From: Zobellia galactanivorans
GTDB lineage: Bacteria; Bacteroidota; Bacteroidia; Flavobacteriales; Flavobacteriaceae
Assembly (NCBI RefSeq): GCF_000973105.1
Contig: NC_015844.1
Span: 4,646,501-4,710,500, forward strand
Direction: 5' to 3'
DNA length: 64,000 nucleotides
The stretch's first letter is position 1, and each line of letters starts with the position of its first letter. Shown piece by piece: positions 1 through 64,000 of this stretch. Under the pieces are notes generated by a model that was given only the letters and a program-made list of their open reading frames with translations, had not been told where the DNA came from and searched no databases. The translations under genes and the position numbers were made by a program.

Positions 1-71
1 TAGACGGGCAAAGGGGAGGCAATTATATTTCCGACCACTTTCCTATCAAGGTAATTGTTAGTTTACGTTAA
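1..71 (+). CDS. 3' end of an endonuclease/exonuclease/phosphatase (EEP) family hydrolase (partial)
   Basis: Reading from base 3, an open frame ends at TAA (69-71) and encodes about 22 residues ending in NYISDHFPIKVIVSLR. The S-D-H-F-P element followed by a short beta strand is typical of the C-terminal end of EEP-family hydrolases, where the His-Asp pair completes the catalytic centre. Only the tail is inside the window, so substrate and localisation cannot be told. A terminator hairpin follows 12 bases after the stop, which supports this being a real gene end. Confidence 0.55.
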   Translation, partial: DGQRGGNYISDHFPIKVIVSLR

Positions 72-82
72 TGTCATGTTTA

Positions 83-124
83 AAATGCCGCCTGCTGCAT
101 AAAAGTGGGCGGCATTTATTTTAT
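83..124 (+). terminator. Intrinsic terminator after the EEP hydrolase
   Basis: A 10-bp perfect stem, AAATGCCGCC (83-92) with GGCGGCATTT (108-117), has a 15-base loop and is followed by a T-rich run. It lies just behind the stop at 71 and ends the upstream transcription unit before the sigma-factor gene. Confidence 0.7.
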
Positions 125-217
125 CCTTTCTAACCATTTCTTAACAAAGGCATATAATCTAAATTACTTCACGCGACTATAGCATACGTAATTTAGAGGC
201 TCAATACCAACCCGAAA

Positions 218-742
218 ATGAGTGACCATTTATCTGACAAGGAGCTACTTGATAAAGTAAGATTGGGCGACCAAGAGTCATTCAGACAGGTCTACGATAG
301 ATATTTTAACGACCTATATGGCTATACCTCGGCACTGTTGCAAGATCGGCAACTGGCAGAAGACCTGATACAGGAACTTTTTATACACCTGTGGGAAAAG
401 AAGTCCACTATCGAAATCGTACATTTAAAGGCCTACTTGACTACGGCACTCCGCCGCAAAATTATCAATGTATATCGTAACAATAAGTACGTAGATTTAG
501 ATGAGACCATCATTGCGACCCTTCCCAGCCCGAATGGGATAGATGATAAGTTGCGTGAAAATGATTTGGAACAGGAGTTTAAGACCACCTTGAACAAGCT
601 TCCCAAAAAATGTAGGAACGTATTTTATCTCAGTCGGATCAAAATGTACAAAAACAGGGAAATCGCCGAAGAGCTCGATATCTCTATCCGAACGGTCGAA
701 GCACATATCAGTAATGCACTGCGGCATTTCAAGGTACACTAA
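218..742 (+). CDS. ECF RNA polymerase sigma-70 factor, Bacteroidetes type, no adjacent FecR
   Basis: A 174-residue ECF sigma factor. Region 2 is at about residues 20-90 (LAEDLIQELFIHLWEKK, the -10 binding helix) and region 4 at about 115-170 (LPKKCRNVFYLSRIK, then a helix-turn-helix ending NREIAEELDISIRTVEAHI). It would direct RNA polymerase to a small regulon. Most such factors in this phylum sit beside a FecR anti-sigma gene. Here the next gene downstream is convergent and no FecR is visible, so the partner must be elsewhere or absent. It starts at ATG 218 and is separated from the previous gene by a terminator. Confidence 0.9.
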   Translation: MSDHLSDKELLDKVRLGDQESFRQVYDRYFNDLYGYTSALLQDRQLAEDLIQELFIHLWEKKSTIEIVHLKAYLTTALRRKIINVYRNNKYVDLDETIIATLPSPNGIDDKLRENDLEQEFKTTLNKLPKKCRNVFYLSRIKMYKNREIAEELDISIRTVEAHISNALRHFKVH

Positions 743-872
743 ACTGGAATAAACGACCAGCATGGACTCAAAAAAGCCATTGTGGCCTTAGTGAACCCAA
801 ATCCCTGATCATTTACCCGATAATCGAGATTAAATGCTCCGAGGCTTGCCTCGAAATCAAGGGGTATTCCTT

Positions 873-1658
873 TTAATGCCTCGCGGGCTTGCCCCCAGGT
901 AGTTTACTTTCCCCCTGGGCGGCCCAGTAGATACCTCCGAACAGGTGGTCTAAAAACATTTGATCTTCAAACGCTTCGGGCTTATGGCCCAGTGCCGTAT
1001 AAAAAGAACGCCCACCATCGTAGAATTGATACCATGCTATAGGGTGGTTTTTGCCCATACCTTTTAGCGGTATTTCGTCATATCCCTTCTGGTAATCATA
1101 GGTGTCTTCGTCTACGGATAGAAGTACTTTGATGGCATCAGATTTCAAGAGGTCAAAATTGTACCATTCGTCGCTCCACAACCATTTTTCCGGCAGATGT
1201 AGGTTTGAGGGGAAATTGGCATCATGATTGCTTAGAACGGCAGCTTGAAATTGCGGATGGTCCCTAAAAACCCCGCCTATAAGATTGTCGAACCAAGGGT
1301 TTCTAATCTCACTATCGGAGGTGGAGTGGACTCCCACGAAGCCGTTCCCGTTTTGAATGTGCGTTTGTAAAACCTTGAGCTGTTCATTGGTTAAATTGTC
1401 GGTATTCGCATTTAAAAATACCACCACGTCGTAGGAAGGTAATTTTAGGGCGAGGTCTTCGGAACTTTGCGTCCAATCAAACTTAAACTGATGTTCGGCG
1501 GCCATTTTGTGAAAAGCGTCTACCGCATTGGGAATACATTCGTAGTGCCAGGTGTCTTGTACGGTAAATAACAACACCTTAAATTGGTCTTGGGCAAAAG
1601 CCATATGGTTGAAAGTTAAAATGATAAAACAGGTGAATTGTAAAATTCTGGATTTCAT
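873..1658 (-). CDS. Secreted ThuA-like domain protein
   Basis: A 261-residue protein with a signal peptide (cleavage probably after MAFAQ, about residue 23) and a single ThuA domain of the glutamine-amidotransferase-like flavodoxin fold. Recognisable parts are the first strand VLLFTV with TWHY, the YDVVVFLN strand, the NGNGFVGVHSTSD turn, and GGRSFYTALGHKPEAF near the C-terminus. ThuA proteins are linked to sugar catabolism and are often exported in this phylum, but the reaction is not established. It is the second gene of a two-gene minus-strand unit, 33 bases behind the sugar-isomerase-like gene. A short Lys/Gly/Pro tail follows the domain. Confidence 0.85.
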   Translation of the reverse strand: MKSRILQFTCFIILTFNHMAFAQDQFKVLLFTVQDTWHYECIPNAVDAFHKMAAEHQFKFDWTQSSEDLALKLPSYDVVVFLNANTDNLTNEQLKVLQTHIQNGNGFVGVHSTSDSEIRNPWFDNLIGGVFRDHPQFQAAVLSNHDANFPSNLHLPEKWLWSDEWYNFDLLKSDAIKVLLSVDEDTYDYQKGYDEIPLKGMGKNHPIAWYQFYDGGRSFYTALGHKPEAFEDQMFLDHLFGGIYWAAQGESKLPGGKPARH

Positions 1659-1691
1659 AAAGTTGAAGTGTTGAGTGTTGAGAGTCGATTG

Positions 1692-2996
1692 TTATAAGAT
1701 GTTAAAGTATAAATAGTTCCAAGCGGCATTGATGCTGTACCACACGGGATAATTAAAGGCTTCCACTTCGGCCACAACATATTTTAGGCCAGCGGTTTTC
1801 GAATATTTAAAATATTCCTCAAAATCCATTTTCCCGCTTTGGCCCAATTCTTCGTAATCTTTTACATGCCAGCTTATAAAGCGGTCGTCGTATTTTTTAA
1901 AGTAGTCGATTGGGTCGACATCCGAAAAATGCATCCAGTATAGGTCGGCTTGAAAATGAACATATTCGGGGTCGGTATGCTCTATGAAGTAGTCATAGAC
2001 CACCTGCTTCTCTATGGTTTTAAACTCATCGGAGTGATTGTGGTAGGCGAATTGAATTCCCCTTTCCTTACAAAGTTTCCCAATGGCATCATAGTAGGCA
2101 CAATAGCGCTTGAGTTCGTCAAGGGTGGTGATTTCCTTGATTTGATTGTTCGATATGGTGAGGTATTCAACACCGGCCTGTTTGTGGTCATCGATGCATT
2201 CCTTCCACCATTTCATGGCTTTTTTCCACGCTTTATCGTCCTTCGTAGGCAGGTCGTAAAACGTCATAGATCCCGTAAACTTCAAATTGTTTTCTTCTAC
2301 CAATTTTTTAAAGTCTAAGGGGGACAGTCCATAAAACGAGCGGTCTTTATAGACAAAGGTCTCAATATAGCTATAGCCCATCCTATCCAAATACTTCAAG
2401 GTTTGCTTAGGATCCTCCAGCATTTTATTGTGTACCGATACGAGCTGGATACCTATGTTTTTGTCCTTAGGGTTTTTCTTGATATAGCGGGTTTCCCAAA
2501 GCACCTCGTTTTGTGGGTCGGTCCCCTTTACATAAACATCGGTCTGGTGCTTAAAATCAAAAGTGACCGTCATGGTTTCTCGGCCTGTAAAGTCGCGGTC
2601 TTTCATTACCCAATGCTTTTTACTTGTAAATCCGCCTTTCCCCAGAAACATTTCACCTTGGGCGCTTTTCCCCAATGCAAAAACGGAATCGGTCTTGGTG
2701 TCGTATCCGATAAGTTCTATTAAGGTGTGTTTGTAGGTTTTCCCATCCCTTTGAAATACATCTACCGACATTGTGGAATGATCTATTTTAGGATAGTTGT
2801 TCATTTTGATACTTGGCAAGGGGGCGATACTGTCCGTTTTCGGGTCGACCGAACTTACCCAAAAGCCTAAATACTGTTCCAATCTTTCCGATTGTTTCGG
2901 GATGGGCATTTGGGAAAAAAGGGGACAGCTTCCCATTAGAAAAAAGAATAGCGCGGACGTAATAGTGAAACGATGTAAATGCAAATTGTTGGTCAT
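1692..2996 (-). CDS. Exported two-domain protein: beta-rich N-terminal domain plus sugar phosphate isomerase/epimerase-like TIM barrel
   Basis: A 434-residue protein with an N-terminal signal peptide (hydrophobic core SALFFFLMG, end about residue 29). Residues 35-175 form a beta-rich domain (FWVSSVDPKT; QRDGKTYKHTLIELIGYDTK) that I do not recognise with certainty. Residues 180-434 match the xylose-isomerase-like TIM barrel (AP endonuclease 2 fold): GIQLVSVH, then the metal-site-like segments AYHNHSDEF, HFQADLYW and ISWHVKDY, then VAEVEAF. Such barrels bind a divalent metal and act on sugars, but export suggests a periplasmic substrate rather than a sugar phosphate. It leads a unit with the ThuA gene. 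Its position next to the xylanases hints at a role with plant or algal sugars, by inference only. Confidence 0.75.
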   Translation of the reverse strand: MTNNLHLHRFTITSALFFFLMGSCPLFSQMPIPKQSERLEQYLGFWVSSVDPKTDSIAPLPSIKMNNYPKIDHSTMSVDVFQRDGKTYKHTLIELIGYDTKTDSVFALGKSAQGEMFLGKGGFTSKKHWVMKDRDFTGRETMTVTFDFKHQTDVYVKGTDPQNEVLWETRYIKKNPKDKNIGIQLVSVHNKMLEDPKQTLKYLDRMGYSYIETFVYKDRSFYGLSPLDFKKLVEENNLKFTGSMTFYDLPTKDDKAWKKAMKWWKECIDDHKQAGVEYLTISNNQIKEITTLDELKRYCAYYDAIGKLCKERGIQFAYHNHSDEFKTIEKQVVYDYFIEHTDPEYVHFQADLYWMHFSDVDPIDYFKKYDDRFISWHVKDYEELGQSGKMDFEEYFKYSKTAGLKYVVAEVEAFNYPVWYSINAAWNYLYFNIL

Positions 2997-3335
2997 TCCT
3001 CTTCATTTTTATGGTAGTAAATTTAAAGGAGGCCTAGGCGTCACACTATAATCTTTGAAGCCATAATTATCATTTCTGTTGCAGATCGTCGCGTTTCCCG
3101 TTAAAAAGGAACAGGGCATCCTATATCGGGATGATGCCATTCTTCCGGTCCTAGGCGGTAGAGTGGCGTGATCAGTAGGAAAGAACAGGGGTGAAGCATG
3201 AGGGAATGCTACATCCTTACTAGACAATGCACAATTTATTATAGCATTCCGATAGGCTAAGCTATACTTTCGAAGCATGTGTTTTTAATGGAATCAACAG
3301 TAATCTTGTTAAATAATTTTGAAATGGAATTTAAA
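2997..3335. promoter_or_regulatory. Divergent intergenic region with a 9-bp inverted repeat
   Basis: About 340 bases lie between the minus-strand sugar-isomerase-like gene and the first plus-strand xylanase, so both promoters should be here. A perfect 9-bp inverted repeat is present: GGAATGCTA (3204-3212) and TAGCATTCC (3243-3251), 30 bases apart. A shorter hairpin, GGCATC..GATGATGCC, lies near 3116-3138. I see no clean TAnnTTTG promoter and no coding frame of interest. Confidence 0.35.
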
Positions 3336-4709
3336 ATGAAAAAAATTAAGAAATACTTACTGCTGCCCCTTATCATCTTTGGTTTAGGCTGCTCTTCCGA
3401 TAAGGAAGGGTTCAATGACGATGTTGCGGGCGATGAAATTCCGGAGGCCAAGGTAGAAGCTTCCTTCGACTATACGATTTCCGAGGAAGATCCTTATGCC
3501 ATTTTATTGGACAATGCCACGGAATCGGAGCGTGAGTATACCGCGGTTTGGGATTTTGGAAAGGGAGGCGAGAAAGTTGCGGACAAAGCGGGGCTCGAAG
3601 AAGTGCGTTACACGGAAACCGGCGAATACACGATTACACTTGAGGTAAGCAATGCGGCCGGGACTTCAATCGCCAAAAAAACGATAAAGGTAGACCAGCG
3701 GTATGGTGTCTGCCCTACCAGTGGTTGCGAGGACCTATCGGACAAGGGGCTAAAGGATGGGACGGATACCTTTAGCGTTGGGGTAATAACCCAATCGTAC
3801 CGAATTAACGAAGGAGGGAGCCACACTCAAGTATTGAAAAAGGAATTCAATAGTTTGACAGCGGAGTACGAGATGAAGATGAACATCATGTATCCCTCAC
3901 AAGACAGCTATGATTTTAGTGCGGGCGATGCCATTGTTGATTTTGCAGTGGCAAATGATATGTACGTTCATGGTCACGCCTTAATTTGGCATGAAGCCTC
4001 TCCCGATTGGGTAGAGAATTTTACGGGTAGCGATGCTGAATTCGAAAAGATGGTAGAAGACTATATTACCACGACCATGACGCGATACAAGGGTAAGGTA
4101 CGGTCTTGGGATGTCGTTAATGAAGCCGTGGACGAAAGTGCGGGCAATCCCTTAAGAAACTCGGTTTTTAGGCAAAGAATGGGGGACGACTATGTCAAAA
4201 AGTGTTTTCAGTTTGCCCGTAATGCCGACCCCGAGGCTATTTTGTTCTACAATGATTTCAATATAGCGGCCAGTTCCGGCAAGAGGGCGGCCATATTTGA
4301 TTTGGTGGATGACTTGGGAGATCTGATCGACGGTCTCGGGGCGCAAATGCACATTTCAATCGATAATCCTTCGGCCGAGGATATTCAAGCCGTGGTCGAT
4401 GGGGCCGTTTCAAGAGGATTGAAGCTGCACTTTTCGGAACTCGACATTCGCACCAACTTGGAGAACGACAAGAACCTATCTTCGCTATCCGCGGAAAAGG
4501 CCGCACGCCAAAAGGCCAAATTCAAGGAAGTGGTAAACATATACAATGCGGTTCCCCCTGAAAATAAATTTGGGATTACCGTATGGGGCCTTCGCGACAA
4601 TGAGTCTTGGTTGGTCGATTACTACGGTGTACCGGAATGGCCTTTGCTCTTCGATGGGAATTATAATAAAAAACAGGCCTATGATGGCTTTTTAGAGGGA
4701 TTGCAATAA
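3336..4709 (+). CDS. GH10 endo-1,4-beta-xylanase lipoprotein with PKD-like domain
   Basis: A GH10 glycoside hydrolase that would cleave internal beta-1,4 links of xylan with retention. From ATG 3336 the protein has 457 residues. The frame stays open 19 codons further upstream, but MKKIKKYLLL is the natural signal-peptide start. Lipobox GLGC places it on a membrane, probably the cell surface. Residues about 40-120 form a PKD-like beta sandwich (VWDFGKGGE, YTETGEYTITLEV). The GH10 barrel runs from about 135 to 455. The acid/base Glu is E263 in WDVVNEA and the nucleophile is E368 in HFSELDI; the conserved HGHALIWHE segment is present. It is followed 30 bases later by a second GH10 gene, so the two are probably co-transcribed. 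Confidence 0.93.
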   Translation: MKKIKKYLLLPLIIFGLGCSSDKEGFNDDVAGDEIPEAKVEASFDYTISEEDPYAILLDNATESEREYTAVWDFGKGGEKVADKAGLEEVRYTETGEYTITLEVSNAAGTSIAKKTIKVDQRYGVCPTSGCEDLSDKGLKDGTDTFSVGVITQSYRINEGGSHTQVLKKEFNSLTAEYEMKMNIMYPSQDSYDFSAGDAIVDFAVANDMYVHGHALIWHEASPDWVENFTGSDAEFEKMVEDYITTTMTRYKGKVRSWDVVNEAVDESAGNPLRNSVFRQRMGDDYVKKCFQFARNADPEAILFYNDFNIAASSGKRAAIFDLVDDLGDLIDGLGAQMHISIDNPSAEDIQAVVDGAVSRGLKLHFSELDIRTNLENDKNLSSLSAEKAARQKAKFKEVVNIYNAVPPENKFGITVWGLRDNESWLVDYYGVPEWPLLFDGNYNKKQAYDGFLEGLQ

Positions 4710-4739
4710 GCGAGAATAGAGATATATTAAAAGAAAAAG

Positions 4740-5936
4740 ATGCTAAAAACAAGAGGTATTAAGCTAAGGACCATTCGGCTGCTAGGTCTTCTGTTGCTGA
4801 TGTCAATGGGCTGCAAGGAAAAGGAAAGTAGTGAAAACACGAGCTTGGATATAAAGTCCGATACCAAGGAAATCCCCCTAAAAACAGCCTTTAAGGACCA
4901 ATTTAAGATGGGGTCCGCCATAAACGGGGCGGTGGTTTCGGGGAAGGATGCGACCTCGCTACAAATCGTAACCCAAGAGTTCAATACGATTACGCCCGAG
5001 AATTGTATGAAGGCGGAATCCGTGAGCCCGGCACGCAATGTGTATAATTTTGAGGAAGCGGATGCGTTTGTGGCCTTTGGTCAGGAACACAACATGTTTA
5101 TCGTAGGCCATACCTTGATCTGGCATAACCAGACTCCCGATTGGTTTTTTACCAATGAAAATGGAGCGCCGAATTCGCCCGAGGAGCAAAAGGAGCAGCT
5201 CCGAAAGCACATCGAAGCCGTAGCCGGAAGATATGCGGGAAAAGTGCATGCCTGGGATGTGCTCAATGAGGTTATGGACAATGATGGCTCTTATAGGCCC
5301 ACGAACTGGATACAATATATAGGCGATGGGGATGAAATGGTAAAATTGGCCTTTAAGTACGCCAGTGAATACGCCCCTGACACCGAACTTTATTACAACG
5401 ATTTTAATGCATGGCGACCCGAGAAGAGAGACGGGATCGTACGTATGGTAAAGATGTTGCAGGAGGAAGGTATCCGAATAGACGGAATAGGTATTCAAGG
5501 CCATTGGGGACTCAACTTTCCCAAGAACGATTACATTCAACAAGCCATAGACGCCTATGCCGCCCTGGGGGTGAAGGTGATGATAACCGAGTTGGATGTA
5601 GACGTGCTTCCCTTGACCAAGGAAGGCCAGATCATTGGCACAAGTATGATGGAACCCCAATTTCAGTTAGAGGAGTTTGAATCCTTCCTAGACCCCTATA
5701 AAGAAGGGCTTCCGGATTCGGTTTCGGTGGAATTGGCCGCCCGTTACAAGGAGCTTTTTGAGATCTTCCTAAAGAACCGCGATAAAATCGATAGGGTTAC
5801 CCTTTGGGGCGTACATGACGGATTGTCTTGGAAGAATGGCTATCCCATCCCCAATAGAACCAATTATCCCCTTTTGTATGACCGGGACAAAAAACCAAAA
5901 TTGGCCAAAGAGGCCATTTTAGAAACCGTAAAATAA
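4740..5936 (+). CDS. GH10 endo-1,4-beta-xylanase lipoprotein
   Basis: A 398-residue GH10 enzyme made of a lipoprotein signal (lipobox SMGC, about residue 22) and one catalytic barrel (about 45-395). Key elements are VGHTLIWHNQTPDWFF, acid/base E177 in WDVLNEV, the YYNDFNAW strand, IQGHWG, nucleophile E284 in ITELDVDV, and VTLWGVHDGLSW near the end. Unlike its upstream paralog it has no PKD domain, which suggests a division of labour between surface-bound and shorter chains. It lies 30 bases after the first xylanase and 39 bases before a small exported protein in the same direction. Confidence 0.95.
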   Translation: MLKTRGIKLRTIRLLGLLLLMSMGCKEKESSENTSLDIKSDTKEIPLKTAFKDQFKMGSAINGAVVSGKDATSLQIVTQEFNTITPENCMKAESVSPARNVYNFEEADAFVAFGQEHNMFIVGHTLIWHNQTPDWFFTNENGAPNSPEEQKEQLRKHIEAVAGRYAGKVHAWDVLNEVMDNDGSYRPTNWIQYIGDGDEMVKLAFKYASEYAPDTELYYNDFNAWRPEKRDGIVRMVKMLQEEGIRIDGIGIQGHWGLNFPKNDYIQQAIDAYAALGVKVMITELDVDVLPLTKEGQIIGTSMMEPQFQLEEFESFLDPYKEGLPDSVSVELAARYKELFEIFLKNRDKIDRVTLWGVHDGLSWKNGYPIPNRTNYPLLYDRDKKPKLAKEAILETVK

Positions 5937-5975
5937 AGAAAGTTTCCATTACAAATAGTTAAATAAATACAACGT

Positions 5976-6377
5976 ATGAAAAATGTGATTTTTGCCGTAT
6001 GGGCGATGCTATGTATAACAAGTCTTTCCTATGCCCAATCTTCGGATGCCGATAAGAGGGATTCGGACAAATTGCTGTTGACGATCTTCTTAAAACACGA
6101 TCAGTCGATGAACCTGAACGAGATAGAGGAGGTTAGAAAGAAGCAGGGCTTCTATAAAAACTTCCCGCCCGAAGGGGTTTCCGTTGTGAACTGGTACGTA
6201 GTAATGGGGATTGGCCAAATGGTGGTGCTGGAGTTGCCCGCCTCAAAGCTTAAGGATGTAAATTTGGCCATAGAAAGAAGCGCTTGGAAAGCCTTTCGTT
6301 CCGAGATTTATCCTACCTATGATCTGTATCCTATCGTAGAAGATAAGCTTAACAATACATCAAAAGTGAGTTATTAA
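5976..6377 (+). CDS. Small exported protein of unknown function, possible ferredoxin-like alpha+beta fold
   Basis: A 133-residue protein with a clear Sec signal peptide (core VIFAVWAMLCITSLSYA, cleavage about residue 20). The mature part has the pattern beta (KLLLTIFLKH), helix (LNEIEEVRKKQGFYKNF), beta (VSVVNWYVVMGIGQMVVLEL), helix (LKDVNLAIERSAWKAF). That order resembles dimeric alpha+beta barrel proteins of the YCII/muconolactone-isomerase type, but no catalytic motif is visible. It sits 39 bases behind the second GH10 gene and is probably in the same transcript. I cannot name a family. Confidence 0.7.
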   Translation: MKNVIFAVWAMLCITSLSYAQSSDADKRDSDKLLLTIFLKHDQSMNLNEIEEVRKKQGFYKNFPPEGVSVVNWYVVMGIGQMVVLELPASKLKDVNLAIERSAWKAFRSEIYPTYDLYPIVEDKLNNTSKVSY

Positions 6378-6387
6378 GGGGAATTCC

Positions 6388-6447
6388 AACCCATCCAACT
6401 TGCCGTAAAATTAAAACAGCATAGTTCTAAGGCGATTTGGATGGGTT
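6388..6447. repeat. 11-bp inverted repeat between convergent genes
   Basis: AACCCATCCAA (6388-6398) and TTGGATGGGTT (6437-6447) are perfect inverted copies with a 38-base loop. Smaller hairpins follow up to 6520 (for example CCTTC ACGG GAAGG). The element lies between convergent genes and may act as a bidirectional stop, although there is no clear T-run. Confidence 0.45.
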
Positions 6448-6521
6448 CAAACCCTTCACGGGAAGGCGTCCAACCAAGGTTCTACAAGGTTTCTTGAGGG
6501 AGGAAGGACTTCCCTCCACAA

Positions 6522-7418
6522 CTAATTTTTAAGCGGAACCGCATATATTTTTCCGGCCATCATATCGGGCACCAACAACCTTCCCCTATCTTCCTCCAGA
6601 TAAAAATCCGCAGCCGATTCCAATCCTTCGATCAGTACGGTAGAGGCTTCGGTCTTAGGGTCTATTTTCCAAACTTTTCCAGAAACCCAACTGCTAACGT
6701 AGTAGTTGCCCTTACGATCTTGCTCTACGGCATCGGCCCCTCTATATTCACCTTTAAGCGGACGAAGCGCGCCATTTTCGGTAATCAGGAAATTTCCCTT
6801 GAAAAAAGCACCTACCATAAGGTTTCCATCCTTGTCAACCCCCACGCCATTGGGGTTTGGCATAAGTGGGGAAGTATCTTGTTTTATGGTAATGAGCCCT
6901 TCTGAACTTATATGGTAGATACGCCCAAGTTTTGGGACTTTCTTGGCTTCCTCACTATCTAGGGGCCATAAGTTATTTTCGGGGTCGCGCATGTATTGGG
7001 TCGCCCCCATATCGGCTACCAAGATTCCCTTTCCCTGAGCATCTAGGGAAACATCGTTCAAATAGAGGACGGTTTCGGGAAAGTCGCTTTTATCTACAAA
7101 AATACGGGCTTGGCCTTTTTCATCAAGCTTCCAGATACGGGTCACATCGGAGAAGTACAGCTCCCCGTTTAGGTAGACGATTCCCTTGGGTTCATCAAAA
7201 CCCTTGGCAAACACCTTTACACCCTTCTTGGAAATCTCTACCACTTCGCCATCCCCGGGTTCTTTTGCGTTCATTACGGTTACGTAATAGTTGTCGTTAA
7301 AGCCCTTGGTAATGCTCTCCGGTTTCATGCCCACTTCAACTGGAAATTCCACTTCGGCTTGTGCCTGAACTATACAAACGAAGAATAAGGCGATTAAGGT
7401 GATTCTTTTGCTTCCCAT
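6522..7418 (-). CDS. Exported SMP-30/gluconolactonase-like beta-propeller protein
   Basis: A 298-residue protein with a signal peptide (ITLIALFFVCIVQAQA, cleavage about residue 20). The rest shows repeated propeller strands: GYNDNYYVTVM-like and YFSDVTRIWKLDEKGQA, ILVADMGAT, NPNGVGVDKDGNLMVGAF, GNYYVSSWVSGKVWKID, GRLLVPDMMAGKIY. The NPNGVGVD element is typical of the SMP-30/NHL superfamily, which binds a divalent metal and often hydrolyses sugar lactones. In the periplasm such a protein could act on an oxidised sugar lactone or simply bind a ligand. It is convergent with the xylanase unit and has its own promoter side at 7419. Confidence 0.75.
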   Translation of the reverse strand: MGSKRITLIALFFVCIVQAQAEVEFPVEVGMKPESITKGFNDNYYVTVMNAKEPGDGEVVEISKKGVKVFAKGFDEPKGIVYLNGELYFSDVTRIWKLDEKGQARIFVDKSDFPETVLYLNDVSLDAQGKGILVADMGATQYMRDPENNLWPLDSEEAKKVPKLGRIYHISSEGLITIKQDTSPLMPNPNGVGVDKDGNLMVGAFFKGNFLITENGALRPLKGEYRGADAVEQDRKGNYYVSSWVSGKVWKIDPKTEASTVLIEGLESAADFYLEEDRGRLLVPDMMAGKIYAVPLKN

Positions 7419-7629
7419 AATAGTGTTTTAGGTTTAAATGGTTGATAAACAGCGATTGTCCCGATAGGGCCATTAGGCCGATATTTTGGCGAAGGTCTTC
7501 GCAATAAAGTGAGACCTTTGGTCATGAATGATTGCTCAATTACAAAGCTATCAGTCCTTTAGCTTCGTGTATGGTAGTTATGAAGCAGATCGTATCAAAA
7601 TTGTTGCGAGAGCGATTCCAATACTCATA

Positions 7630-7670
7630 AAAACAAAAAAAGGACCAATGCACAGGCATGGTCCTTTTGT
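7630..7670 (-). terminator. Intrinsic terminator after the trpB-like gene
   Basis: Stem AAAAGGACCA (7638-7647) with TGGTCCTTTT (7659-7668). On the minus strand it is followed by a long T-run. It lies about 50 bases beyond the stop of the minus-strand tryptophan synthase beta gene. Confidence 0.75.
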
Positions 7671-7715
7671 TTTCTAGTCCCCATAAATTCATAGGCTAGG
7701 GGAAGCTTAGGTGTT

Positions 7716-8915
7716 CTATTCCGGAAGGCCGTAGGTATCCACCACATAGTCGATATCCTTATCCCCTCTACCGCTCAAATTGATGAGTATGGATTTCTGG
7801 GGATGCTCTTGGGCCAGTTTTATACCATAGGCAACGGCGTGGGAGCTTTCAAGGGCGGGAATGATCCCTTCCAGTCGGCTTAGCTCGTAAAAGGCGTCTA
7901 TGGTTTCCTTGTCGTTGATGATGTCGTAGTTGACGGCCCCCATGTCTTTGAGCATACTGTGCTCGGGTCCGACACCCGGATAATCGAGTCCGCTCGCCAC
8001 GGAATATACCGGTGCCGGGTCGCCATTCTCATCCTGTAGGGTATAGCATTTAAAACCGTGGATGATGTTTGGGGTACCAAAGGTCATGGTAGCGGCATGC
8101 TCACCCATTTCCAAGGAGCGACCTCCCGGTTCAACGCCGTGCAGTTTGCAATCATCGTCTTCGAGAAATGCCGAGAATATCCCTATGGCATTACTTCCTC
8201 CGCCCACACAGGCCACGACATGGTCGGGCAATTCCCCGGTCATATCCATAAACTGCTCTCGGGCTTCGATTCCCACCACCCGTTGAAAATCACGGACCAT
8301 CATGGGAAAGGGGTGGGGACCCACCACCGAACCGATGCAGTAAATAGTGTTTTCGGGATCCTTAAGGTAGGCTTCAAAGGCCGAATCGACGGCTTCTTTC
8401 AAGGTTTTTAGACCGTGGGTCGCGGGCACCACCTCGGCCCCCAATATTTTCATACGCACCACGTTCGGATGCTGTTTTTTAATATCGACCTCGCCCATGT
8501 GTATTTCGCACTCCAATCCGAAATAGGCTGCGGCAGTGGCCAAGGCCACCCCGTGTTGGCCCGCTCCGGTTTCGGCAATCAGTTTCTTTTTACCGAGGTG
8601 CTTGGCCAGCAAGGCCTCGCCCATACAGTGGTTCAGCTTATGCGCTCCCGAATGGTTCAGGTCTTCCCGTTTTAAATAAATCCGTCCCCCGTATTTTTTG
8701 GACAAACGGGAACAATAGTAGACCGGGGTAGGGCGTCCCTGGTAATGTTTACGGATGCTACGCAACTCCTCTATAAAGTTGTGCGATTTGCTAATGGTCT
8801 GATAGGCATCCGTTATTTTTTTCATTTCGACCTCTAGGGCCGGTGGTATAAAGGCCCCACCGTAATCTTCGAAAAACCCTTGGTCATTCGGGTATTTTTT
8901 AAAGTAACTGCTCAT
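7716..8915 (-). CDS. trpB: Tryptophan synthase beta subunit (TrpB), no adjacent trpA
   Basis: A 399-residue fold-type II PLP enzyme that, in the TrpB family, joins indole and serine to give tryptophan. The PLP lysine lies in [10 protein letters not shown] (about residue 91), the catalytic Glu in AETGAGQHG (about 115), the phosphate-binding loop in [10 protein letters not shown], and the C-terminal PLP-ring serine in LSGRGDKD. The usual HKINN after the PLP lysine is HKLNH here. Length and architecture match TrpB1. It stands alone between a terminator and a long gap with no other trp gene. It could be a second, stand-alone TrpB or the only one; the window cannot decide. Confidence 0.85.
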
Positions 8916-9296
8916 GCTATGTTATTAAAATTAATTTTTGGTTCGCGCATCCCATAAAAATACATAAAGCATTCAATTGAGCCCAAAGAGGGAATAGCAA
9001 ATTAGGGAGATTCACAAAATGTTATCATTTCTTTAGGAAAAGAAGGTAGGGGTTAGACTTCGTGTTAGGTTGGTAGGGAGTTCAGGAGTAAGTGGTTTTG
9101 AGATTTTGCAGCAATATTGAATACTAGCAAAATTTATAAAGGATATAGAATCGCATGTTTGTGCTTAAATAGTGTAGATGCCCCAATCTTTAGGACAGGT
9201 GTTATACAAAACTAATAGAATTATCAAACTGCTTTGCTATAAGCATCTTTTGGTCAGAGGTATTCAATGTGAAGACCACAAATAATGAAGTTTTAG

Positions 9297-9428
9297 AAAA
9301 CTAAGCAGTTCTATTTAGGGGAAGCTTACAATGTAAGGCATCAATGCGCAATTGGAAGATTAAATGTCCTTAGCGGGGACAAGCTAAATGAAAACTTGGG
9401 CGAAGAAGTAATTAAGTGGTTTTCTTAA
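9297..9428 (+). pseudogene. Possible 3' remnant of a decayed gene
   Basis: After an in-frame stop at 9294 the frame is open to TAA 9426-9428 and reads as about 43 protein-like residues, including YLGEAYNVRHQ and NENLGEEVIKWF. There is no start codon at its head and no continuation upstream. The amphipathic, charged ending looks more like real protein than random AT-rich sequence, but I do not recognise the family. Confidence 0.25.
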
Positions 9429-9625
9429 AATATTTTGTCCTTGTTTTATCTGAGGTCGGCTTAACTGAGGCTGTCGTTTTTTTAGAAAGACCAGGCATAG
9501 TTAATGGCATGGTATGACTATCATGGCTTCATCCCAAGCTCTAAACAAATTAGCAATTACGCAAACAAGTAAAACTTTAATATCGCCCTAGTAATAAGTA
9601 AGTAAAATATTACATTATCTTTATG

Positions 9626-9643
9626 TCGTACTACACTGTACGA
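9626..9643. promoter_or_regulatory. Inverted repeat just upstream of the nuclease gene
   Basis: TCGTAC (9626-9631) and GTACGA (9638-9643) form a perfect 6-bp inverted repeat with a 6-base spacer, ending 17 bases before the nuclease start codon. This is the size and place of a regulator-binding site, but arms this short also occur by chance. Confidence 0.3.
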
Positions 9644-9660
9644 TATAAAGTAATAGCCCT

Positions 9661-11094
9661 ATGAAGTATTTCGCCCCGAATTACCTTGCTCTTTTTGTTC
9701 TGTCCTCTCTTTTTTTCGTTGCTTGTTCTAAAGAGGATTACCGTCCCGATCCTTATACGGCCCAGGAAGTTCCTTTAGAAGGACTTGCCATTAATGGCGA
9801 ATTGGATGTACCTACGTATTACTATGATAATCAGGGGCCACATAAACACAAACCCAAGGGCTTAGTGGCTAAGGTGGTCGGTTTTACCGAAACCTTTGAA
9901 TCGGGCAGCAAGGGAAGTTATGCGGCGGGCAGTGTAACTTTATCCCCTTCAGGGGAGTGGTATCTTGACGATGCCCTTTTAGGGGCTTTGGCCAATGATC
10001 GAAAGTTTGGGGCCAAGTCGGTGCGAATTAGGAATAGCGGGGCATTGACCATGAGTTTTAATATGGAGAATGGCGCGAGCAGCGTTCTTGTACGCCATGC
10101 GGCCTACGGTAATAATGGCCCATCGGATTGGAGGTTGGTAGCGTCCTACGATGACGGTGCAAGCTGGTACTTTGTCGGGGATACCATAACAACGGATTCC
10201 ACCACCTTGAATACGGTGACATTTGAGGTAAATGAAACGCAAAGCGTTCGGTACGGAATCTATAAGGTTTCTGGCGGGGCCAATAGGATCAATATCGATA
10301 ATATTGAAATTGATATAAATACATCGGGTGGAGGCGATAACCCGTCTATGGATAGTAACCTAACCTTTGGCAATCCCTCCAACGCCGCATCTTCGCCCGA
10401 TAATTACTTCCTCTCAAAACCGGATTTTAGCCTTTCCTACAATAATAGCAATGGAACGGCCAATTGGGTTAGCTGGCATTTGAGTACGGCATGGACGGGT
10501 ACTACCTCAAGGTGTAACTGTTTTAAATCGGATACCACCCTGCCCAATACTTTCTTTAGGGCGACCACCAGCGACTATACCAATTCGGGCTTTGACCGAG
10601 GGCATTTGTGTCCTTCGGCAGACCGTAATGGTAGCGAGGACTCCAATGAGAATACCTATTATATGACCAATATCGCACCGCAGGCACCGGACAATAACCA
10701 GAGGTCATGGGCCAATCTTGAGAACTATCTGCGTTCGTTGACCTTGGAAGGTAATGAAGTCCATATCATTTCCGGAGTGCTAGGAACCGGGGGCTCGGGA
10801 AGTAAGGGGGCGGCAAACACCATATCAAATGGGGAGATAAACGTACCGGATGCCTTCTGGAAAGTAGCCTTGATCTTGCCTAATGGAAGCAATGATATTC
10901 AACGTGTGACCACCTCCACAAGGGTGATTGCCGTACTGGTTCCCAATGACCAAGACATCAATACGGATTGGATTCAATTCAAAACCACGGTAGACAACAT
11001 AGAAAGCTTGACCGGTTATGACCTTTTTGAGAACCTATCCGATCCCGTAGAATCGGTTTTAGAGGCAACAGTCGATACCGAACCCTCGGTCTAG
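9661..11094 (+). CDS. Secreted DNA/RNA non-specific endonuclease (NUC1 family) with N-terminal beta domain
   Basis: A 477-residue lipoprotein (lipobox FVAC, about residue 22). Residues about 75-220 form a beta-sandwich-like domain (GFTETFESGSKGSYAAGSV; INIDNIEIDIN), followed by a Gly/Asn-rich linker. The C-terminal half is a NUC1-type beta-beta-alpha-metal nuclease. The signature FDRGHLCPSADR carries the catalytic His at about 315, and the metal-site Asn lies in YYMTNIAPQAPDNNQRSW. Such enzymes cut DNA and RNA without sequence preference and usually serve nutrient scavenging or clearing of extracellular DNA. The C-terminus lacks an obvious T9SS sorting domain, so surface display by lipid anchor is likely. 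Confidence 0.92.
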   Translation: MKYFAPNYLALFVLSSLFFVACSKEDYRPDPYTAQEVPLEGLAINGELDVPTYYYDNQGPHKHKPKGLVAKVVGFTETFESGSKGSYAAGSVTLSPSGEWYLDDALLGALANDRKFGAKSVRIRNSGALTMSFNMENGASSVLVRHAAYGNNGPSDWRLVASYDDGASWYFVGDTITTDSTTLNTVTFEVNETQSVRYGIYKVSGGANRINIDNIEIDINTSGGGDNPSMDSNLTFGNPSNAASSPDNYFLSKPDFSLSYNNSNGTANWVSWHLSTAWTGTTSRCNCFKSDTTLPNTFFRATTSDYTNSGFDRGHLCPSADRNGSEDSNENTYYMTNIAPQAPDNNQRSWANLENYLRSLTLEGNEVHIISGVLGTGGSGSKGAANTISNGEINVPDAFWKVALILPNGSNDIQRVTTSTRVIAVLVPNDQDINTDWIQFKTTVDNIESLTGYDLFENLSDPVESVLEATVDTEPSV

Positions 11095-11524
11095 TTAAGG
11101 CGTTTTACACAAGGAGGACTTAATTCTTGCGTGTACAGCCATGATCTGACGAGGTTGTTGGAACAAAAGCCCGGCTAATGGCTTCAATTACGCATATGAA
11201 TGCATTAGAACCCCGATAGAATTAAAAATAGGCTGGGAGCAAGGAAGAAGGAAATAAGCGCACTCGTACAATCTTATAATGTCTAGAATTTGGTGGCTAA
11301 GTAATTCTTCGCTCGCTTGCTTTCTTTTTTAGCCTTTCTACACGGACATGTCCAAAAAAAAACAAGGCAACATCAAAGTGAATAGGGCAATCTCCAACTT
11401 AGAAATCACCATATAGGGCCGGGGCCATTTTGCAGGAATATAATTTCGGAGCGCCAAAGATAGAATTCAATAAAAAAGCATTTTGTAAGGGAGTGGCTTT
11501 CTAAAGAACGGAAACTAAAGGCAT
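11095..11524. other. Intergenic region of about 430 bases, nothing recognised
   Basis: Both the nuclease gene and the minus-strand tRNA point into this stretch. There is no coding frame of useful length, no hairpin with a T-run other than the tRNA terminator that bounds it, and no repeat that I can see. Confidence 0.5.
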
Positions 11525-11563
11525 AAAAAAACGGCTTGTGTTTCTACACAAACCGTTTTTTTT
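11525..11563 (-). terminator. Intrinsic terminator downstream of the tRNA
   Basis: A hairpin with ACGGCTTGTGT and ACACAAACCGT arms around a TTCT loop, flanked by A-runs and T-runs on both sides, so it can work in both directions. It lies 18 bases beyond the 3' end of the minus-strand tRNA. Confidence 0.75.
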
Positions 11564-11580
11564 GCAGGTTTTGAACCTTG

Positions 11581-11654
11581 TAGCGAGAGAGGGACTTGAA
11601 CCCTCGGCCTCCGGGTTATGAATCCGACGCTCTAACCAGCTGAGCTACCTCGCC
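11581..11654 (-). tRNA. tRNA with CAU anticodon, most likely elongator tRNA-Met
   Basis: On the minus strand the sequence folds as a 74-base cloverleaf: acceptor GGCGAGG/UCUCGCU (two G-U pairs, including G1-U72), D arm GCTCAGCTGGTTAGAGC, anticodon loop TTCATAA (CAU), T arm GAGGG-TTCAAGT-CCCTC and discriminator A. CCA is not encoded. The anticodon stem has one A-C mismatch. A CAU anticodon could also mark tRNA-Ile2 (lysidine-modified); D-arm length and general form favour elongator Met. Confidence 0.88.
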
Positions 11655-11677
11655 GCGTTGTTATTTGAAAGCGGCTG

Positions 11678-11706
11678 CAAATATAAAGTTTATTTTTGTT
11701 CTTCAA
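11678..11706 (-). promoter_or_regulatory. Bacteroidetes-type promoter of the tRNA gene
   Basis: On the minus strand a TTG (11704-11706) is followed after 18 bases by TATATTTG (11678-11685). This fits the Flavobacteria sigma-A consensus TTG-N17-23-TAnnTTTG. The expected start of transcription is about 15 bases before the mature tRNA. Confidence 0.65.
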
Positions 11707-11791
11707 CAATTCTTTGCTAAAAAATTATTCTATGCGTTTTATTTTTTTATCATAAGGAAATCTATATATTGCCCAAAGAAAACACTAAAGA

Positions 11792-12175
11792 ATGGACGAT
11801 AAAATAAAATTTGAACTAGAATTTGTAGTACAATCCTCGCCACAGTTGCTATACCAGTATTTGTCAACTCCATCAGGGCTTTCCGAATGGTTTGCCGATA
11901 ACGTGAACTCCAGAGGTGAAATGTTCAGTTTTATATGGGATGGCTCTGAAGAAGAAGCCAAATTATTGAAACGTAAAAGTGATGAGTTCGTTCGGTTCAC
12001 ATGGGTCGATAACGATGATGATTCATATTTTGAAATGAAGATCATAGTAGACGAAATCACTAAAGACGTATCCCTTTTTATAACCGATTTTGCCGAAGAG
12101 GATGAAGTTGACGAAGCTAAGATGCTTTGGCGTAACCAGGTAAGTGATCTCAAACAGGTTTTGGGCTCTGTATAA
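11792..12175 (+). CDS. START-like (SRPBCC superfamily) domain protein
   Basis: A 127-residue cytoplasmic protein with the AHSA1/START-like helix-grip pattern: FELEFVVQSSPQLLYQYLSTPSGLSEWFAD, then a run of beta strands, then a final helix (AKMLWRNQVSDLKQVL). The SGLSEWFADNV segment is the usual AHSA1-like motif. Such proteins bind hydrophobic ligands or assist chaperones; this group is a standard single-domain protein in Flavobacteriia and its function is unknown. A strong terminator follows 30 bases downstream. Confidence 0.75.
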   Translation: MDDKIKFELEFVVQSSPQLLYQYLSTPSGLSEWFADNVNSRGEMFSFIWDGSEEEAKLLKRKSDEFVRFTWVDNDDDSYFEMKIIVDEITKDVSLFITDFAEEDEVDEAKMLWRNQVSDLKQVLGSV

Positions 12176-12205
12176 CCTTAAATTATTAATATCACCTTAT
12201 ATTTG

Positions 12206-12232
12206 GTCCCGATAATTATCGGGACTTTTTTT
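12206..12232 (+). terminator. Perfect 20-base palindrome with T-run that touches the next start codon
   Basis: GTCCCGATAATTATCGGGAC (12206-12225) is a perfect palindrome followed by seven Ts. It is a textbook intrinsic terminator for the START-like gene. The T-run ends directly at the ATG (12233) of the aminotransferase gene, so it can also act on that gene's initiation region. Confidence 0.8.
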
Positions 12233-13078
12233 ATGGTAAACTACAACGGAGACCTTTTAGGAAAAAACACGAATTTTTTAAACCATAACAATCGCGGACT
12301 ACGCTATGGCGACGCTCTTTTTGAAACCATGAGAATGGTCGGGGGAAAGTTGTTCTTTTGGGAAGACCATTATCTTAGGCTTATGGCATCTATGCGTATC
12401 CTCCGTATGGAAATCCCTATGCATTTTACCATGGAATTTTTGGAGGAGGAAATCAAAAAGACCATTGCGGCCAACGAGGGTATAGGCGAACAGCTCCGGG
12501 TGCGATTGTCCGTCCACCGAAACGATGGCGGCCTCTACACCCCCTTAACCAACGATATTTCATATATCATCGAGGTAGCGCCCCTAAAAGAGGCCTTTTA
12601 TGTGGTAGACGAAAGTCCGTATGAAGTAGAACTTTTCAAGGATTTCTATGTGAATCGCGATATGCTTTCGACCCTAAAGACCAATAATAAGATCATTAAT
12701 GTGGTGGGTAGTATTTTTGCCGAAGAAAACGGCTATCAAAACTGTCTTTTGCTCAATAACGACAAACAGATCGTAGAATCATTGAACGCCAATGTTTTTT
12801 TGGTGAAGGATGGAAAGGTGAAGACCCCACCTCTAGAAGATGGTTGCCTGAACGGAATCGTGCGTAAAAAAATGATCGAGATACTTTCTAAACTCGAAAA
12901 TTTCGATTTTGAGGAAGCATCCATATCGCCCTTTGAACTACAAAAGGCCGATGAGTTGTTTGTAACCAATAGTGTAGTGGGCATACGCCCCATTACAAAG
13001 TACCGTAAAAAAGAATTTGGGAACAAGGTGGCCAAGGAGCTGCTGGGCAAACTAAATGCCATAGCAAGACTCGCATAG
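12233..13078 (+). CDS. Class IV aminotransferase family protein (PabC / branched-chain aminotransferase type)
   Basis: A fold-type IV PLP enzyme of 281 residues from ATG 12233. The frame extends 10 codons further upstream, through the terminator hairpin, so the later ATG is preferred. Motifs are NNRGLRYGDALFETMR near the N-terminus, the PLP lysine in STLKTNNKIINV (about residue 150), and LEDGCLNGIVRKK plus ELFVTNSVVGIRPI in the C-terminal half. Members are 4-amino-4-deoxychorismate lyases (folate synthesis) or branched-chain/D-amino acid aminotransferases; the sequence alone does not separate these reliably. Confidence 0.82.
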   Translation: MVNYNGDLLGKNTNFLNHNNRGLRYGDALFETMRMVGGKLFFWEDHYLRLMASMRILRMEIPMHFTMEFLEEEIKKTIAANEGIGEQLRVRLSVHRNDGGLYTPLTNDISYIIEVAPLKEAFYVVDESPYEVELFKDFYVNRDMLSTLKTNNKIINVVGSIFAEENGYQNCLLLNNDKQIVESLNANVFLVKDGKVKTPPLEDGCLNGIVRKKMIEILSKLENFDFEEASISPFELQKADELFVTNSVVGIRPITKYRKKEFGNKVAKELLGKLNAIARLA

Positions 13079-13084
13079 AGGCCT

Positions 13085-13645
13085 TTAGTTCAGGCTAGGG
13101 TTTTCAGGGGAGTTGGACCATAGGAGGTAATTACCGCCCAGTTCTACCATTTTTTCCTTCCAAAAGGCATCCGCCGATTTATGGATAAGGGCGCTTTCAT
13201 AATCGTTTTCGACCACTATCCACGATCTAGACGAGAGCTCTTGGTCGAGTTGTAGGGAAGACCAGCCCGAGTAGCCCAAAAAGAAACGGATGTCTTCTTC
13301 CGAAATTACTTTTTTATTGATCAGTTGGATCGTATTCTCAAAGTCACCGCCCCAATAAATCCCATCGGAGATTTCTATGCTATTGGTAATGAGTTCGGGT
13401 ACCTTATGGATAAAATATAGGTTGTCTTGTTCTACAGGGCCTCCGTTATAGACTTGAAAAGGAATCTCTATCTCGGTGATAAGGTCGCTGATACTGTATT
13501 CCAAAGGTTTGTTCAAGATAAATCCAACAGAACCTTCATCGTTGTGTTCCGCCAAAAGAACAACCGAACGGTTAAAGGAAACGTCACCGGTCAAGGTCGG
13601 TTCGGCGATTAGGAGTTTGCCCTTAGTTGGTTTAAGTTCTACCAT
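13085..13645 (-). CDS. YqgE/AlgH family protein
   Basis: A 186-residue single-domain protein. Family features are the N-terminal GKLLIAEPTLTGDVSFNRSVVLLAEHN, the GFILNKPL strand, YNGGPVEQDNLYFIH, and FLGYSGWSSLQLDQEL. The fold is known, but the biochemical role is not settled; in gammaproteobacteria members affect alginate regulation. It is convergent with the aminotransferase gene, six bases from its stop. Confidence 0.92.
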   Translation of the reverse strand: MVELKPTKGKLLIAEPTLTGDVSFNRSVVLLAEHNDEGSVGFILNKPLEYSISDLITEIEIPFQVYNGGPVEQDNLYFIHKVPELITNSIEISDGIYWGGDFENTIQLINKKVISEEDIRFFLGYSGWSSLQLDQELSSRSWIVVENDYESALIHKSADAFWKEKMVELGGNYLLWSNSPENPSLN

Positions 13646-13713
13646 GGTTTTGTAAACTATTATTATCTAAAATAAGACATTTCTTATAAAAACCAAACAA
13701 GGGGAAATAAAAA

Positions 13714-13749
13714 AAGCGTCGCACAATGTGGACGCCTTTCTATATTGTG
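13714..13749 (-). terminator. Intrinsic terminator after the HU gene
   Basis: Stem GCGTC (13726-13730) with GACGC (13741-13745), extended by A/T pairs. On the minus strand it is followed by a T-run (13716-13725). It lies just beyond the stop codon of the minus-strand HU gene. Confidence 0.6.
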
Positions 13750-13762
13750 GTCTAAACGACTA

Positions 13763-14035
13763 CTAGTTTACTGAATTTGCCAAATCAGAACCTGCTTTGA
13801 ACTTAACAACGTTCTTAGCTGCAATTTTGATGGTTTTTCCAGTTGATGGGTTTCTTCCTTCTCTTGCATTTCTCTTAGATACTGACCAAGATCCAAAACC
13901 AACCAAAGAAACTCGGTTACCTTTTTTTAGAGAACCCTCAACGTTTCCTAAGAAAGACTCTAATGCTTTTTTGGCTGCGGCTTTAGTGATGCCGGCATCT
14001 GCTGCCATTGCATCGATTAATTCTGTTTTGTTCAT
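13763..14035 (-). CDS. hup: HU-family DNA-binding protein
   Basis: A 90-residue histone-like protein of the normal HU length. N-terminal helices (MNKTELIDAMAADAGITKAAAKKALESFL) are followed by the beta-arm signature VSLVGFGSWSVSKRNAREGRNPSTGKTIKI, which wraps and bends DNA as a dimer. It is a single-gene unit with its own consensus promoter and terminator, which fits high expression. Confidence 0.96.
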   Translation of the reverse strand: MNKTELIDAMAADAGITKAAAKKALESFLGNVEGSLKKGNRVSLVGFGSWSVSKRNAREGRNPSTGKTIKIAAKNVVKFKAGSDLANSVN

Positions 14036-14078
14036 AATTTAAATAATTAATTGTTGTTAAACGAATTTTAATGTTGAA

Positions 14079-14108
14079 CAAATTTATATGGATTTGTGTC
14101 GAACGCAA
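14079..14108 (-). promoter_or_regulatory. Bacteroidetes-type promoter of the HU gene
   Basis: On the minus strand a TTG (14106-14108) is followed after 19 bases by TAAATTTG (14079-14086), an exact match to TTG-N19-TAnnTTTG. The leader to the HU start codon would be about 35-40 bases. Confidence 0.65.
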
Positions 14109-14209
14109 GTAAAAAGGGATGAAATCCATGTTTTTGTTAATAACTATAGGCGTTTGTTGATAAAGTAGGGCTTTTTTTACGCTTCTCGCAGCCCAATGGT
14201 GGTGGGGGT

Positions 14210-15157
14210 TTAGGCCATTTGGGCGTTTTTTTCGATTTTCAGACCATTTAAAACATCCTTGGTTTTCATTTTTCGCTTGCCCGGAAGCTGTATTTCTAGG
14301 AGCTTGATAAACCCGTTTTCGACCGCCACTTTCATTTCCTTCTTATCGAACACGATGTCGCCCACCCTTAAATCGTGGTGCGTTTTTTCCTTCATCGCTT
14401 CGTAGATTTTTACAAAAATCTCTTCTTCCCCGTTTTTTAGATGGGTCCATGCGGCAGGGTAGGGACTAAGTCCACGAATATGATCGTAAATGGCATCCAT
14501 GGGTTTTTGCCAATCGATTTGGCAGGTTTCCTTATGTATTTTAAAGGCTTCTTTTAGTTTTTTGTTCTGGGGCTGTGCCACCGTACTTATCTTATCTTCC
14601 GAAATAAGCTTTAAGGTCTTTAATACCAGGTCGGCGCCCATGACCATCAATTTGTCGTGCAGTTCACCCGCGGTGGTATCTTCTTCGATCTCCGTTTTTT
14701 CCTGTAATATGATTTCCCCGGTATCGATCTTATCGTCTATAAAGAATGTGGTGACCCCGGTTTCCCTTTCCCCGTTTATAATGGCCCAGTTGATGGGGGC
14801 GGCACCGCGATAATCGGGCAATAGCGATGCGTGCAGGTTAAAAGTACCGTATTCGGGCATGGCCCAAACGGCCTTCGGCAACATTCGAAATGCCACGACT
14901 ACCTGTATGTTGGCGTTCAGGGCCTTTAACTCGGCCAAAAACGCTTCGTTCTTCAGGTTGGTGGGCTGTAAGACTTTAAGCCCTTTTTCAACGGCATATT
15001 GTTTTACATGTGATTGCTGCAGGCTTCGGCCCCGGCCGGCGGGTCGGTCCGGTGCGGTAATGACCCCTACCACCTTATGGCCGTTTTCGACCAGTTTTGC
15101 CAAAATGGTTGTGGCGAACTCTGGGGTTCCCATAAAGACTATGCGTAAATCTTTCAT
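14210..15157 (-). CDS. fmt: Methionyl-tRNA formyltransferase
   Basis: A 315-residue cytosolic enzyme that formylates initiator Met-tRNA with 10-formyl-tetrahydrofolate. The N-terminal formyltransferase domain shows RIVFMGTPEFATTIL and the catalytic segment NLHASLLPDYRGAAPINWAIINGE; DTGEIILQ lies after it. The C-terminal OB-fold domain (about 210-315) ends GKRKMKTKDVLNGLKIE. Length is normal for the family. It lies 49 bases behind recQ in the same direction and may be co-transcribed. Confidence 0.96.
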   Translation of the reverse strand: MKDLRIVFMGTPEFATTILAKLVENGHKVVGVITAPDRPAGRGRSLQQSHVKQYAVEKGLKVLQPTNLKNEAFLAELKALNANIQVVVAFRMLPKAVWAMPEYGTFNLHASLLPDYRGAAPINWAIINGERETGVTTFFIDDKIDTGEIILQEKTEIEEDTTAGELHDKLMVMGADLVLKTLKLISEDKISTVAQPQNKKLKEAFKIHKETCQIDWQKPMDAIYDHIRGLSPYPAAWTHLKNGEEEIFVKIYEAMKEKTHHDLRVGDIVFDKKEMKVAVENGFIKLLEIQLPGKRKMKTKDVLNGLKIEKNAQMA

Positions 15158-15206
15158 TCGTATATCGTATTTATTATATCGTTATATAAGAGTAGGTCTG
15201 GCCACA

Positions 15207-17105
15207 TCAGGTCAACTGGTACTCGTTCTTGGTGTTTATTTGAATCTTTCCGTTCTCGAGCATGGCCCGTAAAACATGTAATACCTCTTTTTGTTCGTGC
15301 GATGTATGGGCGATTAATGCCCTTGAACTATAGGGCCCCTTTTGCAATAAGGCCGCGATGTCTTTCTGAATACGTCCGTAATCAGGTCGGTCAGATCGGG
15401 CTTTTGACAAACAGACATCGCAAACACCGCAATCTTGGGTGTCTTCTTCCCCGAAATAACCCAGAACCTGTCGGCTCCTACATACCTTATTATTTTTTAT
15501 ATAGTCCAGCATCTGAAATACCTTTTCGGTTTTGATGCGGTTTTGCTCTTCTACCTTTTTCGCAAAAACATTGATAACAAGATCGTCTTCACGGGGTACA
15601 AGAAAGGTAATCTCTAGATCGCTATGCTGTGATTCGTAGGTAATGACCTCGTCTTTTTTCATTTGTTCCAGTACTTCGAGCACCCGTTTTTCGGAGCTAT
15701 TGGTCTTTTTGGCCAATAAATGGGTGTTGATTTTTGTCTCAAAATCAAAAATACCCCCATAGGTCCTTAAGATGGTCTGGATGACATCGGCCGAGGCCTT
15801 GTGGGTATCGATATAGTCGAATATGGTTTCTTTGCTCGAAATGAACTGCACCGTGGTCTTCTTTGAAAATGCCTCGGAAAGGGCAATGACGGAATTACGG
15901 TCCAATATACGGAGGGCATTGTAGGCCAAAAACGAATTCAGTCCATAAGTACTCACAAATTTGTTGAAATTGAACTGCAGGGTTTCATTACTGCCCTCGC
16001 CGTATCCTATTTGAAAGTAATTGTTGAGCTTGTTGTATATCTTTTTTAAGAAGGCCGTATCGGGCAGTACGCTCAAAAACTGGTTTTTGAGTTGTTGCTC
16101 GTCATTGGCGTTCGTAATGAGCACGGCTTGTGCGGCCTGGCCATCACGGCCGGCCCGGCCTGCTTCTTGGTAATAGTTTTCTAGGCAGTCGGGAATCTGG
16201 TAATGCACCACCAAGGAAACATCGGGTTTGTCTACGCCCATACCAAAGGCATTGGTGGCGACCATAACCTGCACCTTGTTGTTCAACCAGAGCTCTAAGC
16301 GCTGGGTTTTCTCCTTTTTGGTTATTCCCCCATGAAAAAAGGTGGCGCTACAGCCTTTGGAATTCAGTAACTGGGAGAGCTCTACGGTGCCCCGGCGTGT
16401 GCCTACATAGATAATCACGCTCTTCCGGGCCTGTGAACACAGTTCTACCAGACGATGGCGTTTATCTTCTTCCCAAAGTACCTTCAAGGCAATGTTCTTT
16501 CTTGCAAAGGAATCCCTAACGATAATAGGGGCGGTCAAATGCAAGCTCTCTACGATATCGTCGGCCACCCTATGGGTAGCGGTAGCGGTCAGGGCTACCA
16601 CAGGGGTCTGGGGCAAAAGTTTGCGGATCTCGGCACATTCTAGGTAGGCAGGCCTAAAATCATGGCCCCATTGTGAAATACAGTGGGCCTCGTCAATGGC
16701 TACCAGGTTTACGTTCATCTGGCGGATTTTCTCCTGTACCAATTCCTGTTGCAGGCGCTCGGGCGATAGGTATACGAATTTATACCCGCCGTAAAGGCAA
16801 TTGTCCAACAGGTCCAAGAGTTCGTTAAAGGGAATGCCTCCCGTAAGGGCTATGGCCTTGATTCCCCTTTTTCTCAAGTTTTCCACTTGGTCCTGTATCA
16901 GGGCGATAAGGGGAGAGACCACAATACAGAGTCCTTCTTGCGCCATGGCCGGCACTTGAAAACAAATCGATTTTCCGCCGCCCGTAGGCAGCAAAGCCAA
17001 TACGTCCCGCCGGTCTAAAATGGCGTCGATAATCTGTTTTTGGGACCCTCTAAAACTATCAAAGCCCCAATATTGCCGTAAAATGGATATCGGGTCTTCG
17101 TGCAT
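15207..17105 (-). CDS. recQ: ATP-dependent DNA helicase RecQ, short form
   Basis: A 632-residue superfamily 2 helicase that unwinds DNA 3'-5' in recombination and fork repair. Walker A is LLPTGGGKS (about 40-46), the DEAH box is AIDEAHCISQWGHDFRP (about 136), and motif VI is YYQEAGRAGRDGQ. The zinc-binding cysteines CGVCDVC and a winged-helix RQC region follow. No HRDC domain is evident, so this is a shorter form than E. coli RecQ. Its ATG overlaps the previous stop by one base (TAATG), which implies translational coupling to the P-loop protein upstream. Confidence 0.93.
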   Translation of the reverse strand: MHEDPISILRQYWGFDSFRGSQKQIIDAILDRRDVLALLPTGGGKSICFQVPAMAQEGLCIVVSPLIALIQDQVENLRKRGIKAIALTGGIPFNELLDLLDNCLYGGYKFVYLSPERLQQELVQEKIRQMNVNLVAIDEAHCISQWGHDFRPAYLECAEIRKLLPQTPVVALTATATHRVADDIVESLHLTAPIIVRDSFARKNIALKVLWEEDKRHRLVELCSQARKSVIIYVGTRRGTVELSQLLNSKGCSATFFHGGITKKEKTQRLELWLNNKVQVMVATNAFGMGVDKPDVSLVVHYQIPDCLENYYQEAGRAGRDGQAAQAVLITNANDEQQLKNQFLSVLPDTAFLKKIYNKLNNYFQIGYGEGSNETLQFNFNKFVSTYGLNSFLAYNALRILDRNSVIALSEAFSKKTTVQFISSKETIFDYIDTHKASADVIQTILRTYGGIFDFETKINTHLLAKKTNSSEKRVLEVLEQMKKDEVITYESQHSDLEITFLVPREDDLVINVFAKKVEEQNRIKTEKVFQMLDYIKNNKVCRSRQVLGYFGEEDTQDCGVCDVCLSKARSDRPDYGRIQKDIAALLQKGPYSSRALIAHTSHEQKEVLHVLRAMLENGKIQINTKNEYQLT

Positions 17106-17668
17106 TAGTATAGGTTTAGCTGTTTTAAGATAAATTCGGTACGTTCCTCTATGCTTCCTTTGGGGACAAGGGTAATAGGGTAGCCGACCTTTTCATAGGT
17201 AGACTTGAGATATTCATAAACACGTTCGGCCTCCTCAAAAGACTCAAAACGTTCGTTGTCCACTACGTGGATTTCCTTCCATGGCGGCATCAAAAGTATT
17301 TTGTCGTAGCGATAGATGTGGCATGGCCGCTCGAAGGCTTCGTCGTATTCCTGTCCGAAACAATTCATATAAGCATGTACATCGGGTATGCCACGGTCAA
17401 AAAAGACGACTTCGCCCACGGTGTTCCCCGCATCGGTATACTGTTTTATCCGTCCCTCCAAAAGCTGTTGGTTGAATTTTTTCGGGTCTTTGACCGAAAC
17501 AATGGGGTTGACCGAAAAATCGGTATTGCCCGCTTCCTTCTTTTCAGAGAGGGTCATACTACGTATAAGCTCGTGCACACAGGGAAAGCCTTTGCTCTCC
17601 AAATGTTCTATGACCGAAGTTTTGCCCGTGCTCGGGCCGCCTGTAATGACTACTTTTTTAAGCTCCAA
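17105..17668 (-). CDS. P-loop ATP-binding protein (AAA_28-like)
   Basis: A 187-residue protein with Walker A GGPSTGKTSVIEHL near the N-terminus and a later strand VVFFDRGIPDVHAY that resembles the kinase lid/acceptor region of small P-loop kinases. It matches the NadR/thymidylate-kinase-like group called AAA_28 in this phylum; substrate unknown. Its stop codon overlaps the recQ start codon, so the two proteins are made from one transcript. Confidence 0.75.
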   Translation of the reverse strand: MELKKVVITGGPSTGKTSVIEHLESKGFPCVHELIRSMTLSEKKEAGNTDFSVNPIVSVKDPKKFNQQLLEGRIKQYTDAGNTVGEVVFFDRGIPDVHAYMNCFGQEYDEAFERPCHIYRYDKILLMPPWKEIHVVDNERFESFEEAERVYEYLKSTYEKVGYPITLVPKGSIEERTEFILKQLNLY

Positions 17669-17733
17669 TAGTTAAATCTTATTCTTGCAAAAGTAATCAT
17701 TCCCGAATGATTTTAAAATTGGGCCCGAACCGT

Positions 17734-17741
17734 TACCTTTG
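17734..17741 (+). promoter_or_regulatory. Probable -7 promoter element for the DUF493 gene
   Basis: TACCTTTG matches TAnnTTTG, 14 bases before the ATG at 17756. No good TTG lies at the right distance upstream, so the assignment rests on one box and its position. Confidence 0.4.
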
Positions 17742-17755
17742 TACAAAATCGTAAT

Positions 17756-18043
17756 ATGGAAAATGAGAATCCAGAAGCGTTCTATAAACGCTTGCGTGAG
17801 CAATTAGGGGAGAGTACCACTTGGCCTTCCAATTACCTCTATAAATTTATTGTACAGAGCGATGCATCAAAGGTAGACCGGATCCATAAGATATTCGACA
17901 ATACCGGTGCCGTAATCGAATCGAAGCGTTCCAAGAACGGAAAGTACACCAGTCTGTCGATTACGGTAAACATGAAAAACCCTGACGATGTAATAGCAAA
18001 ATACAAGGAAGTGGGCAAGGTTAAGGGGGTTATCAGCCTATAA
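17756..18043 (+). CDS. DUF493 (YbeD-like) family protein
   Basis: A 95-residue small protein with the ferredoxin-like alpha+beta pattern of DUF493: YLYKFIVQSDASKVDRIHKIF, then SKNGKYTSLSITVNMKNPDDVIAKYKEV. Residues LSITV in the central strand are typical. The family is widespread and often linked to regulatory or lipoyl-related loci, but it has no proven reaction here. It leads a plus-strand run with DUF4290, murA and a GNAT gene. Confidence 0.85.
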   Translation: MENENPEAFYKRLREQLGESTTWPSNYLYKFIVQSDASKVDRIHKIFDNTGAVIESKRSKNGKYTSLSITVNMKNPDDVIAKYKEVGKVKGVISL

Positions 18044-18122
18044 ATAGTATTTGACCCATAATTTTCTTAATTTGCAGACGTTATAAGAACACTTCCTTAT
18101 TTTTTAAGCAAAACTTTTCAAT

Positions 18123-18779
18123 TTGAATTTAGTAGAAAACCTAGAATATAATACGGAACGGTCAAAATTGATCATTCCAGAATACGGACGTCATTTTCAA
18201 AAAATGGTGGATCACGCCATTTCCATAGAAGACGACGAAGAAAGAAACAAAGTGGCCCAGGCGATTATTAGCGTCATGGGAAATATTCAGCCACACCTAA
18301 GGGACGTACCCGATTTCCAACATAAATTATGGGACCAGTTATTCATTATGTCCGATTTTAAATTGGATGTAAAGTCGCCCTTTCCCATTACCAGTAAAGA
18401 GGTCTTGAGACAGCGTCCCGAGCCTTTGGAATATCCTCAGAATTTCCCGAAATACCGTTTCTACGGAAACAACATCAAACGTATGATCGATGTGGCCGTA
18501 AAATGGGAAAAAGGCGATATGCGCGATGGATTGGAATACGCCATTGCCAACCACATGAAAAAATGTTACCTGAACTGGAATAAAGACACGGTAGACGATA
18601 AGGCTATTTTCAAGCATCTTCTTGAACTTAGTGACGGTCAAATAGACCTGACGGGAGAGAGTCTTACCGATAGTGGCCAGTTCTTGAAGAACAGGGTGGC
18701 AAAAACCCCAAGAAACAACAACTCGGGAAAGAAAAATAACCAACGCAACAATAACAATCGCGGTAAAAAGCGATATTAA
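18123..18779 (+). CDS. DUF4290 domain protein, TTG start
   Basis: A 218-residue protein specific to Bacteroidetes. The conserved part begins NLVENLEYNTERSKLIIPEYGRHFQKMVDHA and covers about 170 residues. The C-terminal 35 residues are basic and Asn-rich (NNNSGKKNNQRNNNNRGKKRY), suggesting nucleic-acid contact or disorder. The first in-frame start is TTG at 18123, directly before the conserved N-terminus; the next Met lies too far inside, so TTG is the likely start. It lies 16 bases before murA, in one unit. Confidence 0.85.
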   Translation: MNLVENLEYNTERSKLIIPEYGRHFQKMVDHAISIEDDEERNKVAQAIISVMGNIQPHLRDVPDFQHKLWDQLFIMSDFKLDVKSPFPITSKEVLRQRPEPLEYPQNFPKYRFYGNNIKRMIDVAVKWEKGDMRDGLEYAIANHMKKCYLNWNKDTVDDKAIFKHLLELSDGQIDLTGESLTDSGQFLKNRVAKTPRNNNSGKKNNQRNNNNRGKKRY

Positions 18780-18795
18780 CACTCCTCAATCTTAC

Positions 18796-20103
18796 ATGGG
18801 TACCTTTAAAATTGAAGGCGGTCACCAACTCTCTGGTGAAATCACGCCACAAGGCGCTAAAAACGAAGCCTTACAAATACTATGTGCCGTATTGCTTACC
18901 AACGACACTGTTACGATCCACAACATTCCTAATATAGTAGATGTCAATAAACTGATCGCATTGCTTGAAGATTTGGGCGTAAAAATCCAAAAGAAGGCAA
19001 AGGGATCGTACAGCTTTAAGGCTGACGACATCAATTTAGATTACCTACAGTCGGACCAGTTTAAGGAAGATGGTCGCGGACTTCGTGGATCTATTATGTT
19101 GGTCGGACCTTTGTTGGCGCGTTTTGGAAAGGGATACATCCCTAAGCCCGGCGGTGATAAAATCGGTAGGCGTCGTTTGGATACCCATTTTGAAGGATTT
19201 ATAAAATTAGGGGCCAAGTTCAGATATAACAAGGAAGAATACTTTTACGGGGTCGAGGCCAAAAAATTAAAGGGCACCTATATGTTGCTCGATGAAGCTT
19301 CGGTAACAGGTACGGCCAATATTTTGATGGCCGCCGTTTTGGCCGAAGGAAAAACGACCATTTACAACGCGGCCTGTGAGCCTTATTTGCAACAGCTGTG
19401 TAAAATGTTGAACCGTATGGGCGCCAAGATTTCCGGTGTAGGCTCGAACCTATTGGAAATTGAGGGGGTAGAATCCTTAGGGGGAACGGATCATACCATG
19501 CTTCCCGATATGATCGAAATAGGAAGCTGGATCGGCCTCGCCGCTATGACCAAAAGCGAATTGACGATTAAGAACGTAAGTTGGAACGACCTAGGACAAA
19601 TTCCCACTGTCTTCAGAAAGTTGGGCATTACCTTGGAAAAGAAGGGCGATGATATCTTTATTCCCGCACATACCAACGGATACGAAATACAGAATTATAT
19701 CGATGGCTCCATTTTGACCATAGCCGATGCGCCTTGGCCGGGACTCACTCCCGATCTATTGAGTATTATCTTGGTAGTGGCCACCCAGGCCAAAGGTGAA
19801 GTGCTGATCCATCAAAAAATGTTTGAAAGCCGTTTGTTCTTTGTGGACAAACTTATCGACATGGGCGCCAAGATCATTCTTTGCGATCCACACCGCGCCA
19901 CGGTAATCGGCCACGATTTTAAATCGACCTTAAAGGCTACGACCATGGTGTCTCCCGATATTAGGGCAGGGGTTTCCTTGTTGATAGCCGCACTATCCGC
20001 AAAGGGTACGTCTACCATTCACAATATTGAACAGATCGATCGTGGATACGAAGACATCGATACACGCTTACGTGCTATCGGCGCCAAGATTTCCCGAGTA
20101 TAA
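18796..20103 (+). CDS. murA: UDP-N-acetylglucosamine 1-carboxyvinyltransferase MurA with Asp at the fosfomycin-site position
   Basis: A 435-residue enolpyruvyl transferase that starts peptidoglycan precursor synthesis by adding PEP to UDP-GlcNAc. N-terminal GGHQLSGEITPQGAKNEALQIL holds the substrate-binding Lys/Asn pair. The flexible loop reads PKPGGDKIGRRRLDTH: the usual catalytic Cys (PGGCAIG in E. coli) is Asp121. Cys-to-Asp at this place is known to keep activity and to block covalent fosfomycin attack in mycobacterial and chlamydial MurA. GRGYEDIDTRL-like DRGYEDIDTRLRAIGAKI closes the protein. Length is normal. It follows DUF4290 by 16 bases. Confidence 0.95.
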   Translation: MGTFKIEGGHQLSGEITPQGAKNEALQILCAVLLTNDTVTIHNIPNIVDVNKLIALLEDLGVKIQKKAKGSYSFKADDINLDYLQSDQFKEDGRGLRGSIMLVGPLLARFGKGYIPKPGGDKIGRRRLDTHFEGFIKLGAKFRYNKEEYFYGVEAKKLKGTYMLLDEASVTGTANILMAAVLAEGKTTIYNAACEPYLQQLCKMLNRMGAKISGVGSNLLEIEGVESLGGTDHTMLPDMIEIGSWIGLAAMTKSELTIKNVSWNDLGQIPTVFRKLGITLEKKGDDIFIPAHTNGYEIQNYIDGSILTIADAPWPGLTPDLLSIILVVATQAKGEVLIHQKMFESRLFFVDKLIDMGAKIILCDPHRATVIGHDFKSTLKATTMVSPDIRAGVSLLIAALSAKGTSTIHNIEQIDRGYEDIDTRLRAIGAKISRV

Positions 20104-20118
20104 TTAGTGTGTTTTACC

Positions 20119-20439
20119 ATGGAAAAAAGAGATTATTCCCAGATACCCTTAGTGGATAAGAAAGGTGAGAAGGCTAGGTTTGAAATAGATGTTGACGGGC
20201 ATATCGCCTTTGTGGAATACATGGTTTCAAAACAGGATATTGTCTATCTGACCCACACCGAAGTACCTTCTGAATTGGGAGGTCAAGGTGTAGGAAGTGC
20301 CTTAGTAGGGAAAGTGCTCGATTTTTTGAAGAAGGAAAAAAAGCAAATAGCACCTTTGTGTCCCTTTGTTGCGGCCTACCTCAAGAGGCATCCCGAAGTT
20401 GGGGAAGGTATTCTGGCCCCAGGGTACAACATCAAATAA
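20119..20439 (+). CDS. Small GNAT-type N-acetyltransferase domain protein
   Basis: A 106-residue protein from ATG 20119; an upstream GTG would add four residues. It belongs to the short GNAT group (YjdJ-like): ARFEIDVDGHIAFVEYMV, then YLTHTEVPSELGGQGVGSALVGKVLDFLKKEKKQIAPLCPFVAAYLKRHPE. The GGQGVGSAL loop is the acetyl-CoA pyrophosphate-binding site. The substrate is unknown. It follows murA by 15 bases and closes the unit at a terminator. Confidence 0.85.
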   Translation: MEKRDYSQIPLVDKKGEKARFEIDVDGHIAFVEYMVSKQDIVYLTHTEVPSELGGQGVGSALVGKVLDFLKKEKKQIAPLCPFVAAYLKRHPEVGEGILAPGYNIK

Positions 20440-20464
20440 ACGTTTTAATCGTTTAGAGAGAATA

Positions 20465-20492
20465 AAAAAAGAGGCCCATGTGGCCTCTTTTT
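20465..20492. terminator. Bidirectional terminator between convergent genes
   Basis: AAAAAGAGGCC and GGCCTCTTTTT arms with a short loop form a strong hairpin with A- and T-runs on both sides. It serves the murA unit on the plus strand and the VOC protein gene on the minus strand. Confidence 0.8.
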
Positions 20493-20497
20493 GTGTT

Positions 20498-20947
20498 TTA
20501 GTGCTTTGCGGTATTGATCTCTATCCAATACTTGTCGGGGTCTTGAATGTAAATCTGACGCACACCGTCGGAACGCAGGGTAACCGCGTTTTGCTCTCCG
20601 GGCCAGTCCCAATACGGAATGTTGTTCTTTTCCAAGTGGGCGATCATACCATCCAAATCTTGGGTAGAAAGGCACAGGTGCATCGATTTGTTCTTTTCAA
20701 AAGGGGCGAAATCTTTTTCTATAAGATGGATCTGAGAATTTCCACTTACAATAAACCAGCGAAAACCGGGCTTTTTATCCGGGTGGGGAGTTTCCTCCAG
20801 TTTTAGGATGTTGGCATAAAAGTCGGCGCTTACATCAGAATCTTCAACGACCAAGGCAAAATGGTCGATTTTAAAATCGAAAGTCTGCGCTTGAACACAG
20901 AGGGGGACGCCGGTAACAAAAAAGAGGGCAAGGAATAGGTTTTTCAT
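20498..20947 (-). CDS. Exported VOC (glyoxalase/dioxygenase fold) protein
   Basis: A 149-residue protein with a signal peptide (LFLALFFVTGVPLCVQA, cleavage about residue 20) and one VOC domain: KIDHFALVVEDSDVSADFYANIL at the start and GVRQIYIQDPDKYWIEINT at the end. His and Glu at these places would bind a metal. Export of a VOC domain protein is not rare in this phylum. The function is unknown. Confidence 0.85.
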   Translation of the reverse strand: MKNLFLALFFVTGVPLCVQAQTFDFKIDHFALVVEDSDVSADFYANILKLEETPHPDKKPGFRWFIVSGNSQIHLIEKDFAPFEKNKSMHLCLSTQDLDGMIAHLEKNNIPYWDWPGEQNAVTLRSDGVRQIYIQDPDKYWIEINTAKH

Positions 20948-21246
20948 GGGTAAGGACTAAAGTATGGTTTATGGAAATGCTTGCCACTGGGCCAGCACCT
21001 TATTGTAACGGGACGTAAGATACAAAAGCATTTTAATGTGGAACTAAAACCAGGGGGTGGATAGCTGTAAGTAAGGATTTTAAAGTCCGGTTTTTTAAGA
21101 TTTCCCCTACTTTGTAGTGTTGTTGGTCGAGTTTATGGGTCATAGCTAGGCCTGAGGCAATAATTGGGGGCGCTTTTAGTTTAATATCGAACCTACTTTG
21201 CTTTTCTAAAAAATTTTGAAAAGCCTAACGATATAACTTTTGTCCC

Positions 21247-22296
21247 ATGAGAAATCTTAACCGATTGTTTTCCGCATGTGTTATCCTACTACTTTTTTCT
21301 AGTTGTGCATCGACCAACAAACTTACGATGGGGGCTACGGAACCCGCCCGAATTACTTTGCCCTCCAATGCCGTTCGCATTGGGCTGATCAATAGGAGTA
21401 TTCCCTCAGAAGAAAATAAGGTAGTCGATAAAATAGACAAGGTCTTATCGCTCGAAGGGCTTAACCTTGACAAGGAAGGTGCCGAATCTGCGGTAACGGG
21501 ACTCTTTGATGAGCTTACCCGTAACGAACGTTTTGAGAATATTACCATCATTAACGATATCGATGTGCAAAGAAAGGGTTTAGGGGTTTTTCCCGCGGCC
21601 TTGAACTGGCAAGATGTTCAGGAAATCTGTGAAGCCAATAATGTAGACGTACTTTTCTCTTTGGAATTTTACGATACCGAGACCAAGGTGAATTATGAGG
21701 CGACTACGGTGACCATTCCCAATAGCCTTGGAATAAAGGCTTCTTTACCGGGGCATAAAGTAACACTCAATACCGCCATTAAAAACGGTTGGAGGGTGTA
21801 CGATCCACAGAGTAAGTTGATCTTGGATGAGTATATCGCCAATGATTATGTTACATCGGTAGGATCAGGGGTCAACCCCATGAAAGCCGTTGAGGCGGTA
21901 ATAGGGAGGAAGGAAGCCGTTATACAACGCAGTAGCCATATCGGTAATTCATACGGTTACGATGTGCGTCCGTTACATAAAAGAATTTCAAGGGATTATT
22001 TCGTAAAAGGAACCGACAATTTTGTTGTGGCCAAAAGACGCGCCCAGACCGGAGATTGGGACGGAGCTGCCGCACTATGGGAAAAAGAAGTAAGCAACCC
22101 CGATGCCAAGGTAGCGGGTAGGGCCTGTTATAATATGGCCATCATCAATGAAATCAACGGCGATCTTGAAAAGGCCATGGAATGGGCTTCAAAATCGTAT
22201 ACCGATTATAATAACGGAGAGGCCTTACGTTATGTAAACATACTGAAATACCGTATGGCCGAGAAGCGTCAGTTAGAGCGACAACTTTCACGTTAA
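21247..22296 (+). CDS. DUF6340-like lipoprotein with TPR-like C-terminus
   Basis: A 349-residue lipoprotein (lipobox FSSC, about residue 20). The N-terminal half has a Rossmann-like pattern (VRIGLINRSIP; VDVLFSLEFYDTE; GWRVYDPQSKLILDEY). The C-terminal 100 residues carry a helical repeat region (DWDGAAALWEKEVSNPDAKVAGRACYNMAIINEINGDLEKAMEWASKSY) of TPR type. It matches the group named DUF6340 in Bacteroidetes, with unknown function. The stop codon lies inside an 8-bp hairpin (CAACTTTC/GAAAGTTG, 22282-22306). Confidence 0.7.
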   Translation: MRNLNRLFSACVILLLFSSCASTNKLTMGATEPARITLPSNAVRIGLINRSIPSEENKVVDKIDKVLSLEGLNLDKEGAESAVTGLFDELTRNERFENITIINDIDVQRKGLGVFPAALNWQDVQEICEANNVDVLFSLEFYDTETKVNYEATTVTIPNSLGIKASLPGHKVTLNTAIKNGWRVYDPQSKLILDEYIANDYVTSVGSGVNPMKAVEAVIGRKEAVIQRSSHIGNSYGYDVRPLHKRISRDYFVKGTDNFVVAKRRAQTGDWDGAAALWEKEVSNPDAKVAGRACYNMAIINEINGDLEKAMEWASKSYTDYNNGEALRYVNILKYRMAEKRQLERQLSR

Positions 22297-22316
22297 GCGA
22301 AAGTTGGACAATGGCC

Positions 22317-23627
22317 TTAGCTTAAGGCTTCCTTATAGGTGCTTAAACACCGTTCACGGGCTTCCTTATGGTTGACCATTTTATCGGCGTATTCCTTAGT
22401 GTTGTGTTCGGGGACCCATTTGGAGATATAGGTATGGTCTTTGTCAAATTTGTCGACCTGCGTCATTGGGTTAAAAATACGGAAGTAGGGTGCGGCATCC
22501 ACACCGCTACCTGAGGCCCACTGCCAATTACCTACGTTGCTGCTCATTTCATAATCCAACAACTTTTCGGCAAAATAGGCTTCGCCCCAGCGCCAGTCTA
22601 TGAGTAAGTGCTTGCATAGAAAACTGGCTACCAACATACGTACGCGATTGTGCATATATCCGGTAGCATTGAGTTCACGCATTCCGGCATCGACCAGCTT
22701 AAATCCGGTTTCCCCCTTTTTCCATTTTTCAAACTCACCCTCATTGTTCCTCCATGATATGCGATCGTATTTCTTTTTAAAGGCCTCATGCACCGTTCTA
22801 GGATAATGCCATAGGATCTGCATAAAAAACTCACGCCAGATCAATTCGTTCCAAAAGACCTCATTCTTTTCGGCTATGGCCTTTTTCATCATCTTTCGAA
22901 CCGAAACGGTACCGAATCGCAGATGGGGACCTAAACGGGAAGTGCCGTTTTCAATGGCCGGATAGTTTCGGGTATCTTCATACTCCGCTACCAAGGTTGG
23001 GGTAAGGGTGTAATCGGGCACTTGTATGGAAGAGGTCTCAAAGCCCATATCCGATAGGCTAAGATTGGGTAAACGGGTATTTCGAAGGAGATGGTCCCTA
23101 TAGGTGCTGGTGTAATGGATCTTTAAGTGCTTATCGGCTTCAAAAAGTGATTTCCATTTGTTTTTATAGGGGGTATAAACAATATAGGGGTCGCCATCGT
23201 TCTTTAGAATGTCGTCTTTTTCAAAAATGACTTGGTCCTTAAACGAATGAAAACCAACCTCTTTTGAGGCTAAAAGTTCTTTTACGGCCTGATCTCGTTT
23301 TTGTGCATAGGGCTCGTAATCGTGATTCGTATACACGGCATCGATAGTATAGGTTTCAAGAAGGTTTTTAAAAACGGATTCCGCAGTACCGTAATATAGG
23401 GCTATGGAACTGTGGTTATCATCTTGAAGGGTATCGCGCATGGCCTGGAGGCGTTCAAAGATAAAGGTGACACGGGCATCATCTTTTGGGAGGTTCTCAA
23501 GAATTTCCTTGTCGAATATAAAAATGGGCATAACGGCATGATTGCCTTTCAGGGCTTCAAAAAAGCCCAAGTTATCGTCTAGGCGTAAATCCCTTCGAAA
23601 CCAAAATATGGAAATTGTATCCGACAT
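22317..23627 (-). CDS. phrB: Deoxyribodipyrimidine photolyase / cryptochrome family protein
   Basis: A 436-residue flavoprotein with the N-terminal antenna Rossmann domain (SIFWFRRDLRLDDNLGFFEAL) and the C-terminal FAD-binding helical domain (FWNELIWREFFMQILWHYP; DAGMRELNATGYMHNRVRMLVASFLCK; SSNVGNWQWASGSGVDAAPYFRIFNP). The last block carries the conserved FAD and lesion-binding residues of class I CPD photolyases, which repair UV dimers with blue light. It is the last gene of a three-gene minus-strand unit with an SDR and an SRPBCC protein. Confidence 0.9.
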   Translation of the reverse strand: MSDTISIFWFRRDLRLDDNLGFFEALKGNHAVMPIFIFDKEILENLPKDDARVTFIFERLQAMRDTLQDDNHSSIALYYGTAESVFKNLLETYTIDAVYTNHDYEPYAQKRDQAVKELLASKEVGFHSFKDQVIFEKDDILKNDGDPYIVYTPYKNKWKSLFEADKHLKIHYTSTYRDHLLRNTRLPNLSLSDMGFETSSIQVPDYTLTPTLVAEYEDTRNYPAIENGTSRLGPHLRFGTVSVRKMMKKAIAEKNEVFWNELIWREFFMQILWHYPRTVHEAFKKKYDRISWRNNEGEFEKWKKGETGFKLVDAGMRELNATGYMHNRVRMLVASFLCKHLLIDWRWGEAYFAEKLLDYEMSSNVGNWQWASGSGVDAAPYFRIFNPMTQVDKFDKDHTYISKWVPEHNTKEYADKMVNHKEARERCLSTYKEALS

Positions 23628-23631
23628 AAGC

Positions 23632-24324
23632 TTAGCTTAAATTTAAGGTTGACATTCCACCATCCACTCCCATGACCTGACCGGTGATCCATGTACTTTT
23701 TTCACTGAGTAAAAAAGCGGCGGCACTGGCAATATCCTCTACTTTTCCGATGCGCTTTAGCGGATGTCTATGCGACATGGCTTCTATTTTTTTATCATTG
23801 TTCAACAGGCGCTTGGCCAATGGGGTATCTACCAAGGAAGGCGCAATTACGTTGACCCGAATATTGGGCGCGCATTCCGCGGCCAATGAACGGGCAAAAC
23901 CCTCAACGGCCCCCTTGGCGGCAGCGATGCTCGTATGGTAGGGCATACCCGTACCCACGGCTACCGTGCTAAAAAGTACTATGGAACTACTCACGTCCAT
24001 TAAAGGTAAAATAGTTTTTACCACTTTGACCATATTAAAAAAATTGAGTTGCATGTCCGTTTCAAAATTATCTAGGCCCATCATCTGAAAGGGCTTTAGG
24101 TTGATAGAGCCGGGGCAGTATACAAAGCCGTGCAGTTGGTCGGGAAGGGCAGTGGTGTCGATAGTATCATTATTACTATCAAAAGGCAGGTGTATGGCGT
24201 TGGTATTACCTAGTTGTCCAAAACTTCGAGAGGCTACATATACGGAATATTCGTTCTGAAGTTGTTTTACCAATTCAAGTCCGATACCGTATGAACCCCC
24301 GATTAATAGTATATTTTTTTTCAT
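23632..24324 (-). CDS. SDR-family protein lacking the usual catalytic tyrosine
   Basis: A 230-residue Rossmann-fold protein with the NAD(P)-binding glycine motif LLIGGSYGIGLELV and the C-terminal GQVMGVDGGMSTL. In classical SDRs the active site is Y-x-x-x-K. Here the segment is PYHTSIAAAKGAVEG: the Lys is kept, but four residues before it stands Ile instead of Tyr. The protein may use the nearby Tyr-His differently or may have lost oxidoreductase chemistry. It lies four bases upstream of the photolyase gene and 13 bases behind the SRPBCC gene, in one operon. Confidence 0.85.
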   Translation of the reverse strand: MKKNILLIGGSYGIGLELVKQLQNEYSVYVASRSFGQLGNTNAIHLPFDSNNDTIDTTALPDQLHGFVYCPGSINLKPFQMMGLDNFETDMQLNFFNMVKVVKTILPLMDVSSSIVLFSTVAVGTGMPYHTSIAAAKGAVEGFARSLAAECAPNIRVNVIAPSLVDTPLAKRLLNNDKKIEAMSHRHPLKRIGKVEDIASAAAFLLSEKSTWITGQVMGVDGGMSTLNLS

Positions 24325-24337
24325 CTCTCGCTTAGGT

Positions 24338-24835
24338 TTAAAAGGATCTAAAGTAAAGTTCCCTGCTTCCGTTTTCTAGGGTGCCGAAGAGTTCGATCAG
24401 CTTTTTTTCCCGATAGGAAAAAATCTGCTGCAGCTGTCGTTTGACAACAATAGGGTGGGCAAGGCGACCAAAGATGCCAAAAGGAATTTTGTAATCGATG
24501 ATATCCTCCATTTCCACACCACCTTCAACGGCTTTGATAAAGTGCTTGTGATGCCATAAGGCATAGGGGCCAAAACGTTGTTCGTCTACAAAGTATTTTC
24601 CTTCCTGTACATGGGTAATCTCGGTGACCCATTTGGTAGTATAGCCTTTAAAGGGGGAAACCGTATAGTGAATGATCTGTCCGGAAAACATGGGCCGGTC
24701 GTCGCCAGACAATATTTCAAAACCCATGTGTTCGGGGGTGATGATTTTTAGGTTTTTTGGATCGGCCAAAAATGCCCAAGCGGCTTCCGGAGTTATCGGA
24801 AGCGATTGTTTGGCGTGTAACTGGTATAACTTCAT
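24338..24835 (-). CDS. SRPBCC-family ligand-binding protein
   Basis: A 165-residue helix-grip protein from ATG 24835 (MKLYQLHAKQSLPITPEAAWAFLADPKNL). The frame is open 47 codons further upstream, but that part looks non-coding. The domain carries the usual ITPEHMGFEIL and VDEQRFGPYALWHHKHFI blocks. It opens the photolyase operon. A TATATTTG box on the minus strand (24839-24846) lies only three bases before the ATG, so if it is the promoter the mRNA would be nearly leaderless. Confidence 0.82.
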   Translation of the reverse strand: MKLYQLHAKQSLPITPEAAWAFLADPKNLKIITPEHMGFEILSGDDRPMFSGQIIHYTVSPFKGYTTKWVTEITHVQEGKYFVDEQRFGPYALWHHKHFIKAVEGGVEMEDIIDYKIPFGIFGRLAHPIVVKRQLQQIFSYREKKLIELFGTLENGSRELYFRSF

Positions 24836-24994
24836 ATACAAATATAGCTGTATTTTGTTTAATAATTTTGCTTTATTGATAAACAAAATAACATCATCGG
24901 TATACGACACTCCTACGGGACTTCTTGATTTTAAATGAAATAAGGAGGATGGAATATTGGTTTTGATTTTGTACATTTCCCTCAGAACCGGATT

Positions 24995-26266
24995 ATGGGA
25001 AAGAAAAGATTGTTTCTGGCGCTTTTTTTTATCGGTCTATCCCTGTCGGCCCAAGAAGCCATAAGGGAAGTAGGCGAGATGCCCGATGGCCTGTCTGAAA
25101 GTTCGGGACTCCTTTTTTTTAATGATCGACTGATTACCCATAACGATTCGGGAAACTTGCCCGAGCTGTATGAAATCGATACCCTTTCGCTTACCATAAG
25201 CCGTACCGTAACCATAGGGAACGTATCCAACCACGATTGGGAAGATATCGCCCAAGATGAAACCTTTATCTACATTGGTGATTTTGGTAATAATAACGGA
25301 ACCAGGGAAAACCTGGCCATTTATCGAATTGCCAAATCCGATTATTTGACATCGAATACCCTGATGGCCGAAAAAATTGAGTTTAGCTACGAAGACCAAA
25401 CGAGTTTTGAAAACAACGGGAATAGCGATTGGGATGCCGAGGCCTTGTTTGTTATGGAAGACCAGCTGGTCGTGCTGACCAAACAATGGAATACCCAAGG
25501 AACGGTGGCCTATGCCGTGCCCATCGAACCCGGAAGTTATAAGGCCAAAAGACTGGATGGATATGCTGTGGATGGTTTGGTCACGGGGGCCGATTATGAC
25601 CCCGTATCCGGGCAACTCTATCTTGTGGGATATAGTCCAAGTCTTTCCCCTTTCTTGTACAAGATCGATGGGGCAAGCAAAACCAATATTTTTGAAGGGC
25701 CCGTTGAACGGCTGAAAGTAGACGTGAACATGGCACAAATAGAGAGTATTGCCCAAGTGGATGCCGAAACCTATTTCCTGAGTTCGGAGCGTTTTGAAAG
25801 AGCGGACCTTGGTTTTTTACTGAAGTCAAAATTATATGCGTTTTCAACCGACCCTGTAGATACCGAAGAAGAGGAGGAGCCAGTGGAAGAGGAAGAACAG
25901 GCTGAAGAAGAGGAAGAAGAGGAAGAAGGGCAGGAAGAAAATCAAGAGTCAATTGACGAAGGGGAAGATGAAGGAGCGGTCGATCCTATAATAGGAGGGC
26001 CCGACCCAGAAACGGATGGACTTCCATCAGATAGATTGATCTTGAAAAAACAATTCGGCAGTCCGTTTTTGGAATATCGTTTAAGTCATGACGATAGGGT
26101 TTTGGGAAGGGCTTTATACGATGCTTCGGGCCGGCGTATGGCCTATACATTGGGCAGTCGTATCGATAGTAATTCAATAGATATTTCAGGATTAAGGACG
26201 GGACTTTATTTTGTTACATTGGTTCTGGAGAACGAGGTGCTTTCCCGGGCTTTTATCGCCCCATAA
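24995..26266 (+). CDS. Secreted propeller-like protein with T9SS sorting domain and Glu-rich linker
   Basis: A 423-residue protein. A signal peptide (LFLALFFIGLSLSAQ) is followed by a propeller-like region (about 20-285: GLSESSGLLFFNDRLITHNDSGNLPELYEIDT; NHDWEDIAQDETFIYIGDFGNNNGTRENLAIYRI). Residues about 287-335 are almost only Glu, Gln, Asp and Pro and form an acidic spacer. The last 75 residues (LEYRLSHDDRV... LYDASGRRM... ISGLRTGLYFVTLV) match a type A T9SS C-terminal sorting domain, so the protein should be exported by the gliding/PorSS machine and bound to the cell surface. Confidence 0.82.
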   Translation: MGKKRLFLALFFIGLSLSAQEAIREVGEMPDGLSESSGLLFFNDRLITHNDSGNLPELYEIDTLSLTISRTVTIGNVSNHDWEDIAQDETFIYIGDFGNNNGTRENLAIYRIAKSDYLTSNTLMAEKIEFSYEDQTSFENNGNSDWDAEALFVMEDQLVVLTKQWNTQGTVAYAVPIEPGSYKAKRLDGYAVDGLVTGADYDPVSGQLYLVGYSPSLSPFLYKIDGASKTNIFEGPVERLKVDVNMAQIESIAQVDAETYFLSSERFERADLGFLLKSKLYAFSTDPVDTEEEEEPVEEEEQAEEEEEEEEGQEENQESIDEGEDEGAVDPIIGGPDPETDGLPSDRLILKKQFGSPFLEYRLSHDDRVLGRALYDASGRRMAYTLGSRIDSNSIDISGLRTGLYFVTLVLENEVLSRAFIAP

Positions 26267-26314
26267 TTCGGCTTTATTTAAGAGTTTGTTAACAGATTAG
26301 GAGGGGTTTATATT

Positions 26315-26322
26315 TAGATTTG
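26315..26322 (+). promoter_or_regulatory. Possible -7 promoter element for the DUF2911 gene
   Basis: TAGATTTG fits TAnnTTTG, 24 bases before the start codon. The nearest TTG (26286-26288) is 26 bases upstream, slightly farther than the usual 17-23. Confidence 0.35.
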
Positions 26323-26346
26323 TAAAAATCTAAAAATTAATTCAAA

Positions 26347-27192
26347 ATGAAAAAAATTCTATTCTTAGCGAGTGTAATGCTTGCTTCTGTTACAATGCAG
26401 GCCCAGATTGCGACGCCGGCACCGAGCCCGGCCTCTAAGTTGCAGCAGACCGTCGGTTTGACCGAGGTAACCGTTGAATATTCAAGGCCTTCTATGCGTG
26501 GAAGGACGATTTTTGGAGGACTTTTGGAGTACGGTAAACTTTGGAGAACCGGTGCCAATGCCCGAACCAAAGTCACCTTTAGCGACGACGTAAAAGTAGA
26601 CGGACAAGAGCTCAAGGCGGGTTCTTATGCCCTTTACACAAAACCAGGAAAAACCTCTTGGGAAGTTTTCTTCTATACGGAAGCCGATGGAGGGGGAACA
26701 CCTAAAGAATGGGATGATAGCAAGGTAGCCGCAAAAACTACGGCGCAGGTGTATCAATTGCCTGTCGATATCGAAACTTTTACGATTACTTGGGACGACT
26801 TGGGTACCAACACCGCAAATTTAGGATTGATGTGGGAAAGAACCTATGTGGCCGTGCCTGTTGAGTTTCCAACCGACAGCAAGGTAATGGCAAGTATCGA
26901 AAAGACTATGGCAGGAAGCCCTAAGGCCGATGATTACTATGGAGCGGCCGTGTATTATTCAAGTGAAGGAAAAGACATTAAAAAGGCTTCCGAGTGGATG
27001 GACAAGGCCATGTCAATGATCGAAGAGCCTGCGTTTTGGCAATTGCGTCAGCAGTCGCTTATCCAAGCTAAGTCAGGGGATAAAAAGGCAGCTATCAAAA
27101 CCGCTAAAAAATCCTTGAAAAAAGCGAAGGAAGCAGGTAACGATGATTACGTTAAAATGAATACCGAATCAATCGAAGAGTGGAAGCGCTAA
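26347..27192 (+). CDS. DUF2911 domain protein, exported
   Basis: A 281-residue protein with a signal peptide (ILFLASVMLASVTMQAQ). DUF2911 covers about residues 25-180: VEYSRPSMRGRTIFGGLLEYGKLWRTGANARTKVTF, then LKAGSYALYTKPGKTSWEVFFY. The C-terminal 80 residues are helical and Lys-rich with a TPR-like look (AASEWMDKAMSMI; AAIKTAKKSLKKAKEAG). The function is unknown; the family is common and often abundant in Flavobacteriia. It is a single gene closed by a strong terminator. Confidence 0.88.
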   Translation: MKKILFLASVMLASVTMQAQIATPAPSPASKLQQTVGLTEVTVEYSRPSMRGRTIFGGLLEYGKLWRTGANARTKVTFSDDVKVDGQELKAGSYALYTKPGKTSWEVFFYTEADGGGTPKEWDDSKVAAKTTAQVYQLPVDIETFTITWDDLGTNTANLGLMWERTYVAVPVEFPTDSKVMASIEKTMAGSPKADDYYGAAVYYSSEGKDIKKASEWMDKAMSMIEEPAFWQLRQQSLIQAKSGDKKAAIKTAKKSLKKAKEAGNDDYVKMNTESIEEWKR

Positions 27193-27216
27193 ACAAGCCT
27201 TTACTTTATAAGCTAT

Positions 27217-27254
27217 AAAAAATCCCGGTTCCGTTAAGGAGCCGGGATTTTTTT
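27217..27254. terminator. Bidirectional terminator between the DUF2911 gene and the symporter
   Basis: AAAAAATCCCGG and CCGGGATTTTTT arms form a strong hairpin with A- and T-runs, 25 bases after the DUF2911 stop and 42 bases beyond the stop of the convergent symporter gene. Confidence 0.8.
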
Positions 27255-27295
27255 ATGGCTTGTGAAAATACAAAGCAAGTCGTATTCCCTAGTAT

Positions 27296-29038
27296 CTATG
27301 TATTGGAGGATTCTATCGGCGGTTTCTTCAGTAAGCGGTCGAAGCCTTCAAAGACAAGGGCCATTAGAATTACCATGCCCGCACCTATGAAGTTCAACCA
27401 TAAATAGCCTAGTTTTTCTTCCCCGGTAGGGTAGATATAGATAAGGTTATAGAAGAGTACGAAAATTATAAGTTGGGTCAACAGGGCGGCAAAAAATACG
27501 GCGTTGCCCTTTACGAACTTAAAGAAAAATGCCAATAGAAAAATACCAAGTACGTTACCGTAAAAGATGGAGCCGATAATATTCACCAGTTGGATCAAGT
27601 TGTCAAAAAGGTTGGCGATACTGGCAATGAATATGGCTATGATTCCCCATAGCAGGGTGAATCCCTTGGTGACCTTTACGTAATGGGCCTCGCCCAAGTC
27701 GGCCTTCGCATTCCTTTTGTATAGGTCAAGGGCCGTTATGGTACCTAGGGCGTTCAGCTCCGATGCCGTTGAAGACATGGCCGCCGAAAGAATGACGGCG
27801 AGGAGTAAACCTATGAGTCCTTTAGGTAGGTTGTTAAGGATAAAATGGATAAAAACGTAATCCTTGTCATTGGTTTCGACGATGTCATCGGCCTGTTTGA
27901 TCAGGGCTCGGGCCGCGGCGCGATTGGTACTGTCTTTGGTGTTAAGGCTGATGATTTGCAATTTGGCCTCTTCGACCACGCTGTATTCCTTTAATTCAAG
28001 GGCCGCAGAAAATTTGTGTTGGGCCATTTTCTTTTCTTCTTCCAAACGCTCTTGTCCCTTTTGTAGAATGCTATAGTCGTCGGCGTATTCAGAATTCATA
28101 ACCGCTTCGGTAGCCGCAGGATTGAAATTCAAGGGGGAGGGATTGTATTGGTAGAATACAAATACCATAACCCCCACCAAAAGGATAAAGAACTGCATAG
28201 GTATTTTTAGAATACCGTTAAAGACTAACCCTAGTTGACTTTCGCGCAATGATTTTCCCGAAAGGTAACGCTGTACTTGGCTTTGGTCGGTTCCGAAGTA
28301 CGACAAGGCCAAAAAGAGTCCTCCAGTAATGCCACTCCAAAAGGTATATCTGCTTTTGGTATCAAAGCTGAAGTCCACAATGTCCAATTTATTACTGGCA
28401 CCGGCTATTTTAAGGGCCTTTCCGAAGTTGATATCGGCGGGCAGGTAACCGAGGATAAAGAAGAACGTGATGAACATACCCGTCATGATGATGAACATCT
28501 GTTGCTTTTGGGTAACGCTTACCGCTTTGGTTCCTCCGGAAACGGTATAAATGATAACGAGCACCCCGATAATGATGTTAAGGGTGCGTAAGTCCCATCC
28601 GAGCACGGCAGAAAGAATGATGGAGGGCGCGAAAATAGTGATACCCGCCGCCAAGCCGCGTTGGATCAGAAATAGAATGGCCGCTAAGGAGCGTGTTTTT
28701 AAATCAAATCGATTCTCTAAAAATTCATAGGCCGTATATACCTTCAGCCTGTGATATATAGGCACGAAGACCAAACATATGATGATCATCGCCAAGGGGA
28801 GTCCGAAATAGAATTGAACGAAGCCCATACCATCGTGAAAGGCTTGCCCTGGCGTAGATAAAAATGTAATGGCACTGGCCTGGGTGGCCATAACAGACAG
28901 ACCTATGGTCCACCATTTGGCATCCTTCCCACCACCGACATAATCGTTCACGTTTTTGCTGCCACGGGTCTTATATACGCCGTAGGCCACAATGAACAGC
29001 AGTGTACTCGATAAAATAATCCAGTCTAATGTTCCCAT
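27296..29038 (-). CDS. Sodium:solute symporter (SSS family) with charged insert
   Basis: A 580-residue inner-membrane protein with about 13 hydrophobic helices, starting LDWIILSSTLLFIVAYGVY. The conserved SSS regions include GGGKDAKWWTIGLSVMATQASAITFLSTPGQAF and the late sodium-site helix LLAVILSAAMSSTASELNALGT. Residues about 310-392 form a long charged insert with coiled-coil character (LQKGQERLEEEKKMAQHKF; IKQADDIVETNDKDY). The substrate is unknown; coupling with a PIG-L deacylase suggests a deacetylated sugar or a related amine product. The start codon directly follows the stop of a 33-residue membrane protein. Confidence 0.92.
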   Translation of the reverse strand: MGTLDWIILSSTLLFIVAYGVYKTRGSKNVNDYVGGGKDAKWWTIGLSVMATQASAITFLSTPGQAFHDGMGFVQFYFGLPLAMIIICLVFVPIYHRLKVYTAYEFLENRFDLKTRSLAAILFLIQRGLAAGITIFAPSIILSAVLGWDLRTLNIIIGVLVIIYTVSGGTKAVSVTQKQQMFIIMTGMFITFFFILGYLPADINFGKALKIAGASNKLDIVDFSFDTKSRYTFWSGITGGLFLALSYFGTDQSQVQRYLSGKSLRESQLGLVFNGILKIPMQFFILLVGVMVFVFYQYNPSPLNFNPAATEAVMNSEYADDYSILQKGQERLEEEKKMAQHKFSAALELKEYSVVEEAKLQIISLNTKDSTNRAAARALIKQADDIVETNDKDYVFIHFILNNLPKGLIGLLLAVILSAAMSSTASELNALGTITALDLYKRNAKADLGEAHYVKVTKGFTLLWGIIAIFIASIANLFDNLIQLVNIIGSIFYGNVLGIFLLAFFFKFVKGNAVFFAALLTQLIIFVLFYNLIYIYPTGEEKLGYLWLNFIGAGMVILMALVFEGFDRLLKKPPIESSNT

Positions 29039-29140
29039 TTACGTAAAAGCGGTCATTAAATAGCAAAAAATCAGCACGTATACGATGTTCAGTATGAGTA
29101 CTAGCGAATATTCCTTTTTCCAATCGAACTTGTCTAACAT
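29039..29140 (-). CDS. 33-residue single-helix membrane microprotein
   Basis: A short open frame of 34 codons with ATG at 29138-29140 and TAA at 29039-29041. The product starts MLDKFDWKKEYSLVLILN and continues as one hydrophobic helix (VYVLIFCYLM) ending in TAFT. Its stop is followed at once by the symporter ATG (TAAATG), and its own ATG lies five bases behind the PIG-L stop, so it is tightly packed in the operon. A charged N-terminus followed by one helix is the expected form of a small accessory subunit. Similar small partners are known for other SSS carriers (for example YhdT with PanF). Confidence 0.7.
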   Translation of the reverse strand: MLDKFDWKKEYSLVLILNIVYVLIFCYLMTAFT

Positions 29141-29145
29141 AGTAT

Positions 29146-31671
29146 TTAATTCAATTTGGTGGGTTGTACGTTCTTTTCTAAAGAAAGCATATTGGCGAAC
29201 AACTTATAGGCCCCTGGCACACCGGCGGGCAATTCCCTAAAGAAACTCAATCCGGTATAGATATAGTTCCCTTTTCCGTAAGGTGTCACCAAAAGGCTTC
29301 CCTTTTTCGGAGATTCCCCCTTGTCGTGCATAGAGAGAACAGGTGTAAACTCCTTGGACCATTCATTTGGAAAATAAAGTCCGCGTTCCTGTACCCATCC
29401 CTCAAAATCACTTTGGCCGATCGTATTCGGGTAATTCATAAGTGCGTGTTTTTTGGCCAATATCTTTACTTCTGAATTTTCATCCGTTACCCTATCACGG
29501 GATAAGGTGATGGGGTAGGGCGCCAAATTTTCAAGTTGCTTACCTCGTCTGCTGGCCGTATTGTACTGAACGATCAGATTACCTCCGTTTTCAACGTAGT
29601 CGAAAAGATAACGCTGTTTGAATTTCAGTTCCTCTACCACGTTATAGGCCCGAATGCCTACAACGATTGCATCGTACTTGTCTAAGGAGCCCTTAGTAAT
29701 CGTATTGGGCTCAATAATATGTACAATGTAACCAATTTGTCTCAAACTTTCGGGAACTTCATCGCCGGCCCCTACAATATAGCCGATATGTTGCCCCGAT
29801 TTTTTAATGTTCAAACGTACGACCTTGGCTTCTGAAGGTAGCAATACCGACTGGGTAGGAACATGGTCGTAGGCTATGGTCACCAATTCCTTGGAGATTT
29901 GCTTCCCGTTTAATTTTATGATCGGTGAAATATAACTTTCATCTTCGTTTTCCGGTGGGGTCAAGGTGAAAACAAGGGTCTGCTCGTCGCCTTTTTTGGC
30001 AATTTCAAAGGCTTGCGATGCCACATCTACCTTCCATCCCTTCGAATGCTGCAGTTCTAGCTCGCCTTTGATATTATCGGCATGGGCCCTGATGGTCACC
30101 GGTATGTTTTTAGACTTGCCATCCGCAAAGATCAAGACTTTGTCGTTAAATCGGGCGGTAGCTTCGGGCAGCACTTCAAAGGGCTGAAATAGCTCTCCCT
30201 TGTCAGGTTTTGCATAATGGTGTATAACGGGGCGTTCAAATGCTATGGTGCGACCGCTTAGTTCAATATCAAATTTGGCCACAAAGGCGCGTGGGGTTTC
30301 GGGCTTGCCGATAAGTTTTTGGTCGTCTACCTTGTACATGCCCAAACTCCCTTTTTCCTTTAACCAATACGGACTGGTGAATTCTGTGGTCTTTGGAATC
30401 TGCAATTCGATTTCAAAAGTTTCCTTTTTATTGTTCGCTAAGGGGATGGAAGGGGCAATACGGGCATCTGAAGAAGAAATAGATATATTTTTTAACTTCA
30501 TTTGCACGGAACTACGATTAACGGCTTCAATGTTTACTTTAACCTTTCCTCCTGGATTGGCCAAAGCCGTTTCCGCTGAAGCTTCGAGGTATAGGCCGCT
30601 TATATCGGCAATGATGTCTTTTAATTCCTCTGTCTTAAGCTTCCTCCAATAAGGGTCGTCTACTTTTTGAAGCAAGTCGTATGCAGCCACCAATTGGGGC
30701 AGATGTTTTGATGGGTCGGTGAAGTCAAAGTTCCTTTCCACTTCATACAAAATATCCCCAACGGCTTTACCACCCGATACGCGAGACCAAGAAGTGTCGA
30801 TACCTTCGAAAATATCGCCCGAATTTTTCGGCATCGTTCCTTTCAACAACTCTATATATTCGTTTTCTGAGCCTCTTTGTGATAATCGGCCAAAGCCTTG
30901 GCACAAGTGTTGGCTACTCGCCAAAGCGGCGATCTCGTTATTCGATTTTCCTAAAATAGGGTAGTAGGTGCCAATGTCTAAATGGGCCATGTTGGACTTG
31001 TCCGCTTTTTTGAATTTTTCCTCGCTGCCATAAAACCACCACGAAGTGTTGAAAAACAACCTTTTGGGTTGCCAAGTTTCGGTGAGTTCTAATTGATCGC
31101 TATAGGCATTCTTGTCATTAGCGAGGTCAAAGGCCTCAAAACTCAACATGGCGGAAGAGGTATGGTGCCCATGTGTGGTACCGGGACTCCTATGATCGAA
31201 ACGGTTAATAATCACATCGGGTTTGAATTTTCTGATAGCCCAGACAACATCGCCCAATACGGCTTCCTTATTCCATATTTTTAAGGTTTCATCAGGGTGT
31301 TTGGAGTAGCCGAAATCATTGGCCCTCGAAAAAAACTGTTCCCCGCCGTCAATGCGCCGCGCCGCCAAAAGTTCTTGTGTACGTAAGACCCCTAACAGCT
31401 CACGAAGTTCCGAACCGATCAAATTCTGGCCTCCGTCGCCCCTCGTCAACGAAAGATATCCCGTACGAGCCTTAAGCTTGTTCGAGAGATAGGAAATCAA
31501 ACGGGTATTCTCATCATCGGGGTGGGCCGCTATATAAAGCGCGGTACCCAAAAAGTTTAATTTTTCCAGAGAATGGTATATTTCGGAAGAGGACCGTTGC
31601 TCGGGTTTTTGTGCAACGATCAGGGACGATGATAAAAGTATTCCTGTAAAGAATACTAGAAAATAGCGCAT
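29146..31671 (-). CDS. Exported PIG-L/LmbE-type deacetylase, multidomain
   Basis: An 841-residue protein from ATG 31671 (signal peptide MRYFLVFFTGILLSSSLIVAQ; a longer frame upstream is ignored). The N-terminal PIG-L domain has the zinc motif AAHPDDEN and later THGHHTSS; such enzymes remove acetyl groups from N-acetylglucosaminyl compounds. The middle (about 360-620) is a beta-sandwich region. The last 200 residues have a flavodoxin-like fold (IGYIVGAGDEVPESLRQIGY; YDAIVVGIRAYNV; YVENGGNLIVQYNT). It leads the unit PIG-L, microprotein, symporter, which suggests periplasmic deacylation followed by uptake. Confidence 0.9.
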   Translation of the reverse strand: MRYFLVFFTGILLSSSLIVAQKPEQRSSSEIYHSLEKLNFLGTALYIAAHPDDENTRLISYLSNKLKARTGYLSLTRGDGGQNLIGSELRELLGVLRTQELLAARRIDGGEQFFSRANDFGYSKHPDETLKIWNKEAVLGDVVWAIRKFKPDVIINRFDHRSPGTTHGHHTSSAMLSFEAFDLANDKNAYSDQLELTETWQPKRLFFNTSWWFYGSEEKFKKADKSNMAHLDIGTYYPILGKSNNEIAALASSQHLCQGFGRLSQRGSENEYIELLKGTMPKNSGDIFEGIDTSWSRVSGGKAVGDILYEVERNFDFTDPSKHLPQLVAAYDLLQKVDDPYWRKLKTEELKDIIADISGLYLEASAETALANPGGKVKVNIEAVNRSSVQMKLKNISISSSDARIAPSIPLANNKKETFEIELQIPKTTEFTSPYWLKEKGSLGMYKVDDQKLIGKPETPRAFVAKFDIELSGRTIAFERPVIHHYAKPDKGELFQPFEVLPEATARFNDKVLIFADGKSKNIPVTIRAHADNIKGELELQHSKGWKVDVASQAFEIAKKGDEQTLVFTLTPPENEDESYISPIIKLNGKQISKELVTIAYDHVPTQSVLLPSEAKVVRLNIKKSGQHIGYIVGAGDEVPESLRQIGYIVHIIEPNTITKGSLDKYDAIVVGIRAYNVVEELKFKQRYLFDYVENGGNLIVQYNTASRRGKQLENLAPYPITLSRDRVTDENSEVKILAKKHALMNYPNTIGQSDFEGWVQERGLYFPNEWSKEFTPVLSMHDKGESPKKGSLLVTPYGKGNYIYTGLSFFRELPAGVPGAYKLFANMLSLEKNVQPTKLN

Positions 31672-31724
31672 AAAGTTGGTTTTTGTTCGGTAGAAGCCAC
31701 TATTTAGTAGAGGTGGCACCATAC

Positions 31725-31732
31725 CAAAGATA
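31725..31732 (-). promoter_or_regulatory. Possible -7 promoter element of the PIG-L operon
   Basis: TATCTTTG on the minus strand fits TAnnTTTG, about 53 bases before the start codon. No good TTG lies at the right distance, so this rests on one box. Confidence 0.35.
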
Positions 31733-31819
31733 GAAAGTTTAAAGGGCTCGACTGCTTTTTTAAAACTTCTTTAACAAAATAGATTTCCCTCTTGTTGCAC
31801 TAAAGAATCCTCTAGGGCA

Positions 31820-32365
31820 CTAGGCTTCCTCACTACCGTCAGGATCGTCCTCCGAATTATAGATAAGCGTAACCGCTTTTTGCATCATCAGGTTGTTCGG
31901 ATAGATGAGGAGTTCGCCATTTTTCTTTCGTAAACTCACATGAAAAGCCCTTATATCCTCTATTAAAAAAGGTTCTTCAATTTCCATGTCCTTATCCATG
32001 ATCTTCACTCGATCGCCAATTTTAAACGGGAAGGAGAAAAATAAGATGACACCTGCCGTTATATTGCTCAAAATAGACCAACTGGCGAATAGGGCCACCC
32101 CTATAACCGCAAATACCGAAGAAAATACGAGGCCTACTTCCCTAAAGTTAACGCCCCAAATAAATGAGATGACACCAAAACCGATTACAGTCCATAAGGT
32201 GGATGCATATTTGGTGATCAACAGGGTTCTTGCCTCGACAATATCACTGATCCTGCCGATTTTACGAATAGTCTTATCGGTTATAAATTTTAGAATGATC
32301 AGCAGGCCAAAGGTAATGACGGTTCCGATCAATTCGTGTCTGTAGGAAAAAAGAAATTCTTGCAT
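31820..32365 (-). CDS. Small MscS-type mechanosensitive channel
   Basis: A 181-residue protein, shorter than E. coli MscS (286). It has about three transmembrane helices (ELIGTVITFGLLIILKFI; ASTLWTVIGFGVISFIWGV; LVFSSVFAVIGVALFASWSILSNITAGVILFFSFPFKIGDRV), the last with the pore helix and the following beta domain, and a short cytoplasmic part ending EDDPDGSEEA. Such channels release solutes on osmotic downshock. It is the last gene of a five-gene minus-strand run, eight bases behind the lipoprotein gene. Confidence 0.88.
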   Translation of the reverse strand: MQEFLFSYRHELIGTVITFGLLIILKFITDKTIRKIGRISDIVEARTLLITKYASTLWTVIGFGVISFIWGVNFREVGLVFSSVFAVIGVALFASWSILSNITAGVILFFSFPFKIGDRVKIMDKDMEIEEPFLIEDIRAFHVSLRKKNGELLIYPNNLMMQKAVTLIYNSEDDPDGSEEA

Positions 32366-32373
32366 AGCACTAA

Positions 32374-33321
32374 CTATAGGCCTAAACTATCGCGCAAAGA
32401 TATATGCTTATTTCCGTTTTGTCGCCAATAGGGCGTTTTTAATGTGCTGATTTTCGTAGCCGTAGAAGTCATAATTTTTGCGTTCTTGCCAAAACCGCTC
32501 GAAAAGGTATCGGACCAGCTTTCGATACTATGCGGAAAAGCGGTCGTAAAATTGATTTTTAAGCTTCTTTCTAGCTCGGGATAGGTTATTTCGTAAGTGG
32601 AAATGCCGTCTTTGCTACTTAGACTGGCAGTTGACTTATATGGTTTTAATTCTTTGTGGGACAAGCGAATATATTCCAACGAGGGGATAATGGTCAAATC
32701 TCCCGTAGGTAAACTTTCAGGAGAGATCCGGATTTTGTTCCAAAGCTCGTTTTCAAGTATGGTTTTCTCTAGTTTGAAGTCTTGGTCGGCCTCGCTTTCG
32801 AAATAGGAATGCGATGTAATATCAAATTGTTCCCGATTATTCAGCTGAGCATATACCTGTCCGCACCACTCTTGTGCCGAAAATGAAACCTTGACTGCAT
32901 GGTCGTTATCGTGTACCGGATAAAAGGTACTCGTCATTATTGAGTAGGGGTAGATGCCCGTAAGGTATTTTTTGGTCGCGTTGAGTTTTAGTACGGGGAT
33001 ATTGTCAGGATGGTTTTCGTCCGCTTTCACTTGCTTTTCTTTCAAGAAAGGCTCGGTGACATATATAAGGACCGATTTGCCATCCCGGATTTCGCCATAA
33101 CGAGCCAGTTCTAGTTTATAGGATGTAATCTCGGCATCACCGGCGTACCAATAGGCTTTAAATTCTTCCGAGAGGGATTTTTTGGGGAGCTTCTGGGCCT
33201 TTTCGGAATGAAGGGCCATAGCTTGTTCCTCATTTTTATTGGTTTCCTTACAAGATTGGACAGATGAAACCCATAGGGCAAGAAGTATGGTCAATAAGCC
33301 TTTCGGTATTGCAGTTTTCAT
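32374..33321 (-). CDS. Lipoprotein of unknown function in the maf-kdsC run
   Basis: A 315-residue protein from ATG 33321 (MKTAIPKGLLTILLALWVSSVQSC, lipobox VQSC). Mature segments include EFKAYWYAGDAEITSYKLELARYGEIRDG, SFSAQEWCGQVYAQLN and SLEYIRLSHKELKPY, a beta-rich pattern. I recognise a conserved flavobacterial family only by its neighbourhood (next to maf); no enzymatic motif is visible. It lies 36 bases behind maf and 8 bases before the MscS gene. Confidence 0.75.
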   Translation of the reverse strand: MKTAIPKGLLTILLALWVSSVQSCKETNKNEEQAMALHSEKAQKLPKKSLSEEFKAYWYAGDAEITSYKLELARYGEIRDGKSVLIYVTEPFLKEKQVKADENHPDNIPVLKLNATKKYLTGIYPYSIMTSTFYPVHDNDHAVKVSFSAQEWCGQVYAQLNNREQFDITSHSYFESEADQDFKLEKTILENELWNKIRISPESLPTGDLTIIPSLEYIRLSHKELKPYKSTASLSSKDGISTYEITYPELERSLKINFTTAFPHSIESWSDTFSSGFGKNAKIMTSTATKISTLKTPYWRQNGNKHISLRDSLGL

Positions 33322-33357
33322 AGGATAGTAGTTTTGTTTAAAAATAATCAAAAAGAA

Positions 33358-33945
33358 CTACTTGACCATTTCAATTAACGTTTTGTATACCAATTGGGTA
33401 GGGAGTCCTACTACATTGGGGTACGATCCTTTTATCTCTTCAATGCCTGTTAGGCCTATCCATTCTTGAATGCCATATGCCCCGGCCTTATCAAAGGGCT
33501 TGTAGGTGTTGATATAGTATTTGATTTCCTCGTCGGATAGTTCCCTGAACTTCACCTGTGTCACCTGGTGGACAACTTTTTGTGAGCTGGAAGTGGTAAA
33601 ACAGACCGAGGTAATGACTTCGTGCCAATCACCGGAAAGGGCCTTGAGCATCTCAAAAGCTTCTTGGGCATCGGCTGCCTTGGCCAATGATACGCCCTTG
33701 TGCCAAACTACGGTGTCGGAGGTAAGCAGTATTTCCCCAGGGGCCAAGGAGCCTTTAAAGGCACTGGCTTTTAGTTGGGCCAAATAATCGCTGATTTCGC
33801 TTCCCTTTAACTCAGGGGGATACACCTCGTCGACCGATTTGAGCCGGACCTCGAAGGGGAGTCCCATTTCCTTTAAAAATTGATGTCTTCTAGGGGAACC
33901 GCTGGCCAATATCAGGGTGTGGTGTTTCAGGTCTAGCATAATCAA
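33358..33945 (-). CDS. maf: Maf-type nucleoside triphosphate pyrophosphatase
   Basis: A 195-residue enzyme of the Maf/HAM1 family that hydrolyses non-canonical or m5U/UTP-type nucleotides to monophosphates. Motifs are the N-terminal LILASGSPRRHQFLKEMGL, the catalytic LLTSDTVVW, and the AGAYGIQEWIGL loop. Length is normal. The start overlaps the kdsC stop by four bases (ATGA), so the two genes are translationally coupled. Confidence 0.93.
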   Translation of the reverse strand: MIMLDLKHHTLILASGSPRRHQFLKEMGLPFEVRLKSVDEVYPPELKGSEISDYLAQLKASAFKGSLAPGEILLTSDTVVWHKGVSLAKAADAQEAFEMLKALSGDWHEVITSVCFTTSSSQKVVHQVTQVKFRELSDEEIKYYINTYKPFDKAGAYGIQEWIGLTGIEEIKGSYPNVVGLPTQLVYKTLIEMVK

Positions 33946-34469
33946 TCGTTTGCTGCGCTAAAATTGCCGGCCCAATCGCCCTTTACTTTCAGTACTTGTT
34001 CAATGACGTCCCTGACACAACCTTCGCCGCCATTTTTATGGGAAACGTACATTGATATCGCCTTTACTTCGGGCACCGCGTTTTGAGGGCATGTTGGGAG
34101 GGCTACCCTTTGCATGGGGGGGATGTCGGGAATGTCATCGCCCATGTACAACAGGGTACTCGTATCGATGCCGTGAATGTCCATGTACTCTTCCAATACC
34201 TCCATTTTATGGTGGGCCCCCAAATAGATATCGGTGACTCCCAAGGCTTGCAGACGCTTACGTACCCCTTCGTTGGTACCTCCGGAGATAACGCAGATCT
34301 TATAACCTTTTTTCAGGGCGGTCTTTACGGCGTAACCGTCTTTGACACTCATGCGTCGCAGCATTTCGCCATCGGTGGTTATCACTAAGGTGCTATCGGT
34401 AAATACACCGTCAACATCAAAAATAAAGGTATCTATATCTTTAAGGTACTCTTTATAGCTCTTTTCCAT
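33942..34469 (-). CDS. kdsC: KdsC-type HAD phosphatase (3-deoxy-D-manno-octulosonate 8-phosphate phosphatase)
   Basis: A 175-residue C0-type HAD phosphatase. The nucleophile motif is FIFDVDGVFTDSTLV, motif II is VISGGTN, and the Mg-binding motif is LYMGDDIPDIPPM. KdsC dephosphorylates KDO-8-P in the KDO branch of lipopolysaccharide synthesis; some relatives act on other sugar phosphates. It overlaps the DUF2520 gene by 17 bases upstream and maf by four bases downstream. Confidence 0.85.
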   Translation of the reverse strand: MEKSYKEYLKDIDTFIFDVDGVFTDSTLVITTDGEMLRRMSVKDGYAVKTALKKGYKICVISGGTNEGVRKRLQALGVTDIYLGAHHKMEVLEEYMDIHGIDTSTLLYMGDDIPDIPPMQRVALPTCPQNAVPEVKAISMYVSHKNGGEGCVRDVIEQVLKVKGDWAGNFSAAND

Positions 34470-35217
34470 AAGTTGTTTGTATTGATTTGCTCAGGAGTTC
34501 ATAAACTGTTTTGAACTCGGGATTTTTTATTTGTTCTAAATGCTTCGTGATCGTTTTGGAGTCGTTTCGCCTGGCCGGTCCGGTCTGCGCGGCGTAAGGT
34601 GAAAGGGTCTCTATTTTTTTTGCGGTTTCCTGAATGAGGGGGGCCAGAATTTTAAATGGAACCTTGTTCTCTTCGCAAATTTGTGCGCCTATATGGTATA
34701 GGTGATTGGTAAAATTGTTTACAAAAACGGCGGCCAAGTGAAGGCTTCTTCGCTCTTCGGTCCCTATCTCATACACACTTTCGGAGATGCGGGCCCCGAG
34801 TTCCTTTAATAAATTTAAGTCTTTCTCGTTTTTGGCCTCTACACAAATCGGCACCTTGCTAAAATCGACCGGATTGGACGGACTAAAAGTCTGTAAAGGA
34901 TAAAAGACCCCGCTTCTTTTGTGTCGCGAAAGTTCTTCCATGGGGGTGCTTCCGGAGGTGTGCGCCACCAATTTATTTTTATCCGTAAGAAGCTCTGATA
35001 CAGTTTTTATGGAGTTGTCACTTACTGCGATAATATAAATATCGGCGTCCGCTAGTGCCGAAAAATCGGAAGACGTTTGGACCTGTGTTGCAAACTTGGA
35101 TAGGGCTTCTTCGTTCCGGCCGACAACTTCTACGACCTTTACGCCGTCGGCCTGTAAAAAAGCCTTGAATAAGTGAGTGGCCACATTGCCGGTACCTAAA
35201 ATACTAAGCTTGATCAT
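34453..35217 (-). CDS. Rossmann-like and DUF2520 domain protein
   Basis: A 254-residue protein of the NADP-binding/6-phosphogluconate-dehydrogenase-like group. It starts KLSILGTGNVATHLFKAFL (dinucleotide-binding glycine motif GTGNVA) and continues with DADIYIIAVSDNSI. The helical C-terminal domain (about 125-254) has AAVFVNNFTNHLYHIGAQIC and LSPYAAQTGPARRND. The substrate is unknown. It leads the minus-strand run with kdsC, maf, the lipoprotein and MscS. Confidence 0.85.
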   Translation of the reverse strand: MIKLSILGTGNVATHLFKAFLQADGVKVVEVVGRNEEALSKFATQVQTSSDFSALADADIYIIAVSDNSIKTVSELLTDKNKLVAHTSGSTPMEELSRHKRSGVFYPLQTFSPSNPVDFSKVPICVEAKNEKDLNLLKELGARISESVYEIGTEERRSLHLAAVFVNNFTNHLYHIGAQICEENKVPFKILAPLIQETAKKIETLSPYAAQTGPARRNDSKTITKHLEQIKNPEFKTVYELLSKSIQTTYGKEL

Positions 35218-35477
35218 GGGGCGAAAATAAGCATATATTTACGTATAGAAGGCTTTGTTCCTTTGAAAAATATGCTTTCGCCAGATAGCTTGAACATTGC
35301 AAATAGAACGGGGAGTTTTTTGTAAGATAAGCGATTCGTAAAAAGAGGCCCCAAGGTTTTATATTTTTGAAATGGACTTCTTTTTTTCAAAAAGACTTCA
35401 TAAAATTTTCACTTATAATTAACAGTATTGTCAAGACTTTAGGGCTGTCAATTTTCCTGTAAATAATAAAAAGGGCG

Positions 35478-35485
35478 TATTTTTG
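35478..35485 (+). promoter_or_regulatory. Probable -7 element of the cytochrome c biogenesis gene
   Basis: TATTTTTG matches TAnnTTTG, 29 bases before the ATG at 35515. No clear -33 TTG is visible. Confidence 0.45.
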
Positions 35486-35514
35486 CGTGCTGAAAACCAA
35501 TTCAGCTGCTGACG

Positions 35515-38500
35515 ATGAACATGCTCAAAAAATTCTTTTTCTCCACTCGCTTGATGTCCGTTCTTTTTATAGTCTTTGCGATAGCAATGGGGCTAGGCAC
35601 TTTTGTCGAAAGTAAATATAGCACTGAAACGGCTAGGATCTGGATATATAACGCGTGGTGGTTTGAGGCGATCATGGTCTTTTTTGTCATCAATTTTATC
35701 GGGAACATGTTTCGCTACCGTCTTTTGAGGTGGGAAAAATGGGCGGTCTTGGTACTTCACCTTTCATGGATATTCATTATCATAGGGGCTTTCGTTACCC
35801 GATATATCAGTTATGAAGGGGTAATGCCCATACGTGAGGGGAATTCTGAAAAAATATTCTATTCCGATAAGACCTATCTAACGGCCCATGTTGAAGGTGA
35901 GGTCGAAGTAGAGGTAGATGGTGAAGAGAAAAAGGAGTTCCAAAGAAAAACGCTTCAAGAAGATATCATTGTTACGCCTGAGGGACTAAAATCGAATTTA
36001 CCCTGGAAATCGGACTTCAAAGGGATTCCTTTTACCATTTCATATGTAGATTTTATCAAAGGGGCCAAACAAGGATTGGTTCCCGATGAAAACGGAAAAA
36101 CCTATTTAAAGATCGTTGAGGCCGGAGATGGCCAGCGTCACGAGCATTTCTTGGAAAGCGGGACGGTTACGAGCATTCATGGCGTACTTTTCGCCTTGAA
36201 CAAAGAAACCGATGGCGCTATCAACATTTTTGAGGATAAGGGCGAATATAAGATCAAATCCGCTTTTGACGCGAGCTTTATGCGTATGGCCGACCAGTTT
36301 CAGGGCCAAGTGGCAAAAGATAGTTTACAAGAACTGCAATTGCGCTCCTTGTACAATACGGCGGGTATGCAGTTTGTTATTCCCGAACCGGTAGTAAAAG
36401 GCAAGTATGGCGTAGTTAAAGTGCCTAAGGAGGAAGTGACCGATGCTACCATGGATGCCTTGGTCGTTGAAATTAATGTCAACGGTGAAAAAACCAGGCA
36501 AAAATTATTGGGAGGTAGGGGTAGTGCCGATTTTACCGATAAGATAAGTTTGGGCGGTCTTGACTTTAAGCTTAGTTATGGCTCTAAAATTTACGAATTG
36601 CCCTTCAGTATTAAACTCAACGATTTTATAGCTGAAAAATACCCCGGAACGGAACAGGGCTACAAATCTTTTATGAGCAAGGTGACCGTAGAAGATGACC
36701 GTCCGTTCGACTATAGTATCTATATGAACCATATTTTAGACCACAGGGGCTACCGCTTCTTTCAGTCGAGTTTCCATCCCGATGAAAAGGGAACGGTCTT
36801 ATCGGTCAATCATGACCAATGGGGAACCGGCATCACTTACTTGGGATACTTCTTACTTTATATCGGACTTATGGGGATTATGTTCTTTGGAAAAACACGC
36901 TTTAAGGATTTAGGGGCATCGTTGGAAAAGCTCAAGGGCAAGAAGGCCAAACTTACCGGTATTCTTGTTCTGGGAATGTTATTGAACGTCAACGCCCAAG
37001 AACATACCGCCGATGACGGTCACGACCATAACAGTTCCGCACCTACACAGCAACAGATCGATTCAGTGTTGCGTACGACCATCGTATCTAAAGACCATGC
37101 CGAAAAATTCGGAAAACTGGTGATCCAAGACGATGGCGGGCGAATGAAGCCGATCAATACATTTTCATCGGAGTTGCTTCGAAAACTTAGTTTAGACGAT
37201 ATTTATAAGGATATGAATGCCGACCAGGTATTCTTATCGATGATGTTGCGCCCTGCCGCATGGTATAACGCCCAGTTTTTAGCGGTCGACAAAAAAGGAA
37301 AGAACGATAGTATAAGGCACGTAATCGGTATTCCGGAAGGTCAGACCCACGCCAAGGCTACCGATTTCTTTGATGAAAAGGGAAATTACAAATTGGAGCC
37401 CTTTTTGAGACAGGCTACCGCGACCAATATTCCAAATCAGTTCGACAAGGACCTTAAAGAGGCCAATATCCGTTTGAGCCTTTTAGACCAGGCCTTAAGT
37501 GGTAGGATCGTAAAGATCTTCCCCTTGTTGAACGACGAGAACAACAAATGGATTTCGGCCGTGGAATTTAGGGGAGGCCAATACCAGGTTTCCGATTCCC
37601 TTTATGCCAATTTTATAAAGAATTCACTTCCCTACTACCTAATGACCTTGCGCAAAGCCAAGGAAACAGGTGATTACACTGATGCCGATAAGCTTTTGGA
37701 GGCCTTTAAACAGAACCAATTGAACCACGGTGCGGAAGTCTTGCCCTCACAGGCCAAGATCAATACAGAAGTGGTGTACAATAAGCTCGATATTTTTAAC
37801 TACCTCTACCGCTTATATGCCATGGTAGGAGTGTTGATGTTCTTTGTGTTGATTTTCCAGATCTTTAAAGACCGTTCCATCTGGCGCGCCACCGTTTACT
37901 TTTTTAAGGGAACGATTTTTATTCTGTTCCTGTGGCATACGGCAGGGTTAATATTGCGTTGGTATATTTCAGGACATGCACCATGGAGTGATGCCTATGA
38001 GAGTATTCTGTATGTATCGTGGGCAACCATGGGGATGGGACTACTTTTTGCGAGGAAAAGTGATATGACTATCGCTGCATCGGCTTTTGTTGCGAGTATG
38101 CTATTGACCATAGCCCACTTGAATTGGGTCGACCCTGCAATTTCCAATTTGGTTCCCGTACTGGATAGTTATTGGCTAATGGTACACGTTGCGGTTATTG
38201 TGGCGAGCTATGGACCGCTTTCCGTAGCCATGATCCTAGGTTTGGTCTCCTTGATTCTTATGATTTTTACGAATAAGAAGAACAAGGCGGCAATGGAGTT
38301 GAATATTAAGGAATTGACCATAATTAACGAATTGTCGATGACGGTAGGTTTGGTCATGTTGACCATAGGGAACTTCCTTGGGGGGCAGTGGGCCAATGAA
38401 AGTTGGGGGCGATATTGGGGTTGGGATCCCAAGGAGACCTGGGCACTGATTTCGATTATGGTGTACGCTTTTGTACTTCATGCACGCCTGGTACCCGGTT

Positions 38501-38718
38501 TGCGCAGCAAATGGACCTTTAATTTTTTAAGTGTTATAGCCTTCGGTAGTATTATGATGACCTACTTTGGGGTGAACTACTATTTGGTCGGACTGCACAG
38601 TTACGGACAGAGTGGTGCCGCGGCCATAACACCCGATTACGTATGGTACATTGCTCTCGGAGCCGTGATTCTCGGGGCTATCAGTAATTGGAGGTATAGG
38701 GTCAACTATGTAAAATAG
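35515..38718 (+). CDS. ccsA: Cytochrome c biogenesis ResB-CcsA fusion
   Basis: A 1067-residue inner-membrane protein that joins the two parts of the system II heme handling complex. The ResB half has N-terminal helices (FSTRLMSVLFIVFAIAMGLG; IMVFFVINFIGNMFRY) and a periplasmic domain with IYMNHILDHRGYRFFQSSFHPDE. The middle (about 485-770) is a further periplasmic stretch. The CcsA half (about 775-1065) carries the tryptophan-rich WWD-type heme signature WANESWGRYWGWDPKETW and further helices. The complex delivers heme to c-type cytochromes. Fusions of this type are usual in Bacteroidetes. The gene stands alone. Confidence 0.95.
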   Translation: MNMLKKFFFSTRLMSVLFIVFAIAMGLGTFVESKYSTETARIWIYNAWWFEAIMVFFVINFIGNMFRYRLLRWEKWAVLVLHLSWIFIIIGAFVTRYISYEGVMPIREGNSEKIFYSDKTYLTAHVEGEVEVEVDGEEKKEFQRKTLQEDIIVTPEGLKSNLPWKSDFKGIPFTISYVDFIKGAKQGLVPDENGKTYLKIVEAGDGQRHEHFLESGTVTSIHGVLFALNKETDGAINIFEDKGEYKIKSAFDASFMRMADQFQGQVAKDSLQELQLRSLYNTAGMQFVIPEPVVKGKYGVVKVPKEEVTDATMDALVVEINVNGEKTRQKLLGGRGSADFTDKISLGGLDFKLSYGSKIYELPFSIKLNDFIAEKYPGTEQGYKSFMSKVTVEDDRPFDYSIYMNHILDHRGYRFFQSSFHPDEKGTVLSVNHDQWGTGITYLGYFLLYIGLMGIMFFGKTRFKDLGASLEKLKGKKAKLTGILVLGMLLNVNAQEHTADDGHDHNSSAPTQQQIDSVLRTTIVSKDHAEKFGKLVIQDDGGRMKPINTFSSELLRKLSLDDIYKDMNADQVFLSMMLRPAAWYNAQFLAVDKKGKNDSIRHVIGIPEGQTHAKATDFFDEKGNYKLEPFLRQATATNIPNQFDKDLKEANIRLSLLDQALSGRIVKIFPLLNDENNKWISAVEFRGGQYQVSDSLYANFIKNSLPYYLMTLRKAKETGDYTDADKLLEAFKQNQLNHGAEVLPSQAKINTEVVYNKLDIFNYLYRLYAMVGVLMFFVLIFQIFKDRSIWRATVYFFKGTIFILFLWHTAGLILRWYISGHAPWSDAYESILYVSWATMGMGLLFARKSDMTIAASAFVASMLLTIAHLNWVDPAISNLVPVLDSYWLMVHVAVIVASYGPLSVAMILGLVSLILMIFTNKKNKAAMELNIKELTIINELSMTVGLVMLTIGNFLGGQWANESWGRYWGWDPKETWALISIMVYAFVLHARLVPGLRSKWTFNFLSVIAFGSIMMTYFGVNYYLVGLHSYGQSGAAAITPDYVWYIALGAVILGAISNWRYRVNYVK

Positions 38719-38729
38719 CCCTTAGGGTT

Positions 38730-39314
38730 TTAGTTAGGCTTTGTCATTGGGTATAGAATAAAGAACATACTTTTGTATTCGGTCGCGAGCTCCTTTCTCA
38801 GGGTAGAAAAGGCTTTGGTAATCTGGGCCTCGACCGTCTTTATGGAAACGTTGAGATGGTGGGCAATCTCTAGATTGGTCAATCCTTCATTTCTGCTGAG
38901 CAAGAATACTTCCTTGCATTTGGGAGGAAGGTTTTCTATTTCCCTTTTAATTTTTGAAATCACTCCTTCCAAGGAAATATCGTCATGGGCGGCCGTAGCT
39001 TTTTCCAAAGCATTGAAGTACTTCTGCTCCAACACCATTGTTGAGCGCTTCTTTTTGTATTGGTTGATAAACTCGTTATGTACCGATTTGAAAAGGTAAT
39101 TCTGTAAAGAGGCCGTAATACTTATTTTTTTGCGCTGCTCCCAGGTCCTTAAAAATACATTTTGCAATATATCTTCTGCCAAAGCATGATTGTTGGTTAA
39201 GGTCAAGGCATATCCATACAAGCGTCTGTTGTAATGGTCGACCAAATAAATGAAAGCTTCTTCTTCTCCGTTTTTTAATCGCTCAATTAAAAATATATCC
39301 TTTTCGTTATTCAT
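38730..39314 (-). CDS. ECF RNA polymerase sigma-70 factor of SusCD locus 1
   Basis: A 194-residue ECF sigma factor. Region 2 includes NHALAEDILQNVFLRTWEQRK and region 4 includes LPPKCKEVFLLSRNEGLTNLEIAHHLNVSIKTVEAQITKA. It is transcribed away from the FecR gene 119 bases upstream on the other strand. The paired layout suggests that FecR holds it until the SusC protein signals. It would then activate the SusC/SusD genes to its right. Confidence 0.92.
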   Translation of the reverse strand: MNNEKDIFLIERLKNGEEEAFIYLVDHYNRRLYGYALTLTNNHALAEDILQNVFLRTWEQRKKISITASLQNYLFKSVHNEFINQYKKKRSTMVLEQKYFNALEKATAAHDDISLEGVISKIKREIENLPPKCKEVFLLSRNEGLTNLEIAHHLNVSIKTVEAQITKAFSTLRKELATEYKSMFFILYPMTKPN

Positions 39315-39433
39315 AAAATATTAAGGTTGGTCATGGTCTTAAGGGGGAATTATTACAAATATGTAAAAAAAATTACAAAATAATTAGGGTATTGTGAATT
39401 TGCTTTGTCATTACTAATAGAAAAGGCATAAAT

Positions 39434-40585
39434 GTGATACTTCCAGAAACGGAAAACCGTATTTTAAAATATCTGACCAACGAAGCAAGTGCTGATGATC
39501 TGGACTTTCTGTCCGATTGGATTCTCGTGAGCGAGAACGAATCACGCTTTGAGGCATATGTTAAAATATATTTTGAAACAATGTTGGCTATGAACGAACC
39601 GGATACGGACAAGATAAAGAAAAAGCTTTTAGAGGAAATCAAACGTGATAAACGGAAGACCTCTGGTGCGCGGTTTCAAAATATGCTCAAATATGCCGCT
39701 GTGGCCGTTTTGTTCTTGACTATTGGCTATTTGTACCAAATCGATTTCTTCGGCAAAAAGAAAAACGAGGCCCTTGTTCCGGGCGAAGCCCAGATAACCA
39801 TAACCATGGACAATGGTACGGTAGAATCTTTGGACCCCAACAGAAAAGGAAAGGTTAAGGATGCCAAGGGCAATGTGGTAGGAAATCAAGACAAGGGAAA
39901 ACTGATTTACACGGGGAACCCCAACTCCAAAGAATTAGTCTATAATACCTTACATGTGCCCTATGGCAAAAGGTTCGATCTTGTTTTATCTGACGGCACC
40001 CGTGTATTTTTAAATTCAGGGACTACCATGCGTTACCCGGTTACATTTCATAAAGACAGGGATCGAACGGTTTTCTTGGAAGGGGAGGCCTATTTTGAGG
40101 TAACCAAGGATGATGGCCACCCCTTTGTGGTCAATGCCGATGAAATGAACGTAAAGGTGTTGGGTACAAAATTCAACGTTTCCCATTATCTCGAAGACTC
40201 AAGTATCAACACCGTACTTGTTGAAGGGGCCGTGGAGCTACACAATAAAGGAAGCCTTAGTGGAGAAGCTGTGCCTCTTGAGCCGGGATTTAAGGCGGAA
40301 ATGAATAAGGGTGACACCGAGATTTCCATAGAAAAAGTGAATACCAGGGTATACACGGCATGGATCCAAGGAAAACTGATTTTTAGGAATAGTTCTTTTC
40401 GACAGATACGCCAGACCCTAGAAAGAAAATACAACATCAAGATCCATAACGGGAACAAAAATCTCGATGAACAATTGTTCGATGCCACCTTTGACATTGA
40501 ATCGATCGATCAAATACTGCAGTCGTTTAGTAAAAGTTATGCCATAACCTATAAAATAATAGACAATGAAGTGATCATAGAGTAA
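39434..40585 (+). CDS. FecR-type anti-sigma factor of SusCD locus 1, GTG start
   Basis: A 383-residue inner-membrane protein. N-terminal residues 1-75 form the cytoplasmic sigma-binding part (LPETENRILKYLTNEASADDLDFL), then comes one transmembrane helix (YAAVAVLFLTIGYLYQI, about 85-101). The periplasmic FecR domain (about 170-280) shows VPYGKRFDLVLSDGTRVFLNSGTTMRYPV and VFLEGEAYFEVT. The C-terminal DUF4974 domain (about 310-383) ends in EVIIE. The start is GTG 39434, because the overlapping ATG two bases earlier is out of frame and stops at once. It lies 108 bases before the SusC gene. Confidence 0.9.
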   Translation: MILPETENRILKYLTNEASADDLDFLSDWILVSENESRFEAYVKIYFETMLAMNEPDTDKIKKKLLEEIKRDKRKTSGARFQNMLKYAAVAVLFLTIGYLYQIDFFGKKKNEALVPGEAQITITMDNGTVESLDPNRKGKVKDAKGNVVGNQDKGKLIYTGNPNSKELVYNTLHVPYGKRFDLVLSDGTRVFLNSGTTMRYPVTFHKDRDRTVFLEGEAYFEVTKDDGHPFVVNADEMNVKVLGTKFNVSHYLEDSSINTVLVEGAVELHNKGSLSGEAVPLEPGFKAEMNKGDTEISIEKVNTRVYTAWIQGKLIFRNSSFRQIRQTLERKYNIKIHNGNKNLDEQLFDATFDIESIDQILQSFSKSYAITYKIIDNEVIIE

Positions 40586-40693
40586 AAATGACCAAAAGAC
40601 CATTGGGGCAAAAAAAATCGGAAAATGCGGACACATTTCCCGATTAGCTTAAAGTGGTCTAAACTAAATTAAACCAATTAACACCGTAAAATT

Positions 40694-43600
40694 ATGAAAA
40701 AACTCTTTAACTCAAGGGGTGTGTGCGTATGCACGTTAAAATTAAGCTTGAAGATGAAACTTACCGTGCTTCTTACGATAATATCCTTGTTTCAAATACA
40801 GGCCAATACGTATTCCCAATCCAAAAAAATATCGCTTGATATGCCCGATGCTACGGTGCAAGAGGTCATTCAAGAGATAGAACAGCTCAGTGACTATAAG
40901 TTTCTGCTAAACAGAAAAGACGTTGACCTTTATCGGGAAGTATCGATAAAAGTAAAGAAGAAGTTGATTTCTACTATTTTGAACGAACTCTTTGAGGGGA
41001 CCAATATTCGATTTGAGGTCTTGCACAAGCAGATTATTCTAAAAAAAGCCAAAATCCCCATAAAAAAACCGGTCGTACTTCCCTTAACGGGACAGTCCTT
41101 GCCGGTTATAGATCAGTTTTCGGTTTCGGGAATGGTTACCGATGAAGACGGAAACCCGCTACCGGGGGCAAATATTGTAGAAAAAGGCACGACCAACGGG
41201 GTAACCGCTGATTTTGATGGTAATTTCTCGATTGAATTGGCCGATGAAAATGCCACCTTGGTGATTTCCTATATCGGTTTCTCTACAATGGAGGTGTCGG
41301 CCGAAGGGCAGGCGAACATCAACGTACAATTAAAAGAGAGCGCCGCCGGCTTGGAAGAAGTGGTAGTAGTAGGTTACGGAACGCAAAAGAAAGTTACCCT
41401 TACCGGGGCCATTAGCAATTTAAAAGGCGAGGAAGTACTGAAATCACCAACAACCAACGTCAGTCAGGCCCTAGGGGGAAGAATGGCAGGGGTAACTACG
41501 GTTCAAAGAAGTGGTGAGCCGGGTGCCGATGATACCGTTATTAGAATCAGGGGCTCCAATACCTTAGGGGATAATTCCGCCTTGGTCGTTGTTGACGGTG
41601 TTCCCGGGCGTTCGTTGTCAAGGATCGACCCAAATTCCATAGAAAGCATCACGGTACTGAAAGATGTTTCCGCGGCAATCTATGGTTCTCAAGCGGCCAA
41701 TGGGGTCATATTGGTCAAAACAAAAAGGGGTAGATTGGGCAAGCCGTCTTTGACCTTCAATTATAATCAGGGGTTTAATCAGCCAACAAGGATTCCTGAA
41801 ATGGCCAACGGCTCCGAATATGCTAGATTGCAAAGTGAAATCGATATTTATGCCGGTCGATCGCCGCGTTATTCCGATGAAGAAATTGCCATGTTTTCTT
41901 CCAACTCTGACCCATGGCTTTACCCGAATACGGACTGGTTTGATGAAGTTTTAAAACCCTGGTCGGGTCAGAAAAATGTAAATGGTCAAATATCAGGTGG
42001 AGGTGAGTATGTCAACTATTTCATTTCCGGGGGATATAAGTTTCAAGACGCCTATTATCGCAATAGTGTAAGTAACTATAAACAATACGATTTCAGGACC
42101 AATATCGATGGGAAATTTTCCGATAATATTTCTTGGGGCGTAGACCTCTATGGAAGATTTGCCGATACAAATTCCCCTACACAGGGTTTTGGTGCCATAT
42201 TTAGAACTACCACCGTGGGTAACCCGAACATTCCTGCAGTCTGGCCCGATGGTAGTCCCGGTCCCGACATCCTTGGAGGTCAAAACCCGGTAACCATAAG
42301 TACAGGTGCCGCGGGCTTCGATGAAACAAAAAACTACTCACTGAACAGTAGTTTTAAGTTGAATTTTAAAATTCCGTGGATCGAAGGGCTTTCACTTAAC
42401 TTAAGCACGAATTTTGATAAATCCTTCGAAAACAGAAAACGCTTCGAAACACCATGGGAAGTAAATTCATGGGACCAAGTGAGTTATGATGCGAACGACA
42501 AGCCTATTCTAAATTCGGCCATGGTTCCGTTCAATGACCCGAGATTGACACAGTATAGTGCCGAGAAACAATCGCTCCTCACCAATGCCGTCATGAACTA
42601 CGAGACAACCTTTAACGAGATACATAATATCAAACTTCTTGGTGGGGTTGAATCAAGGGAAGACAAAGGAGGCAATTTTAATGCCTTTAGGCGTCATTAT
42701 GTTTCGAGTACCACCCCAGAATTGTTCGCGGGAGGGGACCAGGATAAGGACAATACCGGTGGGTCTTACGAAAGTGCAAGATTAAACTACTTCGGTAGGT
42801 TGAATTACAATTTTAAGGAGAAGTTGCTTTTTGAATTCGTATGGAGATACGATGGCTCCTATATTTTTCCCGAGGAAAACAGATTTGGCTTTTTTCCAGG
42901 GGTTTCCTTAGGATGGAGGATGTCGGAAGAGAAGTTTTGGAAAGAGAACCTGTCTTTTGTCGATGAGTTTAAAATAAGGACTTCCTACGGACAAACAGGA
43001 AACGACCGAATTGGCGAATGGCAGTATTTGGCTTCGTATGGCTATAGCGATTTTATCTACAATTTTGGGGTCAACGAATCGTACAAACTCCTATTTGAAG
43101 AAAGAATCCCAAATGAAAACGTTTCATGGGAAGTTGCCAATCAATTCGATATAGGTATAGAGTCGTATTTCTTAGATAAGAAACTCTACTTCGACTTGGC
43201 CTTTTTCGACTATAGAAGGTCCGATATATTATGGTGGAGGAATGCATCCGTACCCACTTCGGCGGGTATCAATTTACCTAGGGAGAATATCGGAAAGGTT
43301 ACCAACCAAGGTTTCGACTTTAATTTGAGCTATCGTGGAAACATCAACGACTTGGGCTATAGCGTAGGCCTAAACGGAGGATATGCAAAAAACAAGATCA
43401 CCTTTTGGGATGAATCCCCGGGAAGACCTGAATGGCAGCAATCTACAGGGAAGCCTATTCCTACGGTTCCCGAAGATATAGACCAAGACCTATATTACGT
43501 GTCCGAAGGTATTTTTAACGACCAAGCTGAAGTAGATGCCACTCCGCATTGGGAAGGGGCACGACCTGGTGATATTATTTTCAAGGATGTGAATGAAGAT

Positions 43601-44128
43601 GGGGTAATCAATGGCTTGGATAGGGTTAGGGACGAAAAAAATAACATCCCTCGTTTTTCAGGAGGCTTGAACTTGGCCTTGAATTACAAACAATTCGATT
43701 TTTCCATGCTTTTTCAAGGGGCTGCAGGTGCGGTCAGGTATATTTCTACCGAGTCTGGTCTGATCGGTAATTTCCTTAAGGATTACTACGATAACAGATG
43801 GACACCCGATAACCCAGATGCACCGGGCCCAAGGGCGCACAATAGGGACTCCGAATACTGGAGGAACAATAGGAATACCTACTTTCTTCGTAAATCGGAC
43901 TATTTAAGACTTAAAACTTTAGAACTAGGATATAATTTACCACAGGACCTTTGCGATAAATTCGGAAGTAAGGGAACCAGATTGTACGTAAATGGGTATA
44001 ACCTCTTGACCTATAGTCCTGACCTCAAGGATTTTGATCCTGAAAGTGACCAACGCAGCTTAAGCGGGGGCTCACAACCTTACCCTGTACAACGGGTTAT
44101 TAATGGAGGAATTGAAATTAAATTTTAG
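40694..44128 (+). CDS. SusC/RagA-type TonB-dependent transporter with STN domain (locus 1)
   Basis: A 1144-residue outer-membrane protein. Order: signal peptide (about 1-42), STN signalling domain (ISLDMPDATVQEVIQEIEQLSDYKFLL, to about 120), carboxypeptidase-regulatory-like beta sandwich (GMVTDEDGNPLPGANIVEKGTTNGVTADFDGNFS), TonB box region ending EEVVVVGYGTQKKVTLTG, plug (about 225-345) and 22-strand barrel. It works with the SusD protein to import large ligands, and the STN domain passes ligand status to FecR. The next gene starts five bases later. Confidence 0.95.
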   Translation: MKKLFNSRGVCVCTLKLSLKMKLTVLLTIISLFQIQANTYSQSKKISLDMPDATVQEVIQEIEQLSDYKFLLNRKDVDLYREVSIKVKKKLISTILNELFEGTNIRFEVLHKQIILKKAKIPIKKPVVLPLTGQSLPVIDQFSVSGMVTDEDGNPLPGANIVEKGTTNGVTADFDGNFSIELADENATLVISYIGFSTMEVSAEGQANINVQLKESAAGLEEVVVVGYGTQKKVTLTGAISNLKGEEVLKSPTTNVSQALGGRMAGVTTVQRSGEPGADDTVIRIRGSNTLGDNSALVVVDGVPGRSLSRIDPNSIESITVLKDVSAAIYGSQAANGVILVKTKRGRLGKPSLTFNYNQGFNQPTRIPEMANGSEYARLQSEIDIYAGRSPRYSDEEIAMFSSNSDPWLYPNTDWFDEVLKPWSGQKNVNGQISGGGEYVNYFISGGYKFQDAYYRNSVSNYKQYDFRTNIDGKFSDNISWGVDLYGRFADTNSPTQGFGAIFRTTTVGNPNIPAVWPDGSPGPDILGGQNPVTISTGAAGFDETKNYSLNSSFKLNFKIPWIEGLSLNLSTNFDKSFENRKRFETPWEVNSWDQVSYDANDKPILNSAMVPFNDPRLTQYSAEKQSLLTNAVMNYETTFNEIHNIKLLGGVESREDKGGNFNAFRRHYVSSTTPELFAGGDQDKDNTGGSYESARLNYFGRLNYNFKEKLLFEFVWRYDGSYIFPEENRFGFFPGVSLGWRMSEEKFWKENLSFVDEFKIRTSYGQTGNDRIGEWQYLASYGYSDFIYNFGVNESYKLLFEERIPNENVSWEVANQFDIGIESYFLDKKLYFDLAFFDYRRSDILWWRNASVPTSAGINLPRENIGKVTNQGFDFNLSYRGNINDLGYSVGLNGGYAKNKITFWDESPGRPEWQQSTGKPIPTVPEDIDQDLYYVSEGIFNDQAEVDATPHWEGARPGDIIFKDVNEDGVINGLDRVRDEKNNIPRFSGGLNLALNYKQFDFSMLFQGAAGAVRYISTESGLIGNFLKDYYDNRWTPDNPDAPGPRAHNRDSEYWRNNRNTYFLRKSDYLRLKTLELGYNLPQDLCDKFGSKGTRLYVNGYNLLTYSPDLKDFDPESDQRSLSGGSQPYPVQRVINGGIEIKF

Positions 44129-44132
44129 AACT

Positions 44133-45914
44133 ATGAAAATTAAACATATATATAGATATATAACGCTTGGCTTACTAGGTGTTATTCTGCTTACCTCTTG
44201 TGATAAGGATTTTCTTGACAGGAGTCCGAAGAATCAATTTGCCGAAGATGATGTTTGGAGCCAATTGCCGATGATGGAGCAATTTGTCAACGACATATAT
44301 TGGAACGTAGGGCATAGTTTTGATCGTCCTATGATGTCGGTCTTTACCGATGAGACCATGTTCGATCCGGGATCGGACCAAGGCCACGGGAACGTTGTAA
44401 AATCATTGATTACGCCTAGTGATTACCTCGTATTCGATACTTGGTCCCGAACATCTAAAATGCGTTGGGAACATCATTACAAGTATATTCGCGCTTGCAA
44501 CGTGTTCTTGGAACAAGTGGAGAATAACGAATATGAAGATCAGGAATTCAAGAACCGATTGATCGGAGAAGTACATTTTTTAAGGGCCTATCACTACCAC
44601 AACCTGGTTTTCCAGTACGGAGGGGTACCATTGATTACAAAGTCTTATGAACTTACCGACGATTTTCTCTTGGCAAGGAACACTTTTGAAGAATGTATTG
44701 ATTTTATTGTCGAAGAATGTGAAAAAGGCGCCGAATTATTGCCGGAAATGCATGAAGGGTCCAATTTGGGCAGGGCGACCAAAGGGGCGGCAATGTCCTT
44801 AAAATCAAGGGTGCTGCTTTATGCGGCCAGTGAACTGTACAATTCTGATGCCGCTTGGGCGCAGGGATATAGCAACCCCGAACTGGTTGGTTATGTAGGA
44901 GGATCCCAGACCGACAGGCTAAAACTGGCCAAGGATGCGGCCAAGGCCGTAATGGACATGGGAATTTATAGCTTGTATAAAGGAGAGCCGACCGAAAATG
45001 ATTCCTTGGCCCGAAACTATGACGAGGTTTTTACATTAAAACAAACACAGGAAGATATCTTTATACGCAATTTTACCGAATCGGGTCAGATTTGGAGTTT
45101 GAACATAGGGGTACAAAACCTTCCGACCGGTTATAAGGGGTGGGGAAATATGGCTCCGATCAACGGAATGGTAGATGATTTTGAGATGGCAACGGGAGAG
45201 CAATTTGACTGGGATAACCCCGAACATCGCGCGGAACCCTATAAAAACAGAGATCCCCGTTTTTATGTCAACATATTTTTTGATGGGGCCCAATGGAGAC
45301 AGAGGCCAGAAGACGTTGTGGCGGCCGACCCTTATGGTATTATCCAGACCGGAAGCTACGAGCAACCTGACGGAACTTGGGTAGGTGGATTAGATTCTTT
45401 CGATACCCCGGTTACCACCTGGAGCGGAACCCACACGGGCTATTATTTTAGGAAATTTCAAGATATCTCCATAGAAGCCCCTAAAGTGAGGACGACTACC
45501 CCATGGAGGTTTATCAGATATGCCGAGATACTATTGAACTATGCCGAAGCATGCGCCGAATTGGGCGAGTATGGCGAAGCAAGAACCTATACGAACATGC
45601 TTAGGAAAAGGGTAGGGATGCCTGATTTGACCCAAGTCGATGCCGATCTCGTCGATGCCGTACGACACGAGCGAAAAATTGAATTGATGGGCGAAGACCA
45701 ACGCTTTTTTGACATCAGAAGGTGGATGATCGCCCCGGAAGTCATGCAAAATGCCTTTGGTGTAGACATCAAATACCACTTGAATGAGGAAAGACCTAGA
45801 TATAACATTATTCAAGTCCAGGAACGCGAATGGAAAGACCGATTCTATTTTTTTCCGATCAAATTGGAAGAGTTGAACAAAAACGAGTTGTTAATACAAA
45901 ACCCTTTGTATTGA
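44133..45914 (+). CDS. SusD/RagB-type surface lipoprotein (locus 1)
   Basis: A 593-residue glycan-binding lipoprotein from ATG 44133 (MKIKHIYRYITLGLLGVILLTSC; a longer frame that overlaps susC is rejected). The SusD N-terminal domain runs to about 320 with VHFLRAYHYHNLVFQYGGVPL and RATKGAAMSLKSRVLLYAA. The C-terminal domain has TPWRFIRYAEILLNYAEACAELG and AVRHERKIELMGEDQRFFDIRRW. It caps the SusC pore. No glycoside hydrolase follows; a terminator lies 120 bases downstream. Confidence 0.94.
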   Translation: MKIKHIYRYITLGLLGVILLTSCDKDFLDRSPKNQFAEDDVWSQLPMMEQFVNDIYWNVGHSFDRPMMSVFTDETMFDPGSDQGHGNVVKSLITPSDYLVFDTWSRTSKMRWEHHYKYIRACNVFLEQVENNEYEDQEFKNRLIGEVHFLRAYHYHNLVFQYGGVPLITKSYELTDDFLLARNTFEECIDFIVEECEKGAELLPEMHEGSNLGRATKGAAMSLKSRVLLYAASELYNSDAAWAQGYSNPELVGYVGGSQTDRLKLAKDAAKAVMDMGIYSLYKGEPTENDSLARNYDEVFTLKQTQEDIFIRNFTESGQIWSLNIGVQNLPTGYKGWGNMAPINGMVDDFEMATGEQFDWDNPEHRAEPYKNRDPRFYVNIFFDGAQWRQRPEDVVAADPYGIIQTGSYEQPDGTWVGGLDSFDTPVTTWSGTHTGYYFRKFQDISIEAPKVRTTTPWRFIRYAEILLNYAEACAELGEYGEARTYTNMLRKRVGMPDLTQVDADLVDAVRHERKIELMGEDQRFFDIRRWMIAPEVMQNAFGVDIKYHLNEERPRYNIIQVQEREWKDRFYFFPIKLEELNKNELLIQNPLY

Positions 45915-46035
45915 TGGTTTGAACCGCTCGCACGATAATGTGATAAGGTCATATTTCCAATGGGGGCTTAGTTTCCATAGAAGCTTTATCTATGGGATGT
46001 TTTTAGAATAAGTTGAGTGAGTTTAAATAGTGGAT

Positions 46036-46070
46036 AATGGGGGCGAAGTTATAATCGCCCCCATTTTTTA
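46036..46070 (+). terminator. Intrinsic terminator of SusCD locus 1
   Basis: AATGGGGGCGA (46036-46046) pairs with TCGCCCCCATT (46055-46065), followed by a T-run. It separates the two SusCD loci. Confidence 0.82.
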
Positions 46071-46126
46071 CATTAAGAACGATAGAAGAAATGGCTGGGA
46101 ACGGGCTATGCTATTGAAGTATAGGG

Positions 46127-46142
46127 TAACAAACGTTTGTTA
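46127..46142. promoter_or_regulatory. 16-base perfect palindrome upstream of sigma factor 2, operator candidate
   Basis: TAACAAACGTTTGTTA reads the same on both strands. It has a central CG with AAACGTTT around it, the style of LacI-family operators. It lies 82 bases before the sigma start codon. A 16-base palindrome is expected about once per window of this size by chance, so only its location speaks for function. Confidence 0.35.
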
Positions 46143-46224
46143 TATTGTTTCAAATCGTTATGTTTTCTTTAGAAATTAGTAATTTCCAGTCTATTTTTTA
46201 TAGATTTAGCATCTTGTTCGCCGT

Positions 46225-46797
46225 GTGATGAAAATGATAACAGAAGATAGTAGGCTCTTAAAAGGTATGAAAGAAGAAGATAACGCCTCTTTCAAGGCGG
46301 TATATGACAAATATGCCAAAGCCTTGTTCTTCTATGCCCATAACATAATTAAGGATAGGGCGGTCTGTGAAGATATTATCCAAGAGGTTTTTATATCACT
46401 CTGGTCAAAACGGAAATCGAATACGATAACTTCGTTGAAACCCTATCTTTTTCAAGCCGTAAAATATCAAATTTTCAATCACTTCAGAAATAATAAGTTT
46501 TCGAAAGAAGATTTGACCCGTTTGAATATCATTGACGTGTCGATGAACGTTTCCCAGAAATTGGAGTATTCGGAACTTGACCAGATCATACGCGACTACG
46601 TGGCCAAATTGCCCAAAAGATGTCGTCATATTTTTGTTCTGAGTCGTTACCAACACAAATCGAATAAAGAAATCGCCGAGGAGCTGGAAATTTCCGTACA
46701 GGCCGTAAAAAACCAAATTTCAAAAGCTCTTGCCTTTCTTCGTAGTAATCTTCAGCTAGAGGATGCGGTTTTTCTTTGTCTTGTCCTTCTACATTAA
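46225..46797 (+). CDS. ECF RNA polymerase sigma-70 factor of SusCD locus 2
   Basis: A 190-residue ECF sigma factor: region 2 with RAVCEDIIQEVFISLWSKR, region 4 with LPKRCRHIFVLSRYQHKSNKEIAEELEISVQAVKNQISKAL. It precedes FecR, SusC, SusD, PhoD and sulfatase genes, all on the same strand. It is a paralog of the sigma gene of locus 1, but here it is co-oriented with its partners. About 190 bases separate it from FecR, so FecR may have its own promoter. Confidence 0.93.
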   Translation: MMKMITEDSRLLKGMKEEDNASFKAVYDKYAKALFFYAHNIIKDRAVCEDIIQEVFISLWSKRKSNTITSLKPYLFQAVKYQIFNHFRNNKFSKEDLTRLNIIDVSMNVSQKLEYSELDQIIRDYVAKLPKRCRHIFVLSRYQHKSNKEIAEELEISVQAVKNQISKALAFLRSNLQLEDAVFLCLVLLH

Positions 46798-46988
46798 TAC
46801 CGGTCTGATATTATTTACGGCACTGTATTTCAGCCTGTTCAGACTGCTTTTTTGGGTTACTCTGTTTGAGGATTCCCTAATTCTTGCCGGTTAATTTTAT
46901 TAAATTTTGAAAAAAACGACCATCTGACGTGTACTATCGTATGAGTTTGGGTACTTAATAATGACACCCCCTTTTTAATCGAGTTAAA

Positions 46989-48116
46989 ATGAATGCAAAA
47001 AGTGCCAAAAAACTTTTCAAGAAATACGTGAACAATGAATGCTCGCCCCAAGAGATAGAATTGCTCGAACGTTTTCTTGAATCGTACCAAGATAAAGATG
47101 CCCTCTTATCCGAATTTAGTTTCGATAACGGAACGAAGCAGGAACTTTGGCAAAAGATAAGTGGCACGACCAAGCCACAAAAGGTAAAGAGATCTTATTT
47201 CAATCACTTTGTGTTCAAATACGCGGCTGTGTTTATTGCTTTGGTAGGGTCAATAGTCTTCTTTAAATTTTTAAGGTCGGATACCATTGAGCAACCGACG
47301 TTAATTGTAGAAGACAACGCTATCGTATTAAAGACCGCCAACGATCAGATTCGTGAAATCGTTACAGGGAAGGAGGGTATCATTACCGATGCCGAAGGAA
47401 ACGTTCTGGCATCGCAATCCGATGACCGAATGGAATATCGGGCCAAATCGACTACCGAACTGGTGTACAATGAAATTATTGTTCCTAAAGGAAAAAGGTT
47501 CGAGCTAATGCTTTCCGATGGTACTTTGGTTCATTTAAATGCCGATACATCCCTAAAATATCCGGTCAGCTTTATAGCAGGTCAAGACCGAAAGGTTTTT
47601 TTAAATGGGGAGGCCTACTTTGAAGTAGCCAAAGACCCCGACCATAAATTTACCGTAGTGGCCAAAGATATGGACGTCCAAGTCTTGGGCACCCATTTTA
47701 ACGTAAGCTCTTATACCGATGAAGAAAATTATACCGTACTGGCCGAGGGCAGTGTGGCCATCAATGACAAGCGCAATGATGGGGGCGGTGGGGGGCCAAG
47801 CATCCTAAAACCGGGTCAGAAAGCGGCTATGGCAGAAGATGCATTGGTCATTAGTGAGGTCGATATCAACGATTACCTGAACTGGCGAAATGGGGATTTA
47901 ACCTTTAACAATGAGCCCTTCAAAGATATTATAAAAAAGATAGAGCGTCGCTATGGCGTGCGTATTGAAAATGGGTATACCGAATTGGAATCGGTACGGT
48001 TCAGGGGAGCTTTTAAGAATGAGAGCATTCAAGATTTACTGGATACCTTTAAAGAAAGTGCAGAGTTCGATTACGAGATAGCCAATAACCAAATACGAAT
48101 TAAAAAACCCGTGTAA
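46989..48116 (+). CDS. FecR-type anti-sigma factor of SusCD locus 2
   Basis: A 375-residue inner-membrane regulator: cytoplasmic N-terminus (AKKLFKKYVNNECSPQEIELLERFL), transmembrane helix (FKYAAVFIALVGSIVFFKFL, about 77-96), FecR domain (VPKGKRFELMLSDGTLVHLNADTSLKYPV; VFLNGEAYFEVAKD) and C-terminal DUF4974 (LTFNNEPFKDIIKKIERRYGVRI). A Gly-rich loop (NDGGGGGPS) lies between the two periplasmic parts. It ends 104 bases before the SusC gene. Confidence 0.93.
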   Translation: MNAKSAKKLFKKYVNNECSPQEIELLERFLESYQDKDALLSEFSFDNGTKQELWQKISGTTKPQKVKRSYFNHFVFKYAAVFIALVGSIVFFKFLRSDTIEQPTLIVEDNAIVLKTANDQIREIVTGKEGIITDAEGNVLASQSDDRMEYRAKSTTELVYNEIIVPKGKRFELMLSDGTLVHLNADTSLKYPVSFIAGQDRKVFLNGEAYFEVAKDPDHKFTVVAKDMDVQVLGTHFNVSSYTDEENYTVLAEGSVAINDKRNDGGGGGPSILKPGQKAAMAEDALVISEVDINDYLNWRNGDLTFNNEPFKDIIKKIERRYGVRIENGYTELESVRFRGAFKNESIQDLLDTFKESAEFDYEIANNQIRIKKPV

Positions 48117-48220
48117 TTATGAAGTGACCAAAAACTTAAAAAAATCGGGGAACGCGGCCACGTCCCCCGAATAAGAGTGATTTTAATCCAAGTAAAAACA
48201 AATCAAAATCCTTTAAAAAT

Positions 48221-51200
48221 ATGGAAAAAAAACCATTGTTTTTCATTCTTATGAAAAACATTCTTAACAAGAATCGTACAGTGAAAATCTCCGTTCTAAT
48301 GTTTGCTTTGGCTTTGTTCAATCTTCACGCGAATTCCTATTCGCAAAACAAGAAGGTTTCTATAGAGGCCAATAACGAAACTATTGAAAGTGTACTGAAA
48401 AAAATAGAGAACCAAAGCCAGTTCCGTTTCTTTTATAAGACCGGACAACTTAACGTGTCTAAAAGGGTGACGCTCAGTATAGAAAAGACCCCGATAAAAG
48501 AAGTGTTGCAAATGGTTTTTGGGGATGGTGTCACATACACCATGGTAAAAAATCAGATTGTTCTTAAAAGTAAACGGCCTGATAATCCCATCGAAAATCC
48601 ACTCCGTAAAAGTAAAATCGATCAAGAGCAACGAGTGGTTACCGGTGTCATTACCGATGAAATGGGTGTGCCCTTGGCGGGCGCAAATGTGGTAGAAAAA
48701 GGTACGACCAACGGAGTTACGGCCGACTTTGATGGGAACTTTAGTCTTGAACTGAGCTCCGATGATGCCGTTTTGGTAATTTCCTATATAGGTTTTGCTA
48801 CAAAAGAGATTCCTGTTGCCGGACAGTCCACTTTTAACATTCAATTAGTGGAAAGCGCCGCTGGCCTAGAAGAGGTCGTGGTAGTCGGTTTCGGTACACA
48901 AAAGAAGGTGAACGTTATCGGTTCGGTGTCCCAAGTGTCCTCCAAGGACATTGAGAACAGGCCCGTTACCCAAGTTTCACAAGCCATTACCGGTCAGATG
49001 CCCGGAGTTACCGTGGTACAGAGATCGGGCAGGCCAGGTCAAAGCGGTGGTAATATCAGTGTAAGGGGAGTAGGTTCTTTTGGGGCAACACCCGATGCAC
49101 TGGTCTTAATTGATGGGATAGCGGGTAGTATGAACGACATCAACCCCGATGATATCAAATCCATTTCCGTTCTTAAAGATGCCTCTTCCGCAGCTATATA
49201 TGGTGCACGTTCAGCAAATGGTGTTATTTTGATTACCACAAAATCGGGTAGCGAGAACAAATTTTCTGTCAATTACAATAGCTATGTCGGTTTTAACGCA
49301 GCAACCGAACTTCCTAAATTTGTAAATTCTTGGGAATATGCCGAAATGTATAATATTGCTTCTGGAAGCAACAGTTTTACTGCAGAGGATATTGCCAAGT
49401 ACAAGGCGCAAGACGATCCCGATAATTATCCCAATACTAAATTTCTTGAAGACCTATTTTCTAAAAATGGGGTTCAAACTTCGCATACCCTTACCCTTAA
49501 CGGAGGTGATGAAAAGAATAAATACTACGTCTCTGCAGGTATTCTCGAACAGGATGGAATCATCCCGAAAAATAGCTTCAGCCGGTATAATTTCCGTATG
49601 AACTTGCAGAATAAATTGGGCGATAAGTTTGAATTGAGCACGCGTTTTTTTGGTTCTGTGGAAAAAAGGGAAGAACCACAGGTAACTGGAAATAAAGGAC
49701 CGGGATACCAAAGTGAAGCGAATAGGGCTACGGATGCCACAAATAATGCAGGTAGTTTTATGAGCCAATTGGTTTCGAATGCCGTGAGATATCCGGCCAT
49801 TGAACTCGGGCAAGATTCCCAGGGTAATTTCGGTATCGGACCTGAAAGTGGCGGTACGCCCGTAGCATGGTTGGCCTCTGATTCATATTTGGAAAACCCG
49901 CGGACAAAGGCGGGCGTAAACGTAAAGTTGGATTACAAGCCGAACGACAATTTGGTGTTTTCGGCCATTGGGGGATATAACTTCACTTTGCATGAGGAAC
50001 GCTCGTACTATGCATCACAACGTTTGGACGAGAATATATTTTTAGGACAGTCTTATCTCAATCAGTACAGCAATAAGGAAATCTACAAGACCTTACAGCT
50101 TACGGGTGAATGGTCTAAAGAGGTTGGGGTACACGATTTTAGCTTTTTGGGAGGATATTCTTTTGAAAACGAGGAATTTTCCTTTTTCAACGGATACCGT
50201 CAGAATTTTGCAAGCAACGATTATACCGTTCTTGACTTGGGTAGTGCCGAAAATCAACAATCGTCAGGCTTTGATGCGGAATGGGCCTTGCAATCGTTTT
50301 TCTCCCGTTTGAAATATAGTTTTGATGAACGCTATCTCTTTGAGGCCACCCTTCGTTACGATGGGTCGTCTAGATTCCCAAAAAACAATAAATACGCGGT
50401 TTTCCCTGCTGCAGCCTTGGGCTGGAGGGCTTCCCAAGAGTCTTTTTTACAAGATGTATCTTGGTTGTCGAACTTGAAGTTTAAAGCTTCTTGGGGTATT
50501 CTAGGAAACCAAAATATCGGAAATTATCCCTATCAAACCGTTTTGGCCTCGGGTCGTGATTACGCGCTTGGAGGGGGACTTTCAACTGGGGCGGCATACT
50601 CTACCTATAGGGATGCCAATATCAAATGGGAATCTACCGAAACTACCGATGTCGGTGTTGAAACGGGCTTTTTCGATGGAAAACTGACCTTCAATGCCAC
50701 CTATTTTAGAAGAAATACCACAGATGTGCTTTTCAAGCCGTCGTCAAGTGTGTCTTCTGTACTTGGGGTGGGTATCAGTGAAACCAATACCGGTGCCGTA
50801 AAGAACACAGGATGGGAATTCGATATGGGTTATCGTGACACAAAAGGAGACTTTAGCTATTCGATAAACGGAAACTTTTCGGTGATAGATAACGAGGTAG
50901 TAACCTTAGGCCTGGGTAATGTAGAACAACCCAATGGTTACGTGGGTAACGGCTCTGACCTCTTTGTTGGTTTTCCTATGCAAATGTACTATGGTTATAA
51001 GACCGACGGGGTATTCTTGAATGATGGGGAAATAGCAAATTGGCCCGATCAATCGGCGGTAAATCCGACCTCTCAGGCGGGTGATTTTAGATATAAGGAT
51101 ATTAGTGGACCCGATGGCGTACCCGATGGAAAGGTCGACCCTACCTATGACCGGACGTATTTGGGAAGTCGTATTCCTAAATATACCTATGGGGCAAATA

Positions 51201-51661
51201 TCAACCTGAACTATAAGAATTTCGACTTTTCCGTTTTTCTTCAGGGCGTTGGGGGCGTAAAAGGACAATTGACCAATTATGCGGGTTATGCCTTCTTTAA
51301 TCTTGGAAATATTCAGCAATGGCAGATGGATGGTCGGTTTGACCCGAACAATCCGGTGCGTTACCCTGATTATCCGAGACTGGAGGTGGTTACCAATAGT
51401 GGGACACCGAACACGACCACTTCTGATTTCTGGGTGATAAACGCAGGTTACCTTCGGGTTAAAAACGTTCAGTTCGGCTATAATTTCCCTAATCCGGTAA
51501 CCGACCTTATCGGTATTGATAACCTTAGGGTCTATGTAGGGGCCGAGAATTTACATTCTTTCAACTCTTACAGGGACGGATGGGATCCTGAAATTAATTC
51601 GGCAGGAGGCTATTACCCTATTTTAACGACCTACACCTTTGGTTTAAACTTAAAATTTTAG
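48221..51661 (+). CDS. SusC/RagA-type TonB-dependent transporter with STN domain (locus 2)
   Basis: A 1146-residue outer-membrane protein with the same order as its paralog in locus 1: signal peptide, STN (VSIEANNETIESVLKKIENQSQFRFF), carboxypeptidase-like domain (GVITDEMGVPLAGANVVEKGTTNG), EEVVVVGFGTQKKVNVIG, plug with VLKDASSAAIYGARSANGVILITTKSG, and barrel. An internal ATG ten codons downstream (48251) is an equally good start. It imports the ligand of locus 2 and should signal through FecR 2. SusD starts three bases after its stop. Confidence 0.95.
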   Translation: MEKKPLFFILMKNILNKNRTVKISVLMFALALFNLHANSYSQNKKVSIEANNETIESVLKKIENQSQFRFFYKTGQLNVSKRVTLSIEKTPIKEVLQMVFGDGVTYTMVKNQIVLKSKRPDNPIENPLRKSKIDQEQRVVTGVITDEMGVPLAGANVVEKGTTNGVTADFDGNFSLELSSDDAVLVISYIGFATKEIPVAGQSTFNIQLVESAAGLEEVVVVGFGTQKKVNVIGSVSQVSSKDIENRPVTQVSQAITGQMPGVTVVQRSGRPGQSGGNISVRGVGSFGATPDALVLIDGIAGSMNDINPDDIKSISVLKDASSAAIYGARSANGVILITTKSGSENKFSVNYNSYVGFNAATELPKFVNSWEYAEMYNIASGSNSFTAEDIAKYKAQDDPDNYPNTKFLEDLFSKNGVQTSHTLTLNGGDEKNKYYVSAGILEQDGIIPKNSFSRYNFRMNLQNKLGDKFELSTRFFGSVEKREEPQVTGNKGPGYQSEANRATDATNNAGSFMSQLVSNAVRYPAIELGQDSQGNFGIGPESGGTPVAWLASDSYLENPRTKAGVNVKLDYKPNDNLVFSAIGGYNFTLHEERSYYASQRLDENIFLGQSYLNQYSNKEIYKTLQLTGEWSKEVGVHDFSFLGGYSFENEEFSFFNGYRQNFASNDYTVLDLGSAENQQSSGFDAEWALQSFFSRLKYSFDERYLFEATLRYDGSSRFPKNNKYAVFPAAALGWRASQESFLQDVSWLSNLKFKASWGILGNQNIGNYPYQTVLASGRDYALGGGLSTGAAYSTYRDANIKWESTETTDVGVETGFFDGKLTFNATYFRRNTTDVLFKPSSSVSSVLGVGISETNTGAVKNTGWEFDMGYRDTKGDFSYSINGNFSVIDNEVVTLGLGNVEQPNGYVGNGSDLFVGFPMQMYYGYKTDGVFLNDGEIANWPDQSAVNPTSQAGDFRYKDISGPDGVPDGKVDPTYDRTYLGSRIPKYTYGANINLNYKNFDFSVFLQGVGGVKGQLTNYAGYAFFNLGNIQQWQMDGRFDPNNPVRYPDYPRLEVVTNSGTPNTTTSDFWVINAGYLRVKNVQFGYNFPNPVTDLIGIDNLRVYVGAENLHSFNSYRDGWDPEINSAGGYYPILTTYTFGLNLKF

Positions 51662-51664
51662 AAC

Positions 51665-53335
51665 ATGACAAACTTTTTATATACACATAGAACTCGCATA
51701 TCAGGTTTTGGCAGGTTTGTTGTTTTGGCAATGGTATTGCTAATGGTTTCGGCCTGTGACAAACAATTGGAGCAATTTCCGAGCAACGCCTTTGCAAAAG
51801 ATAATTTTTGGACTTCGGAATCGAATGCCAATATAGCCCTTACGGGTGCCTATCGCGGCGCTATTGAATACGGTACGCAGGTAGTGCCATCAGACTGGTG
51901 GACCTACTGTGGAATTGTTTTTATGGAGTTCGCAACCGATAATGCATATGACCGTAGAGGGGATAATTCAACGCAAAATAGATTGACCAATGGTACGCTT
52001 TTACCGAACAATAATGTGGTAAACGGGTACTGGAAAGGCTCGTATAAGCGTATAGCGATTTGCAACGATTTTCTTGAAAACATAGACAACGTACCTATGG
52101 ATCAAGCGCAAATCGATAGAATGGCGGCCGAAGTACGTTTTCTTCGTGCAGCGACCTATTTTTATATCACCCAGTTCTGGGGTAGTTCGCCCTTGGTTAC
52201 CAGCACTTTAACACCTGAAGAGGCCAATAACGTAGATAAGGCCACCAAGGCGGAATTGGTGTCTTTTGTAATCAGTGAACTCAAGGCCGCAGCAGAAGAT
52301 TTACCGTCTTTTGGTGAACTCACCGGTTCAGAGGCGGGGCGTGCGAGCAAACAGGCAGCTTTAGCTTTTTTGGGAAGAATGTATCTGGGCGAAAAGAATT
52401 TTATCGAAGCCTCTAAAGTGTACAAAGAAATCATCGACATGGGGGAAAATACCATCGATCCCGACTATGCTTCCCTTTTTACTCCGGTGAATGAGGCCAG
52501 TAGCGAGAACATTTTCAGTACCCAATATTTTGGAGGACAAGCGGGTAACGCCTTGCCACAACATGCCTATCCGGCAGTAGCTTCGGGATGGCATATTGTA
52601 AACCCCTTGGGAAGTTTGGCCGATGCCTATGGTTTTGATGACGGAACCCCTTTGTCTTATGATGACCCCAAGTTTGATTATGACGATATGGGGGCGAATC
52701 GCGATCCGCGTTTTCGATATAACCTTCTTTGGGACGGTTCTTCATTTGGGGATAAAATCTATGATTGCCACCCAGACCATAGTGAATCACTCGATCAGTT
52801 GACCTATTCAAAACAAGCCACGAGAACCGGCTACGGACTTCGAAAGTTTTTTGATGAATCGTTCAGCGGTAACCTTCAATCCGATTATGGCGGGAACATT
52901 CCTATTATCAGATATGCCGAGGTATTGTTGAGCTACCTGGAAGCCGAACTCGAGGCAGGCAACCCTATTACACAACAATTGTTGGATGAGACGATTAATA
53001 AAGTGCGTGGGAGGGCTTCGGTAGGACTTCCTCCTATAACCGAGACCGATGCCGCTGCCCTTCGTCCTATTTTGAGAAATGAAAGAAGGATCGAATTGGC
53101 ATTTGAAGGCCAACGTCTATGGGATATTTTTAGATGGGGTATTGGTGACGAGGTTCTGGTAGGTGATTTCTGGGGCGCTCCTTTTCCCGATTCTACCCTG
53201 TATCCAACCACATCAAAGAAACTCGATCCGCAGTCTAGGTGGTATGTTACTTCAAAGGACTTTAGAGTTGGAATAGATGATGTTTGGCCTATACCGGAAT
53301 CTGAGGTGAACGTTAATCCTAAATTAGGCAACTAA
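51665..53335 (+). CDS. SusD/RagB-type surface lipoprotein (locus 2)
   Basis: A 556-residue lipoprotein (lipobox VSAC, about residue 30). Typical SusD blocks are AAEVRFLRAATYFYITQFWGSSPLVTS, GRASKQAALAFLGRMYLGEKNF, IPIIRYAEVLLSYLEAELEAG and RNERRIELAFEGQRLWDIFRWG. It binds the ligand at the cell surface and delivers it to the SusC pore. It lies three bases behind SusC and two bases before the PhoD-like gene, so all are in one transcript. Confidence 0.94.
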   Translation: MTNFLYTHRTRISGFGRFVVLAMVLLMVSACDKQLEQFPSNAFAKDNFWTSESNANIALTGAYRGAIEYGTQVVPSDWWTYCGIVFMEFATDNAYDRRGDNSTQNRLTNGTLLPNNNVVNGYWKGSYKRIAICNDFLENIDNVPMDQAQIDRMAAEVRFLRAATYFYITQFWGSSPLVTSTLTPEEANNVDKATKAELVSFVISELKAAAEDLPSFGELTGSEAGRASKQAALAFLGRMYLGEKNFIEASKVYKEIIDMGENTIDPDYASLFTPVNEASSENIFSTQYFGGQAGNALPQHAYPAVASGWHIVNPLGSLADAYGFDDGTPLSYDDPKFDYDDMGANRDPRFRYNLLWDGSSFGDKIYDCHPDHSESLDQLTYSKQATRTGYGLRKFFDESFSGNLQSDYGGNIPIIRYAEVLLSYLEAELEAGNPITQQLLDETINKVRGRASVGLPPITETDAAALRPILRNERRIELAFEGQRLWDIFRWGIGDEVLVGDFWGAPFPDSTLYPTTSKKLDPQSRWYVTSKDFRVGIDDVWPIPESEVNVNPKLGN

Positions 53336-53337
53336 AC

Positions 53338-55866
53338 ATGACGATAAAAAGAAGAAAGTTTATACAAAACCTAGGACTTGCCGTGCCCATGCTGGCAAGT
53401 CCTTTAAATCCCATTCTTGCAAAAGAAATGGCTTTTACCAACGAAATGCCACCTCGGAGTGATAGCTCTTCTTTTTTGGTAGATTTCACCAAGCTGAACG
53501 AGAGGGTCTGGATCGGTAGTTCTTTCTGGGCCGTACCTATGGAAGATTGGGAAATTAAGAACCGCCGTCTTGAATTTTCAGGAGCGGAAACCCAATCAAG
53601 GCTCCATGTACTGACCCATGTACTTGGTGATGGCGAAGGTGATTTTGCCATTTCGGGAAACTTGGGTTTGTTGGAAAACAAAGGCAATAAAGGAGGTGTC
53701 GGTTTTGCCATAGGGATTAAAGACCATACCGACCCCGATAGTGTAAAGGCCGCCTGTTATTTTGGAAAAGGTATTTCCGTCGGGGCAACCTTGGAAGGTA
53801 AGGCCTACATCGAAGACAAAGTGGAAATACTGCCCACTGGCTTCAATTTCGATAATTTCTCACTAGAGCTCAAAGGAAAGCATACGGCCGGTTCTACGGA
53901 ACTGACCCTTCTACTTACCGATGCCAACGGAAAGACAAAGCGTTTGCAACATCCTGTAAAAGGGAAGCTGAACGGTTTGATCGCCTTGGAAAACAAGGGG
54001 AAACAAAAAAAGGAAAGCACCTTTTGGTGGGGCGGGATGCAATTGTCGGGCACAAAGATCCAACATAGGCCCGAACAGAGTTTTGGTCCCATTTTATGGG
54101 CCATGTACACGCTCTCAAGGGGTAAGTTGAAGCTTACGGCCCAACTTCCTCCTATAGGGGCCAAAGATTCACAAAAGGTAGAACTTCAGTTTTTAAGGAA
54201 GGGAAAATGGGTAAAAGAGGCGAAAGGCCAGGTAGACCCGGTTTCCTTTACCTCCATTTTTACTATTGACGCTTGGGATGCTTCCGAAGATATCAAGTAC
54301 CGTTTGCGGTATAGTTTAGATAAAGAACGACATAGTTATGAAGGGGTCATACGTAAAGAACCCTTTGACAGGTCCTTGGTTTTTGGCGGACTCACTTGTC
54401 AGCATGCTATGGGCTTCCCGTATCGTCCGCTCGTTGAAAATCTTGAGAAGTCGAACCCCGATATACTTTATTTTTCAGGGGACCAGTTATATGAAGGTAA
54501 CGGAGGTTATCCCATAAAAAGACAACCCGAGGATAAGGCCATCTTGAATTATTTGGGCAAATGGTATATGTTCGGCTGGGCCTTTGGCGAAGTGCTGAGG
54601 GATAGACCTAGTATCTGTACCCCTGATGATCACGATGTCTATCAAGGTAACCTCTGGGGAGAAGGAGGCGAGGGAATCTCATTTGAAGATTGGGAAAATG
54701 TACGTGATGCCCATGGAGGTCTTGTACAAACGCCCAACTTTGTCAATGTAGTGAACAAGACCCAATGTGGTCATATGCCGGATGCCTATGATCGGACACC
54801 GATGAAATCGAATATCAGTACATGGTATACCCATTTGGTCTATGGTAAGGTAAGTTTTGCCATTGTCAGTGACCGACTCTTTAAATCGGGGCCCGAAATG
54901 GTGAGGCCGGGTAAGGGGAGGATCGATCACCTTACCGAACCGGCCAAGCCCGGGGAACTGGAGGGGGATGAACTGACCTTTGTAGGACAACGACAACTCG
55001 ATTTCTTAAACGATTGGGTAGCGGACTGGAAAGGGGCCAATATGAAAGTGTTGCTCAGCCAGACCTTGTTTTCGAATGTGGGAACACATCACGGACCCAA
55101 AAAACAGTTTCTATTCGGAGACCTCGATTCGGGCGGGTGGCCGAAATCAAAAAGGGACAAAGTAATTGAGACCATTAGAAAAGCCTGTGCCTTTCATATT
55201 AATGGAGACCAGCATTTGCCTTTTGTGGTACAATACAGTATAGATGAGCCTAGGGATGGGGGATGGACCTTTTGTACACCGGCCATTTCCACAGGATACC
55301 CAAGGTGGGGACAACCCGATTCGGTAAACGTTCCCTTTACGGATCGCCCCGAACACGGTTTGCCGAATACAGGCTGCTACCGCGATGGTTTTGGTAATGA
55401 TAACTATATTTATGCGGTCGGAAATCCAACCGATGATTTTGATGAAGAGACCGATCGCTACAAAAGGGCACAAAAGAAGTCATCGGGCTATGGTATCGTT
55501 ACTTTTGATACCATGGAACGGACCATAAAAATGGAAGCCATTCGCTTTTTGGCCGATTTGGAACGTACTTCCGAGGCAAATACCTTCCCAGGATGGCCCT
55601 TGACCATTCAACAAACTGATAATGATGGTCGACGTCCCGTTGGGTATCTTCCTAAATTGAAAATGGCCATCGCCGATCAAGTCGTGAAGGTCATTAATGA
55701 AGACACTAAAGAATTGGTGCACGCCATGAGGGTAAAAGGTGATACCTATGTCCCTTCAGTTTATCAATTGGGCAAATACACTATAGTCATAGGAGAAGGA
55801 GACACGAAAAAAACCATAAGTGGTATAGAAATAACTATTGATTCTAGAAAGGTGATTTCTGTATAG
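53338..55866 (+). CDS. PhoD-like phosphoesterase with N-terminal LamG-like domain, Tat-type signal
   Basis: An 842-residue protein. It starts MTIKRRKFIQNLGLAVPMLA, with the twin-arginine pattern RRKFIQ, which suggests Tat export of a folded metalloenzyme. Residues about 40-250 form a beta-sandwich of LamG/DUF1080-like type (SSFWAVPMEDWEIKNRRLEFSG; FWWGGMQLSG). The PhoD catalytic part (about 340-690) has ILYFSGDQLYEGNGG, ICTPDDHDVYQGNLWG, VLLSQTLFSNVG and the late HINGDQHLPF. PhoD enzymes use Fe/Ca to hydrolyse phosphodiesters or monoesters. The pairing with SusCD and a sulfatase implies a phosphorylated or sulfated substrate. Confidence 0.88.
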   Translation: MTIKRRKFIQNLGLAVPMLASPLNPILAKEMAFTNEMPPRSDSSSFLVDFTKLNERVWIGSSFWAVPMEDWEIKNRRLEFSGAETQSRLHVLTHVLGDGEGDFAISGNLGLLENKGNKGGVGFAIGIKDHTDPDSVKAACYFGKGISVGATLEGKAYIEDKVEILPTGFNFDNFSLELKGKHTAGSTELTLLLTDANGKTKRLQHPVKGKLNGLIALENKGKQKKESTFWWGGMQLSGTKIQHRPEQSFGPILWAMYTLSRGKLKLTAQLPPIGAKDSQKVELQFLRKGKWVKEAKGQVDPVSFTSIFTIDAWDASEDIKYRLRYSLDKERHSYEGVIRKEPFDRSLVFGGLTCQHAMGFPYRPLVENLEKSNPDILYFSGDQLYEGNGGYPIKRQPEDKAILNYLGKWYMFGWAFGEVLRDRPSICTPDDHDVYQGNLWGEGGEGISFEDWENVRDAHGGLVQTPNFVNVVNKTQCGHMPDAYDRTPMKSNISTWYTHLVYGKVSFAIVSDRLFKSGPEMVRPGKGRIDHLTEPAKPGELEGDELTFVGQRQLDFLNDWVADWKGANMKVLLSQTLFSNVGTHHGPKKQFLFGDLDSGGWPKSKRDKVIETIRKACAFHINGDQHLPFVVQYSIDEPRDGGWTFCTPAISTGYPRWGQPDSVNVPFTDRPEHGLPNTGCYRDGFGNDNYIYAVGNPTDDFDEETDRYKRAQKKSSGYGIVTFDTMERTIKMEAIRFLADLERTSEANTFPGWPLTIQQTDNDGRRPVGYLPKLKMAIADQVVKVINEDTKELVHAMRVKGDTYVPSVYQLGKYTIVIGEGDTKKTISGIEITIDSRKVISV

Positions 55867-55918
55867 GTGAAAAGCTATAAATTTGAGTGTAAATTAATTT
55901 ATAAATACAAAACGATTC

Positions 55919-57481
55919 ATGACAAGTTTAAGGAATTATTTTTTGAATGGCGCCATCCTGTTACTGGTGTTGTCGGGCTGTAAGTCCAAAGAGGAAAAAA
56001 CGGTCGTAAAGGACGATAGTCCCAAGCAACCCAATATTGTCTTCATTTATATGGATGATTTGGGATATGGCGACCTAAGTGCATATGGCGCCACTGAATT
56101 GAGCACGCCCAATATCGATGCCTTGGCAGAGGGCGGTGTGCAGTTCACCAACGGTTATGCCACCTCGGCTACCTGTACGCCAAGTCGCTATGCCATACTC
56201 ACCGGACGCTATCCTTGGAGGAACAAAGATGCCAAAATACTTCCGGGCACGGCTCCTTTGATTATCAGTACCGATCAACTGACCGTTCCGAAAATGCTTA
56301 AGGAAAAAGGCTATACTACGGGTATCGTAGGTAAATGGCATTTAGGTCTGGGAAGCGGAAACGTAAACTGGAACGAAAGGGTTTCCCCTGGTCCAAATGA
56401 GGTTGGTTTCGATTATTCCTATATTTTGGCGGCCACTCAAGACAGGGTGCCTACCGTTTATATTAAAGATGGCCATGTTGACGGTTTAGATCCCAACGAC
56501 CCTATAGAAGTGAGCTACAAAGAAAATTTTGAAGGAGAACCTACAGGATTGGAAAACCCGGAATTGACTACAATGAAATGGCATCACGGTCATAACAACA
56601 GCATTGTGAACGGTATTCCACGTATCGGATATATGAAAGGTGGGGAAGCGGCAAAATGGAGCGATGTAGATATGGCCGACCACTTTTTGGCCAAGGCCCA
56701 AGCCTATGTTAAAGATCATAAAGACGAGCCCTTCTTTTTATACTACGCTTTGCAACAACCTCACGTACCGCGCACGCCACATCCACGATTCGCAGGAAAG
56801 TCGGGAATGGGTCCACGTGGCGATGTTATTCTTGAAGCGGATTGGGTTGTTGGTGAATTCATGAAGACCTTAGAGGAACAAGGTCTTTTAGAGAATACCT
56901 TAATCGTATTTTCCAGTGATAATGGCCCTGTGGTAAATGATGGCTACTATGATGATGCGGTAGAGAAGCTAGGAAACCACAAACCATCAGGTCCTTTGCG
57001 TGGTGGAAAATACAGCTTGTTCGACGCAGGTACACGCGTACCTTTTATTACATATTGGAAAGGCAAGATCGCTCCGGCCAAATCGGAGGCCTTGGTATGT
57101 CAGGTAGATTTACTTACCTCAATGGCCGCTTTGGTAGGTAGTGATAAAAAAGGCGAGGATAGCGAAAACTTTTTGGACGTCCTAATGGGGAAAAGCGACC
57201 AAGGTAGAACAGAATTGGTTTTAGAGGCGGGTTCAAGAACGGCTTTTAGAAAAGGGGACTGGGCCATGATCCCTCCTTATAAAGGTGCTGCCATAAACAA
57301 GCAGGTGAATATAGAATTGGGTAATGATAGTGAATATCAACTGTACAACCTTAAGGATGATATTGGCCAAACCAAGAACTTGGCCAAGGAAAACCCTGAA
57401 AAACTTCAGGAAATGATTCAAGGTTTTGAAGCCATAAGGGGAAAGAATGACGTTGAGATCAAAGAACTGGAGTTGAAATAA
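55919..57481 (+). CDS. Formylglycine-dependent sulfatase lipoprotein (type I)
   Basis: A 520-residue type I sulfatase with a lipoprotein signal (LLLVLSGC). The metal-binding N-terminus is NIVFIYMDDLGYGDLSAYGA. The modification site is CTPSR at residues 86-90, in which Cys86 becomes formylglycine. Later conserved parts are VGKWHLG, FFLYYALQQPHVPRTPHPRFAGKS and VFSSDNGPVVNDGYYDD. It removes sulfate from an exported or surface glycan. It ends the PUL 2 transcript; its probable terminator is now 4.7 kb away because of an IS insertion. Confidence 0.94.
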   Translation: MTSLRNYFLNGAILLLVLSGCKSKEEKTVVKDDSPKQPNIVFIYMDDLGYGDLSAYGATELSTPNIDALAEGGVQFTNGYATSATCTPSRYAILTGRYPWRNKDAKILPGTAPLIISTDQLTVPKMLKEKGYTTGIVGKWHLGLGSGNVNWNERVSPGPNEVGFDYSYILAATQDRVPTVYIKDGHVDGLDPNDPIEVSYKENFEGEPTGLENPELTTMKWHHGHNNSIVNGIPRIGYMKGGEAAKWSDVDMADHFLAKAQAYVKDHKDEPFFLYYALQQPHVPRTPHPRFAGKSGMGPRGDVILEADWVVGEFMKTLEEQGLLENTLIVFSSDNGPVVNDGYYDDAVEKLGNHKPSGPLRGGKYSLFDAGTRVPFITYWKGKIAPAKSEALVCQVDLLTSMAALVGSDKKGEDSENFLDVLMGKSDQGRTELVLEAGSRTAFRKGDWAMIPPYKGAAINKQVNIELGNDSEYQLYNLKDDIGQTKNLAKENPEKLQEMIQGFEAIRGKNDVEIKELELK

Positions 57482-57540
57482 TCGATTCTTAAACGGTCTT
57501 GTCTTTCGTGATTTTTATCGAAGGATACCTCACAGTTCAC

Positions 57541-57545
57541 CCATA
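57541..57545 (+). repeat. Outer 5-bp direct repeat, left copy (CCATA)
   Basis: CCATA directly precedes the first base of IS copy 1 and is matched by CCATA directly after IS copy 2. Confidence 0.75.
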
Positions 57546-58542
57546 ACCTGAGTTCGATTAATAATATTTGATTATTAGACAGCAAAAAAGATAGATTTTC
57601 AGTAAATTAAAGTGTTGAAATTCAATTTTTTAATCTAAAAATCTATCTATGATAATTTACTCTAAAGTTAGAAATTTTCTGTTTAGTCGATGAATTTTGT
57701 AAGGAATATGCTGAAGTAGTGGATAAAGCCCTTATTGGGAATAAAGCAAAGCGTCCTTCGATAATGTCTCAAAGTGAAATAATCACACTAGCAATTATTT
57801 TCCAATTAAGGGGTTTAGAACCTTTAAACACTTCTATGTAAAGACTCATATGAAAAATGATTTTCCTGCCACAGTTTCCTATAATAGATTTACAGAACTA
57901 ATGCAAGAGAACTTAATGGCTATGACTTTGTTTTTAAAAACCTGCTGTTTGGGTGATTGCTCTGGAATATCATTTATTGACTCTACTCCTGTAAGGGTCC
58001 GCAAGAATAAACGAATACACAATCATAAAGTCTTTAAGGGTATTGCTACTACTGGTAGGTCTACCATGGGTTGGTTTCACGGTTTTAAGTTGCACATTAT
58101 CATAAATGGCAAAGGGGAGATTTTAAACTTCACAATTACACAGGCTAACGTAGACGATAGGGAGCCATTAAAGAAAGAGCGGTTTCTAGACAAAATTTAC
58201 GGGAAGTTATTCGCCGACAAAGGCTACATAGGAAAAGATTTAATGCAGATGCTCTTTGTTGATGGCGTACACCTAATCACATCGGTTAGAAACAACATGA
58301 AGAATTCACTAATGACCATGAGTGATAAAATTTTACTTAGAAAACGTTCCGTAATAGAGACCGTCAATGATGAACTCAAAAATATCTGCCAAATAGAACA
58401 TTCAAGACATAGAAGCTTTGGTAATTTCTTGGTAAATATTATCGCAGGGCTTATTGCATATAGCTTCCTGCCAAAAAAACCAAGTATCAAATTTCAAACC
58501 ATAAAAACTAATCAAACAACTTTGTTTTAATCGAACTCAGGT
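57546..58542 (+). mobile_element. IS982-family insertion sequence, copy 1 (997 bp, defective)
   Basis: Terminal inverted repeats ACCTGAGTTCGATTAA (57546-57561) and TTAATCGAACTCAGGT (58527-58542) are perfect over 16 bases and start with ACC, as is usual for IS982. Compared with copy 2 it has a one-base deletion and a nine-base deletion near 57810-57840 and one extra A near 58477, so its transposase frame is broken. Confidence 0.92.
57649..58530 (+). pseudogene. IS982 transposase, broken copy
   Basis: The gene has lost its frame. In the frame that is open in copy 2 this copy loses one base near 57809 (TTAAGGGG instead of TTAAGTGGG) and then stops at TAA after LNTSM. The C-terminal part is still readable from 57850 and keeps the three catalytic acids: D in SFIDSTP, D in FADKGY and E in [10 protein letters not shown]. 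The product cannot be complete, so this copy could move only with transposase from another copy. Confidence 0.88.
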
Positions 58543-58547
58543 TTATA
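58543..58547 (+). repeat. Inner 5-bp direct repeat, left copy (TTATA)
   Basis: TTATA follows the last base of IS copy 1 and matches TTATA directly before IS copy 2 at 61195-61199. Confidence 0.75.
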
Positions 58548-58618
58548 GTAATTTGGTTTTACGACAAACTTCACTACTGCGGTTTGACCAAATCCAATAT
58601 CAATATGAGAAATTAATA

Positions 58619-60112
58619 TCAACGCATAACTAAACTAGAGCAAGTTAATTTATGACTTGAGATTTTGTTTGTTGATAGACTGTATTTTGCTTTGATTTTT
58701 TCCAACTTCTCACAATAACCTTGCTCAGCAAGCCAAATATCACCTCTATAAATCCGTTTAGGACCTGAGTCTCTATATTTTTGAATGATGATATTTATAT
58801 CCTCAGTAAACTCTTTGGCATAATATTCATCTTCTCCATTTGGTTCGTCCCAGTGTAGTTCAAACCTTGTAAGCACTTCTCCTAACTCCATAGAGCACCT
58901 TTTTTCTTTTATTTTTGCTCCTCCGCTTGCTGTAAGAATGTACATTCGCCATTTTAATGGATGATCTTTTATTTTTTCGCAAGCATTTATTAAATCTAAA
59001 AACATTTGATCACAATCAGGTATACTCCAACTTGATAAGGTAGTAAAATATGAATCTACCATTTCTCTTTTCCAAGACGTTTCTTCCCAGTATGTTAGAG
59101 GTGAACGTCTTAATTTTTCGCTTGTTACTTCTGATATAGCTTCGGGAGTTTCAGTAAGATAATCTGATGCGGTGATCATCCTAACATCCAATATAGAACC
59201 TGTCTTCCAATCATCAGAGTTTTCAATTATCTTGACAACTGTTTCGCCAAGTTCTTGTCTCAAAATTTTTAATGTTTCTGAAATAGAGAATAAACTAAAA
59301 ACATTGAACGAACACATAGGTTCTGAATAACCTGGTTCAAAGTGGATTCTAAATGAAACGCTAATCTCTCTAGGTAAATGATGGGCTTTCAAAAATGTTT
59401 TATTTGCTACACAAACTTTCAATTGGTTTTTTGACATTAATTTCAGACACCAACTTGCCGTAGATGGGGCTTCTATGACTTTCAAATTTAATTCTGTCAC
59501 TACACCTATTTCGGCTGCAGCACCGCCTTTTAAAGACCAAAGAATATCAGGATGAGAATGTTCATTTACGACTAATGTCTCTCCGCTCCAAAGAACTATT
59601 TTAGCACTTTCTACATGTTGACACCCAAGACCATACTTTTTACTAAGTATAAAGTCCCAACCTGCTGTAGTAAAATGTCCCCCAGCATGTACGTCAAAAC
59701 AATCACCATGAGGAAGAGCTTTATTGTTTTGATGAAGTAGGTATATTATTTTCCCTAAAATACATCCTGGCTGAAGAGAGATGATGTTTTCATTTAAATC
59801 ACAGTTATCCATCATAGATAAATTTATCATTATACCGTCACAAGAAGCGCCATTAAAATATCCATGTCCGCCAGATCTAACAGAAACCGAAGTATTCTCA
59901 TAAATTTCTAATGATGTTAATAAAGACAATACTCTGGCTACTCCCCAATCGCTACAAGGTGATACTACAATTTGAGGAATTATTGCTGCGCGATTATGCA
60001 TTTGAGAATACGTGGGGAAGTATTCTCCCTTAGTTTCTTCATATTTGATTCCTACTTTGTCAAGCTCCTTTTTTAGGAGTATTATCTTTTTATTATTTGA
60101 GGTGTTTTTCAT
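58619..60112 (-). CDS. FAD-binding oxidase of the berberine-bridge type with bicovalent-flavin motif
   Basis: A 497-residue protein from ATG 60112. A longer frame back to a TTG at 60238 overlaps the Rid gene and is not preferred. The PCMH-type FAD domain has VRSGGHGYFNGASCDG, with His83 as the first flavin link, and HGDCFDVHAGGHFTTAGWDF, with Cys138 as the second. Both residues are those that hold FAD bicovalently in BBE-like enzymes. The C-terminal BBE-like part reads GDIWLAEQGYCEKLEKIKAKY. Such enzymes oxidise alcohols, sugars or amines with O2. No signal peptide is seen. It is inside the IS-flanked cassette and follows the Rid gene by about 100 bases. Confidence 0.85.
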   Translation of the reverse strand: MKNTSNNKKIILLKKELDKVGIKYEETKGEYFPTYSQMHNRAAIIPQIVVSPCSDWGVARVLSLLTSLEIYENTSVSVRSGGHGYFNGASCDGIMINLSMMDNCDLNENIISLQPGCILGKIIYLLHQNNKALPHGDCFDVHAGGHFTTAGWDFILSKKYGLGCQHVESAKIVLWSGETLVVNEHSHPDILWSLKGGAAAEIGVVTELNLKVIEAPSTASWCLKLMSKNQLKVCVANKTFLKAHHLPREISVSFRIHFEPGYSEPMCSFNVFSLFSISETLKILRQELGETVVKIIENSDDWKTGSILDVRMITASDYLTETPEAISEVTSEKLRRSPLTYWEETSWKREMVDSYFTTLSSWSIPDCDQMFLDLINACEKIKDHPLKWRMYILTASGGAKIKEKRCSMELGEVLTRFELHWDEPNGEDEYYAKEFTEDINIIIQKYRDSGPKRIYRGDIWLAEQGYCEKLEKIKAKYSLSTNKISSHKLTCSSLVMR

Positions 60113-60215
60113 TTGGATGTTTATTGTTAAGTTAAATGTTAAAGCCCTGTAATTTGGTTGCAGATATAATATATAGAGTGGTATTAATGAAGCGATAAAA
60201 ATTCCTATAGCAATA

Positions 60216-60626
60216 TTATTTATTTGTCTTAAAAGCAATCGCGTCTATCTCAACCTGCATAGCGTCTAGAGCTAACCTTGGGACGGGGATTAATGTGCTA
60301 GCAGGGTAAATTTTATTTGTCCAAAATTCACTCATTTCTTCACTCCAAATTTTTAATTTTTCTTCATTATGATTAACAATCAGTACGGTAATTTTAACAA
60401 TGTTTTCAGGTTCTAGGTTATATTCGTCTAGTACAATTTTAATATTTTTTAGAGTAAATTGTAATTGAGTTCTAAAGTCACTTGAAAGGGTATGATCTAA
60501 ATCTTGATCACCACCTTGTCCAGAAATGAAAATGTATTCACCATTGGAAGGCGATTTTACAGAATGACAAAAACCATAAGGTGTTGGATCAAATAGTTGT
60601 TTTGGGTTTGTGTGTGTTTGGTCCAT
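60216..60626 (-). CDS. Rid (YjgF/YER057c) family protein lacking the RidA arginine
   Basis: A 136-residue protein from ATG 60626; the longer frame to 60818 has no conserved content. Family features: DPTPYGFCHSV, ISGQGGD, and the C-terminal VEIDAIAF. In RidA proper, which hydrolyses enamines and imines such as 2-aminoacrylate, the ligand carboxylate is bound by Arg in PARS. Here the segment is YPASTLIPVPRLA, so that Arg is Ser. Rid groups without this Arg do not act on 2-aminoacrylate, and their substrate is open. It is the first gene of the two-gene unit in the cassette. Confidence 0.85.
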   Translation of the reverse strand: MDQTHTNPKQLFDPTPYGFCHSVKSPSNGEYIFISGQGGDQDLDHTLSSDFRTQLQFTLKNIKIVLDEYNLEPENIVKITVLIVNHNEEKLKIWSEEMSEFWTNKIYPASTLIPVPRLALDAMQVEIDAIAFKTNK

Positions 60627-61194
60627 AATAATTGTTGATAACATTATTAAATGAATGCTTAAAATTAATGTTTTACAAGTGTATATCTGCACCCCTATTC
60701 CCCAATGGCCACAAGGTTTATGTACCACTACCCATACAGGCTCGTAACTTTTCAACCCTAGCTTTTTCTTTATCACCTTGGTAGAAAATCTTTTCTTAGT
60801 AACACTCATCAGAAACATAGTCTTATACCATACAAAAATGAAAGATTAGAACTCTACATAATCGTACCACTAAGCAACGAAGTCCGAGAACAACACTTCT
60901 TGCACTCATAACTCCAACGGCTCTTTTTCCAATAATACTCAGTATGGGAGAACTGAGAGAAGAAACATATACCTTATCTCCACTCTTGCTTAAAATGATT
61001 CCTCGCTATCAAAATGAGCGGTAAAACTAAAGATATTCATTAGTTTATTTTTTTATACAATTTAGTATTGTGCACTTGAATTGTTATAAGTAAATTTAAA
61101 GAAGCATTAAGAGAAATAATATACCTATAAATAACGATTTTTGAATAGTGATTTATAAGGGTAACATATTGTGGTTTATCCTTGTTTTTTTACT
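60627..61194. other. AT-rich region upstream of the Rid gene, no gene recognised
   Basis: About 570 bases lie between the Rid start and IS copy 2. Only short frames occur; one plus-strand frame of 26 codons (MGELREETYTLSPLL, start near 60943) has no known match. The promoter of the Rid-oxidase unit must lie here on the minus strand. No plasmid origin, repeat array or replication gene is visible. Confidence 0.45.
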
Positions 61195-61199
61195 TTATA
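61195..61199 (+). repeat. Inner 5-bp direct repeat, right copy (TTATA)
   Basis: TTATA directly precedes IS copy 2 and matches 58543-58547. Confidence 0.75.
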
Positions 61200-62205
61200 A
61201 CCTGAGTTCGATTAATAATATTTGATTATTAGACAGCAAAAAAGATAGATTTTTAGTAAATTAAAGTGTTGAAAATCAATTTTTTAATCTAAAAATCTAT
61301 CTATGATAATTTACTCTAAAGTTAGAAATTTTCTGTTTAGTCGATGAATTTTGTAAGGAATATGCTGAAGTAGTGGATAAAGCCCTTATTGGGAATAAAG
61401 CAAAGCGTCCTTCGATAATGTCTCAAAGTGAAATAATCACACTAGCAATTATTTTCCAATTAAGTGGGTTTAGAACCTTTAAACACTTCTATGTTTTCTA
61501 TGTAAAGACTCATATGAAAAATGATTTTCCTGCCACAGTTTCCTATAATAGATTTACAGAACTAATGCAAGAGAACTTAATGGCTATGACTTTGTTTTTA
61601 AAAACCTGCTGTTTGGGTGATTGCTCTGGAATATCATTTATTGACTCTACTCCTGTAAGGGTCCGCAAGAATAAACGAATACACAATCATAAAGTCTTTA
61701 AGGGTATTGCTACTACTGGTAGGTCTACCATGGGTTGGTTTCACGGTTTTAAGTTGCACATTATCATAAATGACAAAGGGGAGATTTTAAACTTCACAAT
61801 TACACAGGCTAACGTAGACGATAGGGAGCCATTAAAGAAAGAGCGGTTTCTAGACAAAATTTACGGGAAGTTATTCGCCGACAAAGGCTACATAGGAAAA
61901 GATTTAATGCAGATGCTCTTTGTTGATGGCGTACACCTAATCACATCGGTTAGAAACAACATGAAGAATTCACTAATGACCATGAGTGATAAAATTTTAC
62001 TTAGAAAACGTTCCGTAATAGAGACCGTCAATGATGAACTCAAAAACATCTGCCAAATAGAACATTCAAGACATAGAAGCTTTGGTAATTTCTTGGTAAA
62101 TATTATCGCAGGGCTTATTGCATATAGCTTCCTGCCAAAAAACCAAGTATCAAATTTCAAACCATAAAAACTAATCAAACAACTTTGTTTTAATCGAACT
62201 CAGGT
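61200..62205 (+). mobile_element. IS982-family insertion sequence, copy 2 (1006 bp)
   Basis: It has the same ACCTGAGTTCGATTAA ends as copy 1 and the same orientation. It differs from copy 1 by a few substitutions and three small indels and keeps the longest transposase frame. It probably represents the functional form, apart from the N-terminal frame problem shared by both copies. Confidence 0.93.
61373..62167 (+). CDS. IS982-family transposase (copy 2), N-terminus in doubt
   Basis: From GTG 61373 the frame gives 264 residues with the DDE acids in [20 protein letters not shown] and [10 protein letters not shown]. Upstream, the same frame encodes the IS982-like N-terminus [20 protein letters not shown] but has no ATG or GTG before a stop at 61307. 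The natural ATG (61303) is one frame off and ends after 14 codons ([14 protein letters not shown]). So either translation begins at GTG 61373, a +1 shift joins the two, or the gene is damaged. Both IS copies share this state. Confidence 0.82.
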
Positions 62206-62210
62206 CCATA
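62206..62210 (+). repeat. Outer 5-bp direct repeat, right copy (CCATA)
   Basis: CCATA directly follows IS copy 2 and matches 57541-57545. Confidence 0.75.
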
Positions 62211-62216
62211 ATACAT

Positions 62217-62276
62217 ACCGTTCCTAGTGTAGAAGCTGTTCTTTTTCAGTATTTTGTACTAGGAACGGTTTTTTGT
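62217..62276 (+). terminator. Intrinsic terminator, probably the original one of SusCD locus 2
   Basis: ACCGTTCCTAGT (62217-62228) pairs with ACTAGGAACGGT (62258-62269), followed by six Ts. No plus-strand gene ends nearby other than the IS transposase; with the insertion removed, it would lie about 80 bases after the sulfatase stop. Confidence 0.72.
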
Positions 62277-62424
62277 TATCCAAAAAAAATCGATATTTGC
62301 CCCATCATGAAGTTATAGAAATTATGTTTCGTATAGATGTCGTTAGGCCTTTGTCCTAAATTAATCGAACCTTCTTCGTTCGGTTTTGACATGTCTTCCT
62401 TTTTTCAACATAATTTCTTTTCAA

Positions 62425-63834
62425 ATGCCACATATAAATAGAATTACCTTAAAAAGACTGTTTCAGCACTTTATCGTTGCCGTTACGGGCAAAGAAACAG
62501 AGTTTACTTCCGGAAGCATCCGTAAGGCCATTTTTATGCTTTCCATCCCCATGATCTTGGAGATGATGATGGAGTCTATTTTCGCCATTGTAGATATTGC
62601 CTATGTTTCACAGGTAAGTGTAAATGCCGTCGCCACCATTGGTCTGACCGAATCGGTAGTGACCTTGGTCTATGCCGTTGCCATAGGACTTAGCATGGCG
62701 GCAACGGCCATAGTAGCCCGAAGAATAGGGGCGAAGGATGTAAAGGGCGCCCAAGAAGCGGCGGTGCAGGCCATAGCCTTGGGTGTCTTGGTTTCGCTTA
62801 TAGTCGGGGTACTAGGGTTTATATATGCCAAGGATATTCTGGCCTTAATGGGGGCGGAACCCGACTTGATAGCCGAAGGCTCCGGTTATACGAAACTCTT
62901 GTTGGGCGGTAACATCACCATTTTGCTATTGTTCCTGATCAACGCCATATTCAGGGGGGCAGGCGATGCTTCCGTGGCCATGTGGGCCTTGGTGCTTTCC
63001 AATGGACTCAATATTATTCTAGACCCCGTATTTATTTTTGGTTGGGGGCCTATACCGGAGTATGGGGTCATGGGGGCGGCCATAGCTACCAATATTGGCA
63101 GGGGAGCGGCCGTTGTGTTTCAATTGGCGGTCTTGTTCTTTGGTTGGAGCCGAATACAGATCGGGTTTAAGGACATGGTAATCCGTTTTGGGGTAATGCT
63201 CAACCTTGTAAAGGTATCGCTCGGAGGTATCGCCCAATTCCTGATAGGTACATCCAGTTGGGTATTTCTCATGCGGATGATGTCGGAATTTGGCAGTGAG
63301 GTCTTGGCAGGCTACACTATAGCCATTAGGGTCATGCTGTTTACTTTGATGCCCTCTTGGGGGATGAGCAATGCAGCGGCAACCCTAGTGGGCCAAAACC
63401 TTGGGGCGAAACAGCCCGATCGCGCGGAAACCTCGGTTTGGAAGACGGGAAAATACAATGCCTGGTTTATGGGCATTGTTTCTTTGGTCTACCTCTTCTT
63501 TGCATATGATATCGTAGGTTGGTTCAATACGAATCCTGTAGTGGTTGAAAATGGCGGTCTATGCCTTCAGATTATAGCGGTGGGCTACGTGTTCTATGCC
63601 TATGGCATGGTCGTGACCCAAGCTTTTAACGGGGCAGGTGATACCGGTACACCGACCAAACTGAACCTTATTGCTTTTTGGTTGTTTCAGTTGCCTTTCG
63701 CCTATTTAACGGCCATTGCGTTTCAATGGGGGGCAATGGGCGTATTCGTCGCCATTACTGCCGCAGAGATACTATTGGCCGTCATCTCTATGGTGTGGTT
63801 TAAAAAAGGGAAGTGGAAAAAGGTCAGTGTCTAA
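62425..63834 (+). CDS. MATE-family multidrug/toxin exporter
   Basis: A 469-residue inner-membrane protein from ATG 62425; a TTG 39 bases upstream would extend it. It has two homologous sets of six helices. The N-terminal set includes IRKAIFMLSIPMILEMMMESIFAIVDIAYVSQ and IGLSMAATAIVARRIGAKD. The second set begins VKVSLGGIAQFLIGTSSWVFLMRM and includes SNAAATLVGQNLGAKQPDRAE, and NGAGDTGTPTKLNLIAFWLFQLP lies near the end. MATE proteins export cationic compounds against Na+ or H+. It is unrelated to the insertion next to it. Confidence 0.94.
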   Translation: MPHINRITLKRLFQHFIVAVTGKETEFTSGSIRKAIFMLSIPMILEMMMESIFAIVDIAYVSQVSVNAVATIGLTESVVTLVYAVAIGLSMAATAIVARRIGAKDVKGAQEAAVQAIALGVLVSLIVGVLGFIYAKDILALMGAEPDLIAEGSGYTKLLLGGNITILLLFLINAIFRGAGDASVAMWALVLSNGLNIILDPVFIFGWGPIPEYGVMGAAIATNIGRGAAVVFQLAVLFFGWSRIQIGFKDMVIRFGVMLNLVKVSLGGIAQFLIGTSSWVFLMRMMSEFGSEVLAGYTIAIRVMLFTLMPSWGMSNAAATLVGQNLGAKQPDRAETSVWKTGKYNAWFMGIVSLVYLFFAYDIVGWFNTNPVVVENGGLCLQIIAVGYVFYAYGMVVTQAFNGAGDTGTPTKLNLIAFWLFQLPFAYLTAIAFQWGAMGVFVAITAAEILLAVISMVWFKKGKWKKVSV

Positions 63835-63874
63835 TCGGCTTTTTGTAACTTTATCCTTCTAAATTCTTGAAATT

Positions 63875-64000
63875 ATGCAGCAGAAGAAAATAGGCCTCAA
63901 TACGATATGTACCCATGTGGGCGAGGTGAAAGATGAACAGTTTAAAGGAGCGGTTTCCCCACTTTATATGAGTAGTTCGTATGCCTTTGAAGACGTTGAT
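63875..64000 (+). CDS. 5' end of a Cys/Met-metabolism PLP-dependent enzyme (partial)
   Basis: ATG 63875 opens a frame that is still running at the window edge (42 residues). The beginning, LNTICTHVGEVKDEQFKGAVSPLYMSSSYAFEDVD, has the T-H-x-G and AVSPLYMSSSYAF elements of the cystathionine gamma-synthase/beta-lyase and methionine gamma-lyase family. It lies 40 bases after the MATE gene. Which reaction it catalyses cannot be told from the N-terminus. Confidence 0.8.
   Translation, partial: MQQKKIGLNTICTHVGEVKDEQFKGAVSPLYMSSSYAFEDVD

Follow-up and report, generated by a model that had tools for sequence, protein, structure and literature searches.

Crossed 5-bp repeats around an IS982-bracketed module in Zobellia galactanivorans, a possible trace of an IS-bearing circle fused with the chromosome

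The stretch of the Zobellia galactanivorans chromosome analysed here (64,000 nucleotides; the window) carries, between a sulfatase gene and a MATE gene, two insertion sequence (IS) copies in the same orientation that bracket a short acquired module (Table 1). The ends of both copies could be placed exactly and read ACCTGAGTTCGATTAA...TTAATCGAACTCAGGT. The transposase belongs to the IS982 family (NF033520, 7.4e-80, 268 bits versus a cut-off of 130), which the cited part of the family review describes as elements of ~1 kb with inverted repeats that have 5' AC ends and a DDE transposase (PMC7335449); in length and in their ACCTGAGT... ends the window copies agree with that description, and we saw no structural difference from it. 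Neither copy has a full-length transposase frame when compared with the 300-302 codons of R7, L038 and L040, and an internal start or a programmed frameshift may operate in these genes. Here and below, L0 and R0 denote the two window ISs (left and right, respectively), and L7 and R7 their counterparts in Zobellia uliginosa. Over 996 aligned bases L0 and R0 show 4 substitutions; one 9-bp indel and two 1-bp indels also separate them, and they have in common a 2-bp deletion near the 5' end. A search of the genome itself at E<=0.001 returned these two full copies, two minus-strand matches within the hairpins of those copies, and no further match. The host of this imported, IS-bracketed module is a seaweed-associated marine bacterium.

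Table 1 Features of the IS982-bracketed locus, in window positions
Feature	Position	Strand	Details
Raised-identity block versus Z. uliginosa, probable interspecies recombination tract	57105..62668		edges set by eye
CCATA, outer left repeat	57541..57545	+	identical in Z. uliginosa (L028)
IS982-family copy, left	57546..58542	+	997 bp; 9-bp and 1-bp deletions; longest open frame 250 codons
Inner TTATA, to the right of the left IS	58543..58547	+	TTATA in Z. uliginosa too
Module between the ISs	58543..61199		2657 bp; 33.1% GC vs 43.1% for the window
FAD-binding oxidoreductase gene	58619..60112	-	497 aa, PF01565; open in both species
RidA/Rid-family gene	60216..60626	-	136 aa from internal ATG; PF01042
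IS1595-like element fragment	60678..60916		ISBbi1-like, 70.7% over 239 bp
Inner TTATA, to the left of the right IS	61195..61199	+	TCATA in Z. uliginosa
IS982-family copy, right	61200..62205	+	1006 bp; longest open frame 285 codons
CCATA, outer right repeat	62206..62210	+	identical in Z. uliginosa

The module occupies the identical site in Z. uliginosa, and the IS-module-IS unit is known from this site only, in two of the nine genus genomes; the IS is absent from the other seven. A close copy of the module FAD gene is likewise present in 2/9 genomes and in none of the seven IS-free congeners. In six of these the spacer between the sulfatase and MATE genes is short (~250-270 bp), and the seventh (G001) has another insert, of ~1.1 kb, at the site. 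Since seven of the nine genomes do not contain the IS and six of those have the short spacer, the outer CCATA pair is supported as the mark of one insertion event at one CCATA site. The first-pass annotation had called for such a comparison of empty sites; the exact CCATA empty site was not found, the spacer left of the IS being unalignable base by base with the six insert-free congeners, and no site with a single IS was found in the genus genomes compared. These data also bear on a history in which two ISs inserted independently into a pre-existing gene region and their repeats mutated afterwards. The right-copy repeats of Z. uliginosa, TCATA and CCATA, are indeed one base apart, but the six short spacers and the different insert in the seventh congener imply that the DNA between the ISs was itself added, and the outer 5-mers do not differ between the two species; we regard this history as disfavoured and very improbable.

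A single target duplication surrounds the whole IS-module-IS unit, CCATA on both sides in both species, and the inner repeats are TTATA/TTATA in the window versus TTATA/TCATA in Z. uliginosa. The first-pass annotation had described this crossed arrangement, and both its reading of the repeats and the logic it drew from them, that independent insertions would not cross their repeats, hold at the exact IS ends. However, its probability of one in a million for the two matches was overstated, and crossed 5-bp repeats need to be weighed against the target preference of the IS. We examined 38 end pairings of related IS copies, a subset of the copies listed, for target duplications, and recovered 15 perfect 5-bp, three 6-bp, one 8-bp, one 4-bp and one 3-bp duplications, with none in the remaining 17; where a duplication was visible it was mostly 5 bp of the form T...A. 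All 15 perfect 5-bp duplications have this form, although genome G359 supplies five of them and G677 three, so that they do not count as independent. Because of this preference, different copies have coinciding flanks 5-9% of the time: left and right 5-mers agreed in 60/1122 comparisons (5.3%) among the 34 copies with unambiguous ends, four pairings of the nested locus L129 being omitted, and in 18/210 (8.6%) among the 15 copies with a perfect 5-bp duplication. The inner match alone is therefore at a chance level of ~5-9%, not 1/1024. A matching outer pair is expected whenever a unit inserts in one event. As a whole, the crossed pattern is not attributable to chance, since none of 561 pairs of related copies was doubly crossed. 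TTATA has a probability of 7-10% under the IS target matrix and is among the usual targets of the group (it occurs in L125), whereas this matrix gives TCATA a low probability; the inner repeat was therefore more likely TTATA ancestrally. CCATA departs from the usual targets, with C in first position in 0/15 duplications.

An ordinary composite (compound, class I) transposon with its ISs in direct repeat resembles this locus in having two same-family ISs around passenger genes within one outer target duplication. In that case the module would have lain between two independently inserted IS982 copies in a donor, and the unit would have transposed once into CCATA, the inner TTATA match being a coincidence aided by target preference. 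This history accounts fully for the outer repeat, and the inner-match frequencies and the TTATA probability given above, as well as the TCATA of Z. uliginosa, are in keeping with it. Against it, such a transposon would have matching inner repeats only through a coincidence at the 5-9% level; the shortening of both transposase frames is a further departure from it, and a donor with two insertions was not found in limited searches. We consider it a possible origin, though a less probable one than the fusion of a circle.

The topology that best fits the crossed ends is the fusion of an IS-bearing circle with the chromosome, which we favour moderately over the composite transposon. The starting circle would have carried a single IS982-family element, flanked by a TTATA duplication, together with the FAD-oxidoreductase gene, the Rid-family gene and the IS1595 fragment, and would have fused with the chromosome between the sulfatase and MATE genes. 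It could have inserted replicatively (copy-in) into an empty CCATA site, or RecA could have recombined it with an IS that occupied a CCATA site beforehand. Both routes would leave an IS copy at each end, CCATA outside and TTATA inside. The exact crossed repeats, the absence of double crossings elsewhere, the restriction of the IS to two copies in its own genome, and its absence from seven genus genomes, six with a short spacer, speak for this reading, as does the matrix preference for TTATA over TCATA. There is also precedent in IS26, for which the cited part of PMC4894685 describes how a circle that carries an IS joins beside a resident one, so that the resident repeats end up outside the whole structure. 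The likeness to an IS26-type translocatable unit or cointegrate is one of outcome; the window transposase is of the IS982 family and not IS6, the sequences do not indicate a transposase-driven conservative reaction, and RecA recombination would give the same outcome. Copy-in cointegration is likewise not established for the IS982 family, whose mechanism the cited part of the review describes as not yet unravelled (PMC7335449); a circle, if demonstrated, would provide a concrete gene-capture route for this family.

Against the circle stand the 5-9% chance of the inner match, the TCATA of Z. uliginosa, the atypical CCATA target and the failure to find a donor, a circle or a single-IS site. In addition, neither the module nor the extra DNA of Z. 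uliginosa, the latter inspected by open frames only, contains a recognisable replication gene. The circle size of about 3.7 kb proposed by the first-pass annotation is right for the window, where IS plus module amount to 3654-3663 bp, but in Z. uliginosa they reach ~4.1 kb, its module being 3141 bp versus 2657 bp, with a 471-bp indel between the species. This indel and the IS1595 fragment indicate that the module has been rearranged, as would be expected if a larger plasmid or other circle of undefined size had fused via IS982 and then been mostly deleted, and the missing replication gene would fit such a remnant as well. However, the 471-bp change could run either way between the species, the best plasmid relatives of the FAD protein are only ~43% identical and come from Mesorhizobium, and no plasmid record spans most of the module; we view this remnant history as quite improbable.

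Searches for a donor, a circle or its joint covered genus, family, phylum, plasmid and viral sequences and yielded none of these. With the FAD protein as query, genome contigs gave one relative, in Z. uliginosa (six exact peptide patterns, sensitive to close relatives only), and 395 phylum genomes gave nothing at E<=1e-60 besides the two Zobellia species themselves; within the genus, both G003 and Z. uliginosa contain an FAD match of 32% identity at another place in the genome. Module DNA compared with 397 family genomes, scoring only two candidates per genome, produced outside the two species IS1595-like matches, one Rid-gene match (66% over 376 bp, G323) and short matches. Viral contigs gave no match. 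Ten plasmid records matched the module, eight through the IS1595-like part and two through a short FAD-gene match. The two best plasmid FAD relatives, those of Mesorhizobium, adjoin other ISs, and the gene table for those stretches, which is incomplete, lists no Rid gene; they are therefore uninformative on circular order. A diverged repeat elsewhere in Z. galactanivorans (G000:C1:3564656) and in Z. uliginosa (G007:C24) continues uninterrupted where the right IS would lie, and its continuation has TTTGGTTT in common with the sequence flanking the left IS on its right. We dropped this resemblance as evidence for a circle joint because controls score equally and it is not significant: its anchored score of 3 was reached by 21/208 window TTATA sites and 458/5254 module 25-mers.

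Independently of any fusion, the bracketing ISs kept recombining after arrival. The 2-bp deletion common to L0 and R0 is missing from L7, R7 and six related copies aligned. In the 5' part, a segment whose edges were picked after the difference positions were known, L0 and R0 show 0/307 differences, versus 4/307 between L0 and L7 and 6/307 between L0 and R7; over the whole IS they show 4/996, versus 13/887 between R0 and R7 outside an inverted stretch. Since the common deletion is absent from the sister copies and the likeness exceeds that of orthologous copies, it is well supported that L0 and R0 recombined with each other and were homogenised in the window lineage. L7 and R7 differ at 6/310 positions, no fewer than across species, a count that speaks against homogenisation in Z. 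uliginosa, where a short shared tract alone hints at it.

We regard the IS982 pair as an ordinary but unusually well documented scar of mobile DNA and not a new kind of system; its value is as a compact case that combines the evidence of target duplications, empty spacers and a sister species. A broader scheme, in which an IS982-family element, like IS26, turns small non-replicating circles into IS-bounded modules, the module spreads among marine Flavobacteriia by flank recombination, and repeated looping out and back keeps the ISs alike, appears improbable to us. Exchange of this particular module is another matter: its identity between Z. galactanivorans and Z. uliginosa (98.8%) is higher than that of its surroundings (~93%), so that it was probably exchanged as a block between Zobellia lineages by recombination through the flanks. 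Five windows within the module range from 98.2 to 99.6%, and 55 windows outside it have a median of 92.6%, a 99th percentile of 97.1% and a highest value of 98.0%.

The two IS982-family copies in the window have exact ends (terminal sequences ACCTGAGTTCGATTAA / TTAATCGAACTCAGGT), and each carries CCATA on its outer side and TTATA on its inner side, confirming the boundaries and the crossed repeats of the first-pass annotation, with the element ends falling exactly where it had placed them. NF033520 and DDE_Tnp_1_3 place their transposase in the IS982 family, and a search of the window genome returned no further copies of the element at E<=0.001. The 2657-bp module between them has a GC content of 33.1% vs 43.1% for the window. 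The best plasmid relatives of its FAD oxidoreductase, at about 43%, are on Mesorhizobium plasmids and adjoin other IS elements; this is possibly a travelling gene.

Features of the IS pair, the module and a diverged intergenic repeat (G000, genome holding the window; G007, Zobellia uliginosa DSM 2061)
Feature	Position	Strand or orientation	Remarks
Left IS982-family copy	57546-58542	same as right copy	exact ends
Right IS982-family copy	61200-62205	same as left copy	exact ends
FAD-binding oxidoreductase gene	58619-60112	minus	497 residues
Rid-family gene	between window ISs	minus	
IS1595-like element fragment	between window ISs		
Diverged intergenic repeat copies	window 61111-61197; G000:C1:3564656-3564724 and 526842-526904; G007:C24:199-287 and 12670-12741		

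The first-pass annotation had put the chance of two matching 5-base repeats near one in a million, a figure that does not survive the target preference of this IS group. Among related IS copies from genomes within the same family and order, 15 of 38 end pairings had perfect 5-bp duplications and 17 had none visible; all 15 duplications began with T and ended with A (TAATA four times; TTTTA, TATAA and TAAAA twice each; TTATA and four others once each). A matrix of this preference puts the probability of a match between two independent sites at 0.03-0.06, and the observed match rates between flanks of different copies were 60/1122 (5.3%) for 34 copies and 18/210 (8.6%) for the 15. Doubly crossed repeats occurred in none of 561 pairs of related copies. 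CCATA is itself an unusual target (~0.003-0.03% under the matrix). Given these match rates and the lack of double crossings among the 561 pairs, the outer CCATA match is strong evidence of one insertion event.

The annotation had read this event as an IS-bearing circle fusing with the chromosome at the CCATA site. That a single insertion took place is supported, but any composite transposon would also yield matching outer repeats, and such a unit remains a rival source of the IS pair and module. The argument for a circle is the inner TTATA match, which the observed rates make worth a factor of about 12-19, slightly less given the TCATA seen at one module end in Z. uliginosa. Because the matrix makes TTATA a frequent target (7-10%) and TCATA a rare one (0.3-0.6%), the original inner repeat was more likely TTATA. 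From topology, a circle formed when two ISs recombined and looped it out of a chromosome, or when an IS attacked DNA close by, would carry a single IS with two different flanks; with matching inner repeats, the IS must have entered DNA that was circular or in tandem copies beforehand. On balance we lean towards fusion of an IS-bearing circle, and regard a composite transposon as possible but clearly less probable. No replication gene was recognised among the open frames inspected in the module or in the 471 bp that Z. uliginosa has in excess of the window (profile searches covered the longer frames). Either the putative circle was not a plasmid or it has lost its replication part; a larger circle that fused and later lost a part seems improbable. 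None of these routes is new in kind. A review of the IS982 family describes its transposase mechanism as "yet to be unravelled", and its main text does not contain the words 'composite' or 'circular' (PMC7335449).

Z. uliginosa has this module too, inserted at the same place between the sulfatase and MATE genes, with the left IS cut down to 480 bp, a right IS of 1000 bp, outer repeats CCATA and CCATA, and inner repeats TTATA and TCATA. Its additional 471 bp lie between the FAD and Rid genes (~3898-4368 of its locus, L028; window ~60168). The other seven of the nine genus genomes lack both the IS982-family element and a closely similar FAD gene (G003, another Zobellia, has a 32% match). In six of these seven the sulfatase-MATE spacer is ~250-270 bp; in the seventh, G001, it holds ~1.1 kb of unrelated insert, and the spacer is thus an insertion-prone place. 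Read by eye, the G001 insert (L029, G001:C1:4338200-4339600) contains a protease-like frame. The insertion's right flank is clearly homologous to the short, empty spacers of the six relatives. Its left flank cannot be matched to them base for base, so the empty site's one CCATA is deduced rather than seen.

The module is too similar between the two species. We scored the 66 500-bp windows with enough syntenic alignment: five inside the module were 98.2-99.6% identical and a sixth, at 96.1%, includes the inverted hairpin of the right IS, whereas for 55 outside it the median was 92.6%, the 99th percentile 97.1% and the highest value 98.0%. The module alignment has 33 differences in 2657 bases, plus 484 gap columns, and the stretch holding the IS1595 fragment is 98.4% identical. 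The FAD gene differs at 6 codons by synonymous and at 8 by replacement changes, out of 488, and gives no sign of strong constraint as the cause. Raised identity extends into the flanks, where 57105-57481 differs by 2.4% and 62386-62668 by 2.1%, against 10.3% and 11.3% just outside, with block edges picked after inspection of the data. In seven outgroups the left flank segment is not slow (17.6-26.3% vs 17.9-20.4%) and the right one is (11.3-15.3% vs 20.5-23.2%). Segments farther out are fairly similar again (4.3% and 3.8% difference), and the neighbourhood is therefore a mosaic. The simplest account is that homologous recombination in the flanks carried the block from one Zobellia lineage to another, in which case the shared site need not go back to the species' common ancestor.

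The two window ISs are also more alike than expected from divergence since arrival alone. Over the 5' part (alignment columns 1-44 and 119-394, without the inverted stretch) they show 0/307 differences, whereas the left copy differs from the sister copies at 4/307 and 6/307; over the full length they differ at 4/996, and the right ISs of the two species at 13/887 outside the inverted stretch. A 2-bp deletion close to the transposase start occurs in both window copies and is absent from both sister copies and from six aligned relatives. The plain reading is that the bracketing ISs recombined in the window lineage, through gene conversion or looping out and back. For Z. uliginosa the case for homogenisation is weak: two bases are common to both copies and not found in the six relatives, but overall the copies differ at 6/310, no fewer than copies do across species. 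A 9-bp deletion in the window left IS and the Z. uliginosa right IS falls within a short direct repeat and may have two separate origins.

A diverged intergenic repeat of ~60-90 bp occurs three times in each of two Zobellia genomes and had no match in the remaining seven. In the right IS of Z. uliginosa, a hairpin close to the 5' end (AGATAGATTTTTAG...CTAAAAATCTATCT) has its interior (L028 5453-5512) in inverted orientation when set against the other three copies. A second inverted repeat, at L028 ~1844-1906 in its left IS, reads by eye AGTAAGTTA/TAACTTACT vs AGTAAATTA/TAATTTACT in the window, both arms having changed together as if the hairpin were being preserved or one arm had served as template for the other.
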